Assembly: GCA_021234155.1 (NCBI GenBank)
Contig: JAJEKV010000040.1
Span: forward strand, 9,405,541 to 9,469,540
DNA: 64,000 bases
Source of the DNA: Isoetes taiwanensis
Lineage: Eukaryota > Streptophyta > Lycopodiopsida > Isoetales > Isoetaceae
Reading direction: 5' to 3'
Shown: piece by piece, positions 1-64,000 of the stretch
How positions within the stretch are numbered: the first letter of the stretch is position 1
Layout of the letters: every line of letters starts with the position of its first letter
Translations under genes and position numbers: made by a program
Notes under the pieces: generated by a model
What the model saw: the letters and a program-made list of their open reading frames with translations, nothing else
Database searches by the model: none
Told to the model about the DNA's origin: nothing

Positions 1-860
1 AATGGATTACTTTGGCTCTGGCAATTGTGTCAAAGATTGAGAAATGGATTTTAAATGGAAGACGCCACTACAATGCAACTAAGCTAGAGAAATGGGACAA
101 GAGATACTTACTTTTATACACTCTTATTTTGCATCTGGTGAGTCACCTAGTTCCTCCTCTCTCCTCATTGTAGCAATTATGAACAATTGCCTGTTTGAAA
201 TGAACTGAGCTGTTCTAAAAATGGGATATGGATACTCCATTTGAAATGTGATTGGCATTGTTCTAAAAATAGGTTATTTTTCGAAGGGCTGCTACTTCGC
301 ATCTTGGTCGTTGCATCTAGTTAGTGCTTGGGCAGACGACATTGCGCTTGGTTGAGGTTCATATGATGCTTGTACATCGTGATTCTGAGCTTTCAAGTTG
401 AACTATAAGGTTGTCATTCGATCTGCATGTATCTAATGATACTCTTTTTTTCATGAGTTGTCTTGTAAGCCTAATTATCAATTGTTTAGATATAGCAAGA
501 ACCCTGTGTAAAGCTGCAAAGTGCACAAAAAAAATACTCATCACAAAGTTCTGCATTTTATTATCACTCCTTAGCTCAAAGCTTCCTTAAATAAGCAATA
601 TAGGAGGAACGAGATGGCACACTTTTTTCTTCAGCAAGCCTCTGGGTGAAGAGTTGTATTATTTATTCTTTCAACGCTGAAAGTTCCATCTACTTGTTTA
701 GATGCTACACCACACCAAACCGCATTTGGGAGCAGGCCACCGGAACAGGGGTTCAAAGATTCTTCTTGTTACTCTATGAATGCCAAAAAAATACACTTCT
801 TTTAGGGATCATTGTTTGAACTTATGTAGCCTTTGAGCTCATCACCATATGGCCTCTGCC
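1..860. other. Non-coding AT-rich lead-in
   Basis: I see no gene, RNA or repeat structure here. Short open frames on both strands have no recognisable motif. The stretch ends where LINE-derived coding sequence begins. Confidence 0.5.
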
Positions 861-861
861 C

Positions 862-2262
862 TTCTGGCTTCTTAGGCAAAATTTCAGGTGATTGTTACCA
901 TTGTCCATAATTTTATTTGGGGTGGGAATGAGGAGCATGCTGTGGTCAAGGTTGCATGGTCCAAATGCACTAGGCCAAAATTTGCTGGTGGCTTGGGTAT
1001 GACAAACTTCCATCTGCAGAGTAAGATTCTAATTTCTAAGTTCATTTGGAGGATCCTTAAGGATATGGTTGATTCACCTGGAGTGCGGTTGGTGAAACAG
1101 TCACTTGCACATTGTATTCCTTTTGGGAAGGCTTCGTTAAAACCTCTTCTTCCTTGGAGTCTCTTTTATCAGCTATGCCCTTTTCCTACTGCCTCCCCTT
1201 TTAGGTTTGCTGGAGTCTTGGGAGACAGTACGGACCTTATTTCGTATCGATCTTGTTGCATATCAGCAGTTGAGTTCTCCTTGTTGGTGGATACCTGTGA
1301 AAAATAATCTTCCACTTTGCACCTTAGTTCATCCATTAACTCAAAGCATTGGAGGTTGGCAGAAATCTTGACAATTGCAGCATGGTATGATTCTAGCCAG
1401 TTAGCGACATGGCAAATGTTTCAAACAAAACTCTTAATGTCCCGATGGGACAGACCTATTTGGCAAAAGGTTGCTAGTACTCTGCCATTGGTTGCTCCAG
1501 GGGCTATTGAAGGTCGCATGTGGATTTTCCACCAGAGTGTTCATTGGCATAGGCTTGTGAACTCTATGTATAAGCTGCTTGTCAATGGTGATATCCTTAT
1601 GCCATTTACTAAGTGGTCCCTTCAGCTCCCACCTCCTAGTTGGAGACGTATGTGGACTTGGGCTTGGGATAAACTACTTCATCCTAAGGTGGTTGTGCTT
1701 TGGTGGCAGATTATAAATGCCCTCGTGTGAATGTGCTTATCCACAGATTTGATCCTCGAGTGTCAGCATTCTGCCCACTATGCAAGCAAAGGGACGAGAC
1801 TATTGAGCATTGTTTCTTTTTATGTGATCATTTCCAGCCTGTTTGATCTTGGCTGCTTTCTCTTTTTCATGTGACACTAACAAGTCAACAAGTGCTCCTG
1901 GCTATTTATCTGGATACTTGGAATAAGTTGCAGAGCCAAGCATTTCATTTAGCATTAGGATGGTTGTTGTGGTCCATCTGGAAGCGCAGGAGATTGTGTG
2001 TCTTTTAGGGTTTAGATATTCCTCCTGCAGTTGTCCTCCAGGACGCACAAGCTAGAATTGCTAAGGCCTACCATTGCTCTTCGCTTGCTCCTGCCAAGCG
2101 ACATTTGATATTTGAGTTCCATTTGAGTGTGCTGTCTTATGCATAGGCTGGTGGTTCTACTCAGTGGATCATGATTATCCTCTAAGATTTTATTCCCGCC
2201 TGTGCATTTATATATCTGGCTTTTGGCTTGGAGTTTCAATAAAGTTTGCCACTCATCAAAAA
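862..2262 (+). mobile_element. L1-type LINE, 3' part (copy 1), decayed
   Basis: The plus strand encodes the region after the reverse transcriptase of plant L1-type LINEs. A frame from 888 contains 'IVHNFIWGGNEEHAV' and 'GGLGMTNFHLQSK', the usual FxWGG...GGLG block. A frame ending near 1727 leads into the zinc-binding (zf-RVT) block 'HPKVVVLWWQI', and the next segment reads RFDPRVSAFCPLCKQRDETIEH, with the Cys/His spacing of that domain. Several frame changes and stops show it is dead. It is 5'-truncated: endonuclease and RT are absent. The 3' end is marked by 'tcaataaagtttgccac' and a short A-run near 2255-2262. A second copy lies at 3666-4240. Confidence 0.8.
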
Positions 2263-3665
2263 AAAATTCATCGTTTCATTGGTTTGCTATCTAAAAATCT
2301 ATAACATTCAACTTTTTTTGCTTTTTCTGTTCTTTCTATAGTACTTCGACTATGGGCTTCTTGTGCTTATTTTACATGCCTGTAGATGCTTTCACCTCCA
2401 ACATCTTTTAATAAAAAGGATGTAAAAGCTAGAAGAGCTTTTGTTTTTCGTTTTTGGGATTATATCACGGACGCAAGTCCAAGGCATTTCATTTCTATAT
2501 TCAAACTTTTCACATCAAGACAAGGCTGAATCTCAAGAAGCATGCAGTAGCACATAGCCATGAACCCATGATTCAATCAACAGCTATTTTATACTATTTC
2601 TTAATTTATGCCATTAGATGATCTTGTAGTAGATTCTTTTCTTATTCTTCTTCCTTGTCTAATTTGGTGTAATGTTTTTTTGACACATGATCAGAGATGC
2701 ATAATTAGAGATATTCTGCATAATCTATTGGCTGTTAATGTGATATGATCCTATTCTCAAACTTGAATTTTGAAACTCCTCTTCAATGGCATGTTTTATG
2801 TTTAATTTGGAAACTCCTCTTTAACGCCCTGTTCTATGTTCTTTGTGTAGATTATTCAGGTTGTGGTAGCCATATTCTAATTTAGAATGGGGCTTTATTT
2901 GCACAGGTAGCAGTATCTTGAATCATGGCGGTAATGTAACTATGGCAAATCATTTGTGATTTCAAGGAAATAAGACAATGATGCGAGTGCATTCAAGAAC
3001 TTTTCCTTTGTGGAAACCTTATTCTGGACTCATTATTGCCTTTGCTCTGTGAAGGCGTATGCTTAGTTACAAAAGGAAGTCTTCAAGATATGAAGCACTT
3101 GGAGAAGGCAACTAGATGTTCTTCTCATGCACAATCAAGGAACTATTTACAATTCAAGGAGGTTGTCATGTATCCAAAGACATCCTTTAGATTTACAAAG
3201 AAATGGCTGATACATAGATGATGTTGTTTCCTACATATAGTTGTTTTTCATGATGGGCATATGAAAACATTGATATTTTATTAATGGTCTCTTGAAGAGT
3301 TTAAGTTCAATGTAAAAAGAGAATCATAAGTAATTGGCATATAAGCCTAAGGCTGATTGCATAGGGTATGAAGAACAATATCAAGCTTGCATCATACGGG
3401 CATATCCAATATGACTATGCGCTTTGTGGACCAAGATAGCAAGAAGATGAATATTGAATATAGGATCTCTATAAAATATGACTATGGGCTTTGTGGACGA
3501 ACATAGCAAGAAAATGAATTTTGAATATGGGATCTCTTTGAGAATTAAAGTGTATATATGGAGATACTAATATAGCTCTTGCTTCAAAACTTTACCATAT
3601 AAAATGAAACTTCTTACTTGCAAAAATGTATCATATCTCTCAATTTAATTGCATAAGGCTTTAAG
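2263..3665. other. Non-coding spacer between two LINE copies
   Basis: AT-rich sequence with no supported gene. It contains one local duplication, listed separately at 3411-3540. The small open frame at 3036-3221 has no motif and no splice context worth calling. Confidence 0.5.
3411..3540. repeat. Two-unit tandem duplication, about 65 bp
   Basis: The block 'atgactatgcgctttgtgga' is followed about 66 bp later by 'atgactatgggctttgtgga'. The intervening text (agcaagaa.atgaat.ttgaatat.ggatctct) also matches with scattered differences. This is a simple tandem duplication with moderate divergence and no coding content. Confidence 0.75.
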
Positions 3666-4240
3666 ATGGATATGATGTGGTGGCAGATTCTCCATAGATG
3701 GCCTCATGTCAATGTGTTTCTCCACAGATTTGATCCTCGAGTGTCAGCATTCTGCCCACTATGCAAGCAAAGGGACGAGACTATTAAGCACTATTTCTTT
3801 CTGTGTGACCACCTCCAATCAGTTTGGTCTTGGCTGCTTTCTCTTTTTCATGCGACATTGACAAGTCAGAAAGTGCTCGTATACGGATACTTGAAATAAG
3901 CTATGAAGTCAAGCCTTTCACTTGGAATCAGGATGATTGTTGTGGTCTATCTGGAAGCACATAAGATTGTGTGTTGTTAAGAGCTTGGATACCCTCCTAT
4001 TGTTGTCCTCCAAGACGCTCAAGATAGAATTGCTAAGGCCTACCATTGCTCTTCGCTTGCTCCTGCCAAGCTTCAGTTGATCTTTGAGACTTATTTGAGT
4101 GTGTTCTCTTATGTATAGGTTGATGGTCCTATTTAGTGGATCATGATTGTCCTCTGAGAGTTTAATCACGTTTGTGCAGTTGTATCTGTCTCTTGACTTG
4201 GACTTCCAATATAGTTTGGCGTCCTTCAAAAAAAAAAAAA
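3666..4240 (+). mobile_element. L1-type LINE, 3' fragment (copy 2)
   Basis: This is a more severely 5'-truncated copy of the LINE at 862-2262. The frame 3666-3899 carries the zf-RVT zinc-binding block, with 'FDPRVSAFCPLCKQRDET' and a following H...C. About 60 nt around 'gatcctcgagtgtcagcatt' are identical to copy 1, so the two come from one family. It ends at an A-run (4229-4240) directly after 'gtttggcgtccttcaaaa'. The same 'tca(a)n' junction ends copy 1. No target-site duplication could be confirmed by eye. Confidence 0.8.
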
Positions 4241-5159
4241 TCCTAATTGTGGTGTTCCAATAGTATATATGTTTGCACATACCTTGGCGCAATATGTAGT
4301 ATATTTATAGATTGTATTGTTTTAGTATATAAAAGATAGTTGTCAAAGTATCAAAAATTGATAAACTATCATTTTTTAGTAATTTTTATACTTTGTGTTT
4401 GAAATTTTATATAGGATAGTTATTTTTTTGTTAAATAAATAGCATTTGTTGAATCTTTCTTTATCTTTATTTCATAATTTCATTTATAAGCTGTACATCA
4501 AACATTCATAAAAAATATGAAATTTTAATAACTGTTAAAAAATAGCAATTATTGTGAAGGATTGACAATTTTGTTTCCTTCTTACCTTAGAAAAAATATT
4601 GACATTCTTTGAAGACTAGCTCGAGAAAAATATTCTAACATTCAAATTAAACCCTAGTGCGTATGATGTTGATAGACTAAATTCCAATGGTCATAATGAT
4701 CTACTGACTGATTTATTATCTACTTGTACAATGTTTAAAACAAGAACTATGCTCATGTAAAAATTGAGTTTTTACACAATTTGACAGTTTCAAATTTTGT
4801 CTGAGAAAACGATGTTTTCAAATTTTGCCCCAGAAAATGATGTTTTTCAAATGTTAATGTCTCCCATACTGCAATATAGTGTATACGTGGTTGTATATCT
4901 GAATCAGATCTTATATGTTTATCTCAAGTAATGAGATTCTATCCTTCAATTTATACCATTTCAAGTGGTTCTTTTTCATTAGCCTCACTGCGAGATCACT
5001 CCCTTATCAACTTTATAGTTGACTCGTTACCCCTCATTCAAGATTTAGAGTTCAAAAATGATATATATATCAAAGTAAAAATATTCATGGATTTTTAGTT
5101 ATCAAACAAGTCATTGTTTTTTTTCCTACAATACTTGTCTCTCTTTTAAGAGTTTGAAG
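4241..5159. other. AT-rich non-coding stretch
   Basis: No gene is supported. A patch near 4590-4650 ('tgacattctttgaagactag') resembles 7675-7735 ('tgacattctttgaatggccg', then 'cctcgagaatgatactgcaac'), so a diverged local repeat or two remnants of one gene may lie on either side of the protease-like frame. Confidence 0.4.
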
Positions 5160-5723
5160 TATAAGGAATGATTCATTTATTGTATATCCATTCTTGCCTT
5201 CTTGCAGAAGAAGAAGAGGAAGAAGAAAAAGAAGAGGAAGAAGAAGAAGAACCAGAAATAGAGGGAGAGCCATACGACGCCATCAAGGGCTTCAAAATAG
5301 TTAACATCCTTCGCGACCATGCTTTCGATCATTTACAGCTTGTGCTTCGTCGAACTTAGTCGTATTGGGACTAATCAAGTTTTTTATGAAGATAAGAGAT
5401 TGTAAAAAGCTTTGGAGGCTATCAATCACGCCATTTGTTTCTTCGGGAGAACATGGTGGCAGCAAGTACTCCTCAAAAAGGAAGTACTTAGCCGGTGATG
5501 CTGGATATGCATATATGACATCCGATATGATCTTCAAGAATGCCAAGTCTTCAACATCGTTTCGATGCACGAGCTCTAACTTCTTGTTATAAGACACTAA
5601 AACATAAAAGAAGGAGATGATTCTAAAGAAGAGAGTTAGAGAATATAAAAATCTGAATAACATTATGATATATAAGTGAGTGATTGAGTATGTGTAAAGG
5701 AAAAAGAATAAAGGTAACTCCAA
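5160..5723. pseudogene. Uncertain gene remnant with acidic tract, possible protease fragment
   Basis: Two readings compete. On the plus strand, after a splice-acceptor-like 'ccttcttgcag' near 5207, a GAA-rich exon encodes a poly-Glu tract followed by 'EGEPYDAIKGFKIVNILRD'. On the minus strand, frame 5301-5723 encodes 'KLELVHRNDVEDLAFLKI', which resembles the aspartate-motif strand (D.DLA.L.I) of trypsin-like proteases. The catalytic-serine part of such a protease lies nearby on the opposite strand at 6208-6804. I infer, weakly, that pieces of one gene were separated by an inversion. Neither reading has a full gene structure. Confidence 0.3.
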
Positions 5724-5759
5724 ACAGTCTATAAAACCTGAATCATTACCTTTTCAATA

Positions 5760-6205
5760 TTGGGCCGTGATAATTATTATTTAATACTATGGTAATAAAG
5801 ATTTGATAAATTTTAATATTTATCAGTTAACAAAATGGACAAGATCCACTGGTTTTATATACAGGTCTGCTTATATTTTGATTATATTACATATATTATA
5901 CCTTTTACGTAGATCTTCTCAGTCTTTATCTTGAAGATCTTTCACACAAAGGTTTTTTTCAAATGAATATTTTATAGAGTATCGATTTAATAATATTAAA
6001 TATACATAAATTATTTTTACAATATTTATGTAGCTAACTTTTTGGTTTTCTAATTTATATCTTGGTTGAATGTCAATTAAAGATAGGAACAAAAAATACA
6101 GAAGGACCTCAATATTATTAAAAATAGTATCTGTAATGCCAGAGAGCCAATAGAATTGTAGTGGAGAAAATACATTAGTTGTATCATTTCCTGCCGTTAC
6201 TAGCT
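5760..6205. other. AT-rich spacer
   Basis: Very AT-rich (runs such as 'gataattattatttaatac') with no coding signal on either strand beyond a featureless minus-strand frame. Confidence 0.4.
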
Positions 6206-6207
6206 TC

Positions 6208-6804
6208 ATGTTGAAAGCTCGTGAGGAGCTTATTGATAATGATAGGAAGCATGATATTTGGAAGCGTTATAGTGAGTGTATGGAGGAAGAATTGGTGGCA
6301 GCGATATCGAGAGAAAAAATAGAATGTCCCAACTTTTCAAAGTCTAAAATACGAAAGCGAGTTAAAGCAAAAGTGAAGCTTCTTCTTTTTAAGCTTCTGC
6401 AGGAGACTTTTAGTTACCATGTCAGTGGTTGCATGACGGTTTCTCCAGGGAAGATTGTTGATTCTACAACCACTTGCAGCACTTTAGCAGGTAGTTCTGG
6501 AGGGCCTGTGTGTCTACCTGAGAAGCCCGGCTATGCATGTGGAATGCACCAAGGTGGACTAGCGCTACTTAATCAATGTATTATTTTTGATCAAGTTGAG
6601 TTTGTCAAACCATATCTGGAGTATGTTTTACCTGAATTACCTGAACCTACAAGTGAAAGATGGGAAGACAGGGATTTATTGCCATTCCTCAAATGGTTGC
6701 AAAAGCATAGTGGAGACTACGAAGAGCTTTTGATTAATGACTCTGAAGTCACAATTGGCTATTCTTATCTATTAATGAGCTTCATTCATAATACAACCAG
6801 ATAG
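6208..6804 (+). pseudogene. Trypsin-like serine protease domain, C-terminal part
   Basis: A 198-codon frame contains 'TTTCSTLAGSSGGPVCLPEK' with a following GYACGMHQGG. This is the GxSGGP catalytic-serine loop and next strand of chymotrypsin-fold (trypsin_2/Deg-like) peptidases. The first half (MLKAREELIDNDRKHDIWKR...) is charged and helical-looking, with no family recognised. The catalytic His and Asp segments are not in this frame, so it is a partial domain or one exon of a split gene. An Asp-motif-like segment lies on the opposite strand at 5301-5723. The frame is open and long for AT-rich DNA, suggesting recent coding function, but I cannot find convincing flanking exons. Confidence 0.5.
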
Positions 6805-8190
6805 GATATATGTGCCTCACACTAAGACCAATTATTATAAATTCCAGGCTTCCTGCATTGCGCTCAGTGTAAAACTTTTCATTTTGAATCATTTTTCTGA
6901 TGGTGAAATCCAAAGTCTGTTCTTCTAGAAATTTTTTGGTTGCAAGTATACTGCAAAGAATTCATTTCACATATGGCGCATGACCTTAGCACAAAGCATG
7001 CCAGGAAGACACATGGAGAATTCCAGGCCCAATAGAGAACGAATTAGAAACCTACTTCCATGTCAACCATTTTAATTTTGGAGAGCACAATTTTGTGGTT
7101 GATTGATATAGAAGTTATCTAAGTCCAATACTAAGTTGTTTAAGAAACTAGGATCTCTATTTATATCAAAGAAGCAATATATTTATACATTTTATTTTTT
7201 ATTTATAACTAATATTTGTCGAAGCATTAAAAATTTGTTGAATTATACCAAATTCTCATTAATCTTAATTTTTTTTTGCATTTGTTATAAAAATTGTTTA
7301 AATAAATAGCATATATCAATCTCTTTCTCTTAAATTCTAGTTCATAATATCATTTATATATGGTTGTATTAAAAACTTGTAAAATGTCGTGTTTAAGGTC
7401 GTTATGTCAAATGAAGCTTTATATTTTAAATGTTGTATTTTAAAAACTAAAATATTGATAAGTTTAATCATGTGCCAATCTTGGAAATTTAATATTACAG
7501 TATATAAAAATTATATTTGTAATGGTTCATAATTGTTTTTAACTAATGTAAATTCCTAGTATATAATTGATAAATAAATAAGTATAAATAAAAAAGTTAG
7601 ATTTTTCTTTTTAAGAGTAGTTTTTCAATGGAGAGGAGGGTAATTTTCTCCTTTCTACTCTTAAATGTTAGCCAAAAAACATTGACATTCTTTGAATGGC
7701 CGGATGCCTCGAGAATGATACTGCAACATTTAAAGTTGATCGATGATGAGCTGAAAGCCCTTGTATTAGGTGGTCCTAATAGTTATAACGTTCCACTTTC
7801 CATATATTTGCATAGTGTTGTAGACAAAAACCATTTTACACAACTCGAGAGGCGCAAGTAGATTGATTTCAGATATTGTCTTCTTCAGAAAGATGGTAAA
7901 GTATATATGGCAAAATCCTCCTCCATTGAATCAATTAGTGGATATCTGATTGTTTCATTGCAACAATACCATCATGATCTCTATTGTGACAAACTTGCAT
8001 CAATATCTTACATGTTTGCACTTGTAATATAAATGGCTTCAAGCAATTAAAAAAAATTTGAAGCTGCAATTGATGCAGTAGCTCCTGCTGCCGCTCCAAG
8101 TCCATAAAGCAAGTAAGAACTATTTTTTTGTTTAGTTCTTAGAAGATAGGATGGTTAAGTTGTTCCGAGATTTTTTGCTTTACAATGGCT
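6805..8190. other. AT-rich stretch with one small frame
   Basis: Mostly non-coding. A 77-codon plus frame (7628-7861) reads 'FFEWPDASRMILQHLKLIDD' and 'VPLSIYLHSVVDKNHFTQLE'. It has no family match I recognise and may be an exon tail of the same decayed locus as 6208-6804. Nothing else is supported. Confidence 0.35.
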
Positions 8191-8197
8191 TTAAAAG

Positions 8198-8447
8198 GGC
8201 AAAAGTATGCTAGTGGGTATCAAAAAAACGCGGCCCCAGCACTTAGATCAGCACCCTGGATGTACTATTCTATCATAGTATTCCACTTGTTATTAAATGG
8301 AGTTGTTACATATTTCTATTGATTACCTAATTACCGTGTGCTAGTACCAGTAACACCTTAAACAAGCTGCCATATGGGGTGCTATATGAGTGCTGTCAGC
8401 ATGTGTCTGGACGCCTGCTTTTGCACCCCACCAGCATACTTTTGCCC
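8198..8447. mobile_element. MITE with 21-bp terminal inverted repeats
   Basis: The left end 'gggcaaaagtatgctagtgg' and the reverse complement of the right end 'gggcaaaagtatgctggtgg' match at all but one position, closing a 250-bp non-coding unit. Short A-rich flanks (aaaa) lie on both sides, so the target duplication is ambiguous and the superfamily is left open. There is no internal open frame. Confidence 0.75.
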
Positions 8448-9400
8448 AAAAGTATAATCTTAAGCATTATATATCACATCGCTATATAAAGCAAAGCTTC
8501 ATTAAAATGAGAAACTTCTCATTCTCATTTTGCTCCAAATAGATTATAGCATGCATACACAAAGGCAAAATTCATATTTAATCGAAGCTAGAGGCCTATA
8601 TACATGGTCAACAATCTTACTTATTAGAAGCTTGTGGTCCAAAATCAAACAAAATAAAATAATCGCAATCTTTTATTCCAAAAGTTTGCCATAGGGATAT
8701 TTTCAACTCAGAATGTGGGACAAATAAGGAAAATTTATAGAAGTATGTTTCCTTTTTTTTTTTCTAAGACAAATAACTTATATTTTGTTTAACCATTCAT
8801 AGCCACATATTTAACATTTGCATGCTATTGAAACAACCATTTTACAAAAAAAGGCCTTCTATAGAACAGATTTTTTCGAAGAAAATTCTTCAACAAATCG
8901 CATTGACGAACTGTGGCAAGCATGGCCACTGCTTTTACTGCAGCAGGAACTTTTGCTCAAAGTAGAACAGCAGGAACAAAATGAAGGATTGTTTTGAATT
9001 TGCTTCCCCCCCCCCCTTTTTAAGGTACGCGTTTTTTTTATATTATATAGATAAAGAAGTACAATGTTTGATGTTAGTAGAGAATTACTACAGGAGTAAT
9101 CTCAACATCTTCATTTTCTACTAACAATAAACTTATTATGGATTACTCTTGAAGCCGATACACTTGAAGTTCTCATGAATCTCCAAGTAGTACCTGATGA
9201 TGCTAAGGACAAGCCCTGAAAGGCCCATGAAGATTCATATCATCTGATAGAACCACATAAGTTCTCTATAATGATGAAAAGGGCAAGAAAGTGTAAAGCT
9301 CTATATCTGTAAAGCTGCAGCAAGATAATATGAAACCCAAGAAGCTCTCACTCAAACATATCAGTATTTGAGCATAAACAACCAAGCATATCAGTACTTG
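8448..9400. other. Non-coding spacer with a C-homopolymer
   Basis: AT-rich, no gene. A run of about 13 C (near 9006-9018), flanked by T-runs, is the only low-complexity feature. Confidence 0.4.
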
Positions 9401-9409
9401 TGAAGATTA

Positions 9410-10260
9410 TGAGGTTCTTGGCATAAAATACCAAAGCCAATTAAGAATCAGTAATCTCTCAAGCATATCAGTACTTGAGAGTTCTTGGAATAAAATACCA
9501 AAGCCAATTAAGAATCAGTAATCTCTCAAGCATATCAGAATTTGAGAGTTCTTGGCATAAAATACCAAAGCACATTAAGTATTGGCAACCACTCAAGCGT
9601 AGCAGTACTTGAGATAGGAACCGCGTGCTAAAAGGAAAACAATCCACTTGCTAGCCACTTTTCAGCCTGTATCCTTCCATTTTCCAACCAAAATCTAGCA
9701 TATATGAAGACCACATGAAAGTACTGCTAAAGGAAGAATCTATCTGACCATCCAATGCACAATTTGAACCCTTCTGCTAGAAAGGAGTAGGAAAAGGAAA
9801 TAGCCAAATGTGAAAGAACCTGGATGATAAGAAAATAAAGATGCAAGAAATTGAAACTGCTTTTCCTCTTTCACAGATAGACAAGAGCATTGAATCCTTC
9901 GAGCAAAAAAAAGGTTTTGATAGATCTCCTGAGAGATAAGACCATGGAAGATGTGATTGTTGAAGAGATGAAGGATTTAGAAGCTAATGTAATTCTTCAA
10001 AACATCAGGGATACCATGCAATATGTCAAGCTATCCAATTCAAATGACAGTTTGGCAACCAAAAGATCCTGTCCTGCCATGTCTGTTGCTTGCGAGAAAA
10101 CTACACAGGTTGGTGACAGAAGAAGGGGCATAAAATACCAAAGCCAATTAAGAATCAGTAATCTCTCAAGCATATCAGTACTTGAGAGTTCTTGGCATAA
10201 AATACCAAAGCACATTAACCACTCAAGCATAGCAGTACTTGAGATAGGAACCGAGTGCTA
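9410..10260. repeat. Short tandem units, about 65 bp, with 'catatcagtacttgag'
   Basis: The phrase 'ataaaataccaaagccaatt', then aagaatcagtaatctctcaagcatatcagtacttgagagttcttgg, recurs at about 9423, 9490, 9555 (partial) and again at 10130-10230. The units share a 'TCAAG.ATATCAGTACTTGA' inverted core. They act as edges for the larger duplication at 9592-10737. Confidence 0.65.
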
Positions 10261-10737
10261 AAAGGAAAACAATCCACTTGCTAGCCACTTTTCAGCCTGT
10301 ATCCTTCCATTTTCCAACCAAAATCCAGCAAATATGAAGGCCACATGAAAGTACTGCTAAAGAAACAATCTATCTGACCATCCAATGCACAATTTGAACC
10401 CTTCTGCTAGAAAGAAGGAGTAGGAAAAGGAAATAGCCAAATGTGAAGGAACCTGGATGATAAGAAAATAAAGATACAAGAAATTGAAACTGCTTTCCTT
10501 CTTTCACAGACAGACAAGAGCATTGAATCCTTTAGCAAAAAAGAGGTTTTGATAGATCTCCTGAGAGATAAGACCATGGAAGATGTGATTGGTAAAGAGA
10601 TGAAGGATTTAGAAGCTAATGTAATTCTTCAAAACATCAGGGATACTATGCAATATGTCAATTGGCAACCAAAGATCCTGTCCTACCATGTCTGTTACTG
10701 GCGAGAAAACTACACAGGTTGGTGACAGAAGAAGGGG
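9592..10737. repeat. Large tandem duplication, about 635 bp
   Basis: From 'agcagtacttgagataggaa' (about 9602) to 'ggtgacagaagaaggggc' (about 10128) the sequence repeats at about 10232-10737 with a few substitutions and small deletions. Both copies include the same putative coding segment (KTMEDVI..EMKDLEANVILQNIRDTMQYV). The copies differ at roughly one base in 25, so the duplication is fairly recent. It lies upstream of, and probably within, the transposase-like gene that follows. Confidence 0.75.
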
Positions 10738-13455
10738 CAAAGTTTTAGGTGTTTATCCCAGAAATTTTACATTGGCAAAGAAGAAAAGATAAGAGATTGG
10801 TTCACAAACTGCTGACAAATGGGTACATTACATCAGGACTCGAAGATTTCGTGCTATAAATGAAATGGGTTAGATTGTACAAAATTTCTGGAAAGAGAAC
10901 ACAAAAATTTCTCCAAATGTAAAGGATGTGAGGTCAAGAAGGCTTGATCAAGAAATAAGTGAACATCATGCTGCTCATTATCTCGAGGAGACACATCACT
11001 CGTTGTTGTGGTGATTGTATTATGAACATATGCATTATGTTGTTGTGCATTTCAGATGGCATAGTGAATGCAAGCATAATCTACGATAAGAATGCAATTT
11101 GTATGATGCATGTGTTACAGGTTGCAGATGGTGAGAAATATGATGGGATTGCCTTTGATGCATTTGACAAGCTATTTGCAATCAATATAATTCATGCGAT
11201 AGATGTGGTGCATGATGACGTGATATATGATGCGATATATGATGCATGGCAGATGTGTTGCCATATGATGTAATATACGATGCATATGGTAGATGTGTTG
11301 CAGGATTATGATACATGGCAGATGTGTTGCAAAATTGATGTAATATATAATGCATATGATAGATGTGTTGTAGGATGATGTGATATGATGCTAATGTTGC
11401 AGGGCGTTGTGCTCATGCATGTAGGGTAAGATGATTTGTTGAATGTGTTATGTAGTGATTGTGGTGCCTATTGGTATGGTGGCTGTAATATGTGGTGATT
11501 GTGAGACATAATGGCTTGATGTGGTGAATGTAGTGCATGATGCCACATTACATAATACTTCAGCATTGCTTGTGCCTACAAATTGATAACCCTCTCAATT
11601 GTAAATCCTGCAGATGCAGCTATTTCAAAAGTTCAAGGAAGAACACCCCGACATAAACATTGGACTTAGGATGTTCGAGAAATTAAAGCCATGGTTTGTA
11701 GTGAAGTTGAAGGACTTCAATTCCTGCTGCTGTATTCACCATGTAAGGATGCAAATGCTCGTTGATGGTTTCAATCTAATGAGAAGCAAGCATCCAAAGG
11801 ACTGCAGCTACACTTGCCAAGTGTGCAAGTTAGACTTGAATGGAAGCTGCAGAGCACATGAAGAGAAAATCCCAAGCACAAGCTGCTCTGACTACAAGGC
11901 ATAAGTGAATTCTTTAAGAAAGATTGTATTTTTGATAAGTGCAGTTAGTGTGGGATCAAGAATTTCTCCATTTGTCCAGTTGAGAAGCAGGACATTGGCA
12001 GTTTGATCAAATGGGAATACATTAACTATGAATGGTGTACACTCAAGGATGGTACATCCAAGAAGAAATTGAAACACCAGTACAAGAAAACACTAAGTAA
12101 GAATTTGGTAAATGTTATTCTCGTCAAACCACCACATTTTCCAATTCACAATTTCAGGTACAAGTGGCAGGCTAAGCAATTCAGGGATCTACTGGACGAT
12201 CTGCCACATGATAGTTTCTGTTATGGACTTTGTAGAGAACTATGCATTCAAGGAGCAGAATGAGGTGCAGCCCATGCATTGGATCAATAATCAGATCACT
12301 ATTTTTTTGTCCAGATGACTTGTGGATTAATAAAAAAAACAGGTCAGATGGAAAAGAAGACTCGCTACTATGTGTTTGATGATAGACAACATGACACATT
12401 ATTTGTTCAGCATTGCGTTATGGAACATCATGCCTACATGCAGGACAGGGGGCAAGCTCCTAGAATGCATATTGTTTTCTCTGATGGAGCAGCCTCACAA
12501 TTTACGACAGTCAGGCCATTCTATTTTGTTAGAAGATACACTGCAGATACTCATATAGAGATGATGTGGAATTTCTTTGGTTCCAATCATGGAAAGGATG
12601 AACATGATGGCAAGGCTACAGAGTTTAAAAGGTGGCTAAGAAGTCTGCAAATCAAGCATGAAGGTATGAAGATGGACAATGCATACAAGGTAGTGAAAGT
12701 GGTTCCAGACATATTCACTTGTGGCTTGAAGGAGTGGCAAGAGGTAAAAGGGCACGAGAAGATAAGGAGATATTTATGGGAGATGAAGCTTAAAGACATA
12801 GACAGAAAGAAGAGCTGGGGAGCTGAGACCATACCAAATACTAGGCAATTCCACTCTGTCCATGGATTTAGGGCTGCTCCACTTAGCTGTGCATGTGAGA
12901 GAACTGTCTTGTTTCTGTTCTTATTGTACTGAGGCTCTCTGGGATGAATGTGAGAACAAGGATTATGTCGACAAATGGGAGGTCATCATAGTTGAACCAT
13001 CAATTGTTGTCCATGCAGACAATGCAGAAGTACGCAAGTTCGATTGACCTCTTTATTCTCCCAATGCCAATGTTTTAACTGATGCAGTCAGAGTTGGAGA
13101 CAATTTTGCAGTGGCTGCACCTAAATGTAATAAAGAGGGTGCTAAATTCTGGTTGCTTGTGTGCACCAAAGCAAAATTTGTGGTTAAAGAAAATTTTCAA
13201 ATTAATGATCAATGGTACTTTGCTGGCGAGAGTGTTGTAGATGGTATCTACTATCCGAAGGGCCCAAAACCAACTATACGATATGAGTTGTGCAGAAATG
13301 ATCCAAAGGGTTTAGTGTTCTCCACACAGATCTATGCCATTAGAGTTCCATTAGAGCAAAGAAAACGGGGCAAGGGAACCACCTTCAGATTAGATCCTGC
13401 TGATGAGGCAAAAATACTTGATAACTTGCCAGATGTCTTGTCTGATGACGAATAA
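9890..13455 (+). pseudogene. Decayed transposase-like gene (SDG / HGK..DG family)
   Basis: Fragments read in order on the plus strand. About 10820-10990 encodes 'KWVHYIRTRRFRAINEMG' and 'NFWKENTKISPNVKDV'. At 11614-11904, after acceptor 'aatcctgcag', comes 'MFEKLKPWFVVKLKD' and a Cys-rich block (CCCIHH, C..C.L...C..H). At 12315-12932 comes 'HIVFSDGAASQFTTV', then 'MMWNFFGSNHGKDEHDG'. At 13111-13455 comes a compact C-terminal domain ('KFWLLVCTKAKFVV', ending DNLPDVLSDDE). The order, zinc-binding block, D of SDG and HGK..DG block recall a DDE-type transposase family that is widespread in eukaryotes but that I cannot name. In-frame stops and frame changes between blocks indicate a dead copy. No terminal repeats were found. 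Confidence 0.5.
11120..11560. repeat. Degenerate minisatellite 'gatgtgttgca ... gatgatg'
   Basis: Imperfect repeats of 40-50 bp built on 'catatggtagatgtgttgca' and 'gatgatgtgatatgatg' run through what would be an intron of the transposase-like gene. A related pattern ('atggtg.atgtgatggcaata') reappears at 13530-13660 downstream of that gene. Confidence 0.5.
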
Positions 13456-13459
13456 TTGT

Positions 13460-14286
13460 AATTGCATTTTTCTAAGTATACCAATTTTTCTAAGTATATT
13501 TCTCTAACTTCATTCTAAGTGTGGTGTCGACATGGTGGATGTGATGGCAATATGGTGTATCTTGTGATGCAAACCGTGTTGCCTTCTGTGTAGCATGTGG
13601 TGCCAACATGGTGCATATGATGCCAATATGATATATGTGATGGCAACATGTGCAAACAGTCAATTCTAAGTGTATTACCCTCCTTGCAATATAAGACCAT
13701 TAGAATATGCCTAAGTTCCAAAAGGTAAGACCATTAGAATATGCCTTAGAATATTCCATAATAGTTGTACCTTACTTGACGTGCTTCTCTACATCACATT
13801 TATATTTACATTTAAATGTACATTCATGTAAATCTTGTAGTGAATAGAGAACACAAGAAATCTTGTAAGCCTTGTAAATCTTATATTGAATTTTGGTTTT
13901 TTAGGAGCCTTGGAATATGCCTTGGAATATGCCTTAGGATATGCCTTGGAATATGAATTGGAATATGAATTGGAATATGCCTTGGGATATGCCTTGGTTT
14001 TTTAGGAGCTTGGAATATGCTTTGAAATATGCCTTGGGATATGCCTTAGTTTTTTAGTAGCTTTAGGGTTGTAAGTTGTAAATTGCTTATTATAAGTTGT
14101 TTTTTTTTTGTGACCTTAAAGGGCAATTTAAGTTGCAACAACTTGAAATTCAGCGAAAAAAAAAACTTATATTAATTTTTAAATTGGTTACAAATTACTT
14201 TTTTTTTTTTTATGGGAAGTATAACCTTTTCTAAACTAACCCAGCCTCCAAATTCTAATAAAACCCTCTTCACCATATCACAAGTC
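13460..14286. repeat. Non-coding stretch with 12-bp 'cttggaatatgc' repeats
   Basis: At about 13905-14050 the unit 'cttggaatatgc' (variants ttaggatatgcc, attggaatatga) is repeated about ten times. It is interrupted by two copies of 'ttggttttttaggagc'. Flanking sequence is AT-rich with poly-T and poly-A runs (14099-14112, 14155-14165, 14199-14212). No gene is supported. Confidence 0.6.
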
Positions 14287-14960
14287 TCATAGACTTGGCC
14301 GATGCTGGGTTTCCAAACGCAGTGATGTTGGTCCACCAAGGGAGGAGGAGAGGGGGTTTGCCAACTCTGGTTGGCAAGCTTTTACTTCTTGGATAAAATG
14401 CTCATAAGCAGCCCAACCTTCTTCTTCCTCATTCTTCTTCAAATTTTTTAAGGAAGCCATGCCCCCCACGCCATTAGACTAGGCATGTGGGACTATTCAT
14501 CCTAAATGAGAATTTTCGTATTGTTATGGGATAATTAGCGAAAATGGTAAAGAACCGTAAACTCGTGAATGTGGGATATAGTGACGACAACCCTAAACCT
14601 GAAATTGTTTGCATTGTCTTTCCGAAACAGAGCAGAAACAGCGCAGGAGAAAATAGGGTTTAGGATAATGAATACAACGTATAACAGTGGCATGTCAATG
14701 GTAGACATAGATTAGCTAGAATGCTTGCTTCTGATGTTCCAATGGTAACAGGTTTTCTGCTACCATCAAATACATCCAAAGGAAGCTTTACCAGTGATGA
14801 CAAACCGCTCGGTTCCATCTTCTTGGATCTGTAGGCCAAAAGAAAACATGTATTCACAAACAACAACCATAGCACAAGAACTTGAAGACAACAGTACCAA
14901 AAAGTCAAAACTTAACAAAAAGTTCTATTCATTGCAATCAGTGTCACATAATCGTGTTTT
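14287..14960. other. Non-coding, possibly 3' exon remnant of the FCP1-like gene
   Basis: On the minus strand an acceptor-like 'ggcctacag' near 14831 precedes 'IQEDGTERFVITGKASFG', which could be a terminal exon of the phosphatase-like gene to its right, but no family match supports it. Otherwise nothing is seen. Confidence 0.3.
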
Positions 14961-14962
14961 GA

Positions 14963-16260
14963 TTACTTTCTTTTCTTGTATCTATCCAACAGCTTTAAAG
15001 TTTTCTGAGACATTTCTATGTCGTACACATTATACATTGGGTTACTTCCAACATAGCTAGGAACACTGTTCCCCTTAAGTAGCCCTCTCAGCCAATCCTT
15101 TAATGTAGTATTCGATATTTGACCATCAACTATACTTGGATCGAAGGTGTTTAGACAAATGATTGTATTTTTCTCATTGTAGTACGACTTGTACCTGCTG
15201 TTGTCAATGAATAGGGTATTCTCAACTCCAAACCTTGGGAATGTACGGTAAACCTTACTCAATTCCTTCAAGAAAATGGGCTTATTCTTGATCGACAACC
15301 CTGTATTCGTGCACTCATCTTGGTTCCATACAAATAGAAACTTTGAAGCAAATTCTGATGTCTAGATGCATGTTTTATGATGATATGCTACATCATAATG
15401 CAACCACGAAGTTATCGAGGCATCAAGACATAAACTCTCTAAAGCCTCGCCTTAAAATGATAGTCTTCTGCTTGTTCATCCGCCACAAGACAACACCAGG
15501 TTTCTTGGCTGATGGTATGAGCTCATTCTTATCATACAACGTACCAACAATACCGTTGAAGTAAAAAAATAATGAGAAATTATGTTGACCTTGTATTCCT
15601 CCTAACAAGAGGTGGAGGCACAGGGCTCGATGCCATTTCTGCTTTAGAAACTTGCACTTACAGAGAACAACTTCCCTGCATAAATATAACAGTTGGAAAC
15701 TTTCAAATATTGAAATAGTTACAGAAATTGATTGTCTGCACTCACAGACACCAACCTAATGCTTTCTGCTCTTTGATTTTATCAGCTTTGTTCTTTTCCT
15801 TCCTATCTTCTCCCACCTTTTCACTCACTGCATGAGCTTCAGATTCTGCAACCATTGTGTTACTCTTGGCAGCAACTGCACTTGCTTGAAAGCACCCAAT
15901 ATTACTTGATCAAAAAAAATGTGACGACAAGATTTATAAGCTAATATTCTTACCTGCCACTAAGGAATCCTGGTCTAGTTCATTATTCTCTCTCATATTG
16001 CAGCATTCTACGGGTACAGATGTATGAAATATATATATATAATTTAGCATCATTGTCAAACAAATGGATCAAAACAATACCACCTTTAGATACATGGCCA
16101 TAAGTTGGTGTCTTCTCCTTCACATCTGTTTCTGTTGCTTCTGAGTCAACTGCAAATTCAACAATCATCAAGCTAGTGTGTAAATAAAATAACAAAGCTG
16201 TAACTTGACTGTTTTACCCCTGGGTTGTTCTTCCTTTTCTGCTGCTGTCACATATTTGGA
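14963..16260 (-). pseudogene. FCP1/NIF-type phosphatase-like gene, degenerate
   Basis: The minus strand at about 15355-14963 encodes 'FLFVWNQDECTNTG', 'KNKPIFLKELSKVYRTF', 'ENTLFIDNSRYKSYYNEKN' and 'LKDWLRGLLKGNSVPSYVGS'. This is the C-terminal half of the FCP1-homology (HAD phosphatase) domain of plant FCP1-like proteins, including the IDDSPYK-like loop. Upstream, 'FFYFNGIVGTLYDK' sits where the family has LDLNG(L/I)L, so the catalytic first Asp is replaced by Tyr. Further upstream, small in-phase exons with good GT/AG borders encode a charged linker: 'VDSEATETDVKEKTPTYGH' (16150-16085), 'CCNMRENNELDQDSLVA' (about 16008-15956), then AKSNTMVAESEAHAVSEKV. Frame changes and stops between 15640 and 15360 break the N-terminal half of the domain. 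It is probably a host pseudogene. Confidence 0.6.
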
Positions 16261-16584
16261 TACTTCTTCATAGTTTTTTTTTCATGTTCTTGTGCAAACT
16301 CGTTGCCACCAAAAGCACGCAACCATGGGGAGGACATCTGGCCTGCTATTGCACATCATCCAAGCCCAAGCCATCATCGCCCTGCCATTACCTGCGCGCG
16401 AAAATTTGAGGCACACTTCATTTTCTTTGATGATGGGTAAAAGAATTCCAAACGTCACTAAAAAAACATATGCGTGCTATGTTGGTGGGGTATTTGGCGG
16501 ATGTGAAACTGTACCCAGTTCCATGTTTAGACCTCATATTCCTTTGCAAAATTCAGCTTCAAGTAAACAGTCTCATGAGCTTAT

Positions 16585-17269
16585 AATCTCGCCCAATAAA
16601 TGCCCTCATATGCAGCAGCAACATTATTTAAAATACATCGTCGAGGTAGAAAACATGATTGTGTAGACAAGATAGAATCAGTAAGAATGTCCCTAAGCTT
16701 TTGAGCATACGCTTTAGCAAAGATCTTGTAGACAGCGGACAACACGGTAATGGGACTCCAGTGTGACCTCCTTACACTTGCGGATGAGGAAGATGCAACC
16801 GAAATCAAGGATCTTATCCAATCGTCTTCTTGAAATTAGTAAATGCATTATACACATCCTCACCAAGCCAAACCTAATACTTTTGAAAGAACTCCACAGG
16901 AACACCATCAATTTCAGGGCATTTCCCTTGCTTCAAAAGAGATGTAGCATCCGCCAAATCATTAAGAGTGATCTCCACTTCCAGGCTAGCCTTTTGCTCT
17001 TGAGAAACAATAGGATGAATCTTTGCAAGCAATGCCTCTTGAAAATCTTACTGGAAGAAAGGAGGTGAGCTGCAAAGAAGCCAGAAAAATGATGATGCAC
17101 AAGATTCTTGAGCTCTTCTGGATCAAAAATGAGAGAAGCATCAGGAACCTGGAGAGACACCATGGTAGAAGCTTGTCTTCTGCCCCCTGCGGCTCTGAAG
17201 AAGACTCTCGTACAGCGATCTCCCTTCTTAAACAATTGCAGTCTAGCTTTAACGCGAGCTTGGTGAACC
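16585..17269 (-). mobile_element. L1-type LINE, left (RT-side) half of an interrupted copy
   Basis: The minus strand encodes 'SHWSPITVLSAVYKIFAKAY' and 'DSILSTQSCFLPRRCILNNV', motifs of the N-terminal part of L1-type reverse transcriptase, preceded by the endonuclease-RT linker ('KARLQLFKKGDRCTRVFFRA'). The coding frame shifts several times, so it is dead. The last 126 bp (17144-17269) are repeated perfectly at 23984-24109, where the same LINE resumes in the same orientation. The two pieces are one LINE split by a CACTA insertion. Confidence 0.8.
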
Positions 17270-17880
17270 ACTACAAGAGAAACTTGCTCATATTGTCAGG
17301 TATTACATCAAAATTGTTGACACAAATGGTATCTTTTGAACTCCATATACTGTCACATCCTTGTCACTATGATGACATATTCATTTGCCACAAAGTTGTC
17401 ACCGGAGCGTCAACTATTATGACAAGATTGTGGCATTTTCAATTGTCACAACGTTAGATGCAAAGGCAATTTCTAACACAATTGAAGCAACATTGCAATG
17501 ACAAAGAGTCAAGATAGCATTGATATTATTAAGGACATTATAACAAGTTTATTAGCAACATATTATAAGTCTTTTGACATCATAGTAACACATTTGTAGT
17601 AAATAGCTATGAGATATAATAAGAGACATTTTGGCAAAATTGTGGCAAGCTAATAACAAACATGTTGAGTTTATTTCTTCAAATTGTAACAAATTTTAAG
17701 GCTCAAATTGTTCAACTTTGCATCAACTATTGAAACTATTGAGCCAAGTGTTGTGACAAAGTATGCAACAAAGTTTAAAGGCTCAAATTTTTCTACTTTG
17801 CATCAACCAAGATATTTTGCTATTTGCTAATAACATCTGTCTCAAAATTGCTTATTTATAGTGAATAATTTTTTTTTTCT

Positions 17881-18205
17881 ATGTTCCAAGAAAATAAGGT
17901 GGTACAGAAAGTTGAAGCTTTTTTTATTCATAATGATAAGGTTTTAACAAATGCTCAATGGCAGAAATACATGCTGAAAGAAATAGATTACGAAAATTAT
18001 TATGAAGGCACTATTTTAATCATCTCCATGTGCAGGGTCATCTTCATGTTGTGGACTGCCACAGGTGAAGGAGATGCCTTCGCCGACACCATTCTTCTCT
18101 CAGCTGCATTCTCCATTGTTCTCCTTCTCTCCGCTACATTCTCCATTGTTCTTCTGTTAGCCATACATATCACATATCAGACTTATCAAATTTGGAGATA
18201 GGAAA
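17881..18205 (+). other. Unrecognised open frame inside the CACTA element
   Basis: A 106-codon frame starts 'MFQENKVVQKVEAFFIHN' and ends in a hydrophobic repeat (two copies of a 12-residue 'LLSA.FSIVLL' unit, from duplicated 'gctgcattctccattgttct' DNA). It could be a passenger gene fragment carried by the CACTA element. No family is recognised and its coding status is doubtful. Confidence 0.25.
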
Positions 18206-18639
18206 TTAATGCATGTACTGTATGTTTGACATGTCTACAATCTACCTCAAAACACAATTTTTGAGCATATCTATAATATATTGACCAAGGCTAAGACCAA
18301 TGTCATTTTATATAGCTAGACGAACTTTTCTTACCTCTTCCTCCTCGTCAGGTTCACTATCAACATAGCACACCTTTGCCTGCAAAATACCAAGAATTAG
18401 AGAATTAATCATTAGAAGATAACTGTACAAGTAATAGAGCTGTTAACACTATGAAATTAATAGTTGATGCCATGTATTTGAGAACTAAGTTAAGAAATAA
18501 TCTATACCTAGGTTAATTGTTGCAGAGATTCATATTGTACAGCAAGACCAATGATTAGTGTTTGAAGGTCTAAGATTTCAGCATATGGACTAACTAATGA
18601 ATGTATCCCATAATTCCAGGAGAGTCCAAAATTGGCTGC

Positions 18640-19270
18640 GGGAGACCTGGATCCCCTAGGATAAATCAGGTATGGATGGATTTCTGAGCATATCGATTTC
18701 TGATAATTGACGGTAGAAATTACGATGTCTTACAGGAGTTGTTCAAATGGTAATGATGTATTGAAATGCCTAGTGTATGGGCTAACAGCGGAGATGCTGA
18801 AGTGCGTAGGAACAGAGATAATAGGGATTATAACAGAAATATTCAATGAGATAGTGCACTCGGTCCTTCCGGAAAGATGGCAGTTTAACAAGGTAATCCC
18901 GCTCCACAAAGGAGGAAACAAGGAGGAACCGAGCAATTACAGGACTATTATGGTCAGTTCAGTATTCGCGAAATGGTTCGGGAAAATGCTGGATCAAAAA
19001 CTGAAAACGTGGGCAGAAGCAGGGAAGCTCAGGGCACAAGACCAGGCAAGTTTTCGACCAGAGTATTCGACTACGGACCATTTGGTGACCCTAAGGATAA
19101 TGATAGAGCAGACAAGGGAGAGTAACAAGAAGATCATATGTTGCTTCGTGGACTTTAAGAATCTATCCTCAAAAGAGGATCCGAGCTACAAAACATGCAC
19201 CCACTTGGTGCCCGAGAAGAAAATACAAGCAACCATAACCAAAAAATGCGATATGCAAGACCTCAAATAG
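18640..19270 (+). mobile_element. LINE reverse-transcriptase fragment
   Basis: The plus frame 18707-19270 encodes 'VIPLHKGGNKEEPSNYRTIM', 'QDQASFRPEYSTTDHLVTLR' and 'KKIICCFVDFKNL', which are RT motifs 1-2 and the start of the motif A region (FVDF..AFD) of a non-L1-like LINE. The same motif wording (HKaGNPHR, HSTIDH, FVDFKA) appears in the LINE at 52180-53845, so the two may be related. It is truncated on both sides; after FVDFKN the match ends. It sits inside the CACTA element. Confidence 0.75.
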
Positions 19271-19915
19271 ATATGCCGATGTGATGAAACAAGAATGTAA
19301 TGAAACAAAATGTGAAAGAGAATGTGATGAAACAGGAACATAAAGATTTTGGATTTACAACAGAGAATATATAAACCCAAAACAGACACCAAAATATGAA
19401 TTGGCTCACCTCTCTTTCCCCTTCTTTCTAATTTCGAGGTCTTTATGCTCCGCTGAACCTTCTTTGCCCTTTCCAGATCCATCGGGAGACACTGAGTAAA
19501 AAACAAAGAATAATAAACATTACCGACTCAAAAACCCTAAATTAGAAACTCATCTCTTTCTGAATCTTCCTTCTTGAATACTTACTGATGTGCACTGTGA
19601 CGACGGCAAATGAAGCTGAGACAAGATTTAAGGTGTGTTCTGATCGCGCCATTTTTTTGTTGAGAAAATCACAGTGTTCGTTCGTTGGATTCTCCCTCCC
19701 AACCTATTTTCCCCCTCTTCTTTTCTTCTTGCCCTTCCCAATGGTAAACGTTTTTTTTTCAATATCATAGTTAATAGTGGATACGTTTTCGTATGGGGTA
19801 ATTGCTAGCATTGGGAATCGATTTATGTAAAGAGGTTAATTAAAGTGCACATGAGTATGTATTCAATAGATTCGTCCATATCCTAAGGTTATTTGGGAAT
19901 TTATTTCCACCCATT
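19271..19915. other. CACTA interior, no gene recognised
   Basis: Includes short repeats (atgaaacaagaatgtaatga / atgaaacaggaac) and two small open frames without motifs. Possibly captured host sequence: a splice-donor-like context occurs near 19395-19420, but no product is recognisable. Confidence 0.3.
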
Positions 19916-20840
19916 ACATTGTAAAGGTTCAAAAATAGTGATTAATCTAGCCTAGTGAGATTAGAGTAATTTTAGCATTGAAAATATTTGGAGAATTTTG
20001 ACAATTGAAAATTCTATATTCCAAGTTAACTTGAATATTTATGGCAAAGGTAGAAAGCTTAAATTATATTTGAAGAAAAAATTTAGGGCAAACCATCATT
20101 ACGGAGTTTGGATCATCATTCTATGCAATCAGGTGAATTTCTATGCATGATCAACTAACTTCTTTAGGAGTTTTTCAGTGTGAAAGAGAGTCCATGTGGA
20201 TTGTCTAAAGGAGCATGTTCTAATTGATTCAGAGGTGAGAAATCTTAATTGCATCTTATATATGTTAGCTAGTCCACCTATTCATTGTAATGGTTCAAAA
20301 ATATTGATTAATCTAGCCTAGTGAGATTAGAAGGAAGGAAGGAAGGAAGAAATTTTTAGCGTCCGCGGAACCCAATCGGGTTATGGGACCCAATACAAAA
20401 GAGAGGGCAAAAGCCCAGACTGAAACTCGGGGACCAAGCCCCGTGACCAAACCAAGAAGGCCGAAGCCAAAATCAAACGTGGGGACTAGCCCCAGTACAC
20501 AGAGAACTCGGGGGACTATGCCCCGTAGCAAATCACAATACTAGAAAATATTTGGAGAATTTTGACAATTGAAAATTCTATACCCCAAGTTAACTTGGAT
20601 ATTTATGGCAAAGGTAGAAAGCTTAAATTATATTTGAAGAAAAAATTTAGGGCAAACCATCGTTACGGAGTTTGGACCATCATTCTATGCAATCAAGGCA
20701 AATTTCTATGCATAATCAACTAACTTCTTTGGGAGTTTTTCAGTGTGAAAGAGAGTCCATGTGGATTGTCTAAAGGAGCATGTTCTAATTGATTCAGAGG
20801 TGAGAAATCTTAATTGCGTCTTATATATGTTAGCTAGGGA
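19916..20840. repeat. Tandem duplication, about 360 bp, second copy interrupted by a LINE end
   Basis: The text from 'aaaaatagtgattaatctag' (about 19930) to 'cttatatatgttagctag' (about 20272) is repeated from about 20290 to 20838 with few changes. In the second copy about 210 bp (20330-20538) are inserted after 'gcctagtgagattaga', so the first copy serves as the empty site. It lies within the CACTA element. Confidence 0.8.
20330..20538 (-). mobile_element. LINE 3' end, severely 5'-truncated
   Basis: It begins (plus-strand view) with 'gaaggaaggaaggaaggaag', then 'tttttagcgtccgcggaacc' and 'gggacccaatacaaaa'. This matches the 3' ends of the minus-strand LINEs at 35551 and 58000 ('atttttatcgtccacggaga', gggacccaatacaaaa). 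Read on the minus strand, the element therefore ends in a (TTCC)n tract. About 200 bp were inserted; the empty site is in the neighbouring duplicate at about 19955. Confidence 0.75.
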
Positions 20841-20940
20841 GGAGCTTGTACACCTATATTAATTGTCTATATTTCTTTTGTAGAATGAAGATAGTTGTGT
20901 ACCACATGTTCATTTGAATTATTCAATAAGTTAAAAACAA

Positions 20941-22778
20941 TGTCGAGCTCTGGGACTAGTGGCAATGTGAGGGGCATTTGTTTGCCACATCGTGCCTTAG
21001 CAAAATCTTCTTCTTGTTGTTCTGATGCTGCACATGGAATCTCATCAAAGTCATCATCCTCGTCGTCCTTGTCTTGTCAACAAAATAGGAAATGAGCAAG
21101 ACGAGACCCAAGCATAGCTTTTTATCGCCAACGAGGTGCTTGTTGGTGCAACAAATGTCAAGGCAAGACTAGTCGTTCCTATCAGACTCGTCAACAACAT
21201 GAAGCAAGCTTTGGACTTTGTAAGCGAACTTGATGAAGGATCTGACTTCGAACAAGATGAAGAATGTGTAAGTTGGCTCCTATAGTAAACAATTTTTTTT
21301 ACCATTATATTCGCTTAGATGTAAATGTTTGGCTATCTTCTACCAAGTATTTGCTTACATACAATAAAATTTGCTTTATTATTTACATTACATCTATTTT
21401 GTTTCTTTTGTTATTATTATTTATAGTTACTTATATTCCCCTTTTCCTTTTCACTCATGTAGTCCTCAGATGAAACCAATGGTGCAGAAAGTGCTTTCAT
21501 TGGTGAGGAAGCCATTCATAATACCATTACAGATTTCTTTCCCATAAATGAAGAAACCAATGGATGTGGAAATGATGATGGTATGCATGCAAGTCACGTC
21601 GATGACAACTCATGTAAGGAAAAAGCAGCATATCTCCATGACGAGGCAAGTCTACAAACAAGTGGTGGTCTATTCTATTCTATTCTATTCTATTCTATTC
21701 TATATGGATGTCCATCTTGTGGGACTAGCTTAACCTCTTATAGGTCAAAACATCTGAAAAAACAAATATATTTGGGGCATAAAAAGTACTTGACAGATGG
21801 CCATTCTGCACGTGGCTCTGATGAAACGCCAAAGCCAAAAAGATGGACACCTAGGGATTGGTTGGATGCTTGGCAGGAGAAGAATCCCAATGCGGATTAC
21901 TTGACTGGTCTTGTACTTTTATTTTTTGTGATAAATTATATTGCGATATACGCATTGATAGTACACAAACTTTGCAGCATATACTTCCATGTGTGATAGG
22001 GGACTTCTTGACCCCACAAGTAAGGAGCATAATATTTCGACTGGGGAAATTTGCAAGATGGGTTTCCGCCAAAGAGATTGAAGTGGCCGAGATATCAAAA
22101 GTGGAAGAGGAAGTGACCATACTGCTTTGTGACATTGAAAAGGAATTTCCCACCAGTTCTTTTGATCTACAGGTACTTCTAAACAAATTCTATAGAATTA
22201 TATAGTTTTAGTTCTAGAAACTTTATTAACAATAAATAATTTGCTTATATATACAGATACATCTGTTGATACATATTCCAAATGAGATAAGGTTGGCAGG
22301 ACCTGCTCCAAGCAGATGGATGTTTTTTCTAGAGCGTTACATGAAGGTGCTCAAAAATTTTGTGCGTCAAATGGCAAAACCAGAGGGTTGCATGGCTGAA
22401 GGCCATCTTGTGCAAGAAACGTTGTTTTATCTAAATGATGCCACTATCTCATGCCATCCTAATGGCCCTAAATTATGGGAGAAAGAAGAACCCAAAGAGA
22501 TTACATCAGAAGTATTACAAGGTAATGGAGTAGAACGAAGTCTACGTGATGACATGTTTCTTGCGGTAAACACATTTGTTCTTAATAATACTGCAAGTTT
22601 ACAACCGGTGGATTGTCGTACATTGCCAACCAAGGGCTCGACGTGTAACTGCAGAATCTGTAGCTGAAGATAATATGGAAGAGCTCTCTCATGACATTCA
22701 TGCTGATGTTGATGATGATTTTGATGCTGGTAGTGGTGGTGGTGATGGTGACGTTCATGCTCATGCTGTTGTTGATGA

Positions 22779-22870
<92 letters not shown>

Positions 22871-23289
22871 GCGGCGAAAAAAACGGCAGGGATAGTTGCG
22901 AGGATGTTTTGAATATTACTAATGATGATGGTGATTCATTGTTGCATGATGCAAAAGGGGAACAATTGGAAGGTATTGGCATCAACATTCAAGAGGAGGG
23001 TGCGTATTTGGGAGAACGTTTGCTTGAGTATGATACTGATGGACATGCTCCTTTAGAATCACCATTGGCACTTTCACATAGAGAGGAGGTTAATAAAGAA
23101 GCAGCTTATGTGCTTCGATCTCCATTCAAATCACCAATCCACATTCGTAATCATCATGAGGATTATATTGAAGATGAAGAGATTATTGGACATGTACATG
23201 ATCGCTCTGAAGCAATTAGGGGTTTGGCTCTTCACTTGTATCTAGATGATGATGAGATAGAGGACATTGAGCACGATCTAAGTGAATAA
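20941..23289 (+). CDS. CACTA transposase gene (tnp2 / DUF4218), incomplete
   Basis: A start at 20941 gives a Ser-rich leader (MSSSGTSGNVRGICLPHRAL). Exon-like segments follow: 21480-21650 (acidic), then 21700-21900, which reads 'IYLGHKKYLTDGHS' and 'TPKPKRWTPRDWLDAW', as in the tnp2 region of CACTA transposases (ylGHrryL...H). Next, 22000-22190 and 22258-22640 encode the DUF4218 domain: 'VIGDFLTPQVRSIIFRLGKF', 'IPNEIRLAGPAPSRWMFFLE' and 'KPEGCMAEGHLVQET'. The tail (to 23289) is very acidic, with about 29 consecutive Asp codons. The long central tnp2 catalytic domain is missing, so this encodes a deletion derivative rather than a working transposase. Splice borders are only approximate. Confidence 0.6.
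22783..22869 (+). repeat. (GAT)n microsatellite, 29 units, coding poly-Asp
   Basis: An uninterrupted run of GAT triplets lies in the frame of the CACTA acidic tail (frame 22576-23289) and would add 29 aspartates. The flanking text (gatgatgattttgatgatga) is also Asp-rich, so the tract expanded from an acidic coding region. Confidence 0.95.
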
Positions 23290-23895
23290 GTTAATGTGCT
23301 CACATGTGATTAATCAACAATATTTAATATTATTTCTATGATTACTATGGTTTAGATCATTTGATATTGAGTAGTGCCTTATCTTCCTGATTGCTTTGCT
23401 CCCTTCTCCATATTGCCAGGTAGCCTTCACCATCATATATTCCTCTTCATATGACTAGTTCTTGGGTATCCAAATCATTCTTGGATTATTCCAAATAATA
23501 TCCCTTGGTGCAAATATCTTTAATGTTGTATGAAAGTATTAGAAAAATGTTGTCGTGACTTAGATATAATATTGCTTAAAAATTGTTGCAACAACCCATA
23601 TAAATTGCAATATAAAGTTGACAAATACTCCTAACAATTATGCCAAAATATTAGATGGAATTTTGGATGACATTTTGTTATAAGTCTTAAAAAAGATTGG
23701 CACAACTTCGCTATAATATTGTTCCAAAGTTGTTGCAATGTCGATTTTGACAAAAAAAAAGGTCATGGCTTTGACAAAATACTTGACCCTATAATTTTGA
23801 CACAACACATGCACTTTGTGTCAAAGTAATAGCACTCGACACAAAATTGTCACTGCATCTATGGCTTGTCACAAGGGTTGTCACTATACCCCCAT

Positions 23896-23983
23896 CAGAG
23901 CCACGTGCAGAATGGCCATCTGTCAAGTACTTTTTATGCCCCAAATATATTTGTTTTTTCAGATGTTTTGACCTATAAGAGAT
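23896..23983 (-). repeat. Inverted copy of tnp2 coding sequence
   Basis: These 88 bp, read on the minus strand ('ctcttataggtcaaaacatc', ending cacgtggctctgat), are identical to 21735-21822 on the plus strand. They join CACTA subterminal sequence on the left and duplicated LINE sequence on the right with no spacer. The identity implies a recent copying event rather than an old duplication. Confidence 0.9.
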
Positions 23984-24505
23984 GGAACCTGGAGAGACAC
24001 CATGGTAGAAGCTTGTCTTCTGCCCCCTGCGGCTCTGAAGAAGACTCTCGTACAGCGATCTCCCTTCTTAAACAATTGCAGTCTAGCTTTAACGCGAGCT
24101 TGGTGAACCTGCTCCAACTCCATTTGCCGAATGCTTGCCAGAATTTGCTTCTCCAATTGGCCATCTGAAGGAAAACTAATTGCTGATAAAGTGTCATTAA
24201 AACCCCCCGATTTGCAATTGCATGCTGATGAACCCAACCTTTATTAAAAGACTTTACCGCAACAAGCGCATCAACAATACTTGCCATCCCTTTCCTTCTA
24301 GAAAATGCAGACGACCAAGCTAGTTTGCAACTGGCATGGAACTCCTCATCCTTCAACAAAGAGACATTTAACTTGAAATAGGTTCTAGTTCTGCTATGTG
24401 GAATATCTGGAGCTAAACAAAAGCTTTGTGGATTATGATCTGAAATGGAACTATCCAGCAAGTTTTTACGAAAGAAAGTAAGCATGTGAATAGCTGACCA
24501 AAGCA
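23984..24505 (-). mobile_element. L1-type LINE, right (endonuclease-side) half of the interrupted copy
   Basis: The minus frame 23973-24506 encodes 'SISDHNPQSFCLAPDIPHSR', the terminal SDH motif of the apurinic endonuclease domain, then 'FKLNVSLLKDEEFHASCKLA' and the linker 'ALKLDCNCLRREIAVRESSS'. It continues the LINE at 16585-17269, with 126 bp (23984-24109) present in both halves. Sequence to the right (24506-24770) may be more of the same LINE but has no clear motif. Confidence 0.8.
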
Positions 24506-25759
24506 AGTTTGAGTCAGATTTTAGTATAGATTAAAGTTTGCTTTTAAAAAAGTTAAATTTTTAGATGCATCCATTTTGCATCTAAAATGATAGGTGCTTC
24601 GATGCTTTAGATGTTCCACATCTGATGCATCTATCTTTACCCACTTATGAACATTGTCCTTGCCCTCTTGCCTTCTCTCTCGTAGAAATAACATAGTGGC
24701 AAGGGCATCTCCATTTGGGATGATTCTCATCCTAAAAGAGTCAAACTCATAACTAAGAACATTCATCAAACTAGAACCTCTCTGGTCTTCATCTTCCTCT
24801 TATTCCGAGCCAAACTACAACCTCCCATCTGCCATAGTTGCATCAAGCTTCTCTGCCTTACCCGCTCAAAAGAAATTTCTAGATGCCACGTGACACCCTT
24901 ATACTCGAAGCAAGATTTTAGCAAATGGTTATTAGATTAATTCCTGCAAGGAGGCCATTATGCTACTCTTAGGGATGGCGCTGCCAATTGAGTAATTCCC
25001 AACAAGGAGGCCATTACGCTTGTAAAGAACTCAAGCGCTGGTGCTGCCAATTGAGTAATTCCCACAAGGAGGCAATTACGCTTGTAAAGGACTCAAGCGC
25101 TGGCGCTGCCAATTGAGTAATTCCCACAAGGAGGCCATTATGCTTGTAAAGGACTCCAGTGCTGGCACCTCTGAAGCCCTTTACACTGACATGAGCCCGT
25201 TGAAACCCTTACCCTTTACTAAGACCGCGCCAGAGCCATTTCACGGCGTAATAGTCCACATGGGAATTATCTAGTACAAAGCTATCACTTTTAAGTAAGC
25301 CTTTAAGCTCTTTACACTGAAAGGTGCAAACCATGTTTTTGTTGGATTTTAAACTTAATAATAAAGGAACAGAGCAGGCGTACAAATTTATGTTCCACTT
25401 TTAATTGCGAGTAGACCTTTGGTCCAGAACTTACATCCCAATTCAATATAGTTACAGCCCCCATCCAGCAGCCAGCATATAATTCAGTTTGTCAGTGGGA
25501 CCTAATTATGTAGAAGCTAATTTGCAGCTTTGAATACATTATTGTACACATGAAGCCAGAATTTTCAGACCGCGCATGAAGAGTTAAACTCTCTCTGACA
25601 TGACCCATCTTTGGACTCAATACTTCATTATATGGAGGGATACCCGTGTGTAATACTAGGCCCCCTTGTAAACAGAAACTCAAAGGAACTCCTTGCTGAA
25701 TTGACAGCCACAGTCCAGTATATTAAGGCTCATGCTTGCTTTAGCAACTTCTGTACTTT
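24506..25759. other. Intergenic, with minisatellite
   Basis: No gene is supported. It contains the 62-bp minisatellite listed separately and the probable 3'UTR of TFIIA-L (to the left of 25760; the polyadenylation site cannot be fixed). Confidence 0.5.
24935..25166. repeat. Minisatellite, 62-63 bp, about 3.6 units
   Basis: Units begin 'ctgccaattgagtaattccc' and run through 'acaaggaggccattacgctt' and 'gtaaaggactcaagcgctgg'. Starts are at about 24981, 25044 and 25106, with a diverged partial unit before them. Units differ at only a few bases. Non-coding. Confidence 0.9.
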
Positions 25760-28700
25760 TCAGAATTCGAATTCACCATTGGCCTGCATACAGCGAAAAC
25801 TGTTTAGAAATCGAGATAAAATGAGTAATAACCTGCTGTTTCAAAACAGACCTTTAAAAAAAGAATATCCCTGTTATTTAAATGCATAATTCCGTCCTTT
25901 AAGATACATTTCCATTTATTTTTAGTCCGTGTAACCTGCATTGGACACAATCCTACAAGTTAAAAATAGACACAAAATTTTAATAGGAACTGGTTTGAGA
26001 TTACCTTTTCAAATTGTGCAAGTACAAGATGATTGGTTTTAGGTTCATCATCCCCATGACCAATATCATCCATATCATCCTCATCATCATCTTCCTCGTT
26101 CAAAGGAGGTTCAGAACCCTCTGATTCAGTACCCTCTTCTTTAAGGGACTTCTGTGCAACATCATTTGTAACGCGGGCATCTATATACAGCAAAACTTAC
26201 TCTCAGTCAACATACACGATATCAAACAATAACGTGAACAAAAGAATTATAAGGCAACAGTCACCCTCTTCTCCAGGTTCATTGTAGTCTTCTTCAGCAA
26301 CATCCTAAAATAGCACAAAAGAGAGTTATAAATTATAACAGCATCTAGAGAGGGTAGGCCATAGCGCTATAATGTTTTACAATGTATTATTTGTAAGCTT
26401 TTTTTTAATTAAGGATTCCTAAAAGATGAGGCATAGAATAGTCAAATTAAGAGATCATTATCAGGCCATTTGATAGAAAATCACATACATCACCATAATT
26501 ATCATCGGCACCATCAAATTGAGGTATTGCTAATGAAGAAGCCGAATGTTTGGCAGTACTAGACATATTTGCACTAGACTGTAAAAGTGAACTTCCAGCT
26601 TTCCCCATGCCCTCCTGATAATTAGAAAGCACATGCAAAGTTAGACAAACATAAAAATATATTTTAGTTTTGCCACTTGCCTGTTGAGCACTTGCTGATG
26701 AAACTAGGCCCAACCCCACATCTCCTACCCCATCTTGCTGTGGTATATATCCTTTAAAGTTGTTGATGGGCAGATCATCTCGTTTCCTTTTTCCAGTTGA
26801 CAGCGTGAAAAAGTCCTACAATCATAGTCATAATTAAAATAGGCCAATGAATGCACAAGACATGCAAGGGTCCTATGGAGTAGCAAGCAGCTAATATGCT
26901 GGAAAAAACCAGGTTACAACACAAGTTGGAGACAAAAAAGAGGCTGATTTGCAGCTTGCTGTAAGCGGGTAGCAGAGACTGGATTTGTAGCTCATTGAAA
27001 GAAACAAAGACTCCGCTCTAGGAGCAGCAAGCAGCCGATTTGCTATAGAACCCAGGTTGGAGCAAGGAACAACACAAGTTGGAGAAAAAAAGAGGCTGAT
27101 TTGTAGCTTGGACTGGATTTGCAGCTCAGTGAAGGAAACAAAGACTCCACTATAGGAGCAGCAAGCATCCAATTTGCTTGAGAATCCAGGTTGAAGCAAG
27201 GAAACACAAGTTGGAGACAAAAACAGGCTGATGTGCAGCTTGTTGCAGGCCGGTATCAGATGCTGGATTAGCAAGGAAACAATTCAATGCGAAACCTCAA
27301 CCCGACAGACAAAGCGCTGAATGTTTTTAAGTGTATGAAGCAATATTTGCCAAGACATTGCACTAACATTTTTATTAGCCCGACCAGCACTCTCTCAGAC
27401 CCTCTGTTCCTCCGTAGGATGTAGACTAACCTTGGTTATTGGAGCCTGACCAGGTGCAGTATCTCCATCCTCTTGGCCTTCTTCATATACTGTATGTCAA
27501 ACAGAATGCAAGACGTCTATATTGCTCAATATTCATAAAATTAGTTTGACAATTATAAGGGGTCAAAGTACTAATCCTTATCAAAGTATTATAAGGGATT
27601 AAAGTATGATGAAGGATCAGAAACATTGGGGTAATGAATTTTAGAAATACAAGGAAAAAACTCATCTTAAAGACAGATAAAGCATCATAGTTGCATCACC
27701 GTTCATAACAAAAAACAATCACCTCCATACCACAATTTCTTTTCCAGAAAACATTTAGATGCAAAAAAGATGGTCTGTTGCTAAAAGTGAGGCCATGCTT
27801 CCAGATGGGAGTTTTCTGCATGCTTCTTCTTATTAGGTTGATCAACTCAAATGCATAGGGTGTCTTTCAGATAAAATGGATTAATTGTATGACGTATCTT
27901 CAACAGTCCAAATTTAATGGGGCCATTAACTAATTAGACCACAATATAATACTTGGACAAATAATGAGAACAATATCAGTTGGGATATCAAAAATGTGAC
28001 TGACTTATGGCAGCTCAAGTATGCACCTCCACAAACAGAGCTAGTATTAGGAGGATTGGAACATACCAACATTGACATCCACACCTCGCCCTTTCATCCA
28101 ATGAGCAGGAGGTTGGTGCTGCTATCAGTATGAAAAGCATCTTAATAGATGGCCAGAATTAGCTACAGGGCTGAGTGTGCAACTTACCATAAACCCAGAG
28201 GGTCTTCCGAGTTTCCCATCAGAACTAATATGGGGAACAGCCAGACGAGATTGTTCAGGGCCCGGGGCCATGTATTGGAACATGACAGGTTCAGATGGGT
28301 TTGACAAGTTTGGCCTCTGCACCTAAATGATAGGCTCGGGTTAATTCAATCTCAACAGGTTAATTCAATCCCAACTCCAGCTAAGGTAATCCACAGAAAA
28401 CAAAGCAGAGATCATTGCATACTGCACATGGTTTAACTGAACCTCTTCTAGATCAAGATAAACTTTCCTTATACCATGTTTTGTGATTCATAATATCTAG
28501 GATTGTGGAAAATCTCATCACAACTTCAATGACTTAACCAATAACTCAAAAACCTTTTGTCCTGACACGTCAATATCCAATTTAACATATGAAATAAAGC
28601 AAAAGCTGCATAGTTTTTCAATCCAGGTATTAGAATCACCAAATATATGCCAGCAAACGGACACCAGCAGTGATGGTGAAAAAAGCAGGACTGTGGACCA

Positions 28701-29896
28701 TGCTACCAGGACTACTGAAAATTATGTGCATGCGGTTCCAACAACAACTGGTCTGAACCCATTAACAAAACAGCACAGAAAACTGCACATCAAAGGCCAA
28801 ATAGTGTATGTTTAGAAACTCTAATATTGCTAACAAACAGCCTACATAAGCTATACAGTACCAAAAAACATTTACTAAAATAGAGTTTAGATTGTCTGTG
28901 ATCACACAAGTTTATATTTACTGAATTATATTATCTCAATAAAATATTTCAAGAAGATGATTTCAGTATGCGTTATTTAATGGAAAGACAAACTTAACTG
29001 AAATAAATCATCCAAATATATGCTAGGTCAAAACACAAATAAAATCAGACTAAGAATGTAGCCTCTATACAGCAAGATGCCACTTGTACTTACTCCAGGG
29101 AAAAGCATCTCGGCGGCAGGGGCTTCATAATCATCAGTAGCTTCATACGGAATGTTAAGATCTTGCACAGGTGTTGGCGGGACAGTGCCAGCTCTTGTAT
29201 GAATGGAGGAAGCCTCTGAAATGGGCCCAGTGATGGCACCAGATTGCATCATCTTCAGTTCCCAAAGCTGTTGTAAGAGTAGTTGTCAATGTACATGAAG
29301 GATCCAAAGACGCCATGCATTCCAGATGGATGGATATCATTTAGTTAAAATACATCACTTAGGAAGCACAACCATTGTGTGGATTGCATAGAGAGCTTGC
29401 TTTTGCAGATGCCAGAATACCTCTTTCCCAATTGGATAACAAGAAAATACATGACGAATTAGAGGAATTTCCCTCTAGTATTCCAGTCTATGCTGTATAA
29501 TGTGTCTTTTTGTTTAATGGGACGTAAATACTTTATAACACAGTCATCCATGAACCTAAATGCTATATTCATATACATGCAATCATGTTCATGGCATATT
29601 ATTGTGAATCATTCAGCTGCAAAACTCATTTCCATGGAAAGGATGGTTCAGATAATATGCAGACATAATTACAGGCTCCAAAGGTTCATCACTAGTTTGT
29701 GTAATTTTTTTCTTTTTTTTGCATGTAAGATTTATAACAATATCGATAATTCTCAAGACAAGAATGAAGAAATCACCGCTTGCAGCTCGTGCAAGACGCT
29801 GTCTTCAACACCCTCACTCTGAAAGTCAGCTCGTACGTTGTTGATAACATCTTCCATCACATGAATATATACACTGTTAACATTAGCTGATGCCAT
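25760..29896 (-). CDS. TFIIA-L: Transcription initiation factor IIA large subunit (alpha/beta precursor)
   Basis: TFIIA-L binds TBP and promoter DNA with the small TFIIA subunit and helps start RNA polymerase II transcription in the nucleus. Eleven coding exons can be placed with in-phase borders: 29777-29896, 29094-29267, 28188-28322, 28067-28121, 27431-27489, 26681-26815, 26489-26614, 26265-26304, 26005-26180, 25852-25935, 25760-25783. They total 1128 nt (375 residues plus stop), the length I recall for Arabidopsis TFIIA-L. The N-terminus 'SVYIHVMEDVINNVRADFQS' and 'LWELKMMQSG' form the four-helix-bundle half. An acidic linker (about residues 308-330) precedes the beta-barrel half 'NHLVLAQFEK', 'VTRTKNKWKCILKDGIMHLN', ending NGEFEF. 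Intron 26615-26680 has a GC donor (CAG|GCAAGT). The ATG follows a 5'UTR intron (29912-30126). It looks intact. Confidence 0.93.
26890..27255. repeat. Tandem repeats inside TFIIA-L intron 5
   Basis: About 2.7 units of 120-150 bp share 'acacaagttggagacaaaaa', 'aggctgatttgcagcttg' and 'gaaacaaagactccactata'. They occupy over half of the intron between the exons ending at 27431 and starting at 26815. Divergence and small indels between units suggest an older expansion. No effect on splicing is evident. Confidence 0.8.
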
Positions 29897-30560
29897 CTCT
29901 TTCTCCTTCCCCTGTAAGACGTTAGGAACAAACAATGTCAATAATTCCTGTCCTCTGTCATTTCACGAAACAGATTCGACTGCCATGCATTCAGTAATAC
30001 ACGACGCATTTTATTGCGTAAGTAGGAAACTAATGTCAAACGTCAAATGACAAATGCTTATTTTGCCACATGCGTACTTTATCAAACAGAACATGATAAT
30101 ACTGAGCTAAGAACCCAAACTCTTACCTTTATTCACAATGGCAGGAGCAGAGATAAGACAAATGCCTATGTAAGGCCCCAAAACGCAAGACAAGGGGCGT
30201 GGGGAAAGAAATCAATGCAGCTTCCGGATCTCATCAGACACAGAAGAAACAAAACCTCCAGAAATGAACTAGATCAGAAGCCAAAGACAAAGAATCCAGC
30301 TACAGGGCAAAAAGGGGGGCAGATCGAGAAAAAAATAGAGGGTAAGGAGCTAAAAAAATGTACATAAGGCTAGAAAGGGCAAGGGCAGAAGGAATGGAGG
30401 AGAGGAGGAAGGGAAGGATGGCTATGGCAGAAGGGGGGGCGCTACTACGGCGGCCTCCAGGAGAAGAGAAATGAAGGGAAAAGACGAAAACACTCTTGTG
30501 AGGCCAGGCCCCCCAAAGCCCTCCCCTTTTTGGAGAAGACCACAAAGTGTCTATATACGT
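29897..30560 (-). promoter_or_regulatory. TFIIA-L 5'UTR, 5'UTR intron and likely TATA box
   Basis: Upstream of the start codon (29894-29896), the minus strand has acceptor 'cttacag' at 29912-29918. A strong donor 'AAG|GTAAGA' at about 30127 makes a 215-bp intron within the leader. The leader exon to its right is GA/C-rich. A TATA-like 'gtatatag' (30551-30558) would place the transcription start near 30520. The open frame at 30047-30367 on the other strand is a shadow. Confidence 0.6.
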
Positions 30561-30569
30561 TTGCCTGCA

Positions 30570-31107
30570 CATTTTCGCCACCCGCTAATATTGGCGGTTT
30601 GACTCCCGCTCCCTTTCTCCCCTCTCTCTTTGTCGACTTCCTCCGCTATTTTTGGCAGCTTGCTTCTTTTGGAAGTCCAGATATCATTTGTTTGGCTGTG
30701 GTTGTGTCATTTTGTTGTTGTTTCCGCTTTTAATCTCAACCGTTCCTTCTTCATTTCATTGTCGTTTTCATGGTCAGGATGTAGATTTTGATTTGTAATG
30801 GTAGCTTGTCTATTCAAGGGAGATTGCTCTTTACCCTAACCTTGTAAACATGTTTGAAGTGTGGCAGCCAAGATATAAAATTACCCTTAATTGTGTGTCC
30901 TGGAAAAATCATGACCATGGGAGATTCTACCGGATGGAATTACCAACCGTTGGGATTGTGCCGCATCACCACGTTAAGGTTAACTTTATTTCCTCTTGGC
31001 CAAGATTGTACCCTAGAATAGACGCGTTTAATATATCGCAAATGCATGATTTCTGAACAAAACCAACAGGAAGGGCTTCTATTGAAATTACTATGAACGT
31101 ACTTTTT
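30570..31107. other. Intergenic region upstream of TFIIA-L
   Basis: Pyrimidine-rich near 30600-30740, otherwise featureless. No gene is supported. Confidence 0.4.
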
Positions 31108-31110
31108 TTA

Positions 31111-31422
31111 GGACGAAATCACACTTGCACCCAAGCCCAAACGAATAAAAAATTAGAAAGGCATCCATTGGGCATTGTCCCTATCACACTAAAGCCCGTC
31201 CAAACCAATGGGCAAGTGTCCACGTGGCAAAAAAAATAATGCATGCCAAAAGTTTAGACAGGCAATATTGCCCGCCCAAAACTTCAATGCATGCCAAAAG
31301 CCACGTCATACTTTAGACAGCATGGTGTGATACGTTGGGTGTTTCTTTTATCCACATGGCAAGTTATTATTAGTCTACTACCAAAAAAATCTTTGGGTTT
31401 GGGCAGAAGTGTGATTTGGGCC
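31111..31422. mobile_element. Tourist-like (PIF/Harbinger) MITE
   Basis: The left end 'ggacgaaatcacacttgcac' and the reverse complement of the right end 'ggcccaaatcacacttctgc' form imperfect inverted repeats of about 30 bp. TTA lies on both flanks (31108-31110 and 31423-31425), the target duplication typical of PIF/Harbinger. At 312 bp with no coding frame, this is a non-autonomous element. Confidence 0.75.
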
Positions 31423-31429
31423 TTAGATC

Positions 31430-32165
31430 ATATAAAAATAATACCACTTGGTATAATTTCGAGCGTCTTGTTTATCAACCACGGTCATGTTTGAACCAAA
31501 AAAAATACACGGGGTTTTTGTGGACTTAACGAATTTTTTCGCGAGTGTCATGTTAAAGCCACATCGAGAGAAAAAAACTACACGGATTTTTTTTCTCATT
31601 TCATGCTGGTTCAAATATGACCATGGTTGTTAAATAAGACGCTACAATTTCAACAAAGTTCATTTTAGGTTTTAGAAAAGCCACAACTTGGACATAATTT
31701 TACATTTTAGGAAACGCCATCAAGGTCTTTTACACCCTATAAGAGAGAAGGTGCAAGGTTCTACAGTGGACTCGCCGACTCTGTGGCTCCCCGACCACTT
31801 CGCTTTGCACCTCACCCTTACACGACATAAAAGGGTCTACAAGAATTATGATGTCGTCCTTACTGTTTATAACTCGGTCTAATTATAAACTATTGTGAAG
31901 TTGATTTCTATGCCCACCTTCTCCATGCCTCGTGGTCCATGTTTCATACTTAAAAGTGAATGCAGTACAAGTATATTCTTCTAGACGCATTTTTCTACAA
32001 GGAAATGGGCTCTTTAGAATAATGTATACTGACCAAAGGTTGAAATCCTTAGCTCTTGATTAGGAATATCTTGCTCATGAGCCATGAGATTCCACATGTA
32101 TTATCCCAAATACTAATAATGGCATGTATTTCTTGAGGATTAACATAACATACTTGGTTCTGATT
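31430..32165. repeat. Dispersed repeat R, copy 1
   Basis: From 'taccacttggtataattt' to 'tttcttgaggattaacataa' this matches 34290-35034 base for base over most of its length, with scattered substitutions. The copies differ by insertions: copy 1 has the MITE at 31460-31645 and lacks both the MITE at 34503 and about 50 bp after 'cttacacgacataaaag'. R itself has no coding frame I recognise and no identified ends, so its class is unknown. Confidence 0.8.
31460..31645. mobile_element. MITE of 186 bp with 5-bp target duplication
   Basis: Terminal inverted repeats of about 35 bp: left 'gagcgtcttgtttatcaacc' (continuing acggtcatgtttgaacc) and right, reverse-complemented, 'tagcgtcttatttaacaacc' (continuing atggtcatatttgaacc). 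AATTT is present at 31455-31459 and 31646-31650. The paralogous repeat at 34314-34330 reads ggtataatttcaac without the insert, which proves the boundaries. The superfamily is not assigned. Confidence 0.85.
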
Positions 32166-34285
32166 TCTTCATGGTTTTGAAAGGAACCAAATGAGCTACA
32201 TACAGTTACATGTCATTGGGACCAAGCGTGGAGTTTTAACAATTTGATAAGGAGGTTTATAAAGGAGAGAGTAAGAAATAAAAACCTTTGTTCATCCTTA
32301 TCCGAAAGGTCCTCGACAATTTTAGATCCCAACCGTTAGATCCAGATCAGTGATTAGGCATAATATGTTGTCAAAGACAGATAAATCAGTGATTAGGCAG
32401 AATATTTCCATGTATATTCCCTATAATGCATTATCCGTCGTCTACTAAATCTGTGATGGGGTCAAACTCTCTTTTCCACCTCAGCATATGATTATCTAAC
32501 CATTGCATTAACATAAAAAAAGTCAAAATAAGTTACATTAACATTCAAATAACATAAGAATAGATTTCACATAGCCCTTTCTAAGGGGATTTGAACCCCC
32601 TGCCACAGTAGGCAGCACCATGAAGATGTTCAATAGCATCTACTTAGTGTTCATGAATAACCATGCAATTGAATTGAACAACAATGTTGATATAAATATG
32701 GCGTATGTATGCTAGAGCTAGTCCAAGACTTATACCCATTACCAGGGATCCAGTTCTGATGTAATAACACATAAATTTTAACAGATAGTTCTTAACAACA
32801 TTTAATTTGTATCTCAGTATCCAAATGAAGATGCATGACGATGCAAAAAGGAAATGCCATTGAATCAAGCTTGTGCTTTGGATTTCAAGAACAAGAAAAC
32901 ATGTCAAACACAGACCAAGCATTTGCTAGCATTAACAAGCTCGCTAGATAGAGAAACAGGAATAACACATGTGAATTTTGAGTTGAGCATGGTAATGCAG
33001 CTAATTGACAGCCAATTCACTCATTGATCAATGCTCATTTATTTTCTGATGGCTTCATAGCATGGACACATTACAGAAACATCTGAATCTAGTGAGAATG
33101 ATATGGAATTGGAACAAACTGTGCACCTCAGTAGCTTCTCAGATTCTTCTCTTTTGGGCATTGAAAAGAAACAAACAAGTGGAGCTGAGGCTCTATGTTA
33201 GCATACATGCTGCATAAGGTGGCAAAGGTAGCACAATTGCAGAGCTTGTTAATTAGGTGATTTTACATCCGATAATGCGAAGTTCTAAATGCATACCTAA
33301 CAAATGACATATTATTGAGGAATGGTCAAGTACAAGAAATGTAAGTAATGGCAATCTGAGGAGCTAACTCGTAAACTACAAGCCCAAAATATGAAGAAGA
33401 AGTTAGGTTTCTTACCCAGCCAACAGGAACTACAGTTTGTCTTCTCGGTAAATTGGCAACTTCCTATGGACAGAACATAGGTGAATCCCCACAGATCTTG
33501 GCAAGTCAAACAAATTTGTGTGCATACGAAACATCATTCATATTTAAGAAGTGCAATACATCCCTCATTATATGAATCTGAGCAACCTCTAATCTAAGTT
33601 AACATGTGCATGTAATAGAGCAGTCATAAACTCATGGGCACACCTCTGCAATAGGATGTGAACCTTTCGATTGTGAAGAACGTCTGCAGCAAATTCTACG
33701 ACCTCCAACAAACAGGACAACTTCGACCTTAAGATACAGTCTGAATTCTCTCCACAAAACTCCTATGAAGACTTCAACAACACAGAGCATACAAGAACAT
33801 ACAGACCTGCACTCTACCTTACCTGCAACGGGAGGCCTCCTATGAATTGAGGGCATGCCGGGGTCCTCGCAAGGCCGCCAACGTGTTGGCCATCAGGAAC
33901 TGCGCCTCCGACTTCGTCTCCATGACTCGACTGCTACTAACACAGTTTCGACCCACAAAACCAAACCCTGGCCTCCACCATCATGAAAATATGAATTTAT
34001 GTACTAATACATTCTCTTAATAAAACAGACACTTGACGTGCTATCTCACCACCCAACCACGAGCTCTCATTCAAAACACAGCCGCCCCAAAGCTCTCCCC
34101 CGAATAGCATGCACATCCCTTTGGTCCTTCTTTGGACCAAAGCCCTCTTTGGACAAAAGCCCAAAGGACCACATGGCCCGAAAAGGCCTAAAGCCTTTTG
34201 CCATGTCCTTGGCATATATCACTTAACCTTTTAAAACCTTATGTCACACAATACTAATTCCACATCTTTCACACCTTATCATGAT
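32166..34285. other. Intergenic, one doubtful minus-strand gene
   Basis: AT-rich. On the minus strand around 33930-33420 there are ATG-led frames (METKSEAQFLMANTLAALRG at about 33920, MPSIHRRPPVAG ending at donor GCAG|GTAAGG near 33825). A possible exon (acceptor tccatag, donor TGG|GTAAGA, about 33465-33416) follows. The frames do not join into a recognisable protein, so I do not call a gene. Confidence 0.35.
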
Positions 34286-34289
34286 AATA

Positions 34290-35034
34290 ATAAAAATAAT
34301 ATCATTACCACTTGGTATAATTTCAACAAAGTTCATTTTAGGTTTTAGAAAAGCCACAACTTGGACATAATTTTAACAAAGTCTAGTTTATGTTCTAGGA
34401 AAAGCCATCAAGGTCTTTTACACCCTATAAGAGACAAGGTGCAAGGTTCCGCATTGGACTCACCAACTCTAGGGCTCCCCGAACATTTCGTTTTGCACCT
34501 TAGGCCGGGTTCACATACAACCATCACTGGAGGGGGGAGGGGGGTTTGCCCGTGCTTCTTGGCGATGGCAGATGATGGTGCATGTAAAAGGGCTTGCCTT
34601 TTTACGTGATAGTGAGGGTTGCCATCGTGCATGTGAACCGGCTCTTACCCTTACACGACGTAAAAGTGTCTTTTTACAGTACTAAATGTCCATCTTCCTT
34701 GGGGTGTGGCCACAACCTACAAGAATTATGATGCCGTCCTTCTTGTTTTATAACTCACTCTAATTATAATGTATTGTGGGGTTGATTTTTATGCCCACTT
34801 TCTCCATGCCTCGTGGTCCACGTTTCATACTTAAAAATGAATGTGCTACAAGTATATTCTTCTAGGCGCATTTTTCTACAACAAGGAAATGGGCTCTTTA
34901 GAATAATGTATGTTGACCAAAGGTTGAAATCCTTAATGCTTGATTAGGAATATCTTGCTCATGAGCCATGAGATTCCACATGTATTGTCCCAAATATTAA
35001 TAATGATATATATTTCTTGAGGATTAACAAAACA
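34290..35034. repeat. Dispersed repeat R, copy 2
   Basis: Homologous to 31430-32165. It lacks the 186-bp MITE of copy 1, contains a different MITE (34503-34644), and ends abruptly at 'gattaacaaaaca', where a Helitron 3' end begins. In copy 1 the host sequence continues 'taacatacttggttctg', so the Helitron inserted between A and T, as that group does. Confidence 0.8.
34503..34644. mobile_element. Tourist-like MITE, 142 bp, TTA target duplication
   Basis: Ends 'ggccgggttcacatacaacc' and, reverse-complemented, 'gagccggttcacatgcacga' form imperfect inverted repeats. TTA lies at 34500-34502 and 34645-34647. The empty site in repeat copy 1 (about 31806-31816, 'gcacctcacccttacac') lacks it. No coding frame. 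Confidence 0.85.
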
Positions 35035-35070
35035 CTAGTAATGGATGCCCGGCGACGCCGTGCTTTCGCA
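35035..35070 (-). mobile_element. Helitron 3' terminus
   Basis: Read on the minus strand, a GC hairpin (stem GCACGGC / GCCGGGC, 35047-35063, one mismatch) is followed by 8 nt and the terminal CTAG at 35038-35035, then host T. This is the standard Helitron 3' end. The element body lies to the right. Its 5' TC end could not be located and may have been lost near the LINE at 35522. Confidence 0.7.
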
Positions 35071-35521
35071 GCAATCTTCAATGTTGCAATTAAACTTGCA
35101 ATTTTAGTATTTTTATTGATATGTGTGTTTTGTTTTGGAAGGGTGGTCTTACATATGTTAATCGCACATTGAATGGAAGCATGCGCGAATAGAAAACCAT
35201 ATGATCTGTGCCATTGTTGAGGATTATAGAGTACATCAAACATGTGTAATATTTCTTATCAATATAAAATTTGTAGGTGGTCGTAGCTTAAAAGAGCAAG
35301 GTAGTAATTTAATAGCGCATCTTTATTTCCAAGACCATCTCATGAAATGCCAAATAATGTGTTCATGTTGGAATGATGAATGATGATGGGATGGTTATGT
35401 TATGCATAGTCAAGAGTTTCCAAAGCTATGGTGTTGATAAGTTAGGGCCACTTTGACTCCATTATAGAAATGTGCAGCTAATGAAGCGCATAAATGTGAG
35501 TTACGTATTTGGTTACAAAGG
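35071..35521. other. Probable Helitron body, no gene
   Basis: No coding signal. It is presumed to belong to the Helitron ending at 35035, because it lies on the interior side of that terminus and does not match repeat R. Confidence 0.3.
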
Positions 35522-37616
35522 GTTTTTTTTTTTTTTTTTTTTTTTTTTTTGGGAAGGAAGGAAGGAAGGTATTTTTATCGTCCACGGAGACCAATCGGTC
35601 TATGGGACCCAATACAAAAGCGCAGCAAGCGGATTACTACCCAGATTAAAAAACCCCCGCCCAGAAGGGTTTTCGAGGGAAAAACCGTGGCAGCAATCAA
35701 CCTGCTGACAAACTGTTCCAATATACGAAATGCAAAAACACACAAATATATACACTCATGTACCGTGAGTAGTGCACGGTGCCCGGCGGCGGTGAGGGCA
35801 AAGGGCAAAGCTGGGCCGAGATCCGAGTACCTCACCGATATGCGACCCGAGCACGCGTCTTGGCGGTGTGTTCATCGGCAAATGTAGGGGCAAGTTCGGT
35901 CATTACTAAGGGAATGTATATCGCCCGGATCGCCCGAATCTTTGGGCAACTCGGAAAGTGTGAGACTCATCCTCAATGGCACCCGTTTGACAAAGACCGA
36001 CAGAGTCCGGTTCCGGGCTGGTTCCCCAATCCACCAGCCTGCGCCCCGATGTAAGATGGTGGGGCACTGCGTATGAATGGAGGCAATGAGTCCGTGACTT
36101 TTTCGTGGGCACCGGGAACGAACGTAGAGTCATGGGCCCCGCCAACGCTGGTTGATGTGCTCCTTTGTAATGGGCCGCTTTGACCTCGCTTCTAGAGCCG
36201 GTCCGTTAGAGCTTTGCCAAGGAAGCAAGCCGGCTGTGTACTCCCCGCAGTCGCCACGACTCCACTCGGTCCAATCCACCGCGACGATCTGGCGGTTCTC
36301 GCGACGCTCCATCCGGCGAACCATCGATCTCTCTTTACCCTCCAACAGCCCCCGAGCCGGCCGGGCCCATTGCCATATAGCGTAGCAAAAGGGAGTCGAA
36401 AGCATCACCCATATTAACCACTTTTCAAAATAGCCATGTGTCTATCAATACCGCTCAGTTTAAGAATCCAGCTTTCCCCGCAGCTAGAACCGATAGGGGA
36501 CCTGAAGGTTTCACCCCAAGTGCCCATGCCAAAATGCCTTACGCACTGCTCCAAGTCATTCCGTGTCGCCAAAGAGGCGCCCGGGGCCCCAAACCTCGAC
36601 CCCTCTGAAGGGCGAGGCTCGACCCGGCGCAAACGCAGATGTGGCCTGATGGCCCCAATCATAGAGCTCGCACGGGTGGTATTTGTTATTACGCGATGGC
36701 ATATTTTTTCCGGCCTGGCATGCCATAGCGGATGGGACGCCTCCCAACAGCGAGGAGGAGGGAAACTCCACCCCTAGGTACTTGTAGGTGGGCGTGACCT
36801 CCACAAGCTGTCCCCGATATGTGAGTGCAGGAGGCGTGGGGTGGCGTGAAGAGGATATGAGAACCACCCTAGTCTTGGCTAGATTCACGCCGCATGTCAG
36901 AGCTGGCGAGAATGTGCCTAGGGCATCCGGATGAGATCGCGATAGCTTCCGGGTGTGGGCGGAAAGGTCAACATCGTCCGCATAGATGATGAGCCGGATG
37001 ATGACCCGCAAAAAGGCGTATGCCATCCCCCATGCTTTCAGAAGCCGGGGCTCTAAACCGGTCAATGTAGAGGCCAAAAAGTGTTGGTGAGAGGGGGCCT
37101 TAGGACCCATTGGTGAATGCTTGGCCCGTCGGTACGCATCCGCCAAAACAACTCTCATACAACCTTTTGTATATGGCATTACGCTTGCGGGCAGCTGTGA
37201 TTGATGCGGTCTAGCCCATAGCTTTTCAGGGGACCGTATCAAAAGCCTTGAAGTCCACAAAGCAACAATACAAGTCCTGCCGATGGTTTGGTTGTCTTCA
37301 ATCGCCCGCGGTGTAAAGATATGGCCCGGTCGTTGAGTGGCGGGGGTCTAAAGCTTTGCTTGTGTGAGGGCTGCGCACACATGTACGCCTCCCCCGGTGG
37401 GGTCAAGCTATTTGCTCGAGGCTGCCCGATACAGTTTGGCAAATACTGAACTGACCATGATCGTCCGGTAATTGGCCGGACAGTGTGGGTCGCCCGCCTT
37501 GTGAATGGGAACAACCCTGCTTGTGGTCCATTATCGGGGGAAACCTTCCTGCAATGCTCTGTTGAACAGGGTAGTGAGGATCGGCACCAGCGGTAGTGAG
37601 GATCGGCACCAGGCAT
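35522..37616 (-). mobile_element. LINE with RT domain and (TTCC)n plus poly(A) 3' end
   Basis: On the minus strand the 3' end reads '...gacgataaaaataccttcc', (TTCC)n and about 29 A (35522-35550). Upstream, frame 36556-37260 contains the RT catalytic motif 'LIIYADDVDLSAHT' (about 36975-36990), 'GVNLAKTRVVLISSSRHP', 'YKYLGVEF' and the downstream 'ELYDWGHQATSAFAPGRASP'. Frame 37239-37616 holds earlier RT motifs in broken frames. It is 5'-truncated, with no endonuclease visible. The same family appears at 20330, 52180 and 58000. GC content is much higher than its surroundings. Multiple frame breaks make it inactive. Confidence 0.85.
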
Positions 37617-38515
37617 TCATTGAGTAATGCAATGTGTCAACTTCGAAGAGCCATTTATACACTAAACAATTTCTTTATGTTATCAACGTGTCAACTTCTT
37701 TATGTCAGCAATAGGGTTAGTCCTTATTTTGCGTGTTGGACAAGGGTTATTCCACAGGAGATTAAAGTTGCAAGTTGTAATAAGCTAACTTGCTGCCAAT
37801 GGACAAGCTTACTTATAGGATGTTTTGAAATGTAATTCCAATTTGTATCCTGAATACATAATAATATTATTATGCATATTAGCATACATTTTATTATTGT
37901 TTACACATTTGTTTGTCAATTTGTAATATAAGCATAAGATTTGTGATTGTTATTGCTTTCTTTAATTTATTCGTTTTATTACTTGCTACAAGGTTGCATT
38001 CGACTCTAAACATATTTCAACGGTTTGGGATTCCATGGTATATTTCTAAGGTATTTGAGGCTACAAGGCAACCTATCAAAGAAGAAGGCGTGCTCGACTA
38101 GGGATATTTACACTTTGTTGTATTCTACAACATACGATATCCCATGTTCTTCACTGTATGAGTATTATTTCATACTCCTGACCCATTTTCCATGTAGTTC
38201 CATTGCAACATTTTCTAAATATGGAGCTCGTATAATATAGAATTACCCTTAGGCCCCGAAGGGGCCAAACAAAATTTTGGATCCTTGGTCATGTTGTCCT
38301 TGTTGTTCAACATTTCTAGGTACTCTAGCTGCATACACATTAGATTATACTCTGATGATTAGTTCATTGTTTTGACATTGCATTGGTTGTTTGATGATAT
38401 AATTGTGGGGACAAGATACATCAAAAGAACATAATTGAGATTATCATTTACATTCATGAATATAATAATACTTATACATTCAAGGAGTTAGTCATAGAAA
38501 TTGAAAATATTTTTA
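37617..38515. other. AT-rich stretch, no gene
   Basis: No coding signal. It contains a short GC palindrome 'ggccccgaaggggcc' near 38255. The left end of the neighbouring LTR-bearing element may fall here, but no second LTR was found. Confidence 0.4.
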
Positions 38516-38518
38516 ATT

Positions 38519-40029
38519 CTATTCTTGAAATTTCTTCAAATAGTCGGGGTTGTCCTCCAAAACTTTCTTGACTTGGGCTGTGCCGATTGTTCGCCCTAGG
38601 TTCCTGAGGATATTTGTGGCCGTGCCTCCTTGAAATGCGGTCACCAAGTCTTCAATCCTCCTTTCTGATGTATAGGCTGCAGTCACTGCCAACCTGCCCT
38701 GCCGTCTATAGGGAACTGCGAAGTCGAAGATGCTCAATGCTATTGTTCTCTTGACGAGGATGACATGGTCGATGTTTGGGGCCATACGAGCATGACTTCC
38801 GAATCTTGAGAGAGCGATGAGCATGAAGACTCCTTCTTCACCCCCTGGGCTGAATTGGCGGTGTATAACTGCTATCCTTCCATTTATGAGCAAAGGGAGG
38901 TAGAACCTAAGGGCTTTGTCATGCCCTGCCTCTCCGCCTGATGTGAAGGCTGCTCTGTGTCCTCCGGAGTACTCATCAACTGGTACTTCCACCATCTCTC
39001 TGTAGTCACGGTACATGGAATGTGTCAGGTTGATGCTTCTTTCAGCTAATGCTGGTGCCGATGCCGATGTGCTAGGTAGGAGTGTGGACGTTGATTTTCC
39101 TTTGATTCCCATGCGCTCTTGAATTGCCAAGAACTCCTCTTCCGACAGCAACTCTCGCTCAGCCATCATCTGTCTGATGCCGGTGTAGGCTTCAATATCT
39201 GTCAATGTCTGGCCGGTATATGTTCTGGCTTCCCTTATGCTGATGGGAAAGTCCTAAGTTTCTCTGTTGATGAAGTCATCGAGATCAAGGTCTTGCCATA
39301 GGAGATGCAGAAGTTCGTCTACCCTGTAGCCCCTATCTCGGCACTCTGGGAGGTTCTTGATATCATGGAGGCTTAAGTATGCCTCTCCTTGTATAATCAC
39401 TGGGGTCAAGCTTGTAATTCCTTGCCCAAGTGGTGGGGCTATTCTTGTGGCTCTGAGCCCTTCTTCAAAACTTTGGAGCTGCTGCTCTGCTTGTTGTCTT
39501 TCCTGCACTAAGTCGATATCTTCTGTATCCGACTCGCGTTCTTCTTCTTCTTCTTCCTCTGCCTCCTCGTATGCAAGGCGCATCTGTTCTTCTTCAGCTG
39601 CTACCATGGCCATTGGCTCTATGTCTAAGGGTTGCACAGATGGTTCTCCTATCTGAGTTTGGGCTCGAAGAGATAGGAAAATAGCTACGGCTGCATTGTA
39701 AGAAAAGTATCTCCTCCTATTGGCAGATATGGACATGTAATTAGGTAAGCGACTAGCCTTGTTTTCTAGGTACTTATCTATGTTATGTTTTGCAGTGCTA
39801 TCTTGAGGGCCATGCTTGGTGCAAAATATCCTATGCAAGGTGGGAGCTCTACTAGAGAAGGTCCTATCTTGGCATGGAACTCAGACATAATGTCTTGGTA
39901 GAAAGGGGTGACATTGATGGTGGCCTCCACATCAACCTCCTTCTGGAAGACGGCGAAGACGGAGTTGATGTCGGCCTCGGCCACATGAGCTGTGGCACTG
40001 TACCATCGCCTAAATGCAGTGGTTGCCAT
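38519..40029 (-). pseudogene. Unrecognised protein unit of the LTR-bearing element
   Basis: Three adjacent reading frames (39778-40029, 39254-39838, 38519-39205) belong to this fossil unit. The first starts 'MATTAFRRWYSATAHVAEAD'. The middle one has a Glu-rich coiled-coil-like stretch (EEAEEEEEEERESD). The last contains 'RFYLPLLINGRIAVIHRQFS' and 'GGTATNILRNLGRTIG'. I recognise no domain. A TATA box ('gcctataagtag', minus strand, about 40137-40148) lies about 100 bp upstream of the first ATG. A capsid- or nucleoprotein-like role is conceivable from size and composition alone, but nothing supports it directly. Confidence 0.4.
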
Positions 40030-40320
40030 GGTCTATGAGCAGCTGAGGATATCAAACAGATGGGGAAGCGCCTTAGGCGCCTGGAAAATCGGCTTGGATT
40101 GAGAAGCAAAGGTGTAGGATGCAAATGAGGGTTGTGGGCTACTTATAGGCAAAACCCTAATTTTAGGAAATTTTAGGATTTGGGAAAAACCTATGATTCT
40201 AAGGTAATGCTATGCAAAAGACAGGCTAATCAAGCTAACGAGTACATCCTAAGGATCCTCTTGCAACAAATTCCATCTAATTTGGTGAAAGTTAGGCCAA
40301 GTTAGCACAATTTAAGTGTG

Positions 40321-40797
40321 ACCACTCACACAGTGCGCGAGGAGCACTTTTGAGCATGGGCAAAAGTGGTCTGGGCGCACTCTGTGAGGGGTGGGACCTT
40401 GTTTAGATCAAAGATGATGCCAAACATGCAAACTAAGGATAAAATCCTGCATATCTCATCGAGATAGGTGGGATTGTGTCCTTACTTGCTTCATTTGGAC
40501 AAGTTTTGGCCTAGATCAGTGCTCGACCACTCACACAGTGCGCGGGGAGCACTTTTGAGCCTGGTCAAAATTGGTCTGGGCGCACTCTGTGAGGGGTGGG
40601 GCTCCGTTTGAGTTTGGGTTGGCCAATTTCTACAATCTAAGGGTCAAATCATACTAAACAAAGTAAGCTGAGTCGAATGGTGTCCTTACTTTCTGCATTT
40701 GGACAAGTTTTGGCATAGATCAGTGCTCGACCACTCACACAGTATGCGGGGAGCGCATGGTCAAAATTGGTCTTGGCGCACTCTGTGAGGGGTGGGG
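40321..40797. repeat. Three double-hairpin repeats (HP1-HP3)
   Basis: Copies at 40321-40394, 40526-40600 and 40730-40797. Each has outer arms 'ccactcacacagtgcgc' and 'gcgcactctgtgagggg' (inverted repeats with two mismatches). HP1 shows an inner pair 'cacttttg' / 'caaaagtg' around GAGCATGGG. HP2 and HP3 also share about 50 bp of leading sequence ('tttggacaagttttggc', gatcagtgctcgacc), so the true unit is about 205 bp. They lie directly upstream of the unit at 38519-40029. Confidence 0.9.
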
Positions 40798-40934
40798 AAA
40801 AAAACACTGAGTTTAGCTCCAAATTTGTTAATTTCAAATGCAGAACTTAGTAATACACCCTACTTAAACATGATTTAACACATTACTTCAACAAAATCAT
40901 AAATTTGTATTTACAAGAATTATTTACAACAGAC

Positions 40935-41366
40935 TTAATAGTATTCCTTCTTTATGTATTTAACTAGCTTCAAGTCCTTGGGCATGCATGTCACCCTTTT
41001 GGCATGGATTGCACACGCTACCGAGTCTTCAAAACTTTGTACTACGTGCTGCTCGGCTGCCTCCTGGAGCGCTAGTAGCATGTCATCCGTGACCCTCTTT
41101 GTGTTGTCGAATTCTTGTAATATTTCGCGAGTGAGTCTCGCGAAGGAGGCTCTTGGTATCAAAAGTCCATAGCTCCTCTGGAAATGTCTAACCTCCCGAG
41201 CAGCTCTGGAAAAACGTGAGTCAGCCTTTCTTCTAATCGGCTTCCTCGGAGGTGCTGGTCTCTCTGGGGGCGGCTTTAAGGTGTCCTTCTTCGTCGGCCG
41301 TCTTCCCTCCACATAGGCTACTCTGTGCTCCTCGTAATATTTGGAGTACGCCTCGTACATCTTCAT
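40935..41366 (-). pseudogene. Histone-H3-fold reading frame in the LTR-bearing element
   Basis: This 143-codon frame has a basic, Pro-rich start and then a clear histone H3 core. Against plant H3, 'AAREVRHFQRSYGLLIPRAS' aligns with [20 protein letters not shown], 'FARLTREILQEF' with FQRLVREIAQDF, 'ALQEAAEQHVVQSFEDS' with ALQEAAEAYLVGLFEDT, and 'CAIHAKRVTCMPKDLKL' with CAIHAKRVTIMPKDIQL. Helices alpha-N to alpha-3 are all represented (about residues 52-139). Loop 1 is the same length as canonical H3, so the CENH3-type insertion is absent. The ARTKQTARKS tail is absent; the unit upstream (to about 42150) is instead rich in Lys, Arg and Glu. It is part of a broken element, so I treat it as a fossil, though the core itself is well kept. 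Confidence 0.85.
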
Positions 41367-42234
41367 GTACTAGGTGTACTCCTTGACTTTCTTCCTGTAC
41401 TCAAGCTCCTGCTTGAGTACGTATGATTCCCTGTGGTCTCGGCTTTTTCTTGTCCTGTGCCAGGTGCTTCAGGGATGGCCACCTGACCTGCTCCTCCTCT
41501 TCATTTGCTGGGTTCGAGGGTCCCGAGCCCTCCCCCGGGGCGGAAACCCCTATCTCCTCATCCGACTCAGTGTCACACGAGGATGGAAGCTTATCGGGCT
41601 ATTGCTCCCGAATGACGACTCCTTTGGCGGGAGTCGTCTTAAGCTTCCTCTTCGTATCCTTTGGTAGTACGGGGTCTTTCCCCTTGTCTGCCCTCAGCTT
41701 TGCCCGCTCCTCCCGTCGCTTTTTCTTCTCCTCCTTCTTCTACTTCCTTTCCTCCTTCTTCTTGCGCCTCTCCTCCTTTTCCCTGCGGCGCTCCTCCTTT
41801 GACTTCTTCTCCTCTGCTTGCTCGCCATCCCTCTTCCTCTTCTTGCTCTTCTTGTCGAGTTTTGCAAACTCCCTCTCGAGCTCCCTCCTTAGCTCCTCTG
41901 CTGCTTCTTCATCTGCAATTTCCTCTGCTCTCTCTTCAAGGTCTTGGGGGTGCTCCTCCTCCTGGTGCTCTTGGGCCTCCTCCTCCCCGACGGCTCCAGG
42001 GCGTGCGTGTTGGCTGAGCCTCCTGCTCCCTTCGGCTCGCTCCCGAGCACTGCCCGTCGCCTTCTCTGTTGGCGGCTAGCTCCCCGGGCCACATAAACTG
42101 GGGGGCATTATTTTGCAAGGTGATGCATTTTGGTGTGGGCCATATTTTGGTTTGAAGCAATCCGAGCTCTGGCGCCTAAAAATCGCCTTCTGGGACGAGC
42201 TGTTTGCTGGAGGCGCTGAAAACAAATGAGGAAC

Positions 42235-42260
42235 CCTAATTTTCTATTTATAGGTAGGGT
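42235..42260 (-). promoter_or_regulatory. Internal TATA box upstream of the H3-bearing unit
   Basis: The minus strand reads 'acctataaatagaaa' followed by 'gggttcctcatttg'. The other unit has 'gcctataagtagcccacaac' then 'cctcatttgcatcc', so the two units share a related promoter layout: TATA, a short gap, CCTCATTTG, then a GCGCC-containing leader. Confidence 0.55.
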
Positions 42261-42360
42261 TAATTTAGGGTTTGGACCTGCATTTCCATATTAGGCCAAT
42301 CTAGAAGGTATTAGTATAGATATGAGGAGTACATTAGGTTTATTTAGCCAAAAAGCATCC

Positions 42361-42645
42361 ACCACTCACACAGTGCGCGAGGAGCAGTTCTGAGCATAGG
42401 CAGAATTGGTCTGGGCGCACTCTGTGAGGGGTTACCTCTTTTTGGGTCTAATTTTCAATTTACAAGGGGTTTCTTAGTGTTTTAACATGCAAACTAGCTA
42501 GAATCTAAATAATAACCTGAACTGCACTGTTAGATTAGCTACATTATGCATCTAACTAGGTCAACATGGGTCCACCAGTCACACAGTGCGCGGGGAGCAA
42601 TTCTGAGCATGGGCAAAATTGGTCTGGGCGCACTCTGTGAGGGGT
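42361..42645. repeat. Two double-hairpin repeats (HP4-HP5)
   Basis: Copies at 42361-42432 and 42572-42645, with the same arms as HP1-HP3. The inner loop differs (cagttctgagcat..gcagaattg). The spacing is 211 bp. They lie between the primer-binding site and the TATA box of the H3-bearing unit. Confidence 0.9.
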
Positions 42646-42837
42646 CACCTCTTTTTGGACAATTTTGGTTGGGTTTTCGCTAAATCTTATTACTAACTTA
42701 GCATTAACCTATTTACTACACTAGAAATTGGAAATTTTTTTCCAATTTTCGAGGTTTCTGCTTGGGTGGCTATTTCCCAAGACTTGAAGTCTATTGTTAG
42801 TCCTATGGGAAAAAAAATGGTCAGTGCTCGATCTTGG

Positions 42838-42864
42838 TCTACCAAGATCATGCTCTGATATCAC
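42838..42864 (-). other. Primer-binding site and adjoining palindrome
   Basis: Just inside the LTR the minus strand reads 'gtgatatcagagcatg', one mismatch from the TGGTATCAGAGC complement of plant initiator tRNA-Met. It runs directly into the perfect palindrome 'gatcttggtagaccaagatc' (42838-42857). Confidence 0.75.
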
Positions 42865-44451
42865 TGTGACGTCCCCTGCTTCTTATACGATGCACATATC
42901 CTATTCGAAGACGGAGCATTCCCCGTGACAGCCAACTGGCAGGGGCCATCCACCTGACTCCACTCCCAGTGGAATGAGCCAGCAAGGGAAGAGTGGATAT
43001 GTCATTCACCCGTCTCCCATCGGGTCGACCTATCTGCGGAAGCATGAACAAACATGAGCACATAACACAATATAACAATACAATCACCTCGAAGGGTGAA
43101 ACATCATATCCTCATCAATATAACAACATCAACACGAACAACAACAGCAGAGGGAATTCCTACCCAGGGCTCGGACTCAAGGGTATGACTGACGGCTTGG
43201 GCCTCCAAGAGTCATTGCAGACAGAATTCATGGCACATGGATTTGGCTGGCATAAGAACATGGCTAAGGGTAGTCCACTCCATCCGCCCCTCCTGTGCAC
43301 ACTTTGCAAATGGGGTTGAAAAGTGTTGGGACCGGACCGTAGCCTGCCAGGTGCATAGCCAAAAGGGCTACTACTGGGTTGCATCTCCCCAGCCCTGATG
43401 AGGCAGGAAGAGAGTCGCCTCTCCTCCAGGGGCTTCCATGCCCAACACAGGTGACTAGAGGGGCACTGCCCTTATTCGACTTGAACCCAATGGAGAGTGA
43501 CGCATCACTCCACGGGTGTCGAGCTCATGCCTTGCCCACACGCAGTGGCAAGGCATTAAGCCTAGTCCACAGGGATCCCCGATAGGCTTTACACACCAGA
43601 GGGATCGTTCTGTGTTGGGACAAGTACCCCATTGTTCTGCCGGTCTAGCCCCTCAACCCACAACCCGGTGGGCTCAATAATTGGGAGCTAGTAGGCTATC
43701 TATAATCATCTGCTACACAAGCTTTAGGCCTCTACCCTCCTTCCCAATACATAGAGGTCACAGAGTGAAATACCAACATCATCACAGACTGAAATGAAGA
43801 ACATCATCTAATCTATCTACCTAAACATCCAGAGTTAGGTTCCTTACTTAGGGCTTATGATCTTGGGATCTACAAGGCCTCTATGGCTGAATGAATATGC
43901 TAAACTACCTTACTGTCTAGCCCAAAGACGGCTTTGCACAATAGAATGACTGATTACCTGGTCCTTGACCTGCTCCAGATCCTCGGAATGCATCCATGTC
44001 TCTGATCTTGCTGAAGATGGCTGCTACTCAACGATCTGTTGTGCAAAGGCGGCTTTACAGAGCCTGACAATGCGAATTTGGTTCTTAGCTTGGCCGAAAT
44101 GGCTCAAGAGAACCCTAAAATGCGAAAAGGGAAGGGAGCTCTATGAAAACCCTAAAATGCAAGGAGAAGAAAAGGGTTTAGGGTTTAAGGGGAAGCCCTT
44201 TTATAGAAACCCTTAGGGTTAGGTTAGACATTGGCCAAATGGGATTTAGCCATTTGGCAATGGGGTCCATGGGGTTAACAATTGTGTATGTTTATTTAAC
44301 ACACAACATTCGAAGTTGCCCCCTAGGTGCAACTCTTGCCCCCTAGGTGCAACCTATTACGGCCACCGAGTACATGTCATCTGTGACATGTACGAGTGAC
44401 GTGGCAGTATAATATACGTATTTGGGGCATATATTATGCTGGAACGTCACA
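42865..44451 (-). repeat. Long terminal repeat, 1587 bp
   Basis: On the minus strand it begins 'tgtgacgttcc' and ends 'gggacgtcaca', short inverted ends with TG...CA, next to a tRNA-Met-like primer site. A TATA box ('tttctataaaaggg', about 44195-44207) lies 245 bp in, placing a start near 44170. The U3 part holds a direct repeat 'ttgccccctaggtgcaac' (44315-44362). Only this one LTR is in the window, so age by LTR comparison is not possible here. Confidence 0.75.
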
Positions 44452-44950
44452 TAACCTCTGTCTGGGGTCTGAGTTCATGAAATTGGAAGGTTGCATTGCG
44501 TCGAAATTGGTCGGGCTTTAAAAATTTTGCCCTATTTTTGCCCTCACTATTCAAGCATAGTTACAGAGTTTCCTTTTGCATTTGCGGGCTTAGTGATCCC
44601 AATGTTCGCTCATTCCCCCTTGAAAATCAATGCCTCCAGCTCCTCTAGAAGAAAAAAGATCGACAAAAAGCAGACATTTTACCTTGGTGACTCTGACACA
44701 AACCGTCTATGAGAAGCCCAGATTACTCTCAGCCGAAATCGCCCCTATAGCTTTGATTCTAGGCTACTCCAATGCCTTTCAAATACAGTTGCTATAAGAA
44801 AGGAACCATTTAGCCAAATTTAAATTTCTTATCTTATTTATCTCAAAGATCACATACTGTCAACTAGAAGGGGAGAAATATGCATGTTACATGATATTAG
44901 AACCGTCCATTTTCAGATAATCACAGTCGTCTATCAGGGGTTTCTTGGCT
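44452..44950. other. Spacer before the CYP74 fragment
   Basis: No gene of its own. It may include the old promoter of the CYP74 fragment, but no TATA box is obvious. Confidence 0.3.
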
Positions 44951-45230
44951 ATGGCGAAAAGACTACAAAAAGCTCTGTTTTTTTCCACAAAGGCAAGGGC
45001 GATGGCAGCAAGTAAGCCAGTGATGGATCCACCAGGCAGCTACGATATACCCATACTTGGCGCCCTCAAGGATTGGCTGGATTTTTTATGGTTCCAGGGC
45101 CACACGGAATTCTTCTGCAGCAGAATGCGCAGGTATAATAGCACAGTTTTCCGATTAAATTTTGTCCCCTCTCCTCCTGGTTTAGATTCAAAAAACAAAT
45201 TGCAGGGAGCAGAGATTTGCTCGGTTTGAG
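44951..45230 (+). pseudogene. CYP74 (allene oxide synthase-like) 5' fragment
   Basis: CYP74 enzymes are unusual P450s that rearrange fatty-acid hydroperoxides, in the first committed steps of jasmonate or oxylipin synthesis. From ATG 44951 the frame reads 'MAKRLQKALFFSTKARAMAA', a basic, Ser/Ala-rich start that could be a plastid transit peptide. It then reads 'PPGSYDIPILGALKDWLDFL' and 'FFCSRMRRYNSTVFRLNF', the strongly conserved N-terminal block (PGSYG.P..G..KDR.D..Y.QG...FF.SR...YNSTV.R.N). The match stops at about 45170 and the frame ends at 45227. The other roughly 400 residues, including the heme-binding Cys region, are missing. CYP74 genes are often intronless, so this is probably a truncated pseudogene. 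Confidence 0.8.
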
Positions 45231-46197
45231 CTGTCCCATAGATATGTTGGAGCCCCGGATATCACAAAAGAGATCCACGCATCTCAGATTTGGGGATTCT
45301 GCACTAAAACCTATATACAAAGGCAAATTCTAAATTTAAGAAAGCAAACATGTTTGATCTTAAGCGAGATCTTGTTTGGCCAAGATCTCCAGCTGGCCGG
45401 ACCTACTGGCCACTATTCTTTAAGCAATGATATTGTCTGATGGTTTTGGTAAATAAGCAAGACAGGAAATGAGTTTGTTTGACGGGTTTGGCAGATGGTT
45501 TTGTTATGATCAAGCCCAAGGTTTCATGTGGGCAGTTACTTCAAGCATATACATGGCAGCAAGAAAGGGATTGTCCACTAGTCTCAACACTAGAGCGACC
45601 AAAAGATCAGGGAAACCCCTTCTAAATTGTTTTGCCAGAATGGACATAACGCAAAATTCGAGTGCTTTGTTCTGCCAATGTCTACATTTGGCATCGAATA
45701 TTGGTTTATGGCTAGTATTCGCCTTCCCTTCCACCGACCTAGGTTGTCACAGAAGCAATTCACCATCCAATTTATGTAAACCGGAGGCTTAGATCTTTGT
45801 CAAATCTTTTTAGCACCGGAATTAGAAAATTTATGACAAAAAACATGCCTTTAGGAATTTTAGTGACAGAAGCGATTCAGGGCCACGCCCATATGCTGCT
45901 GGGAAATTAAATGTAGGTATTTCCAGAAACACGGCTATATGGAACTGGAAATTGTGATCAATTGGTTTTACAGCCAGCAATTAAATTGGAAACTGGCAAA
46001 AGATTTTCTTCTAGCAGGATCAATAGCTGGGAAGATCAGGATCTGGCTAATTATTTGCCATAGCTCCAAGCTTTAGAATGTGCGAAAGAAATCAATCAAA
46101 ATGCAGGCCTCAAATTCGTGGGTTACACAAGCCCAGCTCAAACATAGGCGAACTACTCATATTTTCGGTGATTATGCGAAAGAAATTTTAAAGCAAA
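45231..46197. other. Non-coding sequence after the CYP74 fragment
   Basis: No recognisable gene. Frame 45469-45792 has no motif and no similarity to the rest of CYP74. Confidence 0.35.
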
Positions 46198-46230
46198 CTA
46201 GTAAATGTGTGCCCGGCGTTGCCGGGCTAA
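46198..46230 (-). mobile_element. Helitron 3' terminus, canonical
   Basis: On the minus strand a perfect 7-bp GC stem with 3-nt loop ('gcccggcaacgccgggc', 46227-46211) is followed by 9 nt and CTAG (46201-46198), then host T. This matches the Helitron 3' end consensus. The body lies to the right. Its first 60 bp resemble those at 57071, so the two are one family. Confidence 0.8.
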
Positions 46231-49200
46231 TGTCCTACCATGTATTCTTGGCCTTTAACGTTGACTTGTAATTATTTTTGCACCACAAATATGTGATGCA
46301 ATTGTGGTGGCATGCCCCACAACTTTCCATTGAAAGAATGTAAATCTTCTAAACTAATTGCACCTGTTATGCGGGTCAATAAAAGTCGTAGATAGTATCG
46401 CTATCCTTCTGAAGGATTAACAAAGTACATGCATCTAATAGTCGGAAACTTCTGATTGTTGGATATAACCTGCCATTTTCCACTGGATTTATCATTGGTA
46501 AGAAGTTTAAGAAAATCATGGTGGAAGCAATTGAGTAGCCTCTCTATTTCCAGATGCATTCATCTCAAAAAATGCTGCCCACTTTGTCCCATTATTCTTA
46601 CCTTTTATAGTGTCCACGCTCATACCTTCTCCATAGTATACATCTTGTTTCATTGGGAGATGCACAGCCAGTCTATAGACACGAGAAAACTGTTGTTTAT
46701 ATGAGAGAATTCTTCATGATGCTTGAGAAGCTGAGAAGTAGCGTGCATTCAAACATTGTTCAACCTCATCATGGTTTATGGTGCGTGCTCTGCTAGTGAT
46801 GCACCATCACTCATTGCGTCTAAGTTCACATTGATCATATCTGGCCCTTTGTAGACATACTTACAAATATTTAATGACCTTACCTCAACATTGATATAGC
46901 ACTTGAAGTACAATTATATGGCACAACCCAAATGCATTATTTTGACACATGGGAACTCAATTTTCCGTGACGAAGTTCAAATATATAAGATGCTTGTACT
47001 TAGGGATGTAAGCATGTCAAGCCATGTTGTGGCTGTCCATTTGTGGTGCCATAACAAATGTGTGTTCCAGCATCCCTAGGTGTTAATTGCTAATGCGTGT
47101 TATTTGCAACTTGGACTCGCCAACACTTAGGTGCATTATCTAAATACTATTGCTATAGGTGTGGCATTTGCAGAACTCATTCAATAGGCTACAAAAAGTA
47201 TTACTGTTCTTTAGGATAAGTATTGAATTGAAAGCCAATAAGATCGAAGATTGTACGTTGAAGGGTTAATTATCTAAGAAAACTATTACAAATATGTTTT
47301 GTAATACCCAATTATTTTGGCATGCAAAACAAATGTAGGTAACAACTGAAGCAATAGTAGAGACACAAGCAAAGGTTGAACTTAGATACGACCAATGTAA
47401 TAGAAATCTCCATTTGAGGTGATATCTTCCAAATGCTCAAGGTTGACAAATTCTTTGGAGATGTGGCATTTAACAAAAGATGTGAAATGCATCGGTACTA
47501 CCACATTCATATTCGCAAAAGCCATGTTTTATAGTTTATATTGCCAAATAGAAGCCTCATTGTCGAATATATTTTCAAAAAAAAAAATCTTCTAGGTTAA
47601 GGTAGGACAATGGGCTTCGTGCCACAAACGTGTTTTGAATATTACTGCCCTGCCATAGAATAACTAAGCACACAAAATAACATCAAATTTTTGCAACTTG
47701 TAGTAACCAATCAGTATCAGGCCTATGCAATTTTCTTGAACACTACTAAGTTTCATGTACAACATGTTATTCTTTCAAGGCACAAAAACTACTCGGATAA
47801 TAATCAACTTCAACAAATACTCTAGCGCATATGGAAATTCACTATATAAAGTGATTCTGAACATTATTTATGCAGTTGGATAGACATACTTTCAATTGGA
47901 ACATAAAACTTGGGATAACACTTATGGTTCTTTGATAACACGCATTATCTGGAAGTTAAAGGAAGAAGTGACGATCTCAATGAACAAAACAAAGAACTGG
48001 ACTCAATTGAGCTCCGAAAAAGAAATTCAGGCCACACATAAGTAGACAAATTGAGTTGCATATGCAGACATAAAATATCTCAATTAAAATTCTAGAAGAG
48101 TCCTTCGCAGTGAGGCAAAGGAGTATTGAAGTTAATGCATATTTGCCTTCCCTGTTAATAGACAAATGTTGAGGCGCAGGGATGGAGTGCACAACAAGAA
48201 GCTCATATCTTATTCACTTGTGATTCACTTACAATTTTATCAAAGCAATGCAACTGTTTATTGAAAGCTCATTGGATCTTTAATAAACAAAGGTTAATGC
48301 ATAGGGAATTTATATCTCATGTGTTTCTGATTCCTTCTTTGTCAAGTAGGATACCATGTTGGGATTTGTTTCCAATTTATAGAAGCAATAAAAATGTTTA
48401 TTGAAAGTGCATTCGAACTTAGATATTGAAAAACACTTTAGCTAGCCTCGTGTCTTTTACATGAGGTAGACTTCACATAGTTCCCATAACGACATCTCAA
48501 ACGAACCTTGAGGAAATCCTATAGAATGTTAACTCATGCAGTCGACTTCACACAATCTAAACTTCATAACATGCACCATTTTACGTGCATCAACTTAGGA
48601 AATCTAAGTGAATCTTCACATAAATTTGGGAAATCTTGAGGGTAACTTTTGCAACTTAGGGAAATTTAAGAGAATCTAGGAAGATAGTGAAGGAATCTAG
48701 GACTAAATGTTCACAAAACATGACATTATATGGATTGTTCTTTCACTAGACTATGTGGTTTGACTTCCACTTTGAAGTTGGTTTTAATGGTATGGCTTAG
48801 ACATATATTCCCTAGAATAGTTACAACCTACTTTATACAGAGCCTAAATGAGTTCCACTTTACATTTCATTTTGACTTTCACCTTAGAATTAACTTTAAA
48901 GTTTGTAATTGATTTTGATAGTTTAGGCCCATACAATACTTGACTTTTGGAAATTACTTTCACTTTCGTAGTTGATCCTATCATATAGTCACTTGTGTTT
49001 TCAAGTTCGTAGAGTCCCTTATACATATGACCTTGACTTCGTGCTCAACTCTTCTTTTTTGAGTTTACTTTTGCTTTAGTGTTCTAAGTTTAGTATAAGA
49101 TGCGTTTTAGACTACAACACCTTTGCACCCACTGAATGCAGTAAAATTTAAGCCATGCACATTTGCTAGGATCTAGGGTTAAGTTGTTTAGGATTATCAA

Positions 49201-49960
49201 CTAGGGTTTATGGTTCCTGGGAGCCAAGCAAACATGTAGCCAAAGCAATAACTCAGGCATTAAGTTGTAATACACAATTAGACTTTATATGATATATTTA
49301 TAACCTTCACACTCATGACGAACATCTAAACATTAAATCCCAAGCAAATTACCAATTATTATCACATGAGCAATGCTTTAATTATTACGAAACATAAAAT
49401 GTACATATTTCGTTGCCTTCTTTCATATGTAGCTCTACACTTTGAAGAATTTGGACACCTGGGGTTTTGATAATCTATGAGAATGTCAAAAGGTTGCATA
49501 ATCCCCGGAATCTCCATAGGAGCCTAGGAATGAAGGGAATCTCCATGAAATTTTACAAAATTTTAGATGTAATGACAATGGATAATGGGTCATCCTCCAT
49601 ATACCATTCATGAGAAGCTTTCCTAGAAGCTTTCAACATGGAATCTCTTAGATTTTAATAGAATCTAGGAATCCTCATTGAATTCACCAATTGAGTTTGA
49701 CTTCACCTGGCGACAATCATTTAGATATACAATAAATTTATCGCAATGCGAACATTTCTATTAAATGACCCACTTAGTGGTTCGAATTGTTATGTTCGAG
49801 CCCTCGATGAATACAAATTGTGGGATTTTCTCATCAACTCACGTACTGATTCCAAAGGTTGTATGTTAAACTCTCACTTGCAAAAGAGGATTCCTGGGGC
49901 CACTTGAAAGGTTATTTATGTTAGATGCTTGGGCTATAAAACCTGCACAGAAGAAGGGGC
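46231..49960. other. Long non-coding stretch, probably in part Helitron body
   Basis: No gene, RNA or repeat array is supported across 3.7 kb. Sequence is AT-rich, with a run of related phrases near 48480-48670 (gaatctaagtgaatctt, aaatctaggaa). No Rep/helicase motif was seen, so the Helitron would be non-autonomous. Its 5' TC terminus could not be identified. Confidence 0.35.
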
Positions 49961-49964
49961 TGAT

Positions 49965-50912
49965 GTCAAGGTCAGTTGAGTGAAGTGCGTTTTGCCAAAG
50001 CACTATGGGGTGCTTGGGATTGTTGACTTTCTCCTACAAAACAAAGTATTGATTTTCAAGTTCATTTTGAGGATCCTGAATAATGTTGAGTCTCCCGGGT
50101 CATGATTATTGTACCAATCTTTGTTTATGTCTCCTCTGGCTCTCCATCTATCAAGTCACTGCTTCCCTTCGGGTGGTTTATGAGAATGTTAAGGCCAAGC
50201 ATTTGGTGAATTCAATGTATAAGATCCTTCTTGCTACAGAGGTTTTGCCCCCGCAAAATGGTGGTACCGGTGAATCACCAGAAAGCAGTTTGGAAATGGG
50301 TTTGGGATAAGTTACTTCATCCCAAGTTGTCTGTTCTGTGGTGGTAGATCATCCATAGATGTGTGCGCGTCAACATTTTGGTCCACAAATTTCATCCCAA
50401 GGTGCTGACGACATGCCCTTCATGCCTCAGAGGAATTAGACAGTCGAGCATTGTTTCTTATTCTGCCAGCATGCTAGACTGGCTTGGTTGTGGCTTCAAA
50501 GTCTTTTCATTTGCAAATTCAATAGTCAGCAACTCTTATTGGTAGTGTACCCAAGTTCCTGGGAAAATATGGCAAAGAGAGCATTTTATTTGACTTCAGC
50601 AAGGATCATTTGGTCACTTTTGGAAAAGAAGAAATCTCTTCATTTTCAAGGGCAATAGAGCCCTTGATGCTCAAGTACTCGTTGAAGCTAAACGATGCAT
50701 TGTCAAAGGATATATGCCGTCCTCAGTAAATGATGAAGTGAAGAACCATATTTGGAATCACTATCTCCAGATTAACACTTATATATAGCTCATTTACATG
50801 TTGTACGATGTAAGGTGGCGAGTGGTTTTGCTCTGTGGACAATTTCTCCCCATCTACGTTTATCGTTTCTCCTGATTAATAATGTTCCACAATCTTCAAA
50901 AAGAAAATACAT
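49965..50912 (+). mobile_element. L1-type LINE, 3' part (copy 3)
   Basis: The plus strand encodes, in broken frames, the block corresponding to GGLGI...QNK ('GIVDFLLQNKVLIFKF'), then 'KHLVNSMYKIL' (compare RLVNSMYKLL in the copy at 862). It continues into the zf-RVT region: 'VRVNILVHKFHPKVLTTCPS', with a Cys pair and a degraded H..C. It is more diverged than the copies at 862 and 3666, so either an older insertion or another subfamily. It ends near 50912 in 'cacaatcttcaaaaagaaaa'. Confidence 0.7.
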
Positions 50913-52179
50913 ATAAAACATGTGTGCATTTGTTTGTGTTTTGCAACGGTGAAAAAAACTTTTTCTATGTGTAGTTGCAAGAAGATACCTAAGAGACCAT
51001 TTATCATCTGAACATGGTTACTCAACTTAATAGAATGAAAATCAAGAAATCAAAGATTCTAACTAATATACAAAGAGCCAATCACACATGTTGTTTTGAC
51101 ATTGAGCCAATCACAGACATGTTATTTGAACTCTCGTGGCTCAATATGCAGAAGTATGTCAGATATCTAAACTCCGGAGATAACAATTGAACATGAGCTC
51201 AACACTAGGAGGAAGAAGCCTAGGCATTCACGTGACGACATTAACCAATAGTTTTGTCGTAGCCAATTCCTGTATCTCCCAGTGCAGCAAATTTTCCTCG
51301 TTGCATAGCCAGAGTACCTAGGTCTATTTAATCATGCCTCACATTGCTCTCGCTTCATTCGAAGATGAGAGCCACCTAATGTCGCTCATGGCACTGGCGC
51401 AGAAGCTGGAGGTTATCGACATTATGATCACAATAAGTTTTTCTCATAAAGCACTCATATTCGCTAATCCTAACCCAAATTTAGGGAGTCTTTTGAGATG
51501 AAATTTAAGGTGCTAGAGAGTTGCGATGGATTTGTGGAATAAGAAAGAGATGTGGAGAACGTGCTAGCAAAACTGGCAGAGAATCTGGCAAACGAGGATG
51601 TTCCCTTACTAGTAGTGGCCATTTGTAGTGGACATGATGCTTTTGTGTGTTGAGCCAGTGGCCAGCAAACTTAATAGGAATGCATAGAGTTATGCTAGAA
51701 TGCTCCATTTTAGGCGCTTTTCTTGAACAAATCCATCATCATAACTGGGGGAAGATTTGCAAGAAGCAAAAGGAGTTTTAGTGAAGAAAAACCATGAAAT
51801 CTGATGATGGTCCTCCCCATGGAAGAATTCTTGATGGCCATATTGTCTAGAAGACTTGCCAGTCTAGGAGCTGAGCATCGCCGATCCAGCTTCCTTAGAT
51901 CCGCGTCTCTCTTTCCTCTGCCAGAACAAAGCAAGAAACAAAGGATAAAAAGGTCGTCTGTGCAAGAATTTTGGCCATAAATGCTTCTGACTAACACAGA
52001 TGGGCTTAAAAGAAATTTAAAACACACATGACTAGAGATTATAATTTGGAATACACGTGTCGCATGCACCTAAATAGTAACGAGAAAATGCAAACAAAAA
52101 AGAAAACAACACTTAAGAAGGAAAACAACCACCTTCCATGCCGAAATGTTTATATTAAGGATTTTATAATAGTTCTTAA
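50913..52179. other. Intergenic, no gene
   Basis: AT-rich. Small frames at 51505-51708 and 51710-52069 (minus) have no motif. Nothing else is seen. Confidence 0.4.
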
Positions 52180-53845
52180 AGTTAAGACCCCCCTCCCCCG
52201 CGTAGCCGCTCAGGGACAACAACCTTTCCACGTAACCGGTGGTTTGATGCGAAGTGTAAAGAACGCAAGCGCCAGCTCCGTCACATTCTGGATCCAGGTA
52301 CCCGCTTGCAGGCCACCACACAGTACCGCGCCCATCTGAAGGAGACAAAGGCGCGGTACCTTGCCAGGCACCAGGGGAAGATGTTCGGCCTGCTGGACAC
52401 TCATCCTCGAACCTTTTGGCGCAGAGTGCTTCGAAGGCCAGCCCAGCCTACAGGGGACATCACACCCGGGCAGTGGGAGAAGTACTTGCAGCAGCTCTAT
52501 GACCCATCAGGGACGCGTACGCCCATACCCCCACAGGATGGCCCCCCATTGGTTCTCGCGGAGGAGGATGTTGTGGAGGGCCTGCAACGGCTGGCTAATG
52601 GGAAGGCGTACCGACCCTCGACGGTATGCAGTGCCGAAGTTACTCAAATGGGCGTGGCCGGCCGGTCGGTGCGATCCTCACTACCCCATTCAACGCAGCA
52701 TTGCGGGGAAGGTTTCCCGACAATGGACCACAAGCGTGGTTGTCCCCATTCACAAGGCGGGCAACCCACACCGTCGGAACCATTCTGGGACGATCATGGT
52801 CGATTCAAGATTTGTCAAAATGTTATGGCATTCTCGAAAGCAGCAGATTGACCCACCGGGCGTAGGCGCCAGATGTGCGAGCCCTCACACAAGTAGGCTT
52901 TAGACCCCGCCACTCAACGATTGACCATATCTTTACTGCAGATCGATTGAAGATGGTACCAAACCATGGCATGACTTGTATTGCCGCTTTGTGGACTTGA
53001 AGGCTTTGTCACGATCCCGGGAAAAGTGGGCTAGGATGCGTCAAATGGGGCTACGCTGCGCAATGCGAGAATGCCATATACAAGCTGTATGGGAGTTGTT
53101 TTGGCGGGATCACGACCAGCGGGCCAAGCATTCACGGTAGTATCGGGTCGGCGGGGCTGCCCCCTCTCACCAACACTTTTGGCCTCTACATTGACGGTTA
53201 GAGCCCGGCTTATCGAGCATGGGGGGATGGCATACAGCTTTGCACCCAGGTCATCCCAACTCATTTTATGCGGGGCGATGTTGACCTTATGGCCCACACC
53301 CCGGAAGCTATGCGGTCTCATCATCGGATGCCCTAGACACGATTCTGCAAAGCTCTGAACATGCGGCGTGAATCCGCCAAGACCGGTGGTGGTTCTCATA
53401 TCCTCTTCACGCCACCCCCGCCTCCCTGAACTCACATATCGAGGGGCGACTGCGGAGGTCACGCCCACCTACAAGTACCTAGGGGTGGAGTTCCCCTCCT
53501 CGGGCTTCTGTTGGGAGACGTCCATCCGCTTATTGGTGACAGGAAGGCCGGAGCGCTTTATGCCATGCTAACAACAAATACCACCAGTGAGCTCTATGAT
53601 TGGGGCCATCGGTCCACATCTGCTTTGGCGCCCGGGTCGAAACAGGCCCTTCATCGGGGAATTGAGGTTTGGGGCCCGCCGCCTCTTTTGGCGACACGGA
53701 ATGACTTGGAGCAAAAGTGAAGGCATTTGGCACGCGTGCACTTGGGGTGAAACCTTCAGTCCCCTATCAGATTCTGCTGCAGGAAACTGGATTCTTGCCG
53801 CTTCAGCGGACAGCCCTTGATAGACACATCAATGAATGTATGGTT
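52180..53845 (+). mobile_element. LINE of the same family as 35522-37616, decayed
   Basis: Frame 52306-52851 reads 'TKARYLARHQGKMFGLLDTH' and 'EEDVVEGLQRLANGKA', the linker before RT. Later segments give 'AGNPHRRNHSGTIMVDSRFV', 'GFRPRHSTIDHIFTA' and 'TYRGATAEVTPTYKYLGVEF', then 'ELYDWGHRSTSALAPG', co-linear with the minus-strand copy. The YADD box is lost and the frame changes repeatedly. The 3' end is missing: sequence stops at 'cagcccttgatagacacatc' (about 53830), short of the (TTCC)n tail found in other copies. GC-rich relative to its surroundings. Confidence 0.85.
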
Positions 53846-54129
53846 CATTTCATAGTTAATATTGTGTTGCTGCTACATGTGTAGCTACCTTAGTTGTCTA
53901 TGGTCTCGTCACTGTCTTCAGATACCTGCCAACAGCAAATGTTAGTATTGTATCAAAAATGCCAAAATCCTTTATGCCCTTGCTGTATACTAAACGCATT
54001 TGGTTAGTGAAAGAGTTGCCCTCCTCGAATCTTGGTGTCGGTACCGACCCTTCAGACATATTTGCCCTCCAAGTCTTTGCAAACTCCACATCCATTCCTC
54101 TGGCCCGGGAGATTATGTCTATGGCCTTG

Positions 54130-56620
54130 TCCCCGTCATGCTGAGGTCCAGAATGTGTTGCTGCATAATTGACCCAACCTTGTTGTGTCCAATCTCATGG
54201 AATTCCCAGGGCCAATATCAGCGTGTGGCTGTGACTCACCCTCCCTGTTGACCAAGTCCCAGGTCTTCAATGGTGACCTGATTGTACTAATGGAGTTTGG
54301 GACAGGTCTGACCAGAGGCAGAAAGCCTTCTATGCTAACATCCTGCACACCAGCAATGTCTCCCGAGCATAAGTGGGTGTCTTCCAAGCTGCACATGACA
54401 TGCATTTCCTCTTCACTGTCATGGGCAATTGCATGATCACTCATGACAGGTGTGGTCAATCCACTAACCTGCTGACCTTCAAGTTCCATGGTGAATGATG
54501 TTTTCACTATTGGATCCCTGATTGGACTCAACTCTCTCATTCTGTTTCTAACCTCTAACCTTTTGCTTCTCACCTCATCACTCATTGGCCTCTGGAAGCT
54601 AAAGACTGCAGCCACTCTTGAAATGCCCCTGGGGTACATGAGTGCTCTAAGTCTAGCAGTAGAGGCTTCAAATTCTGCTTCAGCCTTCTTCCTATTTTTC
54701 CTTTCTTCCCTATTCTGTTGAGCTCTCTTGGCAGCCTCTTGCCTTTCCAATTTCCTTCTTGCAATTTCGAGTTTCCTGGCAGCAACTTGCTCATTCTTAA
54801 GTTTTGCAGCCTCAGCCCTTCTAGCCCTCTCAGCAGCCAAGGCCTCACAGAAGCCATCACTAGAGATGTGCACCCTTCCACTCAGGTCTGGGATTAAACC
54901 CCGATTCCTTGCCCTCGTGGCCTGAGATGGATGTAGGCCTGTGATGTCCTCACGTCTGTAGGGAACTGCACACATGCATGTGGTGTTCCCATGTCACCAG
55001 ATGGTACCATATGCTGATGTGAGGATCTCAAGGTTGCATCAATGACCTCACGATCCCCATCTCGTGCGCCTTCATCGTGAGATGGATGCACATCATGGCT
55101 GATAATATCCACATGGTCAGCTACATGTTCATGGCCACCAACTAGCTGCTGGTCACCTTGCTCACCAGCTGGACGTGGTGCCTCCCATAACTGTTGCAAG
55201 TCAGCCATGTTGAATTGCTCCAATTCCTTTTCCCCCAAGTTGGCTGCATCTTCTTGGTCTCCACTTTGCGTAACCTGCTCTATGGGCACTCTACCAAACC
55301 TGCCACTTTCCTGGCCTGGCTTAACCTTGTCTGAGTTGAATGGCCAAATCCCAGTTGCTCTAAACCCAGCCTTGATGTTGCTAGGTGTCAACCCTGATTC
55401 AATGGCCTGTGATACGAGCTCTGCAATGTCCTCCCTCTTCGGCTCTGTCCTCCCTTTGCTAAACATGTAAGAAGATTTCAATCTTTTGAAGGCTGCCTTG
55501 AATGGTGCAAAACATGCAACATCCAAAGGTTGCAACCTATGTGATGTGTGGGGTGGAAGCATGGCAAAATGTATGCCCATTTCCTTAGCTGCCAAAATAA
55601 CCTCCAATTCCACATCGTTGCCATGGCCATCCAATATTATCAGGTGTGGCCTTGATGGAGATACTCCACCAGGAACCCTAGCAACAAAATGTGACAACCA
55701 AGACTTGAACAATTCTGTTGCCATCCAGGCCGAGGGCTGGACAGCTTGAATTACCCCTTCCTCACATCTGACAATGTTATCTTGTCTCATCCGAGTACCC
55801 TTGAAGATGTATAAATTAGGTATCTTAAACCCTTCAGCATTTACACATACTAGTATGGTAACCCATTCCCTATTGTTCATGACAACCTCATTTACCCTAT
55901 TCTCCCCTTTCCTACCTATGATCTTCATTCCCTTCACCTTCCCAGCTTGAATGCAAGTCTCATCAGCATTCCAGATCCTAGAGGCCGGGAAATCGAACTC
56001 GTCATAGATTTGTCTCAGACCAGCATAGAAGTTATCCAGATTCTCTTGTGTCATAGCACGAGCCCGAGCAATATCTAATGTCTTCTGCAACCCATTCCCT
56101 GCTCGGCCCTGGACAATGCCCAGTTGACTAACTCTTCCTCTTGTAGAGTCGTTAGAATTTGTAGACTACCAGTCTGCTTATGAGTTATACGGCCATACAG
56201 CCAGTCCCTTATTGTTGACTCTGGGATTCCAGACCTTCTAGATGCCTATCTAACAGATATACCACACTCACTTACCTCATCCAAGATGTCTGCATTTGAT
56301 CTTCAGTCCACTGCCCTTGTTTGCTTGGCCTCCTTGGCATTATGGGAGATGCAGCACTGATTTGTGGTGCCCGATGCTTCCTCCTTGGCGCAGTGACTCG
56401 TTTCCTTGATGTAGGTACTCTATTACTGGCTTCACCATCGTCCCCTCTCCGACCTCTTGTGGAAACCATGTCTGATATCGTGCTCCTCACAGCCTGATAT
56501 CGATAAGCTTGAAATTTGGAAGGTGAAGTTGCCTTTTATTCTGTTGGGAGCCATAGCGGGAGCTTGGTATTCAAATTGGACTTCGGTAATCGAGTGCTCT
56601 GGAATGGGCGCGAATTCAAG
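54130..56620 (-). mobile_element. Pogo/CENP-B-type DNA transposon, transposase gene nearly complete
   Basis: Read on the minus strand. An N-terminal HTH (psq/CENP-B type) comprises 'RRPSKQGQWTEDQMQTS' (about 56320-56280) and 'GIPESTIRDWLYGRI'. A 398-codon frame (54894-56090) holds the DDE_1 catalytic domain. Its three acidic residues are visible in 'WNADETCIQAG', 'LIILDGHGNDVELE' and 'HTSHRLQPLDVACFAPFKAA' (family form D...D...D). A Lys/Arg/Ala-rich coiled coil follows in frame 54136-54975. Three frame changes (about 56284, 56105 and 54940) and one TAG in the HTH region break the gene, so it is inactive but fairly young. Terminal repeats and the TA duplication were not found. Confidence 0.8.
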
Positions 56621-57062
56621 CAAGGGGCATTGAATTCTACTTTCGAATCGATATGATCAGGTTTCTTAACATAGCCACGAGTGTGAACATCTGTTCCACA
56701 ATTGTGGACACCAATTACACGACGGCGGGAAGCAGGAGTTCACGCAATGCGGAGCTCTGTTACACGACTATGGAGAACAGATGCACGACAACTGGCAACT
56801 GGGCTAACGCATCGCGTAGCTCTGTCACAGTTGCAGGCACCAGTTGCACGACAGCGGGTCATAGGACTAATGCATGACGACCAGGCCATAACGGCCACAG
56901 GACGTCCACATAACGTCAACGGGTCACACACGTGGTGAAGCCGAGCCTCCATCCCACGGTAGAAGGGCTAGTCGGCATGACACATGGCGATATTGAGTGG
57001 GAAGCGAGGGGGGAGTGAATCGTGCTCCGAGGGACAGTCATGATAGGAGGCAACCATACCCT
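56621..57062. repeat. GC-rich stretch with diverged short repeats upstream of the pogo gene
   Basis: Phrases such as 'cgcaatgcggagctctgtta', 'cgcatcgcgtagctctgtca' and 'acgac.gcggg' recur every 60-80 bp between 56700 and 56890. It is probably the 5' untranslated or terminal part of the pogo-like element. No gene. Confidence 0.45.
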
Positions 57063-57067
57063 ATTTT

Positions 57068-57100
57068 ATAGTTAACGTGTGCCCGACGTTGCTGGGCCAA
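57068..57100 (-). mobile_element. Helitron 3' terminus, degraded
   Basis: The minus strand reads 'gcccagcaacgtcgggc' (imperfect hairpin, two mispairs), then 'acacgttaa' and CTAT where CTAG is expected. It is homologous to the terminus at 46198 over about 60 bp, including 'taacgttcatatgtg' against taacgttgacttgt. An older copy of the same family, with its body to the right. Confidence 0.6.
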
Positions 57101-57990
57101 TGTTCTAAGCATGTGTTTTTACTCAGTTTTTAACGTTCATATGTGCAACTTCCAATAACAGCACATGTTGATATTGACAAGAATGGAGATTATTTGTTTT
57201 TGTAATTATTTTTATTATTAAAATTGTCTAATGACAGTATCATCAATATATTACCTTTTTTTTTAATAAATTTTGGTAGAGAAAATAATGCTTTATAACA
57301 TTTTAGCGGGGGTAAAAGTGAGATGCAGGTGCGAATCATGGATTCGAACTGCCCACGATGTCTCACTACTATCAAGCACGTGAGACAACTCATCCAGAAT
57401 GTAGGCTCGTGTAGTGGAATCAGATATCGCCTCAGTTGGCACCCTCTATGACTCTTACAGAATTCTCCCATTGCAATTTTAATTCTCTCTCCATTTACGA
57501 GTTAGCAATTGTCGAGTTAACGAGGAATTTACATGAGCTAGCAGTCATAAACATATATATTTGTTCCTAGATGCTTACAAGGTATATATAGACATCAACT
57601 AATAAGTTGATATGTGGTTGAGTTTACATGAGCTAGAAGTCATAAACATACACATTTGTTCCCATATATATACTTATAACATATACAAGTCCCTTATTAT
57701 TTAAAGACTGTATGAGATGACTGTGTATTGCATCAATAAACCTTTGTTAGATTTATATTTATTGAGGTTATGCAAAGACTATCATAGTAAATAAGCAACA
57801 ATAAAGAAATAATAATACGATGGCATGCAATCATATTATAGTTCACTAAAGTTACCTGAAATTACATGGCTAGAACTTTAGTAACTTTGATGGGTGCTTT
57901 ACCATACCTCTACCAAGTTGTGTGCACGAAAGCATTATCCCTTTCTTCACTTGCAGTGCCGAAGGAAGAGACAAATAAAGAGCGTGAATG
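57101..57990. other. AT-rich, presumed Helitron body
   Basis: No gene is supported. A small direct repeat ('catgagctagcagtcataaacata' block at about 57530 and 57625) is present. Confidence 0.35.
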
Positions 57991-58862
57991 CAAGGAAAGA
58001 AGGAAGGAAGAAAGGAAGGAAGGTATTTTTATCGTTCAGGGAGACCAATCGGTCTATGGGACCCAATACAAAAGCGCAGCAAGCGGATTACTACCCGGAT
58101 TAAAAAACCCCCGTCCCAAAGGGTTTTCGAGGGAAAAACCATGGCAAAACAATCAGCCCTGTGGCGACAAACCGTTCAATATCTGAAATACAAAAACACA
58201 CAAATATATACACTCATGTACAGGTACCCATAGTGCCCGATCGAAAGCAGCTAGGCGGGGAACAAAGGTGGGCTCGCAGATCGATTACCTCCCGAATGTA
58301 CGACGACCCTAGGGGCACGACCGGCGGTGTGTTCATCAGCAAATGTAGGGGCAAGTCCGCCATACTAAGGGAACATATCCGCCCGGATCGATTTGAATCA
58401 CGGCAACTCGGAAAGTGTGAGACTCATCCTCAATGGCACCCGTTTGATAAAGCCCGACAGAGCCCGTCTGGCGGGCTCCCCAATCCCACCGCCGCCTCGA
58501 TCGCGGAGATGGTGGGCACACTTGCGGCGAATGGAGGCAATGAGTCTCACGCTTTTGAGGGCGGTGGGAACGCTAGTAGAGTCGGGCCGGACCAGCGGGG
58601 TTGATGTGCTCCTTGTAATGGCTGCGTTTTGACCGCCTAGAGCTGGGGTGTCCCGAGCTTGCCAAGGAAGCAAGCGTCGTGTATTCCCCGCAAGCCTGCC
58701 ACGATCGGCCTCTGGTCCACTGCGCACGATCTGTGTTCTCGCACATTCCATCGGGCGAACCACTAAATCTCTCTTACCCCTCCAACGGGCCACAGAGCTG
58801 CCTGGGCCCATTGCCATAGCGTAAGCCAGGTGCGGGAGCCGAGCATCATCCATATTAACCAC
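57991..58862 (-). mobile_element. LINE 3' end, 5'-truncated (GGAA-tailed family)
   Basis: It starts (plus view) with 'gaaggaaggaagaaaggaag' and 'tatttttatcgttcagggag', then follows the LINE at 35551-36425 closely to 'catcatccatattaaccact' (58845-58862, compare 36400-36425). Only the 3' roughly 870 bp are present. No poly(T) precedes the GGAA tract here, unlike the copy at 35522. Confidence 0.85.
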
Positions 58863-59330
58863 TTTCTGAAAGTAGTATTTAAGTTTGATATATTTGTTTA
58901 ACATAAAAATTAAATCTCTGGGATATAATACATCAAACAGTGGTCTTTACCATAAAAGTGAGCATCAGCCCAATCTCTTAAGTTCTGTGTCAATCAGACC
59001 ATGATATTATATGTAATTAACAACTGTGTTAATATCAAAACTGAAGTTCATTGTTTGCAAGTGTTCAGACGAATACTTAAGAGTCAGTAACTCATTTTCA
59101 TTTCAAAATAAGCCCGAGGGCTGATACAAAAGCTGGCCCGAGGGCTAATACAAAAGATGTTCACCAAAAAATATTGACCTGCAAGCCACAATCTAGATCA
59201 CCATTGGCATGAGAGGAGAAGTAAAAAAGAGTAGGAGATCAACCAAAAAGAGTAGGAGAAGAGTGGAAGGCGAAGTCGTCTAGTGGCGCCATTGCATAGA
59301 TGAGTGGAAGCAATCAAGGACCAACGGGGC
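58863..59330. other. Intergenic / likely 3' region of the small minus-strand gene
   Basis: Contains a 24-bp tandem pair ('cccgagggctgatacaaaag' at about 59111 and 59134). No coding signal. Confidence 0.4.
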
Positions 59331-59331
59331 T

Positions 59332-59820
59332 CTAAAATAAAACGCTGTCTTCTTCAGTGACCACAATCTGGCAGTGGATCAGATCAGTATCACAACGAGC
59401 CCTTTCAAACTGAGATACTATTTCGGGAGACACCTCAACATGTAAAGAGGATCCTATAGCACGGGTAACCTTTGCTGGTGTAACAAGGCAATTGCGAATG
59501 GTGAAAAAATTTGGAGTTGTTGACGTAGTTGAGCTGCTAGGGCTGGGACAATTACTCTGTGGCAGGCGAGGCCGTTTCCCAGGCGAGGGCGCCCCCCTCC
59601 TACCGGACCTGGCAGTGTCCCAGGTCGGGCCACATCCAGGGAAACTCGTTTGGCGTGTTTGATCCATGTTCACGGCTGTGCCTGATACGTTAATCCAAGA
59701 AAACACGTTAGTTTTTCCCAGAAACCTACAAGGTTAAGCTGAATGAGATAACAGAAGCCGGAGCTTACCTGTAGCGCTTCGAGATACCTGATTAAGAATA
59801 CTCCGGCTCTCTATCTCGAC
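59332..59820 (-). CDS. Small Ser/Pro-rich protein, unrecognised
   Basis: The minus strand shows a plausible gene. A CCAAT-like box ('ggaaatgattggtc', about 59850) is followed by a leader exon ending at donor CTACAG|GTAAGC (59766/59765), a short intron (acceptor 'gtatcag' or 'cttgtag', near 59690-59735), and then the coding exon. The likely start at about 59667 (MDQTRQTSFPGCGPTW) gives 111 residues; an upstream ATG at 59706 is in frame. The middle is Ser/Pro/Thr-rich ('QSNCPSPSSSTTSTTPNFF') after a basic patch 'GKRPRL' that could be a nuclear signal. The end is 'EIVSQFERARCDTDLIHC'. No family is recognised. It is divergent from kinesin-12 across about 950 bp. Confidence 0.4.
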
Positions 59821-59989
59821 AATGAACTTCAAATTTAAAGGCCAAAGGAAATGATTGGTCTGGCGCGGCCTGGGCAAACCAGATTTCCAAAAAGCTTCGC
59901 CTTAAAGGCCGAATTCTTCCACTGCAGCCGGAGCAGAGAGGTTCCGAGCAGTTTAGGGCCGAATCGATTGAAGAATTAGGAGGGTTTAT

Positions 59990-60767
59990 GGATCACGACT
60001 GGAAATTCGGCGAAGGTGGGCCAATTTGGGGATGGTATCCGTTACCCTAGGGCACGGTAGCTGGCAACCATGAGGACGTAGGGGGCCTCGGGCATGGCAA
60101 AAACGGTGAAGTCGTGGGGCCCTTCATTGATGCACGGTCCTCGATCATGGGAGTGGCGGACGTACACAGTGTTAAGTGCCGTGTCAGCTGGCACACTCGG
60201 CGTCATCGCGAGTCCATAAGGCTGTCGAGGGCAGGTTCAGGGTATACGCGAATGGGGATATCGAAATAACGACAGGGGTTCCTAGACCCCCCCCGGCTCA
60301 CGACGCTATAACTTTTTAACCTTAGAGGATCTGAGCCAGCTAAGTTCATTAGGTAGCCAAAACACCTGGCGGACGTCTAAGCGCGCAAATGTACTTGGAG
60401 TTACAAGGATTTGCCTCTTAAAGTGCGCGAAACATGGCAACCATACCCTAAAACCCGTAATATATGAAAAACAAAATATCATAGCTTGAATGAACCTTTA
60501 ACGTTCAAATATATCTGATGGACGGAAATAGTTAACGGCAGGGTATAAACGGAATCCGTCATCTCAACGGTCACTAGTTTTTGTGTAGCATGATCCTGTC
60601 TCGAGCCCAAACAGCTAGGTACAGAAGATTTCTCACATGATCGGGGATACTCTTTCTTTGTGAGATCTTAGTTTGATCTGTAAAATCCTGCACCGGATTG
60701 CCAATATTATCAAAAGCATTTGCTGATCTATGAGAACTTTCTTAGCAAACGGAAAATCAAGAACACA
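59990..60767. promoter_or_regulatory. Region between the small gene and kinesin-12
   Basis: Should contain the kinesin promoter and 5'UTR. Moderately GC-rich at 60000-60290, then mixed. A C-run ('acccccccccggctc') lies near 60285. No TATA box is convincing, and no start site can be fixed. Confidence 0.35.
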
Positions 60768-63700
60768 ATGCCGATGATTCGTAGTCATTCATTTAGGGGA
60801 GTGGATTCGCCACACAGAGATCCATTATCTCCAGCTCTTTCTCGCCAAAAGAGTGTTCCTACAACTCCGACAAGGAGGCTTAAGCAGAATGCAGAAAATT
60901 TACCCCCTAATACAGCCCCTGCATTGCTTAAGGCAGATGGGTTCTCTTCTCCATCATTTTCTAAGCCTCCTATCCCCAAAAGCTCTGCCAAAGCTAATGG
61001 GTCTTTGAACAGTCCCGGTCTTCCTCCTCGCCCTCCTTCTGCAAAGCCATCTCCTAGTGCAAATAGAGTTCATGGCAATCAGGAGACAAGCGGAAATGCT
61101 AGACGCAAGCTTTCATGGGATGTGCAGAACAACTCTAATGTTCTTCAGGAGCATATTTCTGCAGTTTGTTCTAAGGTTTCCGAGAATAATACCAGCGATA
61201 CTGGAGTTCAGGTTCGATTTAAAACACCGTTCGCTTTATTTTTCAATGTTTCGATGTTTATTCAAGGAAAAAAATGGACGCTAAGAAGTTGAATCTCTAG
61301 GTTATGGTGAGAATTAGACCACTTAATAAGAAAGAACAAAATGAAGAGGCTGAGCGCATTATTATCAAGACGTCCCCAAATACTTTTTGTATGTCAGATC
61401 AGCAATATACATTTGATGCTGTTGCTGGAGAAGATGCATCTCAGGTAGAGAATCGATGTTGCCCTTTATTATGTTTGCTTACATCAGGGATCTTTTAACT
61501 CAGCTCTGAATTTTAGGAACAAATTTTTCAAACAATGGGCATGCCTATGGTGGAAAATTGCTTGCAAGGATTCAACAGCTCAATATTTGCATATGGACAG
61601 GTGATGTTGTAGAATTCTTGAATAGTAGGTCCGGCATTTTCTTACTTTTACTGAAATGTGTAAACTACAGACAGGGAGTGGGAAAACTTACACAATGTGG
61701 GGAACCATAGATGATCCTAGTAATGGCTCTGCTCCAAAGGAACAGCGAGGATTGACACCTCGAGTGTTTGAGAAGTTATTTGAACGGACAAAACAGGTAG
61801 ATAAAAATTAAATAATTGATTGCTATGCCGAATATAGGTAACAAAACTAAGATCAAATCTCATGCTGACAGGAAGAAAAGAAACATTGCACCAAGCAGCT
61901 AAGATACCAATGTAGATGCTCATTTCTTGAGGTGACACACCCGTTTTCTAGTCCAATCTGATTAAAACAATTTGGAGTTTTTCTTAGGCATCATCCTTTG
62001 TCTACTTCTTTCAGATATACAATGAGCAGATCATGGATCTTTTACAACCTAGTTTGAAAAACCTTCAGGCAAGTGGAAAGATGGTCTGACTTGTATCTTC
62101 TCTAGTCTAAAGATCCCTTTTTCTGCAGATTAGAGAGGACACCAAGACTGGTGTTTATGTTGATAATCTTACTGAGGAATACGTGTCTAACGTTGAGGAT
62201 GTCTCCCGGCTACTTTTGAAGGTGATTAAGTTTATTATTCCAGTCTACAATTTTCATTTACTTATTGGTATTGCATGAAACAGGGAATGTCAAATAGGAG
62301 GGTTGGCTCAACTTCTATGAACACAGAGAGTTCGAGGTCTCACTGTGTATTTACCTGTATTCTTGAATGCCGTTATAAGGTGCTTTGCACTTCTGCACTT
62401 TTGTTCATTAACCATGAGTTACATGGTAACATTCCCTCTTTGCTTATTATTTTTCAGAGCATGGCTGACGGGATGAGCAGTATAAGAAGCAGCAGAATAA
62501 ACCTTGTAGATTTGGCAGGGTCTGAGCGACAAAAACAAACTGCAGCTGCTGGAGAACGCCTTAAGGAAGCTGGAAGCATAAACCGTTCACTCTCACAGCT
62601 GGGGTAATGTTCTTCATGCTATTATGCTTAAATAACAAGTTAATATTGAAAGCATTATAGTAATACATTTGTGAGGTGCAGGAATCTGATCAACATTCTG
62701 GCAGAAGTTGCACAAACGGGAAAACAGAGGCATATACCATATCGTGATTCTCGTCTTACATTTTTACTGCAAGAATCACTTGGTGGCAATGCTAAATTAG
62801 CAATGATTTGTGCGGTGTCTCCTGCCAACAGGTAAGATTTGACAATTAAATAATGAGTAAGATCAGCAAATTACCATGTGAATATAGTCACAATCTGATT
62901 GAATTTTCATGCTGTAAATAGTTGCAAAAGCGAGACTCAAAGCACATTAAGATTTGCACAGAGAGCAAAGGCCATACGCAACAAAGCAGTTATTAATGAA
63001 GAGACTACAACTGATGCCAATTTGCTTAGGGAGCAGATACGACAATTGAAGGTCAATGATTATACACTTATTGTATGCTTTAGATATATTCTTCATGTTG
63101 CTGAAATGCTATTCTCTGCTTGTGATTTGCCAGGAGGAGCTTATGAGAATGAAATCTAAGGAGATTCAGCAAACTGGAACTGTGGGAGCATATTCAAATG
63201 CATGGAATGCCCGAAGAAGTTACAACCTACTGCGCTTCAGTTTAAATCATTCGGTTGCACCTCCTACTGCAGATTCGGATACCGAAGAGGACATGGAGAT
63301 CGATGATGATGACGTCGATGCCGCACAGAGTTCTAGGAATAAATCTGTAGGGGTTAAAAAAAGTATTGAAGGACATTTAGAATCTCCTTCTAGCTCCTGT
63401 CTTAGACTTGATGAGGATTTGAGGGGGCCATCTAATGCAGAATTTAAAAAGCAGGAATTGATAACAGTGGTGCATCCAAACATAGGTTCTATTTTGGAGT
63501 TTGCAATGGAGTCAGATGGAAATGATCAAATTCAGGATTCTGTAATGCTGAATGAAGGAATTGGAGGACATTTGGAATCTCCTTCTAGCCCTTGCACCAG
63601 ATTTGGTAAAGATTTGGTGGAGACAACCAATGCAGAGCTTAAAGAGAGAGAACTGCTAAGAGTGGTGCATTCAAATTTGGAGCCTATTCTGGAGTGTGCA

Positions 63701-64000
63701 ATGGAGACAGATGGTAATGCTCAAATTCAGGATTCTGTCATGGTGAAAGGAGTTGAAGGTCATGTGAGATCTCCTTCTAGACCCTGCATCAGAATTGATG
63801 GAGATTTGGGGGAGGCAATCACTCAAGAACCTAAAGAGAAAGAATTGGTTACAGTGGTGCATTCCAACTTGGAGCCTATTTTGGAGTGTGCAATGGAGAC
63901 AGACGAAAATGCTCAAAATCAGGATTCTATCATGGTGAAGGAAGGAGCTGAAGGACATTTGGAAACTCCCTCTCGCCCCTGCATCAGAGTTGATGAAGAT
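60768..64000 (+). CDS. Kinesin-12 (PAKRP1/KIN-12 type), 3' end beyond window
   Basis: KIN-12A/PAKRP1 motors act at the phragmoplast midzone in plant cytokinesis, binding microtubule plus ends. Twelve in-phase exons: 60768-61211, 61301-61444, 61517-61600, 61671-61796, 61872-61931, 62015-62068, 62129-62221, 62284-62379, 62458-62603, 62682-62831, 62922-63051, 63134 to beyond 64000 (798 codons so far). A Ser/Pro-rich head (residues 1-148, '[16 protein letters not shown]') precedes the motor: VMVRIRPL, P-loop '[13 protein letters not shown]' (223-235), '[11 protein letters not shown]' (switch I), 'LVDLAGSER' (383-391, switch II). The post-motor '[18 protein letters not shown]' resembles the PAKRP1 signature NARRSLNLLRSFGLGH. 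Intron 62069-62128 has a GC donor. The last exon holds tandem repeats. The first ATG in frame was chosen; the frame is open upstream. It looks intact. Confidence 0.93.
63371..64000 (+). repeat. Tandem 64-65-residue repeats in the kinesin-12 tail
   Basis: Units start at 63371, 63565, 63758 and 63953 (spacing 192-195 bp, always whole codons). Each reads GHLE(S/T)PS..C.R...DL, then (A)[16 protein letters not shown], then [18 protein letters not shown]. Units 2 and 3 are the closest pair. The array runs off the right edge, so total copy number is unknown. Preserved frame in all units suggests the repeats are translated. Confidence 0.9.

Follow-up and report, generated by a model that had tools for sequence, protein, structure and literature searches.

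The closest precedent we found for a mobile element with its own histone H3 is the H3-like gene of a fungal hAT DNA transposon. In Pyrenophora tritici-repentis this element carries H3L genes, 26 of them nearly identical, and in the accessible part of that account their function is given as unproven (PMC3538342). Our search of open-licence full texts found no description of an LTR retrotransposon that carries its own histone H3. The accessible sections on plant Ty3/Gypsy chromoviruses describe LTRs, a primer-binding site (PBS), a gag with a zinc knuckle, reverse transcriptase (RT), RNase H and an integrase with a C-terminal chromodomain; they mention extra open reading frames, none of them a histone (PMC2864245, PMC12786077). 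The Isoetes element presented here has all of these parts and differs, as far as those sections go, in having two extra genes ahead of gag, the first of which is a histone H3. A further point of reference is the H3K9M mutation, which according to the excerpted report is dominant: it traps Clr4 and thereby blocks H3K9 methylation, and the trap is released by phosphorylation of Ser10 or by S10D (PMC5030085).

The locus was met in the genome of Isoetes taiwanensis, which was searched over 1,658,258,908 bases in 1,110 contigs. As expected of a land plant, this genome gave 91 NAC-family matches, against none in 14 control genomes. The window, meaning the whole stretch of 64,000 nucleotides that was analysed, is C1046:9405541-9469540. 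The initial annotation described a 143-codon frame with an H3 fold at 40935-41366, downstream of an LTR and a primer site, and all three features are present (Table 1). The frame is open on the minus strand; a plus-strand reading of the same interval is ruled out by stops. It matches the Pfam Histone family (PF00125) with an E-value of 5.5e-22 and, among solved chains, those of H3, the best being histone H3.3 (E 3.3e-22, residues 21-141). Single-sequence structure models of the frame (low confidence, mean pLDDT 54.9) and of an ORF2 piece are both too poor to use. We regard it as nearly certain that the frame is a degraded copy of a retroelement's first gene, situated between PBS and gag and encoding an H3 variant taken from a host H3-type gene. 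Judged by its sequence, the element is a Ty3/Gypsy LTR retrotransposon of the chromovirus type (integrase with chromodomain) in a lycophyte host.

Table 1. Remains of the element in the window, in window coordinates.
Feature	Position	Strand	Observation
5' LTR	42865..44451	-	1,587 bp, TG...CA ends; 77-85% match to LTRs of complete copies
Primer-binding site TGATATCAGAGC	42852..42863	-	one change from TGGTATCAGAGC of L036 and L037
Hairpin repeat between PBS and H3 gene	42571..42658	.	sequence repeats
Hairpin repeat between PBS and H3 gene	42358..42445	.	sequence repeats; RNA fold z -4.0
Whole decayed H3-type gene, about 400 codons	40935..42143	-	tail remnant, charged insert, linker, H3 fold
Open C-terminal 143-codon frame with H3 fold	40935..41366	-	frame listing, Pfam, solved chains
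Three hairpin repeats between H3 gene and ORF2	40318..40800	.	about 40318-40400, 40523-40605 and 40725-40800; third diverged
ORF2, second pre-gag gene	38519..40029	-	frame change near 39784 splits ORF2; tblastn 76-80% to 506-aa ORF2 of L035
gag, first codons	38284..38374	-	element similarity stops at 38284

On similarity to other copies, the window copy is a 5' element fragment that extends from 44451 to about 38284. Since similarity ends there, gag beyond its first codons, pol and the 3' LTR are missing. Read on the minus strand, the ends of the LTR are TGTGACG...CGTCACA, and the H3 gene lies 721 bp inward of the LTR. Only the C-terminal third of this gene is open. Stops and frameshifts break the frame upstream of 41366, and the H3 tail has decayed to a start codon and a remnant at 42143. 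Two hairpin repeats precede the H3 gene and three more separate it from ORF2, at a spacing of about 205-213 bp (window 40318-40800 and 42358-42658; loci L031, L033 and L035-L037). Five sampled hairpins all fold far better than shuffles, with z from -4.0 to -6.7 (the latter at 40318-40400), and in the inner stem the sequence varies while pairing is kept, as if the structure itself mattered. Elsewhere the window holds a 398-codon frame for a DDE_1 (pogo-like) transposase (54894-56090, minus strand; Pfam E 7e-22), inverted stretches with a 75-88% match and fragments resembling non-LTR reverse transcriptase (36532-37616, minus, and 52306-53728, plus), and direct repeats that are 94-95% alike and 22.45 kb apart (35552-36009 and 58006-58466). 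Similar frames with FFGSNHGK-type motifs occur on the plus strand at window 12315-12932 and at L039:71-748 and perhaps encode a mobile-element protein; a Pfam search of the window frame gave no match.

The anatomy of the element is best read from complete copies. That on contig C1048 (L037 and L040) is 13.3 kb long and has the order LTR-PBS-H3 gene-ORF2-gag-RT/RNase H/integrase-chromodomain-LTR. Its LTRs, at 2332419-2334018 and 2344172-2345751, are 97.4% identical by BLAST, with 19 substitutions in 1,579 aligned bases, and a 5-bp target duplication (TSD), TTGAG, stands on either side of the copy. The primer site TGGTATCAGAGC lies directly 3' of the LTR in L036 and L037, with one change in the window copy and in L033; we take sites of this kind to be of the initiator-Met tRNA type. 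The H3 frame of the C1048 copy has 397 codons. Pfam matches identify gag (Retrotrans_gag 6e-15, Ty3_capsid 1e-14); the CCHC letters of its zinc knuckle are present, with Pfam knuckle matches below cut-offs. In both the C1048 and C1018 copies pol has the order RT-RNase H-integrase and ends in a chromodomain (E 1e-10 in C1048). The pol of the C1048 copy is split across more than one frame, so this copy establishes an intact H3 gene and not an intact element. The C1018 copy (L035, L038 and L039) has the same order, with LTRs 95.4% alike. Upstream of both of its LTRs is a 748-bp stretch with an antisense, more diverged H3-type C-terminus (L035:7626-8379 and L038:1-748; 98.8% alike), which replaces the final portion of the internal region ahead of the 3' LTR.

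Elements of this kind fall into two families, A, to which the window copy belongs, and B. A family B example on contig C1100 (L064) contains a PBS, an H3 fusion frame, ORF2-like frames, gag and pieces of pol in the same order as family A. Compared with the family A element, its gag has 53% identity, its pol pieces 76-79%, and its ORF2-like product 24% over 245 residues (E 4e-5). ORF2 is conserved (506 codons, L035:1662-3182), with this distant relative in the same position in family B, and a Pfam search of it gave no match.

Both families are abundant. A search with the window-frame protein returned matches at E 8.3e-66 or better for all 150 candidates scored out of 9,943 first-look candidates, and one with the C1048 H3 frame gave 110 matches (104 main rows and six short extra pieces) from the 104 candidates scored out of 49,322. 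Many rows of these H3-type searches hold stops and are broken copies. With a canonical H3 query, 15 of the 150 scored candidates were host loci, with 97-99% identity; the other 135 showed 72-87%, and many of them lie within open frames of 400-567 codons. Exact codon-level patterns were found at 335 places for family A (HAKRVTCMP[K/R]D) and at 526 for family B (IMPKDLALARR), each with a backward control of 0; these counts are of motifs, not of intact genes. Annotated H3 genes in plant genomes can thus be element genes: by this exact-pattern count, there are more than fifty of the latter for each of the 15 host H3 loci. A general histone expansion was rejected within a comparison that covered H3 and H4, H4 not being expanded (69 first-look candidates, 43 matches, 16 full-length at 99% or more). 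Among viral contigs, 47 pattern matches yielded no confirmed relative.

Intact family A proteins have 385-421 residues, against 136 in canonical H3. They begin with an exact H3 tail (MARTKQTARK) and end in the H3 fold, with roughly 260 extra, mostly charged residues in between; in finer detail, about 200 mostly charged residues come first and a conserved linker next. The initial annotation, made from the decayed copy, had a charged segment standing instead of the H3 tail; this was wrong, as intact copies hold the ARTKQTAR start and the charged segment lies between tail and fold. Aligned by eye, the fold keeps C110, H113, D123, R116, T118, R69, R72, R83 and K122 and changes R49, R53, K56, R63, K79 and F84, the losses including some DNA-contact residues (R63P, K56Q, R49Q). 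Family B proteins have a different N-terminal part of about 300 residues ahead of a fold that is almost canonical (Pfam E about 1e-41). The ARTKQTAR start is absent from the six family B proteins compared; this family has only a weak ARKS-like stretch.

The family A tail varies at two positions. Residue 9 is Lys, Ile or Met according to subfamily, and Ser10 is replaced. Among 42 copies, found by a pattern that demands K4-Q5 at the start, residue 9 is K in 16, I in 20, M in four and T in one, with one unreadable; residue 10, in 41 copies, is V in 34, T in four, I in three and never Ser. K9 is kept in A1, the subfamily to which the complete TSD-flanked copy belongs. Exact K9M tails were counted at 59 places, where they are encoded in 15 synonymous ways, and members of this subfamily (L052-L055) have Val10. 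The pattern fixes the protein letters, so it demonstrates the synonymous spread and not the absence of other forms.

Element H3 is under purifying selection, of a strength equal to that on gag. In L035-L037 the pN/pS ratio is 0.08 for the H3 frame, 0.09 for gag and 0.19 for ORF2. Pooled pN/pS values for A1 are 0.035/0.179 in the tail, 0.048/0.266 in the insert, 0.034/0.265 in the linker and 0.023/0.253 in the fold (nine of 11 copies; local frame changes excluded L045 and L049). The fold gives 0.071/0.292 in the K9M group (four copies) and 0.037/0.608 in family B (six copies), where the N-terminal part gives 0.220/0.621. In the diverged family A set the pooled value for the fold is 0.119/0.699; mean dS is unreliable there because saturated pairs dropped out. 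Eleven mostly decayed copies like that in the window have a ratio of 0.19.

Because selection kept the H3 protein intact, the elements may meddle with the chromatin that silences them. We think it likely that element H3 acts on host chromatin in some way. On balance we also favour the fuller account, in which a chromovirus lineage captured H3 and selection keeps the gene, while the element amplifies, for such action. More tentatively, the protein might work against silencing by host H3K9 methylation. It would then enter the nucleus and pair with H4, or at least display its H3 tail, and it would blunt H3K9 methylation and, with it, the DNA methylation that comes after H3K9 methylation in plants. 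Subfamilies with K9M or K9I would trap a SET-domain methyltransferase; those with K9 would offer a decoy substrate in which the residue next to K9, replacing Ser10, cannot be phosphorylated. The element chromodomain may also bind the element H3 tail. Compared by eye with the cage of HP1, this chromodomain retains one aromatic residue of three, an argument against a simple reading of K9 methylation.

Taken further, the protein would be a natural counterpart of an oncohistone, a weapon in which Met or Ile at residue 9 and an unphosphorylatable residue 10 trap H3K9 methyltransferases and lift silencing, with the K9 subfamilies serving as decoy and chromodomain bait. We consider this doubtful. Met or Ile at residue 9 without Ser at residue 10 looks as if made for methyltransferase trapping, and H3K9I may be an inhibitor as well as H3K9M; our literature search did not turn up such a role for H3K9I. 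A1 keeps K9, so trapping by K9M or K9I cannot be the general function, and the A1 copies would need another account, as decoy, chromodomain bait or plain nucleosome variant. The missing ARTKQTAR start of family B and the DNA-contact residues lost from the family A fold also weigh against the fuller account.

Rather unlikely, in our view, is a role in targeting, in which element H3 would be incorporated into certain chromatin of centromere-like or heterochromatic type, to which the integrase chromodomain would then guide new copies. The chromodomain is present, and the tree of the fold has some bearing on this reading. Family A forms one clade (100/99) on a long stem (0.66), and family B is placed next to canonical H3 (98/92). 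With 94/87, which is not a starred branch, family A groups on the side of plant CENH3; the tree included two plant CENH3 rows and left out L015, L019 and L055, whose fold the motif search missed. This grouping is unsure because the branches are long, those of the CENH3 rows being 0.37-0.59. The host CENH3 was not found with an Arabidopsis query among 150 scored candidates, all of them host H3 or H3-type loci, and element H3 copies are spread over very many contigs. In favour of targeting, an integrase motif of a centromeric retrotransposon has been modelled with CENH3, according to the available part of a review (PMC12786077). The same tree bears on origin. Families A and B as one clade are not rejected (AU p 0.098), although this is not the best tree. 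We favour a single capture, since the gene stands at the same position in both families and their gag and pol are related; two separate captures would be less likely.

The protein might instead condense element RNA or cDNA in the particle, as a basic histone-like packaging factor. The long Lys/Arg/Glu-rich segment, the DNA binding of the fold in other H3s and a gene position near gag would suit this, but gag already has a zinc knuckle and the exact ARTKQTAR tail, of use to chromatin enzymes and readers, would be left unexplained, and we judge packaging improbable. It is very improbable that the gene is a passive passenger, acquired as a host H3 gene and copied along with the element but without function. 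Transposons do capture host genes and many copies are broken, yet pN/pS of H3 is as low as that of gag in the same elements, and H3 has been kept in two families and several subfamilies.

The initial annotation had offered a captured host gene turned element gene or a host H3 variant into which an LTR later inserted, and had proposed to map whether H3 matches lie beside the LTR. We compared 40 of 44 LTR rows (four short pieces were left out) with all 104 main H3 rows. On the same strand, 11 LTRs lie upstream of an H3 gene at 710-999 bp and eight downstream at 8.1-11.6 kb; 21 have no partner among the listed rows. In the eight pairs with an H3 match extending to query residue 1-3, the upstream distance is 710-728 bp; at the three longest distances, the H3 match begins inside the query. 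With strands flipped, the control gave no pair upstream and none downstream. At matches >150 bp, the hairpin segment of the 5' leader is present in 26 of the 30 loci of the window-frame search, window copy included, and the segment towards ORF2 in 23. With hundreds of loci, the frame is not confined to a single genomic locus, which the initial annotation had named as evidence against an element gene. An ordinary host H3-variant gene beside a later insertion, allowed by the window copy alone as a fragment without a 3' LTR, has practically no chance of being correct, because a complete TSD-flanked copy contains the H3 gene, the spacing is constant in 11 of 11 paired 5' LTRs and there are hundreds of loci. 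The same observations support a captured host H3 that became an element gene.

If the protein acts on chromatin, a single gene makes it possible to test the arms race between transposons and H3K9 silencing and also provides natural variants of H3 at residues 9 and 10. As far as the consulted part of the literature describes them, known systems resemble the Isoetes element in single respects. The Pyrenophora hAT likewise multiplies an H3-like gene beside a transposition gene and an open reading frame of unknown function; it is a DNA transposon with terminal inverted repeats, whereas in Isoetes an LTR retrotransposon with gag, pol and a chromodomain exists in hundreds of diverged copies, purifying selection on them was measured, and a long insert separates tail from fold. 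A giant Ty3/Gypsy element of orchids also captured a host regulatory domain, in that case an m6A RNA demethylase rather than a histone, according to the excerpt available (PMC9289625). Giant viruses such as Medusavirus, in the part of the source consulted, are mobile genomes with their own histones too, but Medusavirus is a DNA virus whose own genome is served by a full set of four core histones, and in Isoetes H3 is expanded and H4 is not (PMC11500106). Like the L052-L055 subfamily, the H3K9M histone of the excerpted report has Met in place of Lys9, and the surrounding tail context is the same; it is a laboratory mutation of a host H3, whereas the Isoetes protein is a natural element product with Val10 and a long insert behind the tail (PMC5030085).
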